Origin: Mactra quadrangularis
Lineage: Eukaryota; Mollusca; Bivalvia; Venerida; Mactridae
Direction of reading: 5' to 3'
DNA length: 64,000 nucleotides
Assembly (NCBI GenBank): GCA_025267735.1
Contig: CM046304.1
Location: 372,001-436,000, forward strand
The first letter of the stretch is position 1, and each line of letters starts with the position of its first letter. A program made the translations under genes and the position numbers. The notes beneath the pieces are model-generated. The model was given only the letters and a program-made list of their open reading frames with translations. It was not told where the DNA came from and did not search any database. Shown piece by piece: positions 1 through 64,000 of the stretch.

Positions 1-150
1 ATACAGATTTGAGTATTGAAAGCAGAAATTAAATAACATAGAAAATTCATTTCAGTGAGAATACAAAATAACATGATTTTTATTTTCATAGTAAAGCACC
101 ACCTTTCAGTGTAAAGAAAATTGTATTTGATTGTATTGTATTTTTTCTTA

Positions 151-379
151 AAATTGGGTTTAACGTTGTATTCAATACATATTTAGGTCATATAAATAAT
201 AGCCAGCTCTTCCTACTATGTTTCCTGGACATTTTTTCTATCACCAGTACTAACTTACCCTACCACGAGGCCAACAACTCACGTATAGGGTTACGGTATG
301 ACCTACTGCGACTGGGTTCCAACCTGCAATCTCCGGATTTGAAGTCAGACATGCTAACAATTACGCCACGGCCGCGGCA
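151..379 (-). repeat. tRNA-headed SINE, family B
   Basis: Same sequence order as the copies at 46909 (plus) and 50625 (minus). The tRNA-like head is at the right end (read on minus: GGTTAGCATGTCTGACTTC-type A-box area, then a B-box-like GGTT..AACC), and the body carries the shared CACCAGTACTAACTTACCC block. It lies in a ZCCHC17 intron or 3' region. Confidence 0.7.
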
Positions 380-499
380 AAACCTCAGACACATGACCTT
401 CATGGAAAAAATCTGCATCAATAAAAAAACAAAATATTTATGTTTTCCTAGTTATCTAGTTTGCTTTGTTCTATGAATAACTTAGGAATATAACTAGAG

Positions 500-840
500 C
501 TGTCATTGATTGAGCTCAAAGTGTATCCACTATACAGACCATTTAATAAACTCATTATAGATGTATATATTTGTCTTAAAAATTATACCTTCTGTGGACT
601 GAAACTATTTTTCAATGGGAGTGCTGTCAATGTTTTAGACCTATCAGTTCATATTATGACAGCACGTCTATTTCTGCTTACGATAGAAGGTTCATCTAAC
701 AAATTTGACTCTTAACACTGACTTTGATCATATAGGCTTTATTATCGATATTTCAAAATGCATATCGATTATTGATCAGAAAATAAATATCGAGGATACA
801 GCGATAAAAGTGGAATCGTTGACAGCTTGTATAACTTACA
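500..840. repeat. dispersed repeat, copy 1 of a ~280-bp pair
   Basis: The stretch from about 555 to 820 is closely repeated in the same orientation at about 5065-5340 (shared blocks CTTCTGTGGACTG, GCTGTCAATGTTTTAGACC, TATAGGCTTTATTATCGATA, ATTGATCAGAAAATAAATAT). A mobile or foldback-type element is likely; no coding potential is seen. Confidence 0.7.
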
Positions 841-889
841 CAAAACATGTGGCTTGTTTCATAATAATATTGCTACCTAACTAGTGCTT

Positions 890-980
890 TGTCCCCTGGT
901 ACCCTTTATTTGATATCACATACTTATTCCATTTGGTGTAACAAGGGTACCAAGGGGGAAAGCGCTAACAAGAAATATGC
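890..980. repeat. short hairpin element (KpnI-like palindrome)
   Basis: Imperfect inverted repeat with arms GTCCCCTGGTACCCTT and AAGGGTACCAAGGGGGA around a loop containing GATATCACATACTTATT. A second copy with the same loop lies at 42165-42245, so this is a dispersed ~85-bp MITE-like unit. Confidence 0.65.
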
Positions 981-1018
981 TTAAGAAACTGGCCACTGGA
1001 TTATAATACAAAAGTTAC

Positions 1019-3656
1019 CTCAACTCAACATTATTTGGATCTTGATCTTGACCTGTTGTCTGATTTACAGATTTCATAGCTAAACCAATCTTTTCTCCAT
1101 TGTCCTGTAAATATATAGATACACTGTATGTCATTTGCTATGCCATTACAAATCTGTTACAATCAGATCAGTTATTCAGTACTGAATCTGGAAATGTTTT
1201 GGATAAACTAAATTTTCAGAACCCATCGTGACATTGCTAACACAATTTTGCATGACATGAAGATGTTCTAAGCATATTGGACCAATCCAGCATCAAATCA
1301 ACAACTATAGAAGGGGACAGGACAATTCAACCTGAAGACAACTCAACCCGGGGCAACTCAACCCGAAGACAACTCAACCCAGGACAACTTAACCCACGGA
1401 CAACTCAACATGCAGGTACAGACAACTCAATCTGCGGAAAATATTATAGTAAACATAAAATAACTGGAAGAAAACTTCAACATATCAACTTACGTTCAAA
1501 GATATAACTTTACAGTGAACAATTTCTCCTTTAGCAAACATTTCCGACGGGTCATCAACTTTGGTTCTAGATATCTGCGATTTATGTACCAAACCTACCG
1601 GATAAATATACAGTAGAAATATGCTACAATACATAGCAGGGTTCATACAGAATTTTAGTGACTAAGTATAAGCACTTTTCAAGGACAAAAGTGCCAAATT
1701 CAAGCACTGTAAGTTTTTACAGGCTGACTCGCCAAGCTGGCAATTTCTTTCATAGTGTTGCATAATCTACAATGAGTCTGTAGATTAGAGTTTGCATTTT
1801 CCACCAAGTGGTACTTGGAAGACCAAGACATTTCAAAGACACATATATTTGCCCGCATGTTGTCTGTAAAATGTCAACCAGAAGTCAAAACGAATCTGTT
1901 GCACATAAACTGCTATATTTCTTTTCAAATAGAGCATTGAAAATTAGTATATAATCTGAACATTCATGAATTCATACACTCTTGGACTGAAAATAAGCAC
2001 TATTCAAGCATTTTCAAGGTTGCAAATGAAAAAAAAAGCATTTTCAAGCATTCAATATCTCTTTTAAGCATTTTCAAAGTAGATCTTAAATTAAAGCACT
2101 TTTCAACCCTGAAAAGTACAAACCCTGTCAGCACTAATTCAGCTTAGAGCCTCACCCTCTAGAACAGCCTAGTTAGTCATAGCCCAGTAAATAGTTTAAA
2201 CCCTGTACATAAATACAAGCTTCATATGGGGAATTCTATATATTTTAAAATTGGTTACAGGATGACTGTCTCATACCCTTAGTTAGGTCATAATTACAGT
2301 CTATGAAGACTCCTGACCTTACGTGGAAGAAGAAGTAAAAAATCACCTTGTCTAGATGTGTCTGGTATTTTAACGAAGATTCCGTACTCCTTTACAGATG
2401 CAACCTGAAACAAATTGAATAATCAAAAGAATGATATCAAATAACGCCATACCAAATTTAATTTGTATTTAATGTGCACTGACAAGTAGATTTTCACGGT
2501 TAAAACTTTAATTTCCTATACTGCTGCTTGAAATATTGTTTTTTCTTTTTTTTTACTAGATTTAATGCCTTATCAACACAATTTAGGTCATTTTATGGCG
2601 TCCAGCGCACCTAACCTAGCTTTCCTGGACCATTGTCTATAACCAGTACTCACCTACCCTTCCTCAAGGCCGGAAACTTCTCCATATTATCTAATCAATG
2701 GTGGAAAATTGACATTATTGTCAAATTTTCATGGAAGGGTATAACCTCCCCGGGTGGGATTCGAACCAGCACCCCCTCGAGCAAAAGATTCTTAATCCCG
2801 GCGCGCTACCAACTGAACTATCGACCCGGGTTTATTGTTTTTTTCAGATACAGAGAAATCATGGGCAAAATGCTTCAGGAATCAATGCCCAAATGAAAAG
2901 CAAGTCATAAGGTCTTATACATAGGACTACAGGCTGTGCAACTCTGTTAGATAAACTAGTCTTAAAAATAAGACCCTACATAACTTTTTTAAAAATGTCC
3001 AAAAGTTATATGTAGGGTCTTATATTTATGACTAGACAGTGGCAAGAGTTACTGTAGACAACCCTTGCAAGGATAGGCAAGAGTTATGGAAGTCCAATTA
3101 TATGCGTATGTTTCAACTTATAAACATAAGAAAACTTGTTAATATTCATTATTACTCAAAATAAACAAACACTTATGATCGTGACTTATCCTATTGTCAT
3201 TACATTTTGGATATTTATAATAAACAAACCGGATGTTTAATATACAGCGATATGACGTTATTGTACGGTACTGTAACTCTAGACACTGCCTAATGACAAT
3301 TAGATGACCTTACTGTTTTTACTTGCACTGTATTTGTAAGCAGTTTTTAACTTGATGTTTTTGCAAATTGTTGCACACATGTATACAACCACACTTAGTA
3401 CATCGATAGGTAGGATTGTCATCAAGTACCACTGGAAAAGAAGAGACTTTACCAAAGAAATAATTTACCCCATATTAATAGGCTTCAGGAATCCTAAGAC
3501 TAAGGGGCTAGGTGACCCACCCCTGTAGACTGTAGTCTAGAAACTGAATCAACTTACCTCACCCCTGAAGACAGCATACAGATCAGGAATCGGTCCGAAG
3601 TCCTTCCGTCTTTTAGGTTCCTGACCTTTATCATCATCGTATTTACGTTTAGACAT
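1019..3656 (-). CDS. ZCCHC17: ZCCHC17-like S1-domain protein (partial, N-terminal four exons)
   Basis: Exons read on the minus strand: 3656-3558, 2404-2347, 1594-1494, 1104-1019, all with GT-AG borders and matching phases (114 codons plus 2 bases). The start is the ATG at 3656; a longer in-frame opening upstream lacks support. The peptide begins with a basic K/R-rich stretch (MSKRKYDDDKG), then PDLYAVFRGEVASVKEYGIF, the start of an S1 RNA-binding domain, then VHKSQISR and GEIVHCKVISL, then GLAMKSVNQTTGQDQDPNNV. That last block is the hallmark that follows the S1 domain in ZCCHC17 (nucleolar protein of 40 kDa, pS1D). The family acts in the nucleolus/nucleus in rRNA and mRNA processing. The CCHC knuckle and Lys-rich tail are not seen in bases 1-1018, so the gene should continue beyond the left edge. 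It lies head-to-head with NCAPH2, about 1.1 kb between start codons. Confidence 0.88.
1315..1440. repeat. degenerate tandem GACAACTCAACCC motif
   Basis: Six to seven imperfect copies of a 13-17 bp motif (GACAACTCAACCC) inside a ZCCHC17 intron. Three copies in the opposite orientation (GGGTTGAGTTGTC) sit at 4628-4672, just before the first coding exon of NCAPH2. Confidence 0.65.
2541..2830 (-). repeat. tRNA-headed SINE, family A
   Basis: Full-length copy in reverse orientation. The head at the right end reads, on minus, CCCGGGTCGATAGTTCAGTT (tRNA A-box region), followed by a B-box-like GGTTCGAATCCC. The body contains the family's GGTCCAGGAAAGCTAGGTTA block and the 3' end has a simple tail. 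It lies in the intron between ZCCHC17 coding exons 1 and 2, after the start of the S1 domain. Confidence 0.8.
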
Positions 3657-4740
3657 TAAAAGAGTCGCTAAATAAATAAACACGAGCAAAAAGTAAATTT
3701 TAAAAACAAATGGCGTAATTGAAATAAGGGGAAGTAACTCTTCTAACTTTGAAATTTTCACTCGGGATGTTACGGTAATTTCCGTTAAGACCAACAGAGA
3801 ATTGACTTTGAATACGGCGGGATTTTGAAACTGGATTCAACATTTCCCATTTAAATTCTGTAAGTATTTATATTTTGAATTATCCTTAAATGTATAAATT
3901 TAACGTATTTTTGTGTAAATAGTGAGCCATGTCTGTGATAAAATTGCATTATGCGGCGATTACTGATGTGTGGCGATTCGTCCTCAAACCTATTCGAACC
4001 AAAACAATCATTTATTAACAAAATATCAGAGAGTGCAAGTGTCATTTTGTATTAAACTGTCTATTTATTTTCTAAAACTCCTTTTTAGATGGCATTGTTA
4101 CCTGTTTTATTTGTCATTCGTGTCTTAATTATTCAGTTACTGCCTTTTTCCACTAATGGCACTAACAAGGATTCCAAGCAATCACTAGTCCTATGTATAA
4201 TTATAAAACCCTCTGTAGCTCTTTTCACATTGGGACATTATTCTGTCACATAACAGAATCAATGTCTTAATGAAAAATAAGTTACGGAGGTTTTTAATAT
4301 ATAGGACCAGGGCCTGCGAAATCTTAAAATTGTTTACTTGTCTGTTCTGCCAATTGGTAAAGTTACTTGTCAGTATGAACATTATAGAATAAAATTATTG
4401 AAAAATCCACTAGTCTCTACTTGCCTTGGGACAACACAGACCATACAGACTTTTGATTTCACCGGCCTTGGACTAAGAGATCACCAACCATTTATACCAG
4501 GGAATTAGATATCTCTTATGTAGTAATAAGACTATGTCTCTTATTTATACCTATAATATATATTATATGTATAATTGGTTATTGATCAGTTAAAATCCCT
4601 GTGCTGGCATTAGCCAAAACTAAAGCTAGTTGAGTTGTCCTTGGGTTGAGTTGTCTTCGGTTTGAGTTGTTAATTGGTACCCCATAGATCTATAGCCATA
4701 TAACTTGAATTGAAATTTTCCGATTCGTTGTTTCTTTCAG
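3657..4740. promoter_or_regulatory. bidirectional promoter region ZCCHC17 / NCAPH2
   Basis: The divergent start codons are 3656 (minus) and 4758 (plus). The first NCAPH2 coding exon is preceded by a good acceptor ending at 4740, so at least one non-coding NCAPH2 exon must lie in or left of this stretch. No TATA box was chosen. Apart from inverted GACAACTCAACCC-type motifs at 4628-4672 nothing specific is recognised. Confidence 0.5.
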
Positions 4741-4757
4741 TGTTCAAGAGGAAGAAG

Positions 4758-7700
4758 ATGGCTTTCAATAGAAGTCCTGAAACCAATGAAAGATATGCTC
4801 AAATATTAAAGCCAATTAAAGATTTAGCTAAGAGCTGGGATGTTGATATAGCTTCTAATCTTGAAGATTATCTAGATGAGGTATTATACAACACCTTCAG
4901 TTACAGTATCCCAGTGTTACCTAGATTCAGCGGTATAATTTCAAATGCCAATGGTGTTTTTTCTAACCGTGGCAGATATCGAGAAATAAATATCGATGAT
5001 ACACCAATATATATCGATTCCTTCACTGCAGTACCATACAGAGCATATATGTTGTCATAAACTCATAAAAAATGTATATTTGTCATGAATGTTATATCTT
5101 CTGTGGACTGGAGCTATTTCCTCAACGGGGGATGCTGTCAATGTTTTAGACCTATCAGTTCATATTATGACAGCACACCTGTTTCCACTTACTATAGAAG
5201 GTTTGTCTCGCAAATTTGACCCTTATTCATGACTTTTATTTGTTTACCTATATAGGCTTTATTATCGATATTTCAAAATGCATATTGATTATTGATCAGA
5301 AAATAAATATCAAAGATACAGCGATATCATTGGAATCGATGACAGCTCTAACTGCAGGATCAACTATATTACATAAAAGAATCAATATATTATTTGAACT
5401 TAATGATATATTTTCAGCTGGAAGGTACAACAATATCATATGATGGAGGGAAAACTACGATGAATTTTGCACAAGCAGCCATGTTGATTCATAGTTCAAC
5501 TTGTATTTATAGTAAGAAAGTAGAATGTCTGTATAATCTAACATTACAAGTTCTAGAATTGCTAGCCAATAAAAAGTAAGTGTAATCTTGTTTCAGTGAT
5601 TTTTTCTGGAATTTATTATAGGACAGACAAAAAGGGGCAAGTGTCTATACTCTTCTTACAGCTGCTTGTGATATGAAAACTTCAGCTATTTTAGTGAGAA
5701 TTTGTTTACAATCACAGAGATTCTAGCAGTTGATGTCCTCTGCTTACTTAAGTCAAACCATCCTCTTATCTCCTTAGCGGCTTAATTGCTTACCACCTGG
5801 TATTTTGAAGAAATGAACTCTGACTTTCAGCATAGAAAGGAGCATAACTGGACTGTGAAGAGTAAGAAAAAAGGACAGAGGCAGAATGCAGGACCTTGCT
5901 ATAAGAACCTTCTTCTAAAACAAAGCATTCAGGACTAAATAATTGTCAAAAGTCACAGGATTTTGCAATAACCAAGGAGGTGTTTATTGCAAAACTTTAC
6001 TGTTGTTGTTGTGGTTAACAGCAAGGTAGATGGTCTTAATATAAATTGACTAATTATTAATAAATGGACCTTATTTTACTCAAATGAAGCATTCAGAAAT
6101 TATAAACTAAGGTTTCCATGCCATTCATCAATTCATAAATAACAAAATAACTTGAAAGTGGCGAGAAAAAGTATATTAATCATCAAAAATCTTAATAATT
6201 GAGAAGTTCTACCTAGCAGAACTTTACTGTCAGGGCTTTTTTCAGTATTTGGGGAAGGGGCCTAGGGCCTTTTTTATTTAAAGTATTTTGGGAAATTTTA
6301 TCGCAATTTCATCAATAGAAGAACAAATATCCAAGTTGAACTCGAAATTTAGGGAAAACTGCATGGTTTTAAAGAAATTTTAAGAGGGGAAGGCGCCTGT
6401 AAACGACCCCTGTTGTATAAAGAGAAAGGTCTGACTGTGTAAATTTATTACTGGTTGTTGTTAACAGGAAGTTAAATCAGAAGAGTTCAGTGGATAAAGA
6501 TGGTAATGATGATGATGCACAAAATCTCCATGACGATGACGATGAATTTCTGAGTCTGGATGATATTGAAGAAAGTAAAAATCTTTACATGAAAGAAAAC
6601 TTTGACTATGAAAGGGTGAGCATCTGTTTATTTGATTATTGATAGCCGGATTTTTTTAACTGGAAACCTGAGCGGGCAGCGTCTGGTGTCTTTACAATTG
6701 CGTTAAAGTTTTTTCTTTACCATATAAATATGCTATTTATAGTCAGATCTTTATGATACTTCATACAATGATAACATACCATGTGATGAACAGAATTAGA
6801 AAGTAACCACCACTCTACCTGTTGTCAGATCTTGATGAAAATCTAGCTAAATGTGGTTTCCACATTACATTTCTTGTTTATTAATATGATTCCAATTTAT
6901 ATAGCACTTATAATTATGTATGAAACTTGTTCAAAACTGCTTTACACATACAATGTAATCTATAAAATTTGATGACAATATTGCCTGTTTTTTTATTTAT
7001 GCAATTATACAGTTAAATTTTGACATGTGTTTATGCATTAGAATAGTTATGATAGATATAAAATTTGACAGTTGTCAACAAGACTGTAGTTAGTGCATTG
7101 GGTTAAAGAGTGAGTTACTACAGTCTTGCAGACAACCCTTGAATTGTAATTGTTGTACATGTACATGTATGCATATCTAAAAAAGTTCATTTTTCTGACA
7201 TTGGTAAAAATTAATAACAAATCAAATATTTACACAAGTGTAAAAGTAATTATTGATGGCGCTGTATAGTTTATTATTTAGTTTGTTCTTATGATAATTT
7301 TTGTTTATTTTTTCAGCCATTTCAATTTTTACCTGAGGTACCACTTTGTTTATTACCATTAGAGAATGCTGCCAAGGGAGACAATCCTTTATTAAGGTAG
7401 TGCAGAGATTATTTTCACAATAAGGGAAAAGGTGCTGGGGCCCTTTTATAAGAGAAATTAGTGATAAAATATTCTGTCTTTGTTTTTAGCCAGATTTTTC
7501 AACGAAAACAATCGGCTTATAGTTTAGCGAAATCGGGGTGGGCGGGCGTCCAGTGTTGTTAACAATTGCTTAAAGTTATTCTTTACCATATATTTCTGCC
7601 ATTTATTGTCAGATCTTTATGAAACTTCATACAATGATATCATACAATATGATGAACAGAATTAGTAAGTAACCACAACTCTACCTGGCTTTATTATGGA

Positions 7701-10700
7701 TAATCTCCCTTTGTAATTTTGCATTAAAGTTTTTATGTTGGATATCTCTGTCATTTATGGTCAGATCTTGATGAAAATCAGGCTTTAATGTGGTTTCCTC
7801 ATTACATTTCTTGTATCAATAATAGGACTCAAATTGTATCTATAAGATTTCTCTATTTGTATTGAATTCTGTCGAATCATGTGTTTTTCAGTAAAAAAGG
7901 TGAAGTACTTGCCAGTATAAATGATTTTAGAATGAATACATGTTACCGACATAAACTAGGGACATTATTGATCGATAAATCATTTATAAAACTTCATGAA
8001 GATTCTATCGGAAGACAAACTGAAGTTGACTTACAGCAAGGTATAGTTGGTTGTTTCTCAATCTGATTAAAACCCGATCTAAAATTTTCTGCTCACCTAC
8101 TCGCTTATTTAGATCTGGCCATTTTTGAACGAAGGTCATGTTCAGGTGACCTTTTCTCATCATAATATTCATGACAAAATTGTTATGATTAGTAACTTGT
8201 TTACATCGTCTACGTCAGGCAGTTTGAAATAAGCGGTCCAATCGCAGACTGTGAATAATACCGCTATTAAATTAGCTTGCAAACCTTGGTCTAAAAATAG
8301 AAATTTTGGAATCAAAATGTTATTACTAGTGTTTTATCTAGATGAAAGTTACGCATTGATTAGTCAACATAAAGGTCATCTCGACATGACCCTCCATTTA
8401 GATCTTAGAGATCCTGTACGACAATGCTCTACAGGATATCTGTTTACAGAGATTGGTTGTTTCTATAAGCTTTTTACATGATATTTAGTCATTGCCTTAA
8501 ATTTTCACGAGCTCTTACCCAGGCACTGTGAAACATGACAGACCAACTGACAAATCCTGTAAAAAATAAAAGGTCTGTCTAGATCTGCAGGTTTACAGGA
8601 CAACTGTCCAGGAATAGAATTGATCCTATCCACATAGTATTCAATTTATTGAAATATATAAAATGTCTGAGGTCCTGTATGACTTGGTCTGGTCCTGTAA
8701 ACTTTAGATCTGCACAGGACCTATAGTTGTTAACTGTTGGGTTTTGTAGTGACTGCTCTTGTCCAATTTAAAGTGATGGGCTAAATTATCAACTAGCCTG
8801 GCCATTTTAACTTAAGCTGGTTGGCTGAATGCATTACCTTTCTCACCTTAGATGTTCTTTAATTATACCCCCATCGAAGAAGAGGGGGGTATACTGTTTT
8901 ACCCTTGTCCGTCCGTCCGCCCGTCCGTTACAAAATTTCCGTCGCAGTTTTCTCAGCAACTATATCATGCAGCAGCCTAATACTTTGCATATTGCTTCAT
9001 CCCATAGTCCCATGTGGTGTAAAGCGATTTCATGCTCCTTGCTCATCTACTTCCTGTTTGTCGCATATTTTTAGATTTTGGCATTAGCTCACAGATTTAC
9101 TTGTTCAATCCTGTTTAGGTGATTAGTTGTTCATTATAATACATTGTATATAAAAAACTCAATAAGGGACATTAGTCAGTTATTTCCCCTGGCATACTCT
9201 TTAAATAGGTAGGTGACCATAGGTCCAATCAGTTGGATTACTTATATTTTACCATTACTTTTCAATGGCAAATTGCCACAGTTAATCTTAAATAACATTT
9301 TCGTAAATAATTTAATCTAAATTTCATCACTCCTGTTGATATTTTAATTAACAAGAAAGATATTAGATGAAGTATTTTATTATCCTACTTAATAATCCGA
9401 GGATTTCAACTAATAGAACCTACTTACCAATAGGATTGCTTCAGATTTTATCAAGGAAAGATAACTGACAAAAGCCCCACCGTATTTTTACTTTTAATAT
9501 TGCATTTAATTTATTAAATATAAATATTATGAATATTACAGTAGACAATTTACCTGATACTAATACAGAAACAGAACAAAATATGGACATTGATGATCAT
9601 AATGATGGTAATGATTTTTTATAACATTTTATTAATTTTTTTACTCCCACAAGATAGAAGCAATTTGATTGAGCTGTTTTTAGATTTTTCAAAATTTTAG
9701 ATAATATAATTATAGGCACTGCCTATTGGTGGTCACTTATATATGGGCCATATATTTGGTTAACAATTAAATCTCCATTTTGCTAATGCTTCATTTTGCT
9801 TCGTTGCGTGTTTTAGTCATACAGTCATACCGTCCCATAATGCAACGAGTGGTAAGCACAGGAACCAGAAGAGTTCCGAACATGCAAATTTAATTTTAAA
9901 AAATGAAGGAATGTTAACTCCCTTTTATATGATTTTTAGAAGGACTAAAGGGAGGTAACTAGAAACTGGAAGCATTTTTACATTATAATGGCCTGCTAAG
10001 TTTTATAAACGTTTAGAAGAAGCAATTTTATGTTAGGCATAATCCATTTCAGTATGATATAGCAAGGGCTTTGAAGGAATACTGCTGTAAATAACAAATT
10101 TTCAAAAATGACTTTTTGATAAATTAACTTTAGAAATGCCAAATACATGTTCCTACCAAATTTCATCAAAATATTATTAATAAAGTACATAAATTTACTT
10201 AGTTCCATGTTCAGAATAACTCCAAATTTCAGTGGAAAAATGCTGTAAGAAAAAAAAACTTGTAAATTCACAATAATTAGTTTTTTAGCACAGTGTAATT
10301 ACATAAGACATGTTATTTCTTACCCACATATCAAAAAATAGTTACAGAATAACATGAGAGAAAAATGTTAAACAGTTTTTTGCTCCTCCTGAAAAAATTT
10401 GAAAATATGAGTTACGACAGTTTTCGTCAAGCCCTCATTATTTCAGGAAATGAGATGTGTGTTGATGATGGTGATAATGATGATGATTACAATGATGATA
10501 TTGGTGTTTTAAATGATATAAGTAATGGTGATTCTGATAATCAACCACAAACTGACGAGGTAAAGTCCACAGCTTTTTTTCAGTATTAGGGGAAGGGACT
10601 TTTCTTTATGTAGAACATTTAGGGAAATTTGATCGCAATTTCATAGATAGGGGAACAAAAATCCAAGGTAAACTCCATGATTTTTAAGAAATTTCAGGAG

Positions 10701-13700
10701 GGGAGGGCACCTGTAAAAAAGTTCGGTACTTTTAAAAGAGCTCACTATATTTTTGTATACACTGATGTTCAATATACCTGATCCAAAATAGTTTTTAGCT
10801 TAATTATGTGATTTGGAGTAAGTTTTTTTCTGTAATAAGACTTCATCTTAAACATACTGTGATCATAATTATTTTTTCAAGTATCGAATACCAAATTCTA
10901 CTTATGGTTTTGACCTACTTTCTTTTTGAAAAGCAATAAATAACATAAACATGTTTTAGCAATATTTGCATTAAATTGAAGAATCTTGTTCATTAGAGGT
11001 GTTTAAAATCGACAAATGTCTATTTTCTTTGCGGTCCAAAAACAGTGTTACTTTTGATAATGGGGCCTTATGTGTATGTTTTTTAGGAGGTGAGGCTTGG
11101 ATTAAGAAGATCTGAAAGACAAAAAGACAAAGTTTTGGTTGCTAAGAAACAGGTACGACATTTTTTATGTATAGCAAATAGTTAAATTGTTCAGACACCT
11201 ATCTTATCATATGATCATAAACAATCGTGGAAAAGTATAATTTTAACTACATTCGTTTTCAAAACACCAAGCTCACATGTTTGCAGTGATGTCGCCGCCA
11301 TCTTGGGTATGAATAAACTGTGACCGATTCCGTTCATTCCACCTATTTCCATGGAATGGGTAGAACGCTGCCAGAACACAGTTTCGACGCACTCGATTGG
11401 AGTTCTAACAGTTGGGATTTCTAATCGAGCACTCCCAGTATCATTTTCCATTTCAAGTACAAATGTTTTATGAATGTATTTCAATGTTATATTATTTCAG
11501 GTAAATCATTGGGAGAAATTAAAACTTGATGAAGAAACTTCTACTGGAAATAAACCTTTCAAATCTGGTATGATGTATAATATATATAGTACTCACCAAA
11601 AGTTTGGAGACATTTTTACTATTTAAGCCTACTGAATTGCTTTTATCGACAGCAAATTATTTTGAAATACTTTTTAGTTTAGCTTATTTCTTTTGGTTAA
11701 TTTACTATTTGTAGTTGAGACTACCAAAGAAGCTTTAAATCTATGTTATAGGAAAGAAACACATAGAATTTGGTTTTGGAGACTTAGGGTATCAGATGCT
11801 GAATCTTTTAATTGTGTTGTTTTCAAGATATCTTTTTTCATTTAATCATCCAACATTTTATAGATTAAAAATGTTTCTACAGAAAACAAAGAATTAAAAA
11901 AAAATGAATTTCCTTTGTCTCCAAACTTTTGGTAGGTACTGTATATATTTTAACATAAGACTGTACAGTTATGTTATATTCAGTAATGTTTAAAACTATT
12001 CATATGGAGACACCTGTCTAATCATATATCAGGGATGTGGAATTCCAATTATTTTCCACTTGTCTGTGGGTTCAGATTACTTTTTCAAGTATACTGACTT
12101 ATTTCTTATTTGATGTATAGATCTTGTTAAAGCAGTTGAAATAAATAATTGTTACAAATCTGAACTAGCCATCTTGTGGAAGTAGCCATCTTGGATTTGC
12201 TAGCTTGAAGCAAGCCATTCCACAGACCATTAATGCTACAGAAATTGGCTTTCAAGAATCGCTAGCTAGCAATTGCTGCACGGAACAGTGGTGCTTTTCA
12301 CAAAAATTCTAACGAAAAAAATCTTTGTAAGTCAGTATCATATAATTAGCACTTCAAAGTCAGACGGATAATAAGCATAGCTATGATATGATATTCAAAA
12401 GGTAAACACAATTCTACACAATTTGTATAATATTTAGAATTAATTAGCCAAAAAATGAGGGTATTAATAATGTTTCTTGCTTTTGACTTACGAAGATTTT
12501 TTTTCGTAAGAATTTTTGTGAAAAGCACCACTGAACTAGCCATCTTGTGGAAGTAGCCATCTTGGATTTGCTATCTTGAAGCAAATCATTCCACAGAACA
12601 TTTATGCTACAAAGAATGACTTTCAAAAATCGCTAGCTTGTGATCGCCGCACAGAACAAGTCCATAATTCTATTATTTTACTGATATTCTACAGGGACAG
12701 TGTATAAGACATGTCGAGGTATTGAAGATAAAACCAAGAAAAGAAAAAGAACAAAACAACCAGATGTTAAAATAGAACCTTTACATAATTGGATAGCAAA
12801 ATCACGTAAGTTGTCCCTCATTTAACATTTCTCGTGTTGCAGCCAAACTTGATTAGTTCAGTTCAAAACATTACAAAAAAAAAGGTAAGCTGCCCGGCTA
12901 GCTCAGTTGGTACCATGCAAGTCTACTAATTGAGGGGTCGTGAGTTCGATTCCCGGGCGGGGCATACTTTTGTGGAGCTTGGTCATGAAATTATTTCTAC
13001 GGCCATTCTTCCTCCTACCATCGACCAGGAATTTGGTTCATCCTGTTCTAAGCTGCCAGATAATTGGAGAAAAAGTTATACTTTGGTAAAAACCGGCAGT
13101 TTTGTGTCTCAATCAACACCATAATTGTATATAGTGATTGAGATAATCAAATACAGAATAGCAAGTCTCTGCCATTTTTCCTTCCTTCTTGCTCCCTTTT
13201 TTGCTACTCCCTATTCAGTAATATTTACTTTGAAACCTTATGTGCCCTGCCCCTTGTTCTGCTTTTCTGGCTTTTCTGTGTTTTATAGTTATCAATATGT
13301 TGACAGCCCTGTTCTTACAATTACGTTTTTTCTCTCTTTTTCAGTGTATTCTCAAAAAAAGAAATTTCCGAAAAATCAAATAAAAATGCGAGCGTTTCAT
13401 GACTTTGAAAAGTTGTGTTGGGAAGAATTTAAAAGGAGACAACTGTTACAAAAAGAAATATTGAAAAAGGTTGTAATTTGTGTCTCTATTTTGATTTAGA
13501 TGTTTGTGTTGAAAGAAAAAATTACAAATTACAGTCGCTGCCTTCACAGAATTTGTCCTTGAGTTCTTGGAGCTTGATTGTCTGTGTGACTTGCTCAAAT
13601 CCTTGTGGGTTATTTACATTGGGCGCCAAATGTGCCCGATAAAAATCCATTGGTCTGAACCGAGATTCAAAACCCATGACCTCTCGAGTTGTAAGCAGAC

Positions 13701-16700
13701 ACTCTACCATTTCCCCTTCAAAGCTAGCTTGACGGCAAGGGAGTGCAAGTGCTGTATTATATCTCTACTACACAGAGAAGTTCCCTAACTGAGACAGATA
13801 ACATGTTGTAAATCCTATGTTACATTACTTAATTGTCAAATTGAACCCTAGGACTCTTTGGACAACCACTTTCCTAATCTAAAATTTGTAGACAGGTGAT
13901 TAAGAATAAATAGATTTACTAATCAAAATTATACTGTTTTCTAGAGAAGAGAAGAGTTAATGGTTGAAGATAATAATGGTGATAATGATGATGATGATTG
14001 TGATGATGATAATGATGCACCACTACTACAACCAGGTTATATTATTTATTGATCTCCCTGTTTGGTGTAAAATTAGAAAATAACATACCATGTGATGAAC
14101 AGAATTAGAAAGTAACCACAACTCTACCTGGCTTTATTGTAGATTATTTCCCTTTGTAATATTTGCATTAAATTTTTTAATATGTTGGATATCTCTGTCA
14201 TTTATGGTCAGATCTTGATGGAAATCCGCCTTTAATGTGGTTTCCACATTACATTTCTTGTTTTATGAAACAACACAGTGTCAACATGTAAAATGTGAGA
14301 AAGTTTATATCAAAGTTTTCTTGCTCAAGGCTTCTGACTGAATTAGAGTTATTTATTTTACATATGATTCATTTATATTCCTTTTGGAATAATATAGTAT
14401 TTCATTGTTGTCTAGTAAAAACCTTGTAACTTTACCTTTTTAGCTCGACTTTACGAAGTAATGTAGAGCTCTCCTACTCGCCCCGGCGTCGGCGTCCGCG
14501 TCCGCGTCCGCGTCCACACTTCTGATTAAAGTTTTTGTGCAGTAAAATACTTTCTTCTATATCTTTGTTATTTCTTAAGATATTAACTTCAAACTTTAAA
14601 TATATGTTCCTTACTATCAACCACATCTCATGTGACAAGGTCCATAACTCCAAACACATTTTTTCAAGAATTATCTCCCCTTGAACTGATTGAAGTTTTT
14701 GTGCACAGATTAAAGTTTTTGTGCAGTAAAATACTTTCTTCTGTATCTTTGTTATTTCTTATGATATTAACTTCAAACTTTAAATATATGTTCCTTTCTA
14801 TCAACCACATCTCATGTGACATGGTCCATAACTCCGAATGCATTTTTTTCAGAATTATCTCCCCTTGAACTTAGAGTTTTCTTTAAAAAATGTTTGTTTT
14901 TACTGCAACTGTTTTATTTCTTTAGGTATTGATTTCAAACTTTAAATATATGTTCCTTATTATCAACCACATCTCATGTGACAAGGTTCATAACTCCGTA
15001 TACATTATTTTCAAAGTTATCCCCCTTGAACTTATAGTTTTCTTGAATAAATATTTGTTTTTACTGCAACTGTTTTATTTCTTTAGGTATTGACTTTAAA
15101 TATATGTTCCTTATTATCAACCACATCTCATGTGACAAGGTTCATAACTCCAAATATATTTTTTTCAGAATTATCTCCCCTTGAAATTAGAGTTTTCTTT
15201 AAAAAATGTTTGTTTTACTGCAACTGTTTTATTTCTTCAGGTATTGACTTCAAACTTTAGATATATGTTCCTTATTATCAACCACATCTCATGTGACAAG
15301 ATTCATAACTCCTTATACATTTTTTCAGAGTTATCCCCCTTGAACTTATAGTTTTCTATTTATTTCTTTTTTTTTTCTTTGAATTTGTTAAGGTTATATT
15401 TTCAAATTTTAAAATATGTATGTGCCTTATCATCAACCACATCTCCTGTGACAAACACTTACTAAGTCGAGCATGCTGTCTCCTCTGACAGCTCTTGTTG
15501 GATTTGAAGTTACGAGTTTTGACTCGAAAACAACAATTTATACATATTACATGTACTATGTTCTATGTGGACATGAAAGCTGACTACAAAAAATACTTTA
15601 CCGGGGTATGTACATGTATACATGTTAGGAAATTCTTGTTTATGAAAACTATAACAGTGTTGTATTTTCCTATCATTATATACTGGTAAACTATATTTTC
15701 AGATGATGATGATAATATTGATGATATTGGTGATTTAGTTGATGAGAATTTATTCCAAGCTATAGATAATGCTCTAGGACACAATGAATCATTTATGAAC
15801 CACCATGGACCACCATGTGAGCAAGGTATAGTTAGTTTTTCTCAACTGTCCATTGTTAGGGCGCCAGGACTTCGAATCTAGTTTGCCCACTGGATATCGA
15901 TTCAAAATCCCAAAAGGGGCAGTTATACCCTTACATGAAAATCAGACAATTATGTTGATTTTCTCTCAAGTAGTAAGGTAAATGGAGAAGTTGCCGTTCT
16001 TGTGGCATGACAGGTGAGTACTGGTTATAGACAATAGTCCAGGAGATCTATGTTAAGTGATTGTCATTGTATAATAACTTAAAAGTCAGATGACATGGTG
16101 TTAAATATACTCATTCACAGATTTCAACTTAAATATCAACTTTTTCTGAAACTATCAAAATTGTGGGGAAATATTTTTGGAAGCGGGAAAGTAGTGTTCT
16201 AATAATGACCATTTTAGTGCAAATTGACATACAACTACAAATGATGGTGTTGCATGTAGTAAATATCTACCCTGTATGTCAGAGTATAGACAATTTTAGT
16301 ACATTTTTGTGACTTTTATTTTGTATTTCATGCAAAATACAGGTCAGTTTGTCTTAAGATAATAAGAATTAATTATTATTTTTACACAATTACAGACACT
16401 GAATGGCATTTTGAAATTAAAAAATAATCCAAATCTGTGAACTAGTACCTTTAAACCGTGTATAAAGAAAATTCTGAACTGTCAAAGTTTGAAGAATTTC
16501 TTAGTGACTGATTATGTTCTCTTGTATCAGTAAGAATGTGAAGTTGACTCAGCAAGCAGACATCAAACTGCTAAGCAATTTGTCTGTTTTACTGAATAAA
16601 AGAAAATACTAGTGTGATAGTATGATTGTTAAACTTTTTAACTCACAAAGTCACTGTGAAATTTTAGGTACATGTATTGTGAATATATTCGAATACTAAA

Positions 16701-18745
16701 GACAAATATTAAAACATCAAAATTTGAATTCATTCCTGGCCCTACAATTTTTACTTGTCCTTGGCTTCGATCTAGTAGGTTAACTTAGGAAATGACTGTT
16801 GTTGAAAAGCCTTTGGGGGAGGGGCTCTAAAAAGTTAAATTCACAAGATTTTAAATATAACTCGTATAAACTCATTGTTTTATTTTTCTTCTATTTCACT
16901 CGACACAGATTTAGAAGACTGTACTGCTTATGAACAAATGGTACAGAAATATGTTGTAAGTATTGATCTAGATACTTTATCATGATATAATTATCGACGT
17001 TCCTCAACATCGATTTAAACAATTATCAAGATTTCAGCATTTTGTAGTTGTCACTGGTTGCCTTAAGCCAATTAAAACGATGCATTTGAGGTAACATGAT
17101 AAGAAAATAGCCATGAAGAAGAAAAAAAGGGGAGCATGAATGGACTCGTCTCCGTCATAAACAAGTCTGGCTAAAATCAAGCTGAATCATATAAATAGTG
17201 CCAAATGCTCATATAACAGAGTTATCTCTATAATTATATTGTGTGTGTTTTTTCAGCTTGATTTTATGAAAAGTGCTTAGAAATATGCTGGGTTTTTTTT
17301 TCAGGATGATTATATGAAAAGTGCTAAGAAATATGCTGGGTTTTTTTTCAGGATGATTATATGAAAAGTGCTAAGAAATATGCTGGGTTTTTTTTCAGGA
17401 TGATTATATGAAAAGTGCTAAGAAATATGCTGGGTTTTTTTTCAGGATGATTATATGAAAAGTGCTAAGAAATATGCTGGGTTTTTTTTCAGGATGATTA
17501 TATGAAAAGTGCTAAGAAATATGCTGGGTTTTTTTTCAGGATGATTATATGAAAAGTGCTAAGAAGTATGCTCATATAACAGAGTTATCTCGGAGGGTAT
17601 CAGAATGGGAAGATAAAGTTATACCACGACTAGAAGAGGAGGAGAATCATCCACCGTTTGATATCAATAATTATAGTACAAACATCATAGACGATCTTGA
17701 TGAAACTCGTACTATAAAATTTCAACAATTAGTTCAAGGAAAACCTTTATTTGAGATTTGTAGAACTTTTCTTGCTTCCTTGATGCTGGTGAGTGAATAC
17801 AATAGAACCTTCCCAAACCAGATCCCTCTCCAAACCAGACAAATTGTCCGGTCCGCATTTCTTTCCTATTTTTACCCCTCTAAACTGGATACCTCTGAAT
17901 TCCAGATACAACTTTTACAGAAATTTACTTCAATTTCAATGTAAATCTACCTCTGAAAACTGGACTTGGCGAGAATTACATTTAATTTGAACTTAGTGTG
18001 TTTAAGTTTTAAATATTGTTTAAATATAAACATCAATTTCTGTTAAAAATCACAGTTTTGGTACTGTGATGTCAAAGTTGATGAAATCAACTTTTCCTAT
18101 TGTTTATTCTTGTGTCTTATCCCCAGTCATCCATTTCAAAACATGACTCAGTTGCTAAATGGCTGCTTCTTAGGCCAAATTAAATGTCTCTTTTTTTTCA
18201 ATACCTAAATTCCCCTGTCCTTAAAGTTTTGTACTATGTTTTATTATTGCATTTTTGCAAGTCTCTTAAGTATTAAACCAGACATTCTGAAAAGTGTTTT
18301 GACATTACTGGACATTCGGTCCAGTGATCTTGGAAGAATCACTGGACCGAATCAGATTTCACTGGACTGGAAGAAATCATCAAAATGTCAATACGTCATG
18401 ACTTATCATTACTTTTTTTGGGTTGCTAATCAGTCATTACCATAACTTTTAACTGAGAACAAACATTAAAATTAGTTCAATACATACAAATAAATAAGAT
18501 AGAAAGGCCTATAGTTGTCCTCATTTTAATTTTAAAAAATGACATTTTACTGTTCCGCCAGTATTAAAGGTTCTTATATATACTCCATTATTACATTATT
18601 TCAGGCCAATACTACCAACGTAAGGATAAAAGAAAATCGTGAGTTAGCTGATGGAATGGATCAATTTGAATTAGAACTTTTATCAACTAGAAGACATTTT
18701 GAACAACTACAAGAATATGTAGCACCTTCATTGGTTGGAAAATAA
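4758..18745 (+). CDS. NCAPH2: Condensin-2 complex subunit H2 (NCAPH2), 16 coding exons
   Basis: Exons: 4758-4880, 5418-5575, 6468-6615, 7317-7396, 7892-8040, 9542-9607, 10447-10559, 11087-11152, 11501-11567, 12695-12805, 13345-13469, 13945-14035, 15703-15825, 16909-16955, 17540-17788, 18605-18745. All joins keep frame, giving 618 aa, close to the ~605 aa of vertebrate NCAPH2. Recognised blocks: N-terminal [20 protein letters not shown] and [27 protein letters not shown] (kleisin N-terminal SMC-binding region), [21 protein letters not shown], a basic centre, [11 protein letters not shown], then C-terminal [43 protein letters not shown] and [15 protein letters not shown] (winged-helix-like end). 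The family's role is kleisin of nuclear condensin II in mitotic chromosome compaction. Oddities: acidic linkers coded by GAT/AAT runs in several exons, and exon 15's acceptor is tandemly multiplied upstream. Confidence 0.95.
5062..5345. repeat. dispersed repeat, copy 2 of a ~280-bp pair
   Basis: Direct-orientation partner of 500-840, lying in NCAPH2 intron 1. Just upstream, 4975-5025 holds a short related stretch with ATCGAGAAATAAATATCGAT, resembling the element's internal ATAAATATC motif. Confidence 0.7.
6640..6885 (+). repeat. AGCCGG-family repeat (family D)
   Basis: Starts AGCCGGATTTTT, includes GTCAGATCTTTATG..ACTTCATACAATGATA and ACTCTACCTG, and ends GTGGTTTCCACATTACATTT. Six or more related copies lie in this window, all intronic (7485, 14075, 22563, 23446, 24140, 26150). 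Confidence 0.65.
7485..7825 (+). repeat. AGCCGG-family repeat (family D), longer copy
   Basis: In NCAPH2 intron 4. Starts AGCCAGATTTTTCAACG, carries the same GTCAGATCTT and GTGGTTTCCTCATTACATTT blocks as the 6640 copy, plus an extra GGATAATCTCCCTTTGTAAT segment. Confidence 0.65.
8059..8455 (+). mobile_element. MITE, CAATCT family, 397 bp with 9-bp target duplication
   Basis: Ends are CAATCTGATTAAAAC and, reverse-complemented, CAATCTCTGTAAACA, an imperfect terminal inverted repeat. It is flanked by exact 9-bp direct repeats GTTGTTTCT (8050-8058 and 8456-8464). The size and 9-bp duplication suggest a non-autonomous Mutator-like element. It sits 18 bp inside NCAPH2 intron 5, directly after the donor of exon 5. 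Related copies: 30357, 37929 and 49947. Confidence 0.85.
8866..9120. repeat. bivalve-type repeat with (GTCC)n end
   Basis: Contains TATACCCCCATCGAAGAAG facing GAGGGGGGTATAC (palindromic start), followed by CCTTGTCCGTCCGTCCGCCC. Ends of this type are familiar from bivalve repeats by general knowledge. The right border is uncertain. It lies in NCAPH2 intron 5. Confidence 0.5.
12161..12288. repeat. ~128-bp direct repeat, left copy
   Basis: Begins GAACTAGCCATCTTGTGGAA and ends GCACGGAACAG. It is repeated with modest divergence at 12532-12659, and the two copies exactly bracket an inverted-repeat element in NCAPH2 intron 9. Confidence 0.75.
12286..12533. mobile_element. 248-bp foldback MITE
   Basis: Long terminal inverted repeats of about 45 bp, starting CAGTGGTGCTTTTCAC and ending GTGAAAAGCACCACTG, continuing with AAAATTCTNACGAAAAAAA on each arm. 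Terminal CAGTGGTG is hAT-like, but no matching 8-bp target duplication was seen at its ends. Confidence 0.7.
12532..12659. repeat. ~128-bp direct repeat, right copy
   Basis: Partner of 12161-12288 in the same orientation, ending GCACAGAACAAG. Together with the MITE between them it forms a repeat-MITE-repeat unit just upstream of NCAPH2 exon 10. Confidence 0.75.
12891..13090 (+). repeat. tRNA-headed SINE, family C (head end)
   Basis: Head reads GCCCGGCTAGCTCAGTTGG (A box) and GTGAGTTCGATTCCCGGG (B box), like a tRNA gene. The anticodon arm does not form a clean cloverleaf and the unit continues into a non-tRNA body, so it is a tRNA-derived SINE and not a tRNA gene. Related to 37001, 55724, 27190 and 38985. 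Confidence 0.7.
13520..13760 (-). repeat. possible tRNA-derived repeat
   Basis: Read on the minus strand it has GAAGGGGAAATGGTAGAGTG (A-box-like) and GGGTTTTGAATCTCGGTTC (B-box-like) followed by body sequence. It is diverged and found once in this form. It lies in NCAPH2 intron 11. Confidence 0.4.
14075..14268 (+). repeat. AGCCGG-family repeat (family D), partial
   Basis: Carries AACATACCATGTGATGAACA, GTCAGATCTTGATG and GTGGTTTCCACATTACATTT as in the 6640 and 7485 copies, but lacks the 5' AGCCGG part. Confidence 0.6.
14442..15500 (+). repeat. AGCTCGAC element with six internal ~160-bp tandem units
   Basis: Left end AGCTCGACTTTACGAAG followed by a (GTCCGC)n-rich stretch; right end AAGTCGAGCATGCTGTCTCC then TGACAGCTCTTGTT. 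Between them the block CAACCACATCTCATGTGAC recurs at about 14619, 14803, 14965, 15119, 15280 and 15435, spaced 154-184 bp. The inverted AGCTCGACTT/AAGTCGAGC ends suggest a DNA element with an internal satellite-like core. It lies in NCAPH2 intron 12. Confidence 0.75.
15858..16060 (+). repeat. SINE family A, diverged copy
   Basis: Matches the family A body (AAAGGGGCAGTTATACCCTT, GACAATTATGTTGATTTTC, AGGTGAGTACTGGTTATAGA) with a degraded head. It lies in NCAPH2 intron 13. Confidence 0.55.
17258..17575 (+). repeat. 47-bp tandem repeat containing a 3' splice site and exon 15 start
   Basis: Units begin at 17305, 17352, 17399, 17446, 17493 and 17540, the last being the real start of NCAPH2 exon 15. 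A degenerate unit starts at 17258. Each 47-bp unit has 36 bases copying the exon start (coding [11 protein letters not shown]) and an 11-base poly-T/CAG acceptor. The copies are near identical, pointing to recent expansion or homogenisation. 47 is not a multiple of 3, so splicing to any upstream acceptor shifts frame and meets a stop soon after the next unit starts. Confidence 0.95.
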
Positions 18746-19560
18746 TGTGAAAATTTTATAGTGTCAATTTTGTTAGTGATAACTAAGCTGTTGATGTCAT
18801 AGGCCGGTACGATTCAGAGATAAAAATGCTATGTATAAATATGTACAGTGTAGTTGACATAGAAATGGAAAAAAATACTATAGATCTATGTTGATGAAAT
18901 TTTGTAACATTTGAAAGAAACGTAATGATGCATTATAATTGCAATTGTTATACATCTACTTGCATGTTAGGATATTTTTTTAACTTCCTAAAGTATGACA
19001 TTGTATATTAGGTTTATTTCAACTTCTATTGTGTATCAAATTAGAAATCATGGGTTCAAAATCGCTTTAGAACTTTCTTCCTATTGGAATGGGTTAATGA
19101 TGAATTTGATTGTTGCAGCCTTAGTTATTGATCTATATAAGTTATTGTTAATTATTTATTTTTATGGAAGCATGATATTTTTCATCTCTATGGAGCTATT
19201 CCTCTTTGTAAGTATAGTGCGACAATATTAACCCGAGCTTGAACTAATTCATTATAATAATTACACATTTCACTCACATTAAATCGCGAGTGACCGTATG
19301 TGTGTATACAATTATACACATAATAAACAACCTATGTGACTATAAATCAATTTTGTAAACATGGCATGTTATTGTACTTTAAATTTTGACACATTATTTA
19401 TTTGGAGAAACATGTAAGTCAGCAATATTGTGGCACAGTTTCAAAGTATTTATTCTAATGAAAACAAAATTAATTGTTTAGTATGTGTAGTTTGTCGAAA
19501 GCTTCTGATAAAGCGCAAATTAAAAATGAAGACAAAAATAGGCAGTAAACACTGAGTTTT
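18746..19560. other. NCAPH2 3' untranslated region and spacer
   Basis: AT-rich, with no open frame of note after the NCAPH2 stop at 18743-18745. An AATAAA hexamer at 19992-19997 could end a long 3' UTR, but nearer weaker signals exist. No repeat family was recognised in this stretch. Confidence 0.35.
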
Positions 19561-19567
19561 ATATACT

Positions 19568-19765
19568 CTTGCATAAAGGTCAAGCTCAGGTTAATATACT
19601 CTTGCATAAAGGTCAAGCTCAGGTTAATATATTCTTGCATAAAGGTCAAGCTCAGGTTAATATATTCTTGCATAAAGGTCAAGCTCAGGTTAATATATTC
19701 TTGCATAAAGGTCAAGCTCAGGTTAATATATTCTTGCATAAAGGCCAAGCTCAGGTTAATATTGT
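19568..19765. repeat. 33-bp minisatellite, six units
   Basis: Units start at 19568, 19601, 19634, 19667, 19700 and 19733 (CTTGCATAAAGGTCAAGCTC plus AGGTTAATATATT). The unit is 11 codons, so both strands stay open across the array. This looks like a repeat artefact and not a gene. A single diverged unit occurs in inverted orientation at 30247-30285 in a TTLL1 intron. Confidence 0.9.
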
Positions 19766-20086
19766 CGGACTATACTAAACAAGATAAATAGAAGAAACAA
19801 TGTAGTGACAGCAGGCTGTCTTTTTCAAGCTTAAAATGTAGTTAGACATTGTTAGTTTGTGTGACTGGGCAAATAGGATATTGTAATGGGTACATATCTA
19901 TTACTATTGTTTTTTTATACTGGGTTTAACCCCATGTCAACACAAATTAAAATTATTTTGCCAAGTTTGTTATATTATAATTGTCATTGAAAATAAAACT
20001 ATATTATTGATTATTTGTTCTTCCTTTTATTCTTTCTTTTAAGGATTTATACCAATAACTCAGTACTTTATAGTCACTGATGAACA

Positions 20087-20445
20087 CATTCGGAAACTCT
20101 TCAGTCATTCGCTGCGAATAACCATAGACATATTTAGAGGCCATTTTGGAACTACCAGTGTTGAAGGAAACAAAAACACTATCGTTAAGGCATTAAGTGA
20201 TGTTTTGTTTTTAGTCCATAATTTGAAATAACACAGTTCAATGCTATCACTGAACAATATTTGGTTCAATGTATAATATAAAAATATGTTTTGACAAAGA
20301 TCTGTGTGTACACTACAAAAAACTATTTTGCATAACCAGTATGTGCTTCGCCTGGCATAGGTAGTAAAAACCAAGCAGCCAGGATAGACCCCCCACAAAT
20401 CCTTCCTAGATTGTTTATTCATGAAAGGTCAAGGTGTTCCAAATG
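20087..20445 (+). mobile_element. MITE, CATTCGGAAC family, 359 bp with exact 9-bp target duplication
   Basis: Termini CATTCGGAAACTCTT and AGGTGTTCCAAATG are inverted repeats. Flanks are the exact 9-bp repeat TGATGAACA (20078-20086 and 20446-20454). A second copy in opposite orientation lies at 28490-28849, also with an exact 9-bp duplication. This is the behaviour of a Mutator-like MITE. Confidence 0.88.
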
Positions 20446-20914
20446 TGATGAACAGTGTTATAATGTTCAGCGCTATAACAAGTTTGGCTTGAACTCTAAC
20501 TACTACTTGGTCATTACCTTAAACCACTAGCTCAGAACTAGTAAAACTTGTTTGGGGCCAAACTCCTCACAGCGCTTACATCATGGTTTTCTACTTAACC
20601 ACTGCCAACACTTAAATCACGTTTGACTAAATTCAAGATAAACAGTTCCATTCTGGGAATCAATCACAACTCCTGGATGCACAGTTAAACATAGGAAGTT
20701 AGATGGGTTTGACTTTTTGATGGCTTTTTTAATTGACAAATCTAATGACACAATAGATTTTATTCAGAACTCAATGATGGGGTTTTCCAGCAGATAAAAT
20801 TGTACCAGATTTACATGTGTGGAACAAAGTAGAAATAGATATAGGATTTAACCTGTGTTGCATACTTTTCAGCAATATGTAAAATAATTTCACTCTGCAC
20901 AGTTGTAGCTGGTA

Positions 20915-21157
20915 TTGTTCGTTTTTTCTCAACCGTCAGAACATGAATAATTTCACGGTGAATGCGTTTATTAAAATCATTGGTGTAATACATCCATGAG
21001 TTTCCGAAAGCGTGTATTATGATCAAGCTAAGCTGTTTATGCCGTATGATATGTTTTAGTCGAGATATTTTTAATAACAATTAGGCCACCAGTACAAAAA
21101 ATTCATTCAGTTACCGTGAAATTATTCTAGCTTTGACAGTTGAGAAAAAACGGACAA
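20915..21157. mobile_element. Tc1/mariner-like MITE, ~243 bp
   Basis: Terminal inverted repeats of roughly 50 bp (TTGTTCGTTTTTTCTCAAC ... GTTGAGAAAAAACGGACAA), each continuing with a TGAATAATTTCACGGT-like block, flanked by TA. The related copy at 47282-47518 is also flanked by TA. Confidence 0.8.
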
Positions 21158-21269
21158 TACAAACAAATGCTATTTGGCCGGAAAAGCCTATTAGTTCGAA
21201 TTTGAGCTTTTCGTTGTAGCGAGTTCCTTTCATATCCTTCAGATTAGTTGAAGTCTTAAAATTACATAG

Positions 21270-21570
21270 GTAGATCTAGCAGGGGTTAGGACCCACCCCC
21301 CTGAAATTTCCAAAATGTACCCTTCCATGAGTGTATTTTTAATGTTAGCCATTTTCAAGTAGCATGAGGCATTTTTCTTGTGCTCCCTTTGCTCGCCTTT
21401 TTGCTTAACATAGATGCAATGGTTATTTTTTTTATTATTAATATGTTGCATTATTCCGCAAACAGTGTATAATGTGGTTGTGGTTCAAAAGTTTGAATCC
21501 TCCCCTGTAGAAAAAGTTTGGACCCCCCCCCCCCCCTAGAAAACATTCCTGGATCCACCCCTGAATCAAA
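21270..21570. repeat. GGATCCACCCCTG-ended repeat
   Basis: Right end AACATTCCTGGATCCACCCC follows a poly-C run and ends CTG; the left part has GGACCCACCCCCCTGAAAT. A related, inverted copy is at 52125-52395 (left end GGGGCGGATCCACTA). Short non-autonomous element of unknown class. Confidence 0.5.
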
Positions 21571-22035
21571 TCAAGGGATCATAGTTCAAAGTAAGACACA
21601 TTATCAACTGAGCTAACCAGATAAAATATAAGACAAAAGAAATAAGCAAAGATCATATTTTGATATAAAAATATATTTTATCACAATTTATACACTATCA
21701 CATGAAATCTAACATAAAACAATAAATTGTCATAAATATTTGTGATAAAAGCAACTGATGAACAAAACAAATCATGATTCAAAAATGTACAATCAAATGA
21801 ATTTTACATTTATAATTCAAGTGTAAAAAATGAGATGTGATTTTGATTGGAATCACAATGTGATAAAGTCACCCTTAAAAAATTTAAGTAGCTTTCAGCA
21901 GGATAAACACTTTCCAAATCCCAAAATCATGAACCTATGTTACTTAGTTAGTCTAGAAATCTTGTAGCATACACACAAACACTAAATAACAAAGGTAAAA
22001 TTATTGATAAAAAATTTGCGTTTGAAAATTTTCAA

Positions 22036-22205
22036 GCAGTGTTACAATTCATTCATTTGTCAGTGGTGCATTTATAAACCCAGCTGATTTAAATACTCAC
22101 TATGTACTTTTGTACGCACGATCAATAAAAATAGTTATGTAACTATGTACAGGGAATATGGAGCATACATTGAGTATTTAAATCAGTGGGGTTAATGTGT
22201 GTGTC
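22036..22205. repeat. 'TGCTGATTTAAATACTC' repeat
   Basis: Contains the recurring blocks CAGTGGTGCATTTATAAACC and GAGTATTTAAATCAG in inverted arrangement around a core. Copies or half-copies occur at 40620, 41880, 42862, 44100-44700, 47135, 55590 and 56020. Confidence 0.6.
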
Positions 22206-22380
22206 AATAACAGTTTAATCAATTTTAACAATATCTATAAGATAATTTTACTATCTGTTCAAGTAACATCCAATGTCTGAATGTTTTTCACACAATTGAA
22301 TCAACATCCATTCTTGTTTGGTTAATGTATTTTTAACGGACAGAATTTTTAACAAGTCATCAACTTGTCGAAGAAGCCGA

Positions 22381-31573
<9,193 letters not shown>

Positions 31574-31904
31574 TTAGTTTCCTGTAAAATAACATGTGAA
31601 TTTTTTAAACTTTAATTCTGTATTTCTTTTTCAAGTTAATATATGGTTATATATGCAATGAAATGAATAATAAAATAATAATAAAATAAATAACTAAAGA
31701 AATGTTGCAAAAGTACGAATCTATTTGGGTGCGAATCACCACTGTAACAACCCTTTTAGTCTGCTGTTGATTACAACTGATCAAAGTCACTACGCAACAG
31801 TTTAAAGTTTTTTAACCAATTCAAATTGATGTAAGCTAAACAGATCAATAAAATACCTGTTGTCAACAATTCATCTTCGACTTCGTAAAATTGTTTACAC
31901 TGGA

Positions 31905-32030
31905 GACGTTAGTTGACCGGAAACAAGACGTTTCGACCCAAGACATTTCGACCCCAAACAATTTATGGGAGACGTTTCGACCCAAAGACATTTCGACCCC
32001 AGAGTTGAGACATTTCGATCACAGTTTATA
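31905..32030. repeat. tandem GACRTTTCGACCC motif
   Basis: Five or so copies of a 13-15 bp motif (GACATTTCGACCCC / GACGTTTCGACCC) in the TTLL1-DCAF7 spacer. The arrangement resembles the GACAACTCAACCC series at 1315. Confidence 0.65.
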
Positions 32031-32047
32031 TAATGCTCTAAGTTGAT

Positions 32048-32207
32048 ACTATACTGTACTGTACTGTACTGTACTGTACTGTACTGTACTGTACCGTACC
32101 GTACCGTACCGTACCGTACCGTACCGTACCGTACCGTGCCGTACCGTACCGTACCGTACCGTACCGTACCGTACCATACCATACCATACCATACTATACT
32201 ATACTAT
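32048..32207. repeat. graded pentanucleotide array (ACTAT/ACTGT/ACCGT/ACCAT)
   Basis: In order: 1 ACTAT, 8 ACTGT, 16 ACCGT (one GCCGT), 4 ACCAT, 3 ACTAT, with no interruption. Variants are sorted into blocks that differ by one base from their neighbours. Confidence 0.95.
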
Positions 32208-32220
32208 ATATAGATATACA

Positions 32221-32356
32221 GTTTACCGTACAATACTGAATATATTTGAACTCGTAAACAGCTTGAAAAGTCATATTGGACTCGCCTATTGGCTCGTCCA
32301 AAATGACTTTTCAAGCTGAGTACTCGTCCAAATATATTTCCGTATTGTACAGTAAA
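32221..32356. repeat. ~136-bp hairpin between the two pentanucleotide arrays
   Basis: Inverted repeat with arms of roughly 60 bases: TTTACCGTACAATACTGAAT ... ATTTCCGTATTGTACAGTAA, and closer in CAGCTTGAAAAGTCAT ... ATGACTTTTCAAGCTG. A perfect small MITE shape with a loop at about 32285-32297. Confidence 0.85.
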
Positions 32357-32373
32357 ATGTTTAATAACCTATA

Positions 32374-32488
32374 AATACAATACAATGCAATGCAATGCAA
32401 TGCAATGCAACGCAACGCAACGCAACACAACACAACACAACACAACACAACACAACACAACACAACACAATACAATACAAAACAAAAC
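32374..32488. repeat. graded pentanucleotide array (AATAC/AATGC/AACGC/AACAC)
   Basis: In order: 2 AATAC, 5 AATGC, 3 AACGC, 9 AACAC, 2 AATAC, 2 AAAAC. As in the neighbouring array, each block differs from the next by one base. Confidence 0.95.
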
Positions 32489-32819
32489 AATTAAATATAA
32501 TACATATATATAAATCCAAAAATCGTCGTTTGAATATACTATAATTTTGGGTGAAACATAAGTTTAAACTTATATTTTTATCTAAACGTTTTGAATCAGT
32601 TTAATTTGTAGTAATAAAAAATGGAGAAATACCAAAGAAATGTACTCAGAGTATGTTTTAATGTATTTCTATGTTTGTTAATAAATACTGTGTAGCTTAA
32701 AATATATTTAAATCTAATTTTTTATTCATCAAATCCGTCATAACTTACAATATAAAATAAAATATTGACGATTAATAGCCTTTCATGTGAATAATCAATA
32801 CAAATATATAAATAATTAA

Positions 32820-32821
<2 letters not shown>

Positions 32822-32905
<84 letters not shown>
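32822..32905. repeat. (CT)n then (AT)n microsatellite
   Basis: About 20 CT units followed by about 20 AT units, then a GC-richer stretch with a poly-C run (32957-32965). Confidence 0.95.
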
Positions 32906-32907
<2 letters not shown>

Positions 32908-33932
32908 AATACTTTCGGGATCCCGGGTGGATCCCGGTTATTGGGTCCCGGAACCCCCCCCCCCACCCGAAATGTAAAAAAGTTGTTTTCGCGAAAACAA
33001 GTTGTTTCGCTATTTATCAAACCCATTATGATGCATTGTGGGTAATATTGATGGCGGCTTTGTTTTGATGAATTGACTGTCACTTGTTTGTTCATGTTTT
33101 CTACTTCACATAAATCGAAATGATTTTATGAGTTTTACATTTTTGCACAAGTAAGTCCCTAATCTATTCATTAAATGTACATATATACCTGCTTTCTAGG
33201 TTTTAACCCCGATTTCATCAAAAGAACGTGAGTTATGATTTGTTTCGTGCATTCCGATGAATTCCGTGTGATGATTTCATGTCATTCCATCTAATCATTT
33301 TGATTGGAGCACAATTATTCATGGAAGGAATCATTCAAATCTGTACTAGATGAAGCCTACACCATGCATTTCTCATAGATTTTGTTTTTCGCAATTTCCC
33401 TTTGGACATCGCGAAAACCGGTTAATTCGTCCCCGTGTCGATTCGTACGTAGAATTAATGGGGAAACTAAGTGTTTTTATTTCTAATTTAAGCCCTGAAT
33501 AATTGCTTGAATATAAATTTGATTGGTGTGTTAAGTGAATGTCTGTCTGATTTGTTGGTGTGCAAGCTTCTGCTTAGGCAGTGGCTAGGCTTATTGACCT
33601 CAGAGATGAGGGTTTTAGGGTTTCACACAACCTAACAAGGTGATGGTATAGTTACATAAGTTTTTCATAACTTTTGTAACTCTAGACTCCAAGCCAGGGT
33701 TAAGGTTCTGTAACTCTTGCCCTTGTCTTCTGCTTAAGTGTTGTATGCAGAAGACCAAGCTCTGATAGTCCTGAAACCTGAGCTACTGGATGCAAAGGCC
33801 ACAGTTAGTTTAAGCCCTCTAAATTAGTTTTTAACGACTGAATCATCAAACATATTTTTACATAATTTGACAGTTTTTGAAAAGCTTAGAAATAAAATTC
33901 TCTAATTTTTTCATTTCAGTTAACACAGATAC

Positions 33933-36900
33933 ATGATGTGTGCGTTACCGAGTCAGTCACAAGGTGGACCTCCTAAAAGAAAGGAGATATATAAATATGA
34001 GGCACCTTTGTGTGTATATAGCATGAACTGGAGTATTAGACCTGATAAAAGATTTAGATTAGCTCTTGGAAGTTTTGTGGAGGAGTATAATAATAAAGTA
34101 AGTAATTTTTTTTTGTTGGGGATAAACTTACCTTGTGTAGGAAATTCTTTGCAACAATAATGTCCTATAAGAATAAAATCAACCTTGCTCTGTATTAAAA
34201 ATTAAGATCCTAATGAAATTTATGCTGGATCTATATGTATGAAACCGCTGCGAATAGTGTTCATTAGGTCAACTCAGTGTGTATTATTATGATTGGTAAT
34301 TCCATACATGTAGAGACTGTTTTGTTGAACCAAATAAAAAAGATCGAAGACCACTACCCAACACCTTTAGCATAAAGTTTACTTGTGAATGCTTCATTCT
34401 ACACAGTTGTAAATTTGAACGTTTAGGGTTGCCAGTCTGAAGGTACTTTCCATGAACTCAGATTATCTTACTAAATTGTAAAGACCATCAACATTTACTA
34501 TTGTATATGGAATAATGAAATTAGACTTTAAAATTTTAAATGTTATGTCATATATATATGATAGTGTTGGGGTGATATTCTCGATGCATCGATACATCCT
34601 GATAGTGTATCGTGATAGTACCTCAAACTATCGATATATGATGATATCATGCTCAAATAAAGACTGAATACTCTTTTTGCGTTACATGTCAACTTCACGT
34701 TCTAATAATTGTACTTTTATATCTGTGTTCTTATGAGGAGAACATTCACCCTCAATTTTGACATAATTGAACAGTTAATACAACCACACTATTACTACAA
34801 TTTTAGATAGTTGTTTGCTTGCTTTTGTCTCCTTACAACCATTTGACATAAAGCATATAAACAATCTTTATGCATATCGTGATACAATGCTACTATCGTG
34901 ATACGTATCGTGATACAAACTAGCTGGCGATACCCAGCTCTAATATATGATATCCTGTTTTCAGGTACAAATTGTATCATTAGATGAAGATACTTCAGAA
35001 TTTACATCAAAAGGAACATTTGATCATCCTTATCCAACCACAAAAATTATGTTTATACCAGATACTGTAAGTTTTCTTCAGTTATTTCTTTTTTCTCTAT
35101 AAATAACCTCTAGTAAACAAAAGGTTAATTTTAGTGTACATAATTCATTGAAGTCAGAAGACTTTGCATACATAGTCCCACTGCACTGAAGAGTCCTGCC
35201 CCTTTTTGCTCACTGCCTTCTCTTTTTTGAGTTTAAGACTTATCTCTAGTTACAAGGACTTGACTCTTACAAATATTGTCTGGCCTAACTTGCTGAAGTT
35301 GTCCTGATTTAGAGGTTTTCTTTTACTCTAAAGCTTGATTAAATTCATGACTATGAGCCATCTTGATGAATTTAACCCAGCCCTAGGCCTGTCCATGGAC
35401 AGTAAATAAGTAAGAAACCTGACTGCCATGTTATAACTGAAAAAAATGAAATGCAACATAAGGCCACATCAAGTTGATCATATGTTCTACGGATTTTTCT
35501 GGGGGAAAAATGGGGCGAGCGAGCGGAGAAAAAAAATTAAAAAAGTCTTTATTCACTTGCTTTATATAGTGGTTTGACCAAATTTTTACGGGCGAGCGAG
35601 GAAATAAAAAATTTTTTTTGTAAAAAACGTCAAAATTAAGGTGCAAGCGAATCCATAGAACATATGATCAATTTGTTGTGGCCTAAAGCAACATAATTTT
35701 CTAATTACAGAAAGGGGTATTTCCTGATCTATTAGCTACTAGTGGTGATTATTTACGTGTTTGGAGAGTTGGTGATACTGAAACCAGATTAGAATGTCTA
35801 CTTAATAATGTAAGTATAGATTGTGTGTCTATGTGTGCATTCTGTTCCTGACTTATCATTTATTATATTCCGAATGCAGGTTTATGGGAAAAACCTCTGG
35901 ATATATCAGGTACAAAGGTGTGTTGCTAAATGGAAGCGATACTGTAAGATATGAACACATATTAGATTCTATTGTTCTCTGTTAGCATAAAAATCTATTT
36001 TCTTTGCAATAGTAAACTTATTTGTTAGTAAAATGAACTCAACTATTTATGATTTATTCCTGACTGTATTATAACAGTTTGATTAGCAATTTTACTAGTG
36101 CGATACAGTTTAGGTCATAGGTGCTATCGACTGCCTTTTTTCTCTGCAGAAAAAGGGCTATGATATCAGTTTCACTGTGTCTGTCTTTCCTGTTTCCTCA
36201 ACATTTTATATGTTTTAAATCAAACACTTTGTTTTAATATTTCAGAATAAAAATTCAGATTTTTGTGCACCATTAACATCATTTGATTGGAATGAAGTTG
36301 ATCCTAATTTACTTGGAACATCAAGTATTGATACAACATGTACGATATGGGGATTAGAGGTACTTATATTTACATTTATGATATTTTATAGCCCGAGGAA
36401 TTAAGATTATTCAAACCAGTTGTCAACTATTGTTTATGTAAGCTTTTGAAAATAGAGTAAAACATTAGAAAAATAACAAATCAGTACAGTTTTTTTTTTG
36501 TCATGGTTGAATGTATCCTAATTTATCTTTTATACTGGGTTTAACGCTGTTTCAACACAAATTAAGGTCGTTTTATTGTGGCCAGTGCATCTAACATAGC
36601 TTTTCTAGACCCTTGTCTATAAAATGTTCTCACCTACCTTTCCACATGGCCAACAGCTTCTCTATATAACTTATTAATGGTGAAAAATTGACATTATTGT
36701 CAAATACTTAATTGATTAACTTGTAGATTTATATAACTGACAGGTGAAGTTCTAGGACGTGTTAATAACTTGTATATTTATATTACAGACAGGTCAAGTT
36801 CTAGGACATGTTAATAACTTGTATATTTATATTACAGACAGGCCAAGTTCTAGGACGTGTTAATGTCGTATCCGGACATGTAAAAACTCAACTTATAGCA

Positions 36901-39647
36901 CATGATAAAGAGGTTTATGATATAGCGTTCAGTAGAGCTGGTGGAGGTAGAGATATGTTTGCTAGTGTTGGTAGGTTTTGTTATATATTTTATTAGCTGT
37001 CCGGCTAGCTCAGTTGGTAGCACACAAGTCTACTTATCAAGGGGACATTGGTTCGAATCCCAGGCTGTGGCATACTTTAATGGAGTTTAGATATGGCCAT
37101 TCTCTTTCTTTCCACTTATTCTATATCATGTAAGGCATCTACTTGGTTTGCTCTGACAGTAATAGGTCTGGATGTGTATGCAATGGTTGTTGGTTTGAAT
37201 CGGGCTGAAACTTCCAACCTTTGTAGGACTGTGAATCCTGAGGTTGTGGGTTTGAACCTTTGGCAGGATCTTCCCACCTTTGTAGAGTTTGACAGTCTTT
37301 GCTTTCTCAAGAACTCTTCAGATTTATTATATTACAAAGTAAAAGGTAAAATTATCAACTAGTCTGACTCTAGAAAAAGGTAATTTTCATTATTGTGAAT
37401 CAATTTTCATTAGTTCTGGGCTTAGGGATTGTGGATTGAGGCAATGACTGTTTGGTCATGTGCTAGTATAAGACTTAGTGACTGTATTAAAATAAAATTA
37501 CATTGCTAGTGTGATAAATTATACATAGCTTGTGTCTTGGTGGATGGCTACTGAAACTTTCGTCATAAAACGGACGTCACACACAAATGACAAAATAAGA
37601 ACCTTAGGGGTTTTAATAAGAACTTAAGGGGTTACCACCACAAAATGAACAATGGCAGAACAATTGTAAAATGGTATGATATTGTTTGTGTTATATATTT
37701 CAGGGGCTGATGGTTCAGTCAGAATGTTTGATTTAAGACATTTAGAACATTCTACTATTATATATGAAGATCCACAACATCATCCATTGTTAAGACTTGG
37801 TTGGAATAAACAAGATCCTAATTATCTTGCTACCATGGCAATGGATGCTTTAGAGGTAAAAATATACATGTGTCATCTATAAATACCTTTCAATTTTTGT
37901 TAATTCCATTTTTGTTAATGTTTGATTTCTATCTGATTAAAACCCGATCTAAAATTTTACACTCGCATACTCGCTAACGAATTCATAATATTCATGACGA
38001 AATTGTTATGATACGTAACTTGTTTACATTGCTTACGTCACGCAATTTGAAATGAGCCGCCCAATCGCAGACTGTGAATAATACTGCTGTTACATAAGCA
38101 TAAAAACTGTCTGGTACATATTTTACATTTAACATCTACATGTATATTCAATTATCTGAAAGAATAAGTGCTATGTTCTATTTTTGTTTGTATTGGTCTT
38201 AATCATACTTCGGTTCATATTTGCTGTATCATTGCCTCTCTATGTCACGCCACCAACACGTAGGGACCACAATGGAAATAAGGGTTTGCCCTTTTTTGTG
38301 TTATCCCTGGTGTTGGTGTGCCTGTCATAGCTTATTACTTGTCACATGCTATGTAATATGTTTATTGTAATTATGCTATGTGTATACTATGCCTAATAAA
38401 TATTATTATTATTATTATTATTATTATTTGCAAACCTTGGTCTAAAAATAGAAATTACGAAATCAAAATGTGTTTAATAGTGTTTTTGTCCAGATGAAAG
38501 CTACGCATTGATTGGTCGACACATAGTTCATCTCGACGTGACCTTCCACAGAGAAAGTAGAGAGCCTGTACCACAACGCTCTACAGGATATCTGTTTATG
38601 GAGAGTGCCCACACCCCTGCTATACACTAAGAAAATCTTGAGAACTGTTATCACTCATATGCGAATGACGCAAAACTTGATTATTGTCATGTCTGCAAGT
38701 CCTGTGCACCAAAATTGAAAATCTATTTTGGAATTATTCCCCTTGAATTATAAGACAACCTGTCTACCCACAGGGTTCAGATTTTGTAAAAGTGGTATAT
38801 CAGCCTATTTGTATAACCAATGTTTGTGTTTTCAGGTAATAATCTTAGATGTAAGAGTACCATGTACGCCTGTAGCAAGATTAAATAATCATAGAGCTTG
38901 TGTTAATGGTATAGCCTGGGCTCCTCATTCCAGTTGTCATATTTGTACTGCTGGTAAGTTACATATCTTTATTTTATTTTTATTTTGTTGGGTTTAACGC
39001 GGCAGCAACACATTGTACAGGTTATATCACGGCGGTCAGTCAACCTACTCTCTGTTCCTGGAAAGGCTAAATCTGTGGATTTATCTGTTAACCAACGTGT
39101 TGGCATAACACTTTTCTAGTTTCTAGGTGCAACTTTTTTAGATCTTTCTTATCTTTGAAACCAAAGAAGGGATTTACTTGATTTTCATGCATGTTTTCAG
39201 AGTTACCAATGAAGGTCAGATCTTAAGTTGCGTTACTCTAGCATAAATTTAACTTAGTTACGACCCTTCTTTACTTAAGAAAATCTTGATTTTTATTGCT
39301 GCATTTTATCTTTGCAACTATTGGAGGGATTCAAGCATAATTGTGAAAATAGGTCATGTTTATGTGGATTTTTGTCAATATTTTTTAAAAAAGCCCAACT
39401 TCGGCTCCAATTTATGGCAAAAAATCATTGTCAATGAATAACAATTGTAACTAGATAATATAATTGTATTTCAGCTGATGACCATCAAGCCTTGATCTGG
39501 GACATACAGCAAATGCCACGTGCTATAGAAGACCCAATACTTGCATATACTGCCGCCGGAGAAATTAACCAAATACAGTGGTCGTCTACACAGCCTGACT
39601 GGATTGCTATCTGCTATAATAACTGTCTGGAAATCTTACGTGTGTGA
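33933..39647 (+). CDS. DCAF7: DCAF7 / WDR68 WD40 protein, 8 coding exons
   Basis: Exons: 33933-34097, 34965-35066, 35711-35809, 36246-36359, 36838-36970, 37704-37855, 38836-38953, 39475-39647, all GT-AG and in phase, 351 aa (human 342). The protein is almost alignable by eye with vertebrate DCAF7: [195 protein letters not shown], stop. The family is a seven-blade WD40 scaffold bound by DYRK1A/HIPK2 kinases and by DDB1-CUL4. Exon 6's acceptor and 5' end are present three times in tandem. Either ATG 33933 or 33936 could start. Confidence 0.97.
34561..34956. mobile_element. possible MITE with ATCGTGATAC repeats
   Basis: Many TATCGTGATA / ATCGATA motifs concentrated at both ends (34575-34650 and 34875-34945), in inverted relation, similar in style to the 48915 element. 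Borders and target duplication not resolved. It lies in DCAF7 intron before exon 34965. Confidence 0.45.
36533..36712 (-). repeat. SINE family A, 3' part
   Basis: GGGTTTAACGCTGTTTCAAC, TCACCTACCTTTCCACATGG and TGACATTATTGTCAAAT match the other family A copies. The tRNA-like head is missing. Confidence 0.65.
36740..36864 (+). repeat. 49-bp tandem repeat containing a 3' splice site and DCAF7 exon 6 start
   Basis: Units start at 36740, 36789 and 36838 (the real exon start). Each has 27 bases copying the exon (ACAGGTCAAGTTCTAGGACR plus TGTTAAT) and a 22-base stretch ending TTATATTACAG. The first unit is preceded by CTG instead of CAG. 49 is not a multiple of 3, so use of the upstream acceptor would shift frame. 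Confidence 0.93.
37001..37090 (+). repeat. tRNA-headed SINE, family C, head end
   Basis: TGTCCGGCTAGCTCAGTTGG (A box) and TTGGTTCGAATCCCAGG (B box) followed by GGCATACTTTAATGGAG. Compare 12891. Downstream boundary uncertain. Confidence 0.7.
37929..38607 (+). mobile_element. MITE, CAATCT family, interrupted by a retroposon end
   Basis: Left part 37929-38097 (CTATCTGATTAAAACCCGAT onward) and right part from about 38429 (GCAAACCTTGGTC to GTTTATGGAGAGTG) together match 8059-8455 with internal losses. No clear 9-bp duplication. It begins 74 bp after the DCAF7 exon 7 donor. Confidence 0.75.
38098..38428 (+). mobile_element. 3' end of a non-LTR retrotransposon inserted in the MITE
   Basis: A ~330-bp non-coding stretch ending GCCTAATAAATATTATTATT and a (TTA)n tail. 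Its removal reunites the two MITE halves. The shape is that of a 5'-truncated retroposon 3' UTR; clade unknown. Confidence 0.6.
38985..39105 (-). repeat. SINE family C, 3' part
   Basis: GTTGGGTTTAACGCGGCAGC, GGCGGTCAGTCAACCTACTC and GGAAAGGCTAAATCTGTGGA match 55724. Truncated before the head. Confidence 0.65.
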
Positions 39648-41190
39648 CAAACGTAAGATGGCATTCATTTGTAAATAAATGCCATTTTATCATCTGCACT
39701 GACTTGTCAACCACTATCACCACCATTGAACTTTGTAATAGGCTTGACTCCTGTTTCATTTTTGTCAGCGAGTGATTTTAGTATTTTTTTCGGAGTATAA
39801 AGTCATTGGACAAAAAATGAACATTTTTTGGGTAACTTATTAAGATTGACTTATTGTATGAGATGAATTGTTATTTAGATTTGCCCAGTCTATTGGGAAG
39901 GCTCTGAGAGAGCTTACATTTGCTGAATTAATGGAATTTCAGACTAACAGGATTTTAAAGTTTTTTTTAATTTTTACCCATAAAAATGCATGGGTGAAAG
40001 TATTTTAGAACTGTTCCCGACATTCAGGAAATAGAGACCTGAAGATAGGGTTTCTTTTCTATATTGAAAGCCACTGAAAACAGGATTTTGAAAGTTTTGA
40101 ACTTTGGGTAAATGTAAGTGACATATTAGTATTGTTATTAGACATTAGTTGTTTTCTATACAGACTTGATGGTTTCAGAACAAAGTTATGTTTGATAACA
40201 GTAGAAGTTTGTGGAAAGCAAAATGAAATACCATGATCTGTGTTTGTACATGAGGTTTTAAATGATCAAATCTTAGATGTGACTGGTCATTATTTGCAAA
40301 CATCATTTAGTTAAAGGGAAGTGTTTTGTAGTAATCTTTACTATGTAATGTATGTGTTGTGAAAAGAACCACTGTCCTTTGAAATATGTGTATTGATGTT
40401 TTTTTGTTGAATTTGTTTTTGTAAAAAAACTATAAGAATTATACATAAAAAGTGTATAAACTAAAGATAGATTGAAAATTAGTTTTTCATTTTAAACTTA
40501 ATTATGTATAAAAATTGTACATAGTGCAGTGATTTCCTTTTCATTTTAGGCTTTTGTTCTTAATAAATTTTCTGGGCAAATTTCTTAAAAATATGTAAAA
40601 TAGCTCTTGCATATAACTGATGGTATTTATTCAACTGTCAATGGTGCATATATTTACTCCTCTGATTTTCACTGTACTGTAATGAATATTCAAATCAGCA
40701 GGTTAATGTATGCACCAAACAGTTGATAAAATACAACAAATAAAAAAGTCATTTATATGGGATAGCACATATTCATATTAAATTTAAGAAATTCACTATT
40801 CAATCACCCTGCAATCATTGAGTACGATTTAATAGAATAAATATTTTGATTTTTCACCTTAAACCAGGTGTATGTATTTATTTGTTCATTCTTCTTGCAG
40901 TATTTGTATATATTGAATACATCATGTCATATTATAAATTTTTATTGTATTCCTGTTATAGACAGGTTATAGTATGTTTCCACATGTGGCTGAAGGCTGG
41001 CCTGTTAAGCAGCATTCATGGCCACTCTCTTAGACCAAAATTTTACCCCAGATAAATCACTCTCAAGCATGTCTCATGTACCCAATGCTTCGATCCAGTT
41101 GGATAGTGTTTCTTGTCCAAGAAAACAATGTAGATTTCTACTAATGATTTTAACCAACCCAGAGCTGGCAATCCATTTGTTACTAGTCCA
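39648..41190. other. DCAF7 3' flank
   Basis: No gene recognised. AATAAA occurs within about 30 bases of the DCAF7 stop (39672) and again at 41827-41832, so the 3' UTR could be short or about 2.2 kb. A copy of the TGCTGATTTAAATACTC repeat lies at about 40620-40740. Confidence 0.4.
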
Positions 41191-41194
41191 ACAT

Positions 41195-41580
41195 TGTAAC
41201 CCCTTGGCCACACCCACTCCTAGAATGGTATCCACTTGGCCACACCCACTCCTAGAACAGTAACCTCTTGGCCACACCCACTCCTAGAACCGTAACTTCT
41301 TGGCCTCAATCACTCCTAGACAGTAACCCTAGGTCAAACCCACTCCTAGAACCGTAACCACTTGGCCACACCCGCTCTTAGACAGTAACCCTTGGTCAAA
41401 CCCACTCCTAGAACCGTAACCACTTGGCCACACCCACTCCTAGAACCGTAACCTTTTGGCCACACCCACTCCTAGACCGGTAACCCCTTTGTTACACTAA
41501 CTCCTTGAACAGTAAGCCCTTGACCACACCCACTCCTAGTAGGTAACCACCTGGCCACACACACTCCTAGAATGGTTATT
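41195..41580. repeat. ~30-bp minisatellite
   Basis: About 12-13 imperfect units of CTTGGCCACACCCACTCCTA plus GAACCGTAAC, with length variants. Located in the DCAF7-MYG1 tail-to-tail spacer. Confidence 0.9.
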
Positions 41581-42164
41581 AACCAGATAGCTATAATATC
41601 CAATCTACCTTTGGATGCCAAAGTTATGACTCAAGAACTAAACTACCTAGGGGCATGTTTTGTGACATTTTGACTTGTGTGTTTTTTTTTGTAATTATAA
41701 TGAATCGTCAATTGTGGTACATTGTGTCTCGGTGTTCAATTTGTCTATTTTATTTGTGTTGTAGATTTTTAATGACTTTGATATTTATGTAAATAATTTT
41801 TAGAAAAGATAGAAAATATATCGTAAAATAAATTTGTATATATCTTATGTGTTACTATGTTTACATTGTCAAATTTTATTCCACAGTAGTGAGTATTTAA
41901 ATCAGCAGGGTTAATGTTAGCACCACTGACAGTTGAATTGAATTTATAATGATATCATGTTCTTACTTCATTAGAATGATATCATCTCACACTGTTATCA
42001 CTTGCATTCATTGTGCATGCATAGATGTAATCCTGAGCACCAAATATTGAGGGTACTGAAGAGAAACTAACATTTTTACACATCATTGCCAACTATCACA
42101 GAACTCCAAATTTATTCCATTGTTTTCTGTACACAATTGGCCACTTTCCTAAACGCTAGCTAGC

Positions 42165-42245
42165 ACTTTGCCTGTCGGTACCCTCAATTTGATATCACAT
42201 ACTTATTACTTTTGGTGTAAGAAGGGTACCTGAGGACAAATTATT
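42165..42245. repeat. short hairpin element, second copy
   Basis: GGTACCCTCAATTTGATATC ... GTAAGAAGGGTACC matches the palindrome at 890-980. Confidence 0.6.
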
Positions 42246-42394
42246 AGGTGGCGATTTCCTTAACAAACTGGCATCATTTTTGATTGTGCCCTAAATAAAA
42301 CCCATAAAATTGAATTCCTAGGAACAATGACAATTGGTGATGTTTGTCTTTGACTATGACAATCAATCATATCAATCAAATCCGGATGGTTTAT

Positions 42395-42754
42395 TTGTCA
42401 ACTGCTGCTGGTGTCCCAGGGACTGGGGTAGACAGCAGGTGGCTAGATCTTCTTGCATCTGACCTCCATGTAAACCCTGTCTAGGGGATCACTATGTTGC
42501 AGGTTACATGTCTTTAAATCTGCTTTTACACATTCTAACCAGGACTTTCTTGGCCGTCCACGTTTACCAGAGGAGAGGATGCTCATGTTTGTAATCGAGT
42601 TGATGCACCCAGTAGAGCGCATCACATGTCCATACCACCTAAGTCTTCTTGCACGGAGGGCATTGGTGACTGTCTGAATGCCTAGTTTGGCGCAGAGTAG
42701 TTCTGTGGAAATCTCATCTTGCGACTTGGACAGTTGATAAAAAATGAAAATCAA
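42395..42754 (-). mobile_element. non-LTR retrotransposon C-terminal fragment, broken frame
   Basis: On minus, residues LGIQTVTNALRARRLRWYGH, VMRSTGC and GKRGRPRKSWLECVKADLKT are the typical C-terminal end of LINE polyproteins (LRWYGHVxR...GKRGRPRKxW). After the stop near 42443 the +1 frame continues LLSTPVPGTPAAVDK, a common ending for such elements, so a one-base shift is present. No target-site or poly-A tail resolved. Confidence 0.85.
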
Positions 42755-42861
42755 TTGAATTTAGAGAATGTGCAGTAAATTACGCAATCTTAATTTCTAT
42801 CAGATTCTGTTTAGTATTGTACTCTTGATCTTAACCATCACTTTGTATAACATGCATTCGT

Positions 42862-43400
42862 AAATTTTATTCAACTGTCTGTGGCACATACATTAACCCC
42901 ACTGATTTAAATACTCAATTATCAATGGCGAGAACAGAAATACTTATGCAGTATTTGGATAGATTGCAGTTTACAGGTACGAGTTTGTTCATCATTTCTG
43001 CGCATGCCTCTCCGGACAGAGCAGGTGCGCTTTCGTTGCTAAGCTTTAATAAACAATAAAAGCAAACGACGGCCATTTTCTTTCCTCACTTAAAACATAA
43101 AAACGGGGGACATTACATAAATTTGGAACACGAAACGAAATAAAAACAGGATTTTACCTTTAATTAAACAAACTGCAACTGTCCCTAAATAATCAACTGA
43201 TTGTTTTTACATTTTGTTTGATAACCCACGTGACCAACCATATGGCTGAATCTGCATTTTTATTGGTTGTTAGCATTCATTATATGCCAGGCTTAGATAC
43301 TCATAAACACTACAATTTCGCGGATTTTTACGTACCGGTAAACTGCAATTGTCCCCAGTATTTAAATCAGAGGGTATGTGACACTGATATTTGAATAAAA
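42862..43400. repeat. 'TGCTGATTTAAATACTC' repeat, long copy
   Basis: Left part TGTGGCACATACATTAACCC..GATTTAAATACTCA; right end CAGTATTTAAATCAGAGGG near 43359-43377 in inverted order, with AACTGCAATTGTCCC repeated inside. Possibly a foldback element of about 520 bp. Confidence 0.5.
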
Positions 43401-43666
43401 TTTATCAATATTTTCCATCTATGATTTACATTTCATTAAATCATGCCATCATTATCACTGATCCTAACTGATCAATAAAATGTATAAAGTATAATAAAAT
43501 CTTTGATTTTTTTGTTTTTAGAAATTGGCTAAGTCAAACGTACTGGGTAGGTACTCAAAACTATTTAAATTACAGAAAGACATTTTATTAAATAACTAAC
43601 ATGACTGAGCATGAATTACTTCCCTTTTAGACAGTAGAATTGTCCCCCTTTACAAAAAATATCAAT

Positions 43667-44058
43667 GGGTACGTTCAGGGTTCTCCCAGCTGGTACCAAG
43701 TAGAATTACCATGGGTTACCATAAGTTACTGAATGTTACTAAACACACCATTGGTTGCCTATTAATTCTGAACGAACTTAGGTAATATTGGTAATAATAG
43801 TAGTATATGGTAGCATATTGCTGCCAATGGTAACCAACGGTACCTTGGTATATACATTTTTGTAAATAAATAAAATTCTTAGTGTTGCCGCCATCATGAC
43901 TTGAATCAAAACGAGGCTACTAAAGCTACCTCACTTATAGGGACACGGGAGAATTGGTTACCAATTACCTTGCCTTGGGTATACCAATTGTTACCAATTT
44001 TTAGCGATGGTTACCAATGCTACCATCAGTTACCAGTGGTATAATTCTTAACGCACCC
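43667..44058. mobile_element. TIR element with GGTTACCA-rich core
   Basis: Ends CAATGGGTACGTTCAGG and CTTAACGCACCCAATG form inverted repeats. The inside is full of GGTTACCA/TGGTAACC variants. About 392 bp. Target duplication not resolved. Confidence 0.65.
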
Positions 44059-44124
44059 AATGAATTCTTTAGTATAAGTATATAAGAATGGTCAGCGGCC
44101 AATACTTTGACTCTGCTGATTTAA

Positions 44125-44603
44125 GGTGGGTCGTACCTTACCTGGATGAAAGAACGAAAAAGTGTGTTCTTCTCAAAAATCAAGATAAGAATTTGACCAC
44201 CGTTCTGCATTAATATGAAAATTAACGTTATATCGGCCATTGGTGAAACCTTTTAGACGTGAAAACCCTGAATTCAGTGATGAAATGTACAATCTTTACG
44301 ACTGACGTGATAGTTAGATAATCAGAACAAAATAATTGTATGCAACATTTCAGAAACATTTTGGTATAATTATCATTGACCTCGGACATTCAATACTTTA
44401 AATATGTGGGTTTTATATACTTGCATGCCTGTTTATAGTGCAAACCATTGTGACGTCCATGATGTCGTGAAAAAAGTGACAACGTGGCTAAGGTTACCAG
44501 AAAAGCAAATAAGAAACATGAAGATATCTGCCTGCCAACTTTTATCATAATCGGGGAACATATTTTTTTGGTTTTTTTTCTCCGAGTAAGGTACCGACCA
44601 ACC
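44125..44603. mobile_element. TTAA-flanked TIR element, 479 bp
   Basis: Termini GGTGGGTCGTACCTTAC and GTAAGGTACCGACCAACC are inverted repeats, with TTAA at 44121-44124 and 44604-44607. Removing it restores CTGATTTAAATATTTACTG, matching other copies of the TGCTGATTTAAATAC repeat. A piggyBac- or Kolobok-type non-autonomous element is likely; the termini do not settle which. Confidence 0.82.
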
Positions 44604-45475
44604 TTAAATATTTACTGCAGAATTTCTGTACTTATAATCGATAAATAAGTTATATCAGCATAGTAAATGTATGCACCACTGACAGATGAATAAATTAAAC
44701 AATATTATGTAAATAAAAGTCAGATCTGTATAAAGTGTTGGACATCCATCAGAAAAGCCAACACAAATGTTGTAGCTGTCATTAGATAATGGCAAAAACA
44801 GAGCTCTGTCTTAAACATAAATATCGAAGCAAGAAAGTCAGAACTGTTAATGATTCTTGAGAAATTTTAATTACACAAGAAAACAAAGTTACAAAATTTA
44901 AGTACATGTATATACAACAATTGAACACATCCAGTGAGGTATTAACTTCTCCAATTAATTTTACAGCATCAAACCATTATGTCCTCAAAGCAGTCATAGA
45001 CGTTTAATATCTCAAGTTTTATCAACACTGAAGTGCAATAAACTTGAGCATACAACTTTTCTTACACAACTGGGTTGTGTAAATTATTATCTAGATCTTG
45101 TTAGTAAGAGATTCTTTTATCAAAATGTCATTATTGTTTATTTTTGTCCCAGTATTTGTTTCATTATTCATCTTGATGAAGACATTTTGTCCACTTGTGA
45201 TAGATTTATAAAAGATTATATGAAATTGTTGAAGATTTCAACAACAAAAGTTCACCATCAACAGGTTGCTTTGTAGCTGTTACATTTTAAATTTGGTGAT
45301 AGCATCATCTAACCACATCATGTAATGGCCCCTCATTTACATTGGAGCAAGATTGCCTTCAATATTAACAGCTAAGCTCAGAAAACGCTTTCCAACAGCG
45401 GTTACTGTTACTATAAATTTTACATTTTCACCAGAACAACACCAAATATTTCACTGAAATGAACATCATTAAATG

Positions 45476-48400
45476 TTATTGTTGTTTAAGACTATATCTT
45501 CCCATAGCTAGGACACCATCATACGTCTGGTTACCTCCTATGAAACCATTAGCATGTACAAATATACAATCAGGGATTCCTGATTTCTCCGAAAGTTCTT
45601 TGTCTCTTAAACCTTGCCATGCTGAAGGTAAGGATAACCTGAAATATACAAGAAAGTAAAAAAGTAATTAGATGTTACTTTATTATGTTACTTAAAAGCT
45701 CAGTCGATAAATACATGCTTAACTATATCAAAAGAATTGTGAAAATTACAGGGATCAGCGACAGTAAAATAACTGAGACCTTCCACACAGCCAAAAAGCA
45801 TGGAGGGAGATGTTATGAGTTTTTTTCAACTTCTGTTAGAAAAAAGACACTACCAAAAATAAAGAAAACAGGAACCTAAGGTGTTTCTCCCTTTGAACTG
45901 ACAGTGGCAAAATGTTTGCAACTGGGGTTTAAAACATGTTTTAGGGGGCACCAACCTAGCACAGTGTGCTCTTGTCCCAACAGGTTTATGTAAGAAAAAA
46001 AACAACAATTTGTTATGGTAAAAAAAACTTCAGAATTATTTATAAATCAGTAACTTACCTGTTTTCGAAACTTCCTAACATTTTAGGTACACATTGTATC
46101 CTCCATTTACCAGAGTTATCAGTATATAAAACATACTTTATAGACGGAGATATATCTAGTTCTTTCTCTAAAGTCAATAAATGATCTTTCCATGGACAAC
46201 CACCCTTTGATAAACATATCATCTCACCACTTGGATCAACCTGTAAAATAAACACACACTGTGAAATGTGAGGAAAATTTCAACCTAAAAATTGGAATCC
46301 TTAGAATACCAAACCAATTATACAGAGCCAAAATGACTTTCATTAGGTTTAATGCTGAGTCAACACAAATTATGGTCACTTCACAATGACCAACTCACCT
46401 AAACCTAGCCTTCCTGGACTTTTGTCTATAACCAGTACCCACCCTATCCTTTCACAAGATCATCAAATTCTCCATTTACCCTATTAATGCAGGAAATTTG
46501 ACAGTATTATCAATTTGTCATCATGGAAGGATGTAACCAGCCCAGTTGGAGGCTCCAAACCTTCTTCAGGGCACTAGAATCAAAATTCTGCAAGCATCTT
46601 ACTGTGCCATGGACCTGGGATAAAGTGTTCATACAATTTCTCTACCCACAATAATTTCAGGTCTAAAAGTTACCAAACAAACTAGTTCTAGAGTTATAAG
46701 ACAAAACTTACCTTTAATCTTTCTTGTACAGCCTCATATACAAGTTCTCTGGCTGGAATCCAGGAGTTTTTATAATACAAGACTTTATCTAGGAATATTT
46801 CTCCAACCATTTTCATTGCTTTATCGAATTGTCCCTGAATAAATAAAACATTAATGTGAAGAAGAAAACATGCTCTCACAGAACTAACGATTGTTAACTT
46901 TTATTTACCACAGCCGTGGCGTTGTGGTTAGCATGTCTGACTTTGAATCCGGAGATCCCGGGTTTGAAACCTGGTCACGGCAGGTCATACTCTATACATG
47001 AGTTGTCGGCCTCGTGGTAGGATAAGTTAGTACTGGTGATAGAAAAGTGTCCAGGAAACCTATAGTATGAAGAGCTGGCCATCGTGTATATGACCTAAAT
47101 ATGTGTTGAATGCGACGTTAAAAAAAAAAAAATAAGCAATTGTCAGTGGGGCATACATATAACCTGCTGATTGAAATATTCAATATTTGTTAATAATGCC
47201 AACATATAAATACGGACATCTATTCTTATAGATAATGAGTACAAACTTAATGTACAGAGTTCTAGTTTAATCATTTATGTATTGTTTGTTTTTTCTCAAC
47301 TGTCAAAACATGAATAATTTCACGGTGAATGCATGCATTAAAATTATTGTCGTAATACATTCATGAGTTTCCGAAAGAGTGTATTATGATTGAGTAAAGC
47401 TTCTTATGCTGTATGATAAGTTTTTGTCAACAATAAAAATTAGGCTGCTAGTACAAAAACAATGCATTCAGTCACTGTGAAATTATTCAAGCTTTGACAG
47501 ATGAGAAAAAAAGGACAATATCTATGTAGAATGGCTGAAATATGCTTAGTATTTTATTTAAATTGGCCAGCTTCAACACGCAAGCAAATGATGTAAAATT
47601 CAAGTAGCATAGAAACTAAAAGTTTGAGACAATGTAAACACAAAAACAACGTACATTCTCATCCACATCTGTTTCATTCCAGGCAGGGTTAAAACTTGCT
47701 ACTCTGCAACTTAAGTTTGTGGTTACTTTATATCTGAAATTGTAAAACAAAAAATAAACAATTAACTTAGAGGGTATCATTGATTCTAGCCTCAGTGATC
47801 CAACATCAGAAAGCACTACGAGTTCTATACATCAAATATGATAACTCTGTAGTCAGGATATATAGTCATGTGACCTCCAGATTGTAAACAGTCTCGTGTT
47901 TTTTTCTCAACAAATTCTTGCTGCAGCCCAAAATTAACAAGAGCACCGCTATGCGGAGCATTATATGCCCAAAAGTGTTGGTTTTTTTAGTTAAGATGAA
48001 GCATTTGTAAGACATGAGAATATTTCAACTTAAGTTATGCTCCGGAAACTGTTTTCAGTTTTAAGGTAATAGTGACCTTGACCTTTGACCCCAAAATCAA
48101 TAGGGGTCTTCTACCCGATATGGAAAATCATCATATAAAGTTTGAATATTGTGGGCCAAATGGAACTTAAGTTATGCTCTGGAAACCAAATTGCTAAGAC
48201 GGACGGACAGACGGACGCCAGGGGTAGAACATAATATGCCCGAAATTCTTTCGGGCATATAAAAAGGTTACAAATAGTCCATAAAATCACTATAATACAC
48301 GTATTTCAATGTCAGAAAATATCCATGTTAACTTGTGAATTGAAATTGTATATTCTGAATCTTCTGCACAAATTATTTTCACAAATGACTAAGTTTGCCT

Positions 48401-51400
48401 TTTAATTCTATTTTTGGTTCAGAGGATTTGAAGCTGTTTATTGCGAAAATTTAATCATTGTTTGTGAATTTATGTCATTTATTTGTAGTGAAAAGGCCTG
48501 AATTCGGCCCAAAACTTAGAGGCAAACTAATAACTGCAACAGTCTCAAGATCTATAAATCACCTACCTTGGAGTACCATCATATTGATTAATACCATTAT
48601 CTATACCATCAATCTCCTCAACGAAGTTTTCATAGACTTGATCAAATACTGTTTCAATGATAGGATCATCAAGTTTTACTTCTAAGATCTGAGCTAAGAT
48701 CTTCTTACCAAAATGTAAATAAACTAGACCAGCGCTACTCAACTTGGTCACCCATTTCTTGTCTGGACATACACTGGATAGAGATTCATTGAAACTTCTG
48801 AAAAAAAACCCAATTATAATAGTTTTAAAGCATTGATTCAATCGTATGTTTAACCATATTGAACTCTCCAAGTCAAACAGTCTTCTGCCAGGTAATATTG
48901 AAGCAGATAGAGACTAGGGCTGTCACGATATACCGGTATATTGCAATACGCAGCTGCGGCAATATGTACCGCGGTACGATTTAAACGTACCGGTATTTGG
49001 CGATTTTTTATTTCATTGGAAAGTTCTTCCCTTCAGAAATAAAAGTAGCAAAGCATCAGTTGTTCCATTGTTTATTCAATTTAACCTTAAGTTACAAAAT
49101 TTTAACCGATTGGGCGCGTCACAGTCCTAAATGACCGTAAATACTTAAAGAGGCTAGATTCTTTCAGTAGCTGCTTGTTAAATTTGCAATGTTTCTGTTA
49201 AATACAGCGAAGGCACATCGAATATGAAAGCCTACAATATATCGTGGTACGTATCGCGATACGTTGCCAGCGTATTGCAATATATCGCGATACGCTTATG
49301 GCATATTGTGACAGCCCTAATTGAGACTCATTGAAACTTCTAAAAAAAAATAGGAATTATAATCAGGGACTAATGTCACCTGATCTACAGTTACAACTTA
49401 TGAAGTAAACAAGTATTCGTTTTTTCACTGATTTCTCTTGCAGTATAAATAATTGAATGACAAATAATGCATACAGTAACTACTACCTTTTTTTTTACAA
49501 AAAATCCAAATCGTTCCTTGACTCGTTCCTTGACCATTTGATCGAGAATGACTTATATTAGTTGTAAGAGCTTGCTTAACAGTCAAGCTAAATAAATAAG
49601 AATAAATTAGCACAATGCACAAGAAGGCACTCTCCCCCAGTCCTCACATCCCATGCTGAAATGCATATGAATACCAAACTTTCAAGAGAATCTGCCCTTA
49701 GCAGACTAAGTTATGATCCTGACAATAGATCAACATATCATATGAATCCTATAATAATGAGTTCTGTCTTTGACATTCACAGTTCATACGAAAGAAACAA
49801 CAGTTCCAAACCTTTGATGATGATCATATCGATGTTTTTCAGGGTTATAAACACCACCAACATCCACAACAATATCACATGTATCTAACACTGCTGGATC
49901 TCTAGTTCTAGAAATATTGTACATGAATATTAGTACGGATTTAAATCAATCTCCGTAAACAGATATCCTGTAGAGCATTGTCGTACAGGATCTCTACTTT
50001 CTCTGTGGAAGGTCACGTTGAGATGAACTTTGTTTCGACCAATCAATGCGTAACTTTCATCTAGACGAAAACACTATAAATCACATTTTGATTTCGTAAT
50101 TTCTATTTTTAGACCAAGTTTTGCATGCTTATTTAACAGCAGTATTATTCACAGCCTGCGATTGAGCAGCTCATTTCAAATTGCGTGACGTAGACGATGT
50201 AAACAAGTTACGTATCATAACAATTTCGTCATGAATATTATGATGAGAAAAGGTCGCCTGAACATGACCTTCGTTTGAAAAAGGCCAGATCTAATAAGAG
50301 TATGCGAGCGAAAAATTTTAGATCGGGTTTTAAACAGATTGGATTTAAATGGAACACTCTGGGGTCATCCTATATAACTGTGGTGGTTTTATCCGCGCCA
50401 ATTGAGGTTCAAATTTACCTCTAATAGACAATCCATTTTAGTGATTTAGCGTAATATAACCAAACATTAAATGAACTATGTGCATGTGGAAAAAATATCT
50501 AAAGTTAACAGTATTTTTAACCAATTTTTACATTTTAAATATGAATATTTTTTATTCATACATTTTAAATATATGATTTTTATTGAATTAGGAAAATGGA
50601 GGCTTAGTTTTTTTTTGTGTTTTTTTTTAACATCGTATTTAAACACATATTTAGGTTATATATACGACGGCCAGCACTTCCTACTATAGGTTTCCTGGAC
50701 ACTTTTCTATCACCAGTACTAACTTACCCTACCACGAGGCCAACAACTCATGTCTAGGGTATGACCTACCGCGACCAGGCTCGAACCCGCGATCTCCGGA
50801 TTCGAAGTCAGACATGCTAACCACTACGCCACAGCCACGGCTAAAATAGAGGCTTAAAATTGGAGGATCATTGGACGACACACATCCTCCAAGTCACTGG
50901 ACCGTTTAGCAATTGGCGATTCGATCCAAAACACGATTCATGTGTAGCGATTCACTAATCGAACCACGAATCACTTGTTTATAGAGATGCATACAGGAAT
51001 TCATGTAATGACTAAAATAAGTGAAGAATTACAGAAGCGTTTACAATTTGGCCATATACTCCAAACATTTCTATTACCAGACGTTTTATGGGCATTTTCA
51101 TTGATAAAATACTTGTTTAAAAGTGAACCAATCGAAATTTTGACACAAGGTAATTCGGTCTCCACATAAATTAAAGTTTTCATTATTAGTGCGACTTGTT
51201 TTCAGTGGTAATTAAACTGAAAATGTTCATTCATTTTTTCCAAAAATAGATCGCGATCCGACGATTTCGGAAGTGACGAATAATCATACTCAATTTTCTG
51301 GTCGGGATCGCAAAATTAATATTCGAGTACTCAGATACTCGCCGCAGCCTTACTGGACCGACAGTATTTATAAGGCCTCAGTCCTTTGTCCACTGGCTAA

Positions 51401-52618
51401 ATTCAAAGACTACTCCAGTCAGATTGAAATAAGAACTTTACCTGACGATTTCAGCATGTTTGTATGTAGGTAATTGTTTCAACATAAAACAAGCCAATAC
51501 TTCATCACAATGGAAGGAACCGTTATGTGTTCCTATCTTCATGACTTTACTATCCCCAGACATTGTATGGTATCTAACAATCACTGAAAACATGGAAAGT
51601 TTAACAAGTAATTATATATACGAAAGAGGAAAGCAGGATGGAAATTATCACCTGGCTAGCATGAATAATGCCACAAAATTTTTAGCAATCATTTAGTAGT
51701 GCCATTTTTTAAACAAAATTTATTACAACTAAATTATTAATCATATATGTTTAATCTATGTCTGACAAGTGCTTTTTTCAGTATTAAAAAAGGAGTAGCA
51801 GGCAAGTATGTGGTGTAAATTCATGAGTGTAAATGCTACCAGCTGACTTAACTCTATTGATGTAGCTTCTATTCTGATTAGCAAGCATTGCAGGTTCTAG
51901 TCCCTCAAAAGGTAATATTGCTTTTCTCCTTATTTTACAGAAGGTATAGCTCATGAAAATTGAACCGAGACAAAGAATGCAATTTAAATACTATTTGCAT
52001 ACAATACATTAAATTATTAAGGTGTAGTTTAGTTGCTGAAGTATGTAATGTATTCATTTTTCTCAGGTCAATTTGCATAAACTTTAATAATAAACTAGAC
52101 TAGTTTAGAGAATATACAGGGGCGGATCCACTATTTTTTTCTAGGGGGGGTCCAAACTTTCTCTAGGGGGGGGGTCTAAACTTTCAACCACATTATTCGC
52201 ATTTTGCAAAATAATGCAACGTATCAATTATAAAAAAACTACATAACCATTAAATCATTGCTAAGCACTGAGAAAAATTGCTTTGTGCTACTTAAAAATG
52301 ACTTACAGTCAAGAAATACACTAATGGACAAGTACATTCTGGAAATTCTAGGGGGGGTCCGGACCCCCCTGACCCTCCCGCTAGATCCACCTATGATATA
52401 ATATGATAGTTTATATACAGTAGAATAACAATCTAAGTTTAAAGGTAGCATGTACCTGATCTATAAGGATAACTTGTCAACCAACGCCAATTATCAATAT
52501 GTGATTTAAATGAACAGTCAACTCTTGAGTTAAGTGGGGGAACCGATTTCAAACAGCTGTGTATACTACCAAGGTTTCTAAAAATATAGGACCTTATCAT
52601 GACCAATACTCTATTCAT
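45476..52618 (-). CDS. MYG1: MYG1 exonuclease, 8 coding exons
   Basis: Exons on minus: 52618-52456, 51583-51442, 49907-49812, 48797-48567, 47733-47655, 46834-46712, 46240-46059, 45638-45476, all in phase, 392 aa (human 376). Blocks: [51 protein letters not shown] (DHH-superfamily metal ligands), [116 protein letters not shown] and [23 protein letters not shown]1 (UPF0160) is a 3'-5' RNA exonuclease of nucleus and mitochondrion. The first exon gives [17 protein letters not shown], an Arg-containing presequence-like start, and joins in phase ([13 protein letters not shown]) to the catalytic part. An ATG at 51563 could give a shorter nuclear-type form. Confidence 0.95.
46339..46622 (-). repeat. 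SINE family A, diverged copy
   Basis: Recognisable blocks: TTAATGCTGAGTCAACACAA, ACCTAGCCTTCCTGGAC, TGTCTATAACCAGTACCCAC. Head decayed near 46610. In MYG1 intron 6. Confidence 0.55.
46909..47135 (+). repeat. tRNA-headed SINE, family B, full length
   Basis: Head CACAGCCGTGGCGTTGTGGT (A-box area), CCCGGGTTTGAAACCTGG (B box), then body CTCGTGGTAGGATAAGTTAG and CCAGGAAACCTATAGTATG, ending ATGCGACGTT plus a run of A. In MYG1 intron 5. Confidence 0.8.
47282..47518. mobile_element. Tc1/mariner-like MITE, second copy
   Basis: Same structure as 20915-21157 (TTGTTTGTTTTTTCTCAAC ... GATGAGAAAAAAAGGACAA), TA on each side. In MYG1 intron 5. Confidence 0.8.
47935..48265 (+). repeat. repeat with GGACGGACAGACGGACG end
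   Basis: Begins AACAAGAGCACCGCTATGCG, passes through CTTGACCTTTGACCCCAAAA, then TAAGACGGACGGACAGACGG, and ends in the small palindrome TATGCCCGAAA..TTTCGGGCATA. Element type familiar from bivalve DNA; class unknown. Confidence 0.65.
48915..49319. mobile_element. hAT-like MITE, 405 bp
   Basis: Termini TAGGGCTGTCACGATA and TATTGTGACAGCCCTA, sub-terminal ATACCGGTATATTGCAATAC-type palindromes. Flanks ATAGAGAC / ATTGAGAC are an 8-bp target duplication with one mismatch, as expected for hAT elements. It sits in a partial copy of the MYG1 exon 4 boundary. Confidence 0.85.
49947..50341 (-). mobile_element. MITE, CAATCT family, 395 bp with exact 9-bp target duplication
   Basis: Reverse copy of 8059-8455: starts CAATCTCCGTAAACAGATAT and ends CGGGTTTTAAACAGATTG. 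Flanks are the exact 9-bp repeat GATTTAAAT (49938-49946 and 50342-50350). It lies 31 bp upstream of the MYG1 exon 3 acceptor. Confidence 0.92.
50625..50843 (-). repeat. tRNA-headed SINE, family B
   Basis: Reverse copy of 46909: GGTTTCCTGGACACTTTTCT, CACGAGGCCAACAACTCA, ACCCGCGATCTCCGGATTCG, TAACCACTACGCCACAGCCA. In MYG1 intron 2. Confidence 0.8.
50890..51352. mobile_element. hAT-like repeat, copy of 53902
   Basis: Shares CGATTCACTAATCG, GAAGAATTACAGAAGC, AGATCGCGATCCGACGATTT and TTTCTGGTCGGGATCGCAAA with 53902-54337. Right end CTCGCCGCAGCCTTA is a decayed CAGCCCTA end; left end indistinct. In MYG1 intron 2. Confidence 0.65.
52125..52395. repeat. GGATCCACC-ended repeat, second copy
   Basis: Left end GGGGCGGATCCACTA, right end CCCGCTAGATCCACC, with long G/C runs (TAGGGGGGGTCC ... 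GGACCCCCCTGACC) forming inverted ends. Compare 21270-21570. Just downstream of MYG1 exon 1 in intron 1. Confidence 0.55.
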
Positions 52619-54558
52619 CAATATTTTGTCCCTGTCAGTAGTAATTTCATTTTTCAGTGTTTATCCTGAAGCAAAGTCAGAATATTACTATATGTGTGAT
52701 ACTTTCAGTCTACTTTACAAACTTTGAGTAATTTGTAGACTTTCTTATATACAGGTGCTGGGCAAATTACAAAAAGGTTCTTGGGTCGAATATACAAATG
52801 AAACACTAGAAACAGACCAGTGATGGGTAAGCCGAGGCAAAGAACTATGTTTTAGATGGGATTGTAACTGTGATTATAGCCAGTATACTACAACTAGTTA
52901 AGTTAGTCACTAACGCGACTAAGTGCAGAGACATTTACCAGGGATAATGTGTGCGATAAATCCTGTTCTCAGTCAGACTCAAAGGGATTCAAACAAATTT
53001 TCTTGTGGCAAAGTCAACCTCTTTGATTTTCCCGTGATTGAAGTGCGGGCCACAAAAAACTCGTGCATTGATTATAACTTATATTGATGTCCATGTCGCG
53101 AAAACATATTACAATCAGCTATTCTTTTGGCCTTATGAAATTTTTCACATTAAATGTGAATGAAAAGTATTAGGACAACTTAAAAAATCGTATTTATCAA
53201 AAGTAATTGAAAGTACGTGACCAAAATAACCTGAAAATCACAAATTTTGTCTTAGTATTGTTTTCCCCGCACGTGTAAGTTTTTCTAACAGCGTGTAGAT
53301 ATAACGGACACCGGTCAGCATAAGCGAAGAATCATAACAAAAGATATAAATAATTTGAGTACTGATCATTCACTTTTTAAGCGTAAGTTAATGTTGTCTT
53401 TGAATGAACAATAATAAGTATTAATTCGCACCCATAACTTGCTTGATTTGATTTACTTTATGATGGTGATGGGTGTAACGTGATTCGTACCCAAAGCAGT
53501 TCGTACTTGTCTCAATATCTGTATTACTTGTGTGTTCAGAACAAAGGAATAAGAAATTTTATTCCCCGAAATGAGCATCTATAGAAAAAATCAACTGGAT
53601 AGAAACGCCATTTTTCGATCCCACCCAATTTCGACAATTATGCATGCATAACAAAAAAATAACGTCCACAAGGCACAACCAGAGACATAGATAAAGTGTA
53701 TCTAATTCCCTGGCACAACGACAGGAGAACTGAACTCCTCATTTAACAAAAAACATCAATTGTGTATACTTTAATTGTCTTTAAATCACTATTTTAACAT
53801 AGAAAACACAACGGTGATTTGTGAGATTCCATGGTTGGTTCTTGCTGTCGTAATCCGCTTAGGGAACTACCTCGGTGATCTTCCATGCATATCTTCATAG
53901 TTAGGGCTGTGGATTGTTGAGCAAAGGGCGATCAGTTCTGAACCACGATTCATGTGAGGTGATTCACGAATTGAACCACAAATCACTAGTTAATGGAGAA
54001 GCATACAAAATTTATGTTTAAAACAAAAATAAGTGAAGAATTACAGAAGCTTAATGGAAAACCATGTACTCTGAACATTTCTATTACCAGGTATTTTATG
54101 GGCATTTTCAGTGATAACTGTTTTTGTTTAAAAGAGTATCAAATGAAATTTTGAATTGAATTAAAAGTTTCATTAGTAGTGTGGCTCGTTTTCAGTGGTA
54201 ATTAAGCTGAAAATGTTCTTTCATTATTTCCAAAAATAGATCGCGATCCGACGATTTCGGACGTGACATATATTCGTACTCAATTTTCTGGTCGGGATCG
54301 CAAATATCCGAGTACTCGGATACTCGCAGCAGCCCTATTTGTAGTTTAGTGTTTAAAATAGATTCTTTTTCATCAAAATAAAGGATTTAATTGATGTAAA
54401 AAATAAACAAACTTTTTATCCCCAATAATTTTGGTAAATAATGGTCTGTCAAATAGCCAGTTTGTTACAGGTATTATTCATTGATATATTAACAACTAGA
54501 CAGGCTCACCTTTCATCTTATAAACAGCTAGCATGAAGAGTTTTTAGATATGAAATAA
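52619..54558. promoter_or_regulatory. bidirectional promoter region MYG1 / THAP gene
   Basis: Divergent start codons 52618 (minus) and 54559 (plus). No clear core promoter motif picked out. Bases 52619-53900 hold no recognised repeat or gene; 53902-54337 is a MITE. Confidence 0.45.
53902..54337. mobile_element. hAT-like MITE, 436 bp
   Basis: Termini TAGGGCTGTGGATTG and CTCGCAGCAGCCCTA. Flanks TTCATAGT / TTTGTAGT match at 6 of 8 positions, a decayed 8-bp target duplication. Inner TCGCGATCC and GAGTACTCGGATACTCG palindromes. Confidence 0.68.
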
Positions 54559-57500
54559 ATGGCAACTAACTATACCGGTACTACTTACGTTTACAAACAA
54601 GACAGAAAACCATCTCAAGGATCAGGGTGTTTCGTAACGAACTGTAAAAATAAAAAAAACTACATTAGTAAGGAAAAAGGGATAACATTTCACCAGTAGG
54701 TAGCATTTAAAAATTTATTCTAAACTGAAAATTCACTGCTATTCATTTAATAGGTAACCCATTTATTGGAAGGGTTCTTTTACACTATAAGAAATTTTTA
54801 TTTATTCAATTCCACACCTGGGCAATGTTTTTGACAATAAATTGTCACTATAAGCCTATTATCAAGGACTAACTGTGGCGTTGGCAACCTTTGGCTTTCT
54901 CCTTCAAAGTAATAAAAATTAGTTGATAATTGCCAAAGTTACTGCACAATGTACTTGTTTTGTGAGTTAAATTTTTATCTCAGAATGTTTGAAATACTAA
55001 ACTAGTATCCATCTGGTCAGTCACAGACTTAGTGGGTAATATTAATGTATTATTATTTTACCTATCATGTGATGTGCATATCTCAAGCCTTATGATTGTC
55101 ACAGATGAGTTATTTATACAAATAGATCTTTTATTTACAATTTATTATATTTATACCTGAAAAATTTGGTTTTAATTTTTGAAGTACACTAAACTGATAT
55201 ATACAAATAGATCGTTTATTTACAATTTTTTATATCTATACCCAAAATAATGTGTTTTTGATTATTGAAGTATTCTAAACTGATTCTTTTAATTTCAGTT
55301 TCCCAAACAAAGAAACATCACCTGAGCTTTATGATAGATGGGTTGTGGAATATGGTAGAGCAAATAAAACAGCTACCAGACATCACTTGGTCTGCAGTGA
55401 GCACTTCCTAAATGAGTGTGAAGACAGGACTGGGCAAATTGTTAGATTAAGAGCAGGGGCTGTTCCTACCATATTTCCAACTTTTCATCAGGTATTATTT
55501 CATTTAGTGTTGTGAAAATTAGTCAAGTTGCACCTGACTTGGTTAATGCAATGTTGTGATATTTACTTCAAATTCTTATGGTATATTTGTGAATTTTATT
55601 TAACTGATCTTGGCTCATACATTAACCCTGCTGATTTAACTACTTGATATTTGTTTGATAATCATTCATTGTATATATTTACTACTGGATGTCTGTGCCC
55701 ACTATTGGCAAAAATTGTTATTTTGTTGGGTTTAACGCCGTAGCAACACATTGTATAGGTCATATAATGGCAGTCAGTCAATCTACTCACTCCTGGAGAG
55801 GCTAAATCTCTGGATTCAGCTGTTAACCATCTACTAAGCGCATACTTTCTTCATTGACTGACAACTGCCCTACATAATTAAAGATTATTGGTAGGAGGGA
55901 GAATGGCTGTAGAAATAATTTCATGACCAGCTCTACAAAAGTATGCTCCGTCCAGGAATGGAATCCATGACCCCTCGATCAGTAGACTTGCATGCTTCCA
56001 GCTGAGCTAGCCAGTATCAGGATTACCTTACAAGTATTGAGTTTTTAAATCAGCTGGGTGAATGTATGTCCCACTGTTGTTGAATAAATTTACCAATATG
56101 TCCTATGATGACAATATTAGTCTTTTGTTGTACTTTATTTTAAATAGTGTTTTTTTACGAGTTTTGTTTTTAATCCATTTTCCGTAGTTTACATGTTTAG
56201 TTTTTTTGTTTCAATTACTTAAATCTGAATTTGGTTGAAAAACTGAATTTGATTATTTTCGGCCATTTTGGTCCATTGATTCTTACTGTCACTGCTTTTT
56301 GCTGCTAAAATGCTATCTGAAACTGATTGATAATTTAGAGATGAAATAACCTGTTATATTGTCAATATTTGCACATGCATTTGTATACAGAATATAAATT
56401 TTATAAATCTTGAGTCATACGATGATAATTTATCAGTTATCATATCTAAAAGAATAATTAACTTGATTCCGGTTATTGAAATTTTAACAGATTTTATTAA
56501 TTTGATAATCGTGATAGTCTTTATGTTTTAAAATATGATCAGTTAGATTGATTTAGTCTAGATTTTAGATGGTTTTTTTTAAGAATTAAATGTTAGCAGG
56601 TGAGGTTAGTCAGGATTAGTCTAATAATCTTTTATAAAGTTTCCTAATTTAAGTGTTCAGTATATATAGTAATATACCGGTAGTTATTCTTTTGTTCACC
56701 TGTATTTTTATGTTAATATGTATTTTTAATTATTTATTTTTATGTATTTTATGATAGTTTGTTATTATTTGATGCAATACAATGTATTTATAGTATTTTA
56801 ATCTTATGTTTTTCTTTTACTTTGGTCCTTTATTTTATTATTATTGTGTAGTCTTTTCAGAGACTATAGACAAGTTATGTTTTCACTTTTTCATGCCATT
56901 ATTCTGCATTCACTGGCCCCGATTTTTTCTGGCAATGAGGAGCACTATCAGTCCCTTTCAAATCCTAGCAGCACTAGGGAGGGGCACATCCCAGGGAGCC
57001 CCTGAGATATCTTTTGACGGGGGAGACATGCAAAAAATCTTTTGGCCAATTTGGCTTTTTAAGTGGATTTCAATTAATATATCCAGTTTATTAAGTTAAA
57101 AACACTAATTTCAAGTCCAGTAGTGGATATCATTTTGAAAAGGGGGCCAAGGCTCTTGAAATGTGGGATCGACAAGTAAAGTAAAGAAAAAAATGATTGC
57201 AATATAGTGGGGGGCTACTCAATATGTTATTAACAGATGTGTACGGAATACCGGATTTTAGTATCGACCGAGTTGTAAGAGTTGCTTCCCTTTTATTAAG
57301 TTTATCAATAAAAATTTTCACAAAGAATGGATAGATAGCTCTCAAAACACGGCTACGTTTTCCATGGAATGTGAAGTATCAGGTGTCTTTAATTATTGCA
57401 GCAGAAAAGTGAACGTGTGAATTTGATTTGTAGACAATAAAAGTCCGTTGTTAAATTGGATTTTTAATGAGATAGGGAGTTTGGGACAATGACCTGAAAC

Positions 57501-60500
57501 TGATCTGTTGTCATTTATTGAACTTGAAGTTCATTTTGCTTTTGGAATAAAATTTCTATAATGAGAACTCTCAGAGTCTTACTGTGTTGAATAATGGTTA
57601 ATGATTGAATCTTGTATTAGTGAAAGCTGAACAAAAAAAATGTGAATGTTTTCTGTAGTGTTTTTTTTTGTGATTATCTTCATATTCTCACTTATAAAAA
57701 AATCCATTTTGAAACATAATTTATACCAAATGTTGCATATTTAAACATTTGATGAGAAGTCAATACAGTTTTAACAGTTTATATCAGACAATCTATTGTA
57801 TTTTGGTAGATCGGATGATTTTCAGTCATCAGACTGATGTGTTATGGGGAAAGTATATGTAATTCATAGTGATTATTCTAGAACTCCAAAAAGGGCAGGG
57901 TGGGACCAAAAAAGGGCAGGGCGCACCGCGCGGCGCGACTTTTAAAATTCTGAAGTATATCTGTAGTCAATAACATTTAGTGAACTGATGTTTTTAGTAT
58001 ATTATTTATATATTCAATGTAGCTGCATGCTCAACAAGTTCTTACATGCTTTTCTATAATCATGTACTTGTGCACAAATTTACTTAGCATAGTTGTAAAA
58101 CATACTTTTGTGTCAAATCTTTAGCTATTTAAAAGTCCAAAAAGGGTGGCAAGATTTGAAACAAATCGTTTTCACTAGATACAAGCTCCGTCTCTACCAT
58201 GATCTCTAACTTTAAGTGGCCACCTCTAGAAACTTATGTAGAAGAACAAGAACCAGACTTATGATATTCTATAAAATTGTCTATAATCTTATTGGTATAC
58301 ACCCTGGCCCTGCCTTATTCATACCCAACACATAAAAAACAAGACAAGACAATGTTCAGCAGCCATCTCCATTCATTTTAACATATAAGCATGTACAAAT
58401 ATTGCTGAAATCAATAAATTCGCTTTTTATTTTGTGTTCGTTTTTTTCCTGCAAAATATTGGGGTGCAAAACGATTTGCTAATATACGATTTTTCTATAA
58501 AATCGTTCAATCAGATAAAGAAAGCATCAAATGTAATTAAACTTTAAATTTGTCAGCAGGGAGGGAGTGCATTATTCTCTAAGAAATAGAGGAAGCCATT
58601 GCTTAAATCATTCAATTTGCACTTTACCTTTTTGTTTTTCTGCAAAATATTGGGTTGCAAAACGATTTGCTAAAATACGATTTTCTATAAAATTGTTTAT
58701 TCAGCTTAAGAAAGCATCAAATGTAATTTATGTAAATAATTATTGTGAAAACTGTTCTTGAGCTACTTTGTACCAGAAAAAACTAATATGTCCCGTTTGA
58801 CAAGTGAAAAACGATCAATACAAAACATCGTCAGTATCAAATCGTTCTGCACCCCAAAAAATGTAACGGATAGCAAATTCTCGTTTCTGTATTTTTTACA
58901 AATCCTGCGGGGGACAATTGTTTTGTATATCATAATATGTCCAAGTAAATTGCAATTTACATCACATTCGTCCACTAGAAATAACAAAAAACCCGCTAAT
59001 TGCACAGAATGGTTTGGTCATCAGTGTCAATTTAATCCTTGACGCGTATAGGTACCTGACTGTATATATGTATATTGACGTTGTCAAGCGTGTTACAGGC
59101 ATACCCTAACAACCGCCTTATTGATTTTTTCACTGCCCTTTCACAGTAGGCGTGTCATTTAATTACTGATTGATAAAGATTATACAATTGACGTGTGAAT
59201 TTACTGATGATTGACAATTATGAAAATATTTTTGAACGGAATTAAAGGGCAACAGGGCGCTTTGAAACTCGCAGGGCGGGACTTTTAGGACAGCAGGGCG
59301 GGGCTAAAAAAGGGCAGGGCGCGGCGCCCTGCTATTCTGCTTTAGAAAAATCACTAAATTCAGTAAATTCATGGACCATTGTATAAAAGAATGAGTTGCT
59401 TTGTTATATGCTGTTCAAGTACTAAAAGAACAAAACATATCAACAATGTTATCTTTCACAAATTTCCTAAAGATTCTGTGCTGTATGAGAAATGGTTGAG
59501 AGCCATTAAGAATCATGAAGAACAGTGTTGTAGCGATGACTCTATAAGTCACGATCGTAAAGTGTTTACTAATTCACGATTGTGCTCACTTCATTTTACT
59601 GAATTGGATTATATGAATACTGGGCCAACCAAACCTTATCTTAAACTCGAAGCTATCCCCTCAGTATGGCATCTACAGATACAGTCTGGTGTCTCATTTA
59701 AACTATCAGAGGTATACTCAGTTTTTAGTTGTGAAGTTCTCGGGGAATTAACTCGGGTTGGACACTATCAGGGTTCCAGGATCTTGAGGATGCTTAAAAC
59801 TTTGGAGGAATCCCTGAGATTGTTAATTAGGGATTTTGTATGGATCCGTATAAAGTGTCCTGCTCTTAAAAGAGTTTCAGTTCCAATGAATTGTTTAACA
59901 CAGTTTGTGATTGAAAATCTGTATCTAAAATATGTGTCTATAATTGTAGGAATTCCTAATGATAAGAGGGAATCTTGGGAAAACTGACAAAGGTTCCCTC
60001 TAGATCCCAGGTAGATAATGCATTAATGTTGTATAAGTTAAAAACGTGATAAACTTCTCATAATGATAAAATTTTGTTAAAACAATGCTCCAGTTATCTA
60101 TAACTAGCACCTACCCTACCATCCCTCCAGCAACCGGGGGGGGGGGGGAGGCAATACTGGTGATCTAATTAAGGTGTACTCATATGCCTTGCTAAGAAGA
60201 GGTTTCAAACCAGGTGTTATGATGGGGGATTATTCTAGAACTTTGAAAATGTCAGGGAGGCAAACAGGGGTTGGGTGCATCATAGGATTGATGTTGAATT
60301 ATTTGTGTATAGATTGGAGCAAAAAAAGGGGATAGAATAGAAAGCAAAAAGACAGGAATTGCTATTTAGCTTTTGAATAAACACAAAATAAGAAAGCTGG
60401 GAACAAATGTACTAGCTTAGCTGCACATTACCAAAATATTCAGTAAGAGGTAGAAGTTCCTTAAAACATGCACTTTTGGTCTGATATTATACTTGCTACA

Positions 60501-62508
60501 TGACAATTATATAACGCGGACCAATAGCGCCGGGATTTGGATACTTGTGCCCGAGGGGGTGCGCAGCGGGTTCGAATTCCACCCGGGAAGGTTATACCCT
60601 TCCATGAAAATTTGACAATAATGTTGATTTTCCTCCATTGATTAGATAATATGGAGAAGTTTCCCGCCTTGTGGTAGGGTAGGTGAGTTCTGGTTATAGA
60701 CAATGGTCCAGGAAAGCTAGGTTAGGTGCGCTGGACGTCGTAAAATGGCCTAAATTGTGTTGACACGGTGTTAACTGCAATAAATAATAAATATGACAAT
60801 TATATTTTCATATTTTCTATTTTCAGGTGACAAGAAAAGCTAACGAAGTTCTTCAGGTAGACAAAGTATTCTGTAACACAGAGATAGGTGACAATCTGGA
60901 GTCAGACTTGAATGAGTTAGAATCTGAGAAATTACAACTAAATACTTGTAAGCATGTTTCAATACAAATAGTCCAATTTTAAATTTATACTAATTTATTT
61001 TAGCTTGATTGTGAAACAAGTTCATACAACTTAGATGCATCACTTATGAGTCCCCTTTGTGCTCCCCCAGAACTGAGCTAGTAGGATAAAAGTTACTTGC
61101 TCAAGGAAACAACAGGGTAGGATTGGATGGGATTTGCTATACAATGATTACCAGTCCAGCGCCATAAATAGTTCAATTTCAATACTGTTGTCAGAGTATA
61201 TAGGCACAAGACTTTTAGATTGTAAATAAGCACCATCAAATTTTTGCAACAGTCAAAGAATAGGAAAGATTAATCAAAGCACATTAAAATAACAGCAACA
61301 AGTCTCTTTTCTCTCCTTCTTGCCCTTTTTTCTCCACCCTATGCAGTTATTTCAAAACATTAAACATTTGACCCACTGTGCTCCTTTTTTCTGCCACCAT
61401 GCCCTTTTTATTGAGATCTAAAATAATCACTTATTACATGTATATATTTACAGTAGACAAGATGGCCACAAAGACAGAGAGTTCGATATATAATTTTAAT
61501 AGTGACATTGATCTAGATGATATTATTAACTCTGCTATAGCCGACCTCTGTAACGATGAAAATAATTTTGTTTTTACTGACTGTGAGAAAGATGTCAAGA
61601 AACTAGAATCTTCTATAAAACTGGTAGAAAGTAAGTATGGTTTTATTTCTAGTTACATGGGGTTTCCCCATGTTTAGTAGTGGACTGTGGCAAATCCACA
61701 TCAAAATTTGTCGAGGACGAATACATTTCGTTGTGCACGCGCAAATAAAGGGATAATTACCACTGCAATTAATATAGTCCGCATTACCCGTTAACAAGCA
61801 GACGATAAGAAGCATGTGTATATCTTATCTGGTTTATGTAAGGTTAAGGTGCCTTGTATCGCTGGCCCGCTTCCATGAGTTGTATACATTAATATACTCT
61901 ACTAAAACCCCATGTCTGATAGCGCTATCGGCGCTTTGATTTGATTATTTGACAAAGAGATGATATTTGTTTGTTTTATTGGTGCAAGATAGATTTTTAT
62001 TTCACGAGTGATTTTTATTTCATGAGTAAGCTGAGAATGCAATAAGTGGTGTAGCCACAAGTGAAAACTTGATATCCTTAGCACACATGTGAAAAAGACT
62101 AAGCTCTTATGGTGACTGGAGAAGGTGTAGGTTCAAATCTTAATTCTACTATGAATTTTTAACGGGTTACATTTGGTGCCACCATAAATAACACAGGAGG
62201 AATTGTGTGATTGCACATGTAGATTGTCTCACAGACATTCAAACTTTAAGAAGAGGTATAATATGGCAGTTGTACTCCCTTGTCTTCAAGCTAGCTTTTA
62301 TGGCAACGGGGTCTGCTTCAGAACTTAGAGGTGGTAGGTCTGAATCTTTGTTTGAATCATTGGTTTTTATCTGGTTACACACTTAACTATAATATATATA
62401 ATGTATTATTTCAGGACAACAAAAGAATATCAATCATATATTATCAGATTGTATGAATAAACTTGATTCATTTAAAGATACTTTAGAAGATGAACATAGA
62501 GTCGCCAA
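54559..62508 (+). CDS. THAP-domain protein, isoform A (upstream THAP), partial at 3' end
   Basis: Exons 54559-54695, 55299-55491, 60827-60947, 61454-61630, 62415-62508, all GT-AG and in phase; 240 codons plus 2 bases, ending at a donor so the gene continues past the window. Residues 24-105 form a THAP zinc finger: C24-x4-C29, HHFPNK (45-50), W60, C78-SE-H81-F, and A100-VPTIF, the AVPTIF box. The tail (from residue 111) is acidic and helix-prone: VTRKANEVLQVDK, LESDLNELESEKLQL, IDLDDIINSAIADL, INHILSDCMNKLDSFKDTLE. THAP proteins bind DNA through this C2CH finger and often carry a C-terminal coiled coil. The specific THAP family member was not recognised. The second THAP exon at 59391 lies inside intron 2 of this form. 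Confidence 0.85.
55590..56095. repeat. TGCTGATTTAAATAC repeat split by a family C SINE
   Basis: Left part 55600-55690 (TCATACATTAACCCTGCTGA) and right part 56035-56095 (TTTTTAAATCAGCTGGGTGA) flank the SINE at 55724-56018, suggesting the SINE inserted into an older copy. In intron 2 of the THAP gene. Confidence 0.5.
55724..56018 (-). repeat. tRNA-headed SINE, family C, full length
   Basis: Reverse orientation. GGGTTTAACGCCGTAGCAAC at the tail side, body AGGCTAAATCTCTGGATTCA and GGAATGGAATCCATGACCCC (B box), head CCAGCTGAGCTAGCCAG. The best complete copy of the family here. Confidence 0.78.
57880..59345. repeat. segment flanked by GC-rich GGGCAGGGCG direct repeats
   Basis: Left 57890-57945 contains AAAAAGGGCAGGG twice and CACCGCGCGGCGCGAC. 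Right 59245-59335 contains CAGGGCG several times, AAAAAAGGGCAGGGCGC and the palindrome AGGGCGCGGCGCCCT. Between them is AT-rich DNA with two ~95-bp direct copies (58440-58535, 58625-58725) of GCAAAATATTGGGTTGCAAA-type sequence and an inverted echo near 58835-58860. No coding region seen. Confidence 0.55.
59391..59711 (+). CDS. alternative first coding exon with a second THAP domain (isoform B)
   Basis: One exon encodes a complete THAP finger in 107 residues: C3-x4-C8, HKFPKD (23-28), W35, C65-SL-H68-F, and A88-IPSVW in place of AVPTIF. A donor at 59711/59712 (TCAGAG/GTATAC) ends the exon in phase 0, the same phase at which exon 60827 begins. The peptide would then run SFKLSE-VTRKANEV into the shared tail. 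Past the donor the frame stays open to 59987 with low-complexity-free but unrecognised sequence, so an unspliced 199-aa product from ATG 59391 is possible too. Spacing FHxFP..W and CxxH match the upstream THAP but the sequences differ widely, so this is an old duplication or an independent THAP gene nested in the intron. Confidence 0.72.
60512..60790 (+). repeat. tRNA-headed SINE, family A
   Basis: Head ACGCGGACCAATAGCGCCGG, B box GGGTTCGAATTCCACCC, body GAAGTTTCCCGCCTTGTGG and GGTTAGGTGCGCTGGACG, tail AATAAATAATAAAT. It ends about 36 bp before the shared THAP-gene exon at 60827. Confidence 0.78.
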
Positions 62509-63304
62509 GTATGTATCTAATATCACTTTGATTTAATCATTTAGAGCTGCTGCTGTTTGCCTACCTCATGGTTTGATTTAAACTGCAGAATGGGTGCTAC
62601 GCATAAGTACAAATCACTGACAATTTCATGAATAAAATGTATGTCTTACCAATAAGCACTACATCATCTGACTTGTTTACATTCCTTTGAAACTGTGATT
62701 GTATCATAGTATAAATGAAGTACAGCTTTGACAATGAAGACTGCTGTAACAGTCAAAGCCAAATTTCGAATTGCCAGTGGTTTTTTTTTACCAAGACAAT
62801 TTGTTATTGTTTGTTCTGTCATTTTTCTGTTGCAACCAGTGCACAGCACCCCAGAACCTGGTTTAAAAGCCCCTTAGGCAATGTTTTACCACTATTTGTT
62901 CCGAGGCAGAAATCCCTAGGGTTATTATTTTTGTTATTTGTTTGTAGCGTCCTTCTTATAACAAAAGTTTGAAAATCTAAAACATCTTTACTGTTTGACT
63001 GTTGCTGTTCGTGGTATGTTTCAGGCTCAATTTTGTACTAAGTCATCAAACAGCCATGACAGTCATTTTTGTGTTTCCCTTTCATTAATGCCTACCACAA
63101 ATTAAAAAGTTTCAAGAGTTTATTTCAAGCAAAATAGAATTCAATACAATAATTATGTATAAGGTCAGACATGACCCATGAACATAGTGTTAATACAATA
63201 TATAATAAAAAATGAGTTCAATGGTAGCGTCATATAATTATAGTAACAAGGTGTAAGCATGCATTATAATTTATCATCATTTAGAGCTCAAAACATGGAG
63301 ATCT
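62509..63304. other. THAP gene intron, nothing recognised
   Basis: Follows the donor at 62508/62509. AT-rich with no recognised repeat family and no convincing exon on either strand. Confidence 0.4.
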
Positions 63305-63444
63305 TTGGTATATTAAGATAATGTTTACATATTAAGATAGTGTTTGCATATTAAGATAATGTTTACATATTAAGATAGTGTTTACATATTAAGATAATGT
63401 TTACATATTAAGATAGTGTTTACATATTAAGATAGTGTTTGCAT
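63305..63444. repeat. 19-bp tandem repeat
   Basis: About seven units of ATATTAAGATARTGTTTRC with two alternating positions (R = A/G). Presumably in the THAP gene's following intron. Confidence 0.92.
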
Positions 63445-63519
63445 GTACAACAATTTGTAAAAATAGTAAAAGCAAAAGAGTTCAAAATATAGTATTCAAT
63501 GGCTATATATATATATATA

Positions 63520-64000
63520 TATCAGCGTTTTTTTTCACCCGATTGGGAATGGGTCCTGTACCCCTCCGATAGGGAATTTCGTTAGTCGTGAAATGGGAAA
63601 AATTGGGAAAATCATGCACAACTTAGAAGAAATTGGGAATATTAATAAACAAGTGTTTAAATACAGAAATTGTAAAATATCTGCATCATTCTGCCTTTTA
63701 ACAGTTACATTAAACTAGATTTTGTAGTTTTTGAGACATGCAGAGGTAAATTACACAAATAAAGGAACTTTAGAATTTGGCCATCCATATAATGACGCCT
63801 AGAATTTGGACACTCCAAACAACAATAAAGTGCCATTGTCAATAGGCCTAAAAAGAAAGAGGTGGATACATACGCGAGTCAGGTTAAGTGACAAGCTGTT
63901 TATCATAACATTAGGGAAATGTCATTAAAAATTATCTCCAGTCACATTATCTACACAAGCTTGATGGAAATGTGTTCAAAGTTACCAACATCTTATCTTC
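63520..64000. other. right edge: short AT run and a GGGAATGGG..AATTGGGAA repeat-like stretch
   Basis: An (AT)n run at about 63505-63522 is followed by ATTGGGAATGGGTCC and several AATTGGGAA motifs to about 63640. No gene seen to the end of the window. Confidence 0.4.

Follow-up and report, generated by a model that had tools for sequence, protein, structure and literature searches.

The window, the whole 64-kb stretch of DNA analysed here (G000:C12:372001-436000, in a 979-Mb bivalve genome), encodes NCAPH2 on its forward strand. Among the 120 homologues listed, the best is that of Mactra antiquata (E 5.5e-202), which is 62% identical to a 492-aa draft query across 71% of its length. The gene matches both CNDH2_N and CNDH2_C, the latter (Pfam accession PF16858) at E 1.6e-41 on three joined exons. 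We placed its exons by tblastn with bivalve homologues. The exon at 16909-16955 (+), located by sequence reading and by tblastn with Mactra antiquata P0001, begins with a split codon, ends in phase 0 and is followed by a GTAAGT donor. The next exon (17540-17788, +, 249 nt) precedes a GTGAGT donor; one intron separates it from the last coding exon (18605-18745, +), which carries the normal stop. Of two candidates scored in a genome search with the protein of the 249-nt exon, one passes E ≤ 0.001, and no second haplotig or close paralogue was found.

Upstream of this exon, its 3' splice site and first 33 nt are repeated in tandem. TRF run on the window reports the array at 17248-17572 (period 47, 6.9 copies, 97% matches, score 606), which confirms the tandem repeat of acceptor and exon start proposed in an earlier, sequence-only reading of this DNA. 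Five identical 47-bp units occupy 17305-17539 (+, with starts at 17305, 17352, 17399, 17446 and 17493). Each consists of a 33-nt exon copy and the 14 intron-derived nucleotides GGGTTTTTTTTCAG, and the exon copies carry a single mismatch to the true exon (AAA in the units versus AAG). The sequence-only reading had made the exon-derived part slightly too long, at 36 nt. The six acceptor positions that it listed, the five unit starts and 17540, are all correct as first exon bases; to these we add a seventh, diverged acceptor at 17257. The 48-bp unit that begins there (17257-17304, +) is preceded by the acceptor TTTTTTCAG, contains an in-frame TAG after seven codons and ends in T9, before the next CAG. 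A 26-mer from the array has six exact matches at exact 47-bp spacing, the only ones reported in the 979-Mb genome, where the reversed pattern has no match; this arrangement is far beyond chance. The interior units are homogeneous and the end units diverged, and the identity of the five units implies that they are either young or homogenised.

An older, degenerate relic of the exon start, which closes with a 24-nt exact match to 17568-17591, lies further upstream (17177-17228, +). A perfect inverted repeat of 15 bp has a 5' arm at 17172-17186 (+) and a 3' arm at 17252-17266 (+) that spans the first acceptor (17257) and its exon start. The relic and the hairpin together suggest that the locus seems to have been duplicated more than once. 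The folding of the inverted repeat (z -2.29, with 3 of 200 shuffles folding equally well) hints weakly that the 5' arm could pair with and hide acceptor 17257; across the 64 kb, equally close 14-mer inverted repeats number six with this one included. RNA structure across the array was not significant (z -1.1). Of the four exon-part changes by which the first unit differs from the others, three lie in the 3' arm, and the inverted repeat (17172-17266) is possibly the product of a template-switch mutation. Past the end of NCAPH2 lies another minisatellite (19561-19762, 33 bp x 6.1, 98%), and a further one is found at 41196-41572 (32 bp x 11.9).

Homologous proteins indicate which acceptor is likely to be used. 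Mactra antiquata NCAPH2 crosses the junction without an insertion, as the product of the last acceptor would, and two further bivalve homologues also align straight into 17540, which fits 17540 as the working acceptor. Homology searches and tblastn agree with the earlier identification of the gene, the exon and the acceptors. Each of the six upstream acceptors runs into an early stop, after 19 codons for five copies and after seven for 17257 (predicted product LDFMKSA-stop). This bears out the earlier claim that choosing an upstream copy terminates translation, and corrects its premise that the frame always shifts: acceptor 17399 lies 141 nt upstream, a multiple of 3. The early stops fall 237-509 nt before the end of the 17540-17788 exon (counted to 17787). 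With one more intron downstream, transcripts spliced to upstream copies are predicted targets of nonsense-mediated decay (NMD) by the usual junction rule, which is known mainly from vertebrates.

The array also constrains how the correct acceptor could be chosen. Acceptors 17352, 17399, 17446 and 17493 match 17540 over 58, 105, 152 and 199 nt upstream, respectively, and over 26 nt downstream. With at least 58 nt upstream and 26 nt downstream shared by five acceptors, local strength cannot tell them apart. If the array splices to its last copy, the choice must rest on wider context, for instance the exon body and donor. TGCTAAG also occurs in the repeated exon text, its A some 24 nt ahead of the next AG; compared with the branch-point consensus, this is a possible branch point that every unit would supply.

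Boundary repeats of this type are not specific to NCAPH2. A second case in the window lies in DCAF7 (named by tblastn with a DCAF7 query), where a tandem-repeat search and reading identify three 49-bp copies of an acceptor and 26 nt of exon (36717-36864, +). Both upstream copies give an early stop, and one has no AG at the boundary. Upstream copies are found at only 2 of the 21 internal exons of NCAPH2 and DCAF7, one in each gene, and no shared element behind the two repeats was apparent by eye. A tRNA-like stretch (GGCTAGCTCAGTTGGTAGC...GGTTCGAATCC; 37000-37070), SINE-like by eye, directly follows the DCAF7 exon. The window also holds a dispersed repeat with a similar open frame on both strands (2615-2896, 22695-22907, 27036-27254 and 60461-60721) and an open frame at 59367-59987 in which the piece searched matches a THAP domain (Pfam accession PF05485, E 1.8e-15).

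The 200 kb adjoining the window contain an EDEM-like gene (GH47, Pfam accession PF01532, E 1.7e-66; EDEM1 chain 8zpw, E 2.3e-49) with two further arrays, for which exon edges are approximate. The first is a 95-bp duplication around C12:280148-280342. The second, assigned by reading to the exon that starts near C12:278819, comprises at least five additional acceptor copies upstream of it. A stricter scan of 264 kb missed the DCAF7 array and both EDEM arrays, which were recovered by relaxed scans, a period list and reading. Candidates at C12:331050, 338404-338862, 340697 and 345191 were among those set aside by eye, several of them inside long open frames.

We also surveyed every Myosin_head match in the genome listing, 80 in all, and applied one detector to 411 bp around each match start; some matches resemble pseudogenes or near-identical copies, and all 80 were kept. 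Six of the 80 starts have a repeat, which in four reaches the acceptor (L039, L086, L089 and L096). The same detector found none in 80 randomised acceptor-side sequences. L039 is a weak two-copy case, with copies 98 bp apart, 83% identical over 41 nt and sharing 7 nt of exon. Longer stretches, with the authentic copy counted, reveal 22 copies (21 extra) at one myosin exon versus one in its paralogue, and 16 copies at another versus at least 14, interrupted by a long insertion, in its paralogue. These exons and their paralogues are on C3 (L108 164-1012; L111 956, reverse strand; L109 179-836; L110, reverse strand). One array is thus absent from its paralogue and the other is present in both. 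The exons with 21 and 0 extra copies differ at 7 of 146 nt, all synonymous, and encode an identical protein, so the array has recently either grown or collapsed in the other copy. A tRNA-like stretch similar to that near DCAF7 lies reversed before one myosin array (L108, about 40-115).

Donors can be affected as well. Around the ends of the 80 myosin matches (411 bp, same detector) we found nine repeats, two of which span the donor; these are 95-bp repeats across the donor (CTCAG|GTAAATATAAG) of a myosin-like exon at the paralogous loci L157 and L168. Acceptor-spanning repeats total 8 of 111 (4 of the 31 acceptors of the three C12 genes and 4 of the 80 myosin exon starts), and donor-spanning repeats 2 of 110 (0 of 30 in the C12 genes and the two paralogous cases among 80 match ends). 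These totals leave uncounted intron-internal repeats that stop short of the splice site, namely two of the six acceptor-side loci (L056 and L060), seven of the nine on the donor side and, in NCAPH2, one in the intron that precedes the exon at 7892. An excess at acceptors over donors was considered and is not significant (Fisher p 0.10, or p 0.17 for 7/110 versus 2/110 when the ascertained NCAPH2 exon is set aside). Boundary-spanning repeats occur in unrelated genes of this genome.

The eight acceptor arrays hold 6, 2, 1, 5, 21, 15, 13 and 1 extra copies, and all 64 upstream copies give an early stop. Two of the 64 have no boundary AG, and one more, at the edge of L110, was not assessable. Comparison of upstream copies with the true exon in six arrays, two of them paralogous, yields 17 synonymous and 14 non-synonymous distinct variants (17/31), where 6.1 synonymous variants are expected (P 1.7e-5), or 8.4 when transitions carry a weight of 4 (P 1.0e-3). 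The second EDEM array and L039 share too little exon text for this test and did not enter it. With the three variants common to all upstream copies dropped, 14 of 28 are synonymous (P 3e-4 to 8e-3). The excess stems from EDEM and the myosin exon with paralogous arrays; NCAPH2 contributes one synonymous and four non-synonymous variants. It reads as if upstream copies were repeatedly seeded from an exon under selection, that is, as turnover. In none of the eight arrays is the last spacing divisible by 3 (47, 49, 95, 40, 43, 44, 41 and 98), an outcome with a chance of about 4-6% by simple arithmetic, two of the arrays being paralogous. This regularity may hint that selection acts against in-frame insertions or in favour of NMD, and it counts against a neutral reading.

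We consider it highly probable (roughly 85%) that the NCAPH2 array is a boundary minisatellite of the type called 'mirage' in amphioxus, a tandem duplication with quick turnover that is tolerated since the exon-proximal copy is used. Such an array would have arisen by tandem duplication followed by re-expansion. Its upstream copies would act as intron, with the spliceosome mostly taking the exon-proximal acceptor, presumably through exon definition that involves the intact body of the exon and its downstream donor. Transcripts from stray upstream use would be removed by NMD. Because of exon-proximal use and decay of the strays, the array would be nearly neutral, its copy number free to change by slippage or unequal exchange. 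Neutral slippage and a dose switch had both been proposed for this locus. We favour neutral tandem duplication because unrelated genes share such repeats, myosin paralogues differ by 21 versus 0 extra copies, the NCAPH2 units are identical, and RT-PCR suggested regular splicing of amphioxus mirages (PMC3087553).

The array might alternatively tune dosage passively, the number of decoy acceptors lowering the productive fraction of transcripts without regulation. The analogy is the 25-bp donor-holding VNTR in intron 18 of human ABCA7 (about 12-427 copies), which is linked with splicing and expression; longer VNTRs there are associated with reduced expression and increased skipping of exon 19 (PMC5954066). 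Since repeat length there accompanies changed splicing and expression, a dosage effect may exist here too. However, retention of ABCA7 repeat units, the event nearest to decoy choice, is described as unaffected by VNTR length (PMC5954066), and the myosin exon with 21 extra copies encodes a protein identical to that of its single-copy paralogue. We regard passive tuning as very unlikely. A broader version, in which decoy splice-site arrays form a widespread, fast-mutating dial whose copy number sets the productive mRNA share of core genes such as NCAPH2, is quite improbable; if true, it would imply heritable, perhaps somatic, variation in dose.

A regulated switch, in which conditional use of upstream acceptors would produce NMD targets and reduce condensin II, could draw on the early stops at all six upstream acceptors, 237-509 nt before the next junction, and on the identical local sequence of five of them. 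Yet similar architecture occurs in the unrelated DCAF7, EDEM-like and myosin genes, copy number is free to vary (21 extra copies in one myosin paralogue, 0 in the other), the NCAPH2 units are recent or homogenised, and amphioxus mirages are reported not to perturb regular splicing (PMC3087553). We found nothing positive for such a switch and consider it very unlikely. That the true genome is single-copy here and the five identical units an assembly artefact is scarcely credible, given end units that differ (a 48-bp first unit and AAG in the exon), an array of 0.33 kb in a 45.6-Mb contig, and arrays with diverged copies elsewhere in the genome.

The NCAPH2 array suggests that boundary-spanning repeats, described in the papers cited here as amphioxus 'mirages', are recurrent in a bivalve. 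We found no report of molluscan mirages in the open-licence literature, which does not prove their absence in print. Arrays with long identical acceptor stretches offer a natural test of first-AG scanning against exon definition, because local strength cannot decide and the winning acceptor therefore reveals which of the two operates. They further illustrate how an intron can lengthen by taking over duplicated exon sequence, and they pose a hazard to gene annotation.

Several known systems combine tandem repeats with splice sites. In the human interferon-induced gene 6-16 (IFI6), a minisatellite contains repeated donor sites, where NCAPH2 repeats the acceptor. The ABCA7 VNTR is alike in that its unit holds a splice site and that unit retention, in the cited part of the study, leads to a frameshift and premature stop; it differs in repeating a donor, in 25-bp units, where NCAPH2 repeats an acceptor (PMC5954066). 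Introns can be gained by tandem duplication of exon sequence that bears splice signals, and NMD may shelter weak splicing, according to the cited portions of two papers (PMC2891723, PMC2809761). At NCAPH2, in contrast, it is the 3' end of an existing intron that expands, and no new intron was seen.

The closest counterparts are the amphioxus mirage minisatellites, described in the cited excerpts for Adh3 and the globins BflGb6 and BflGb9 (PMC3087553) and for TnC, together with similar imperfect repeats in PGBD5 (PMC3902484). The arrays reported here differ in occurring in a bivalve, in being described from genomic DNA, in the 47-bp unit of NCAPH2 (versus the 10-72 and 150-160 bp reported) and in copy number, which at one myosin exon is as high as 21 extra. 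They resemble mirages, as far as the excerpts describe these, in units that span the 3' end of an intron and the start of an exon (or the end of an exon and the start of an intron), and in duplication of both 3' and 5' boundaries within one genome (8/111 and 2/110 here). In both, the authentic boundary lies at the edge of the array, as its outermost copy, adjoining the body of the exon (here 17540). Many copies keep intact splice signals, and the homogenised interior of the array resembles that of amphioxus mirages, whose ends are reported as diverged or excluded (PMC3087553).
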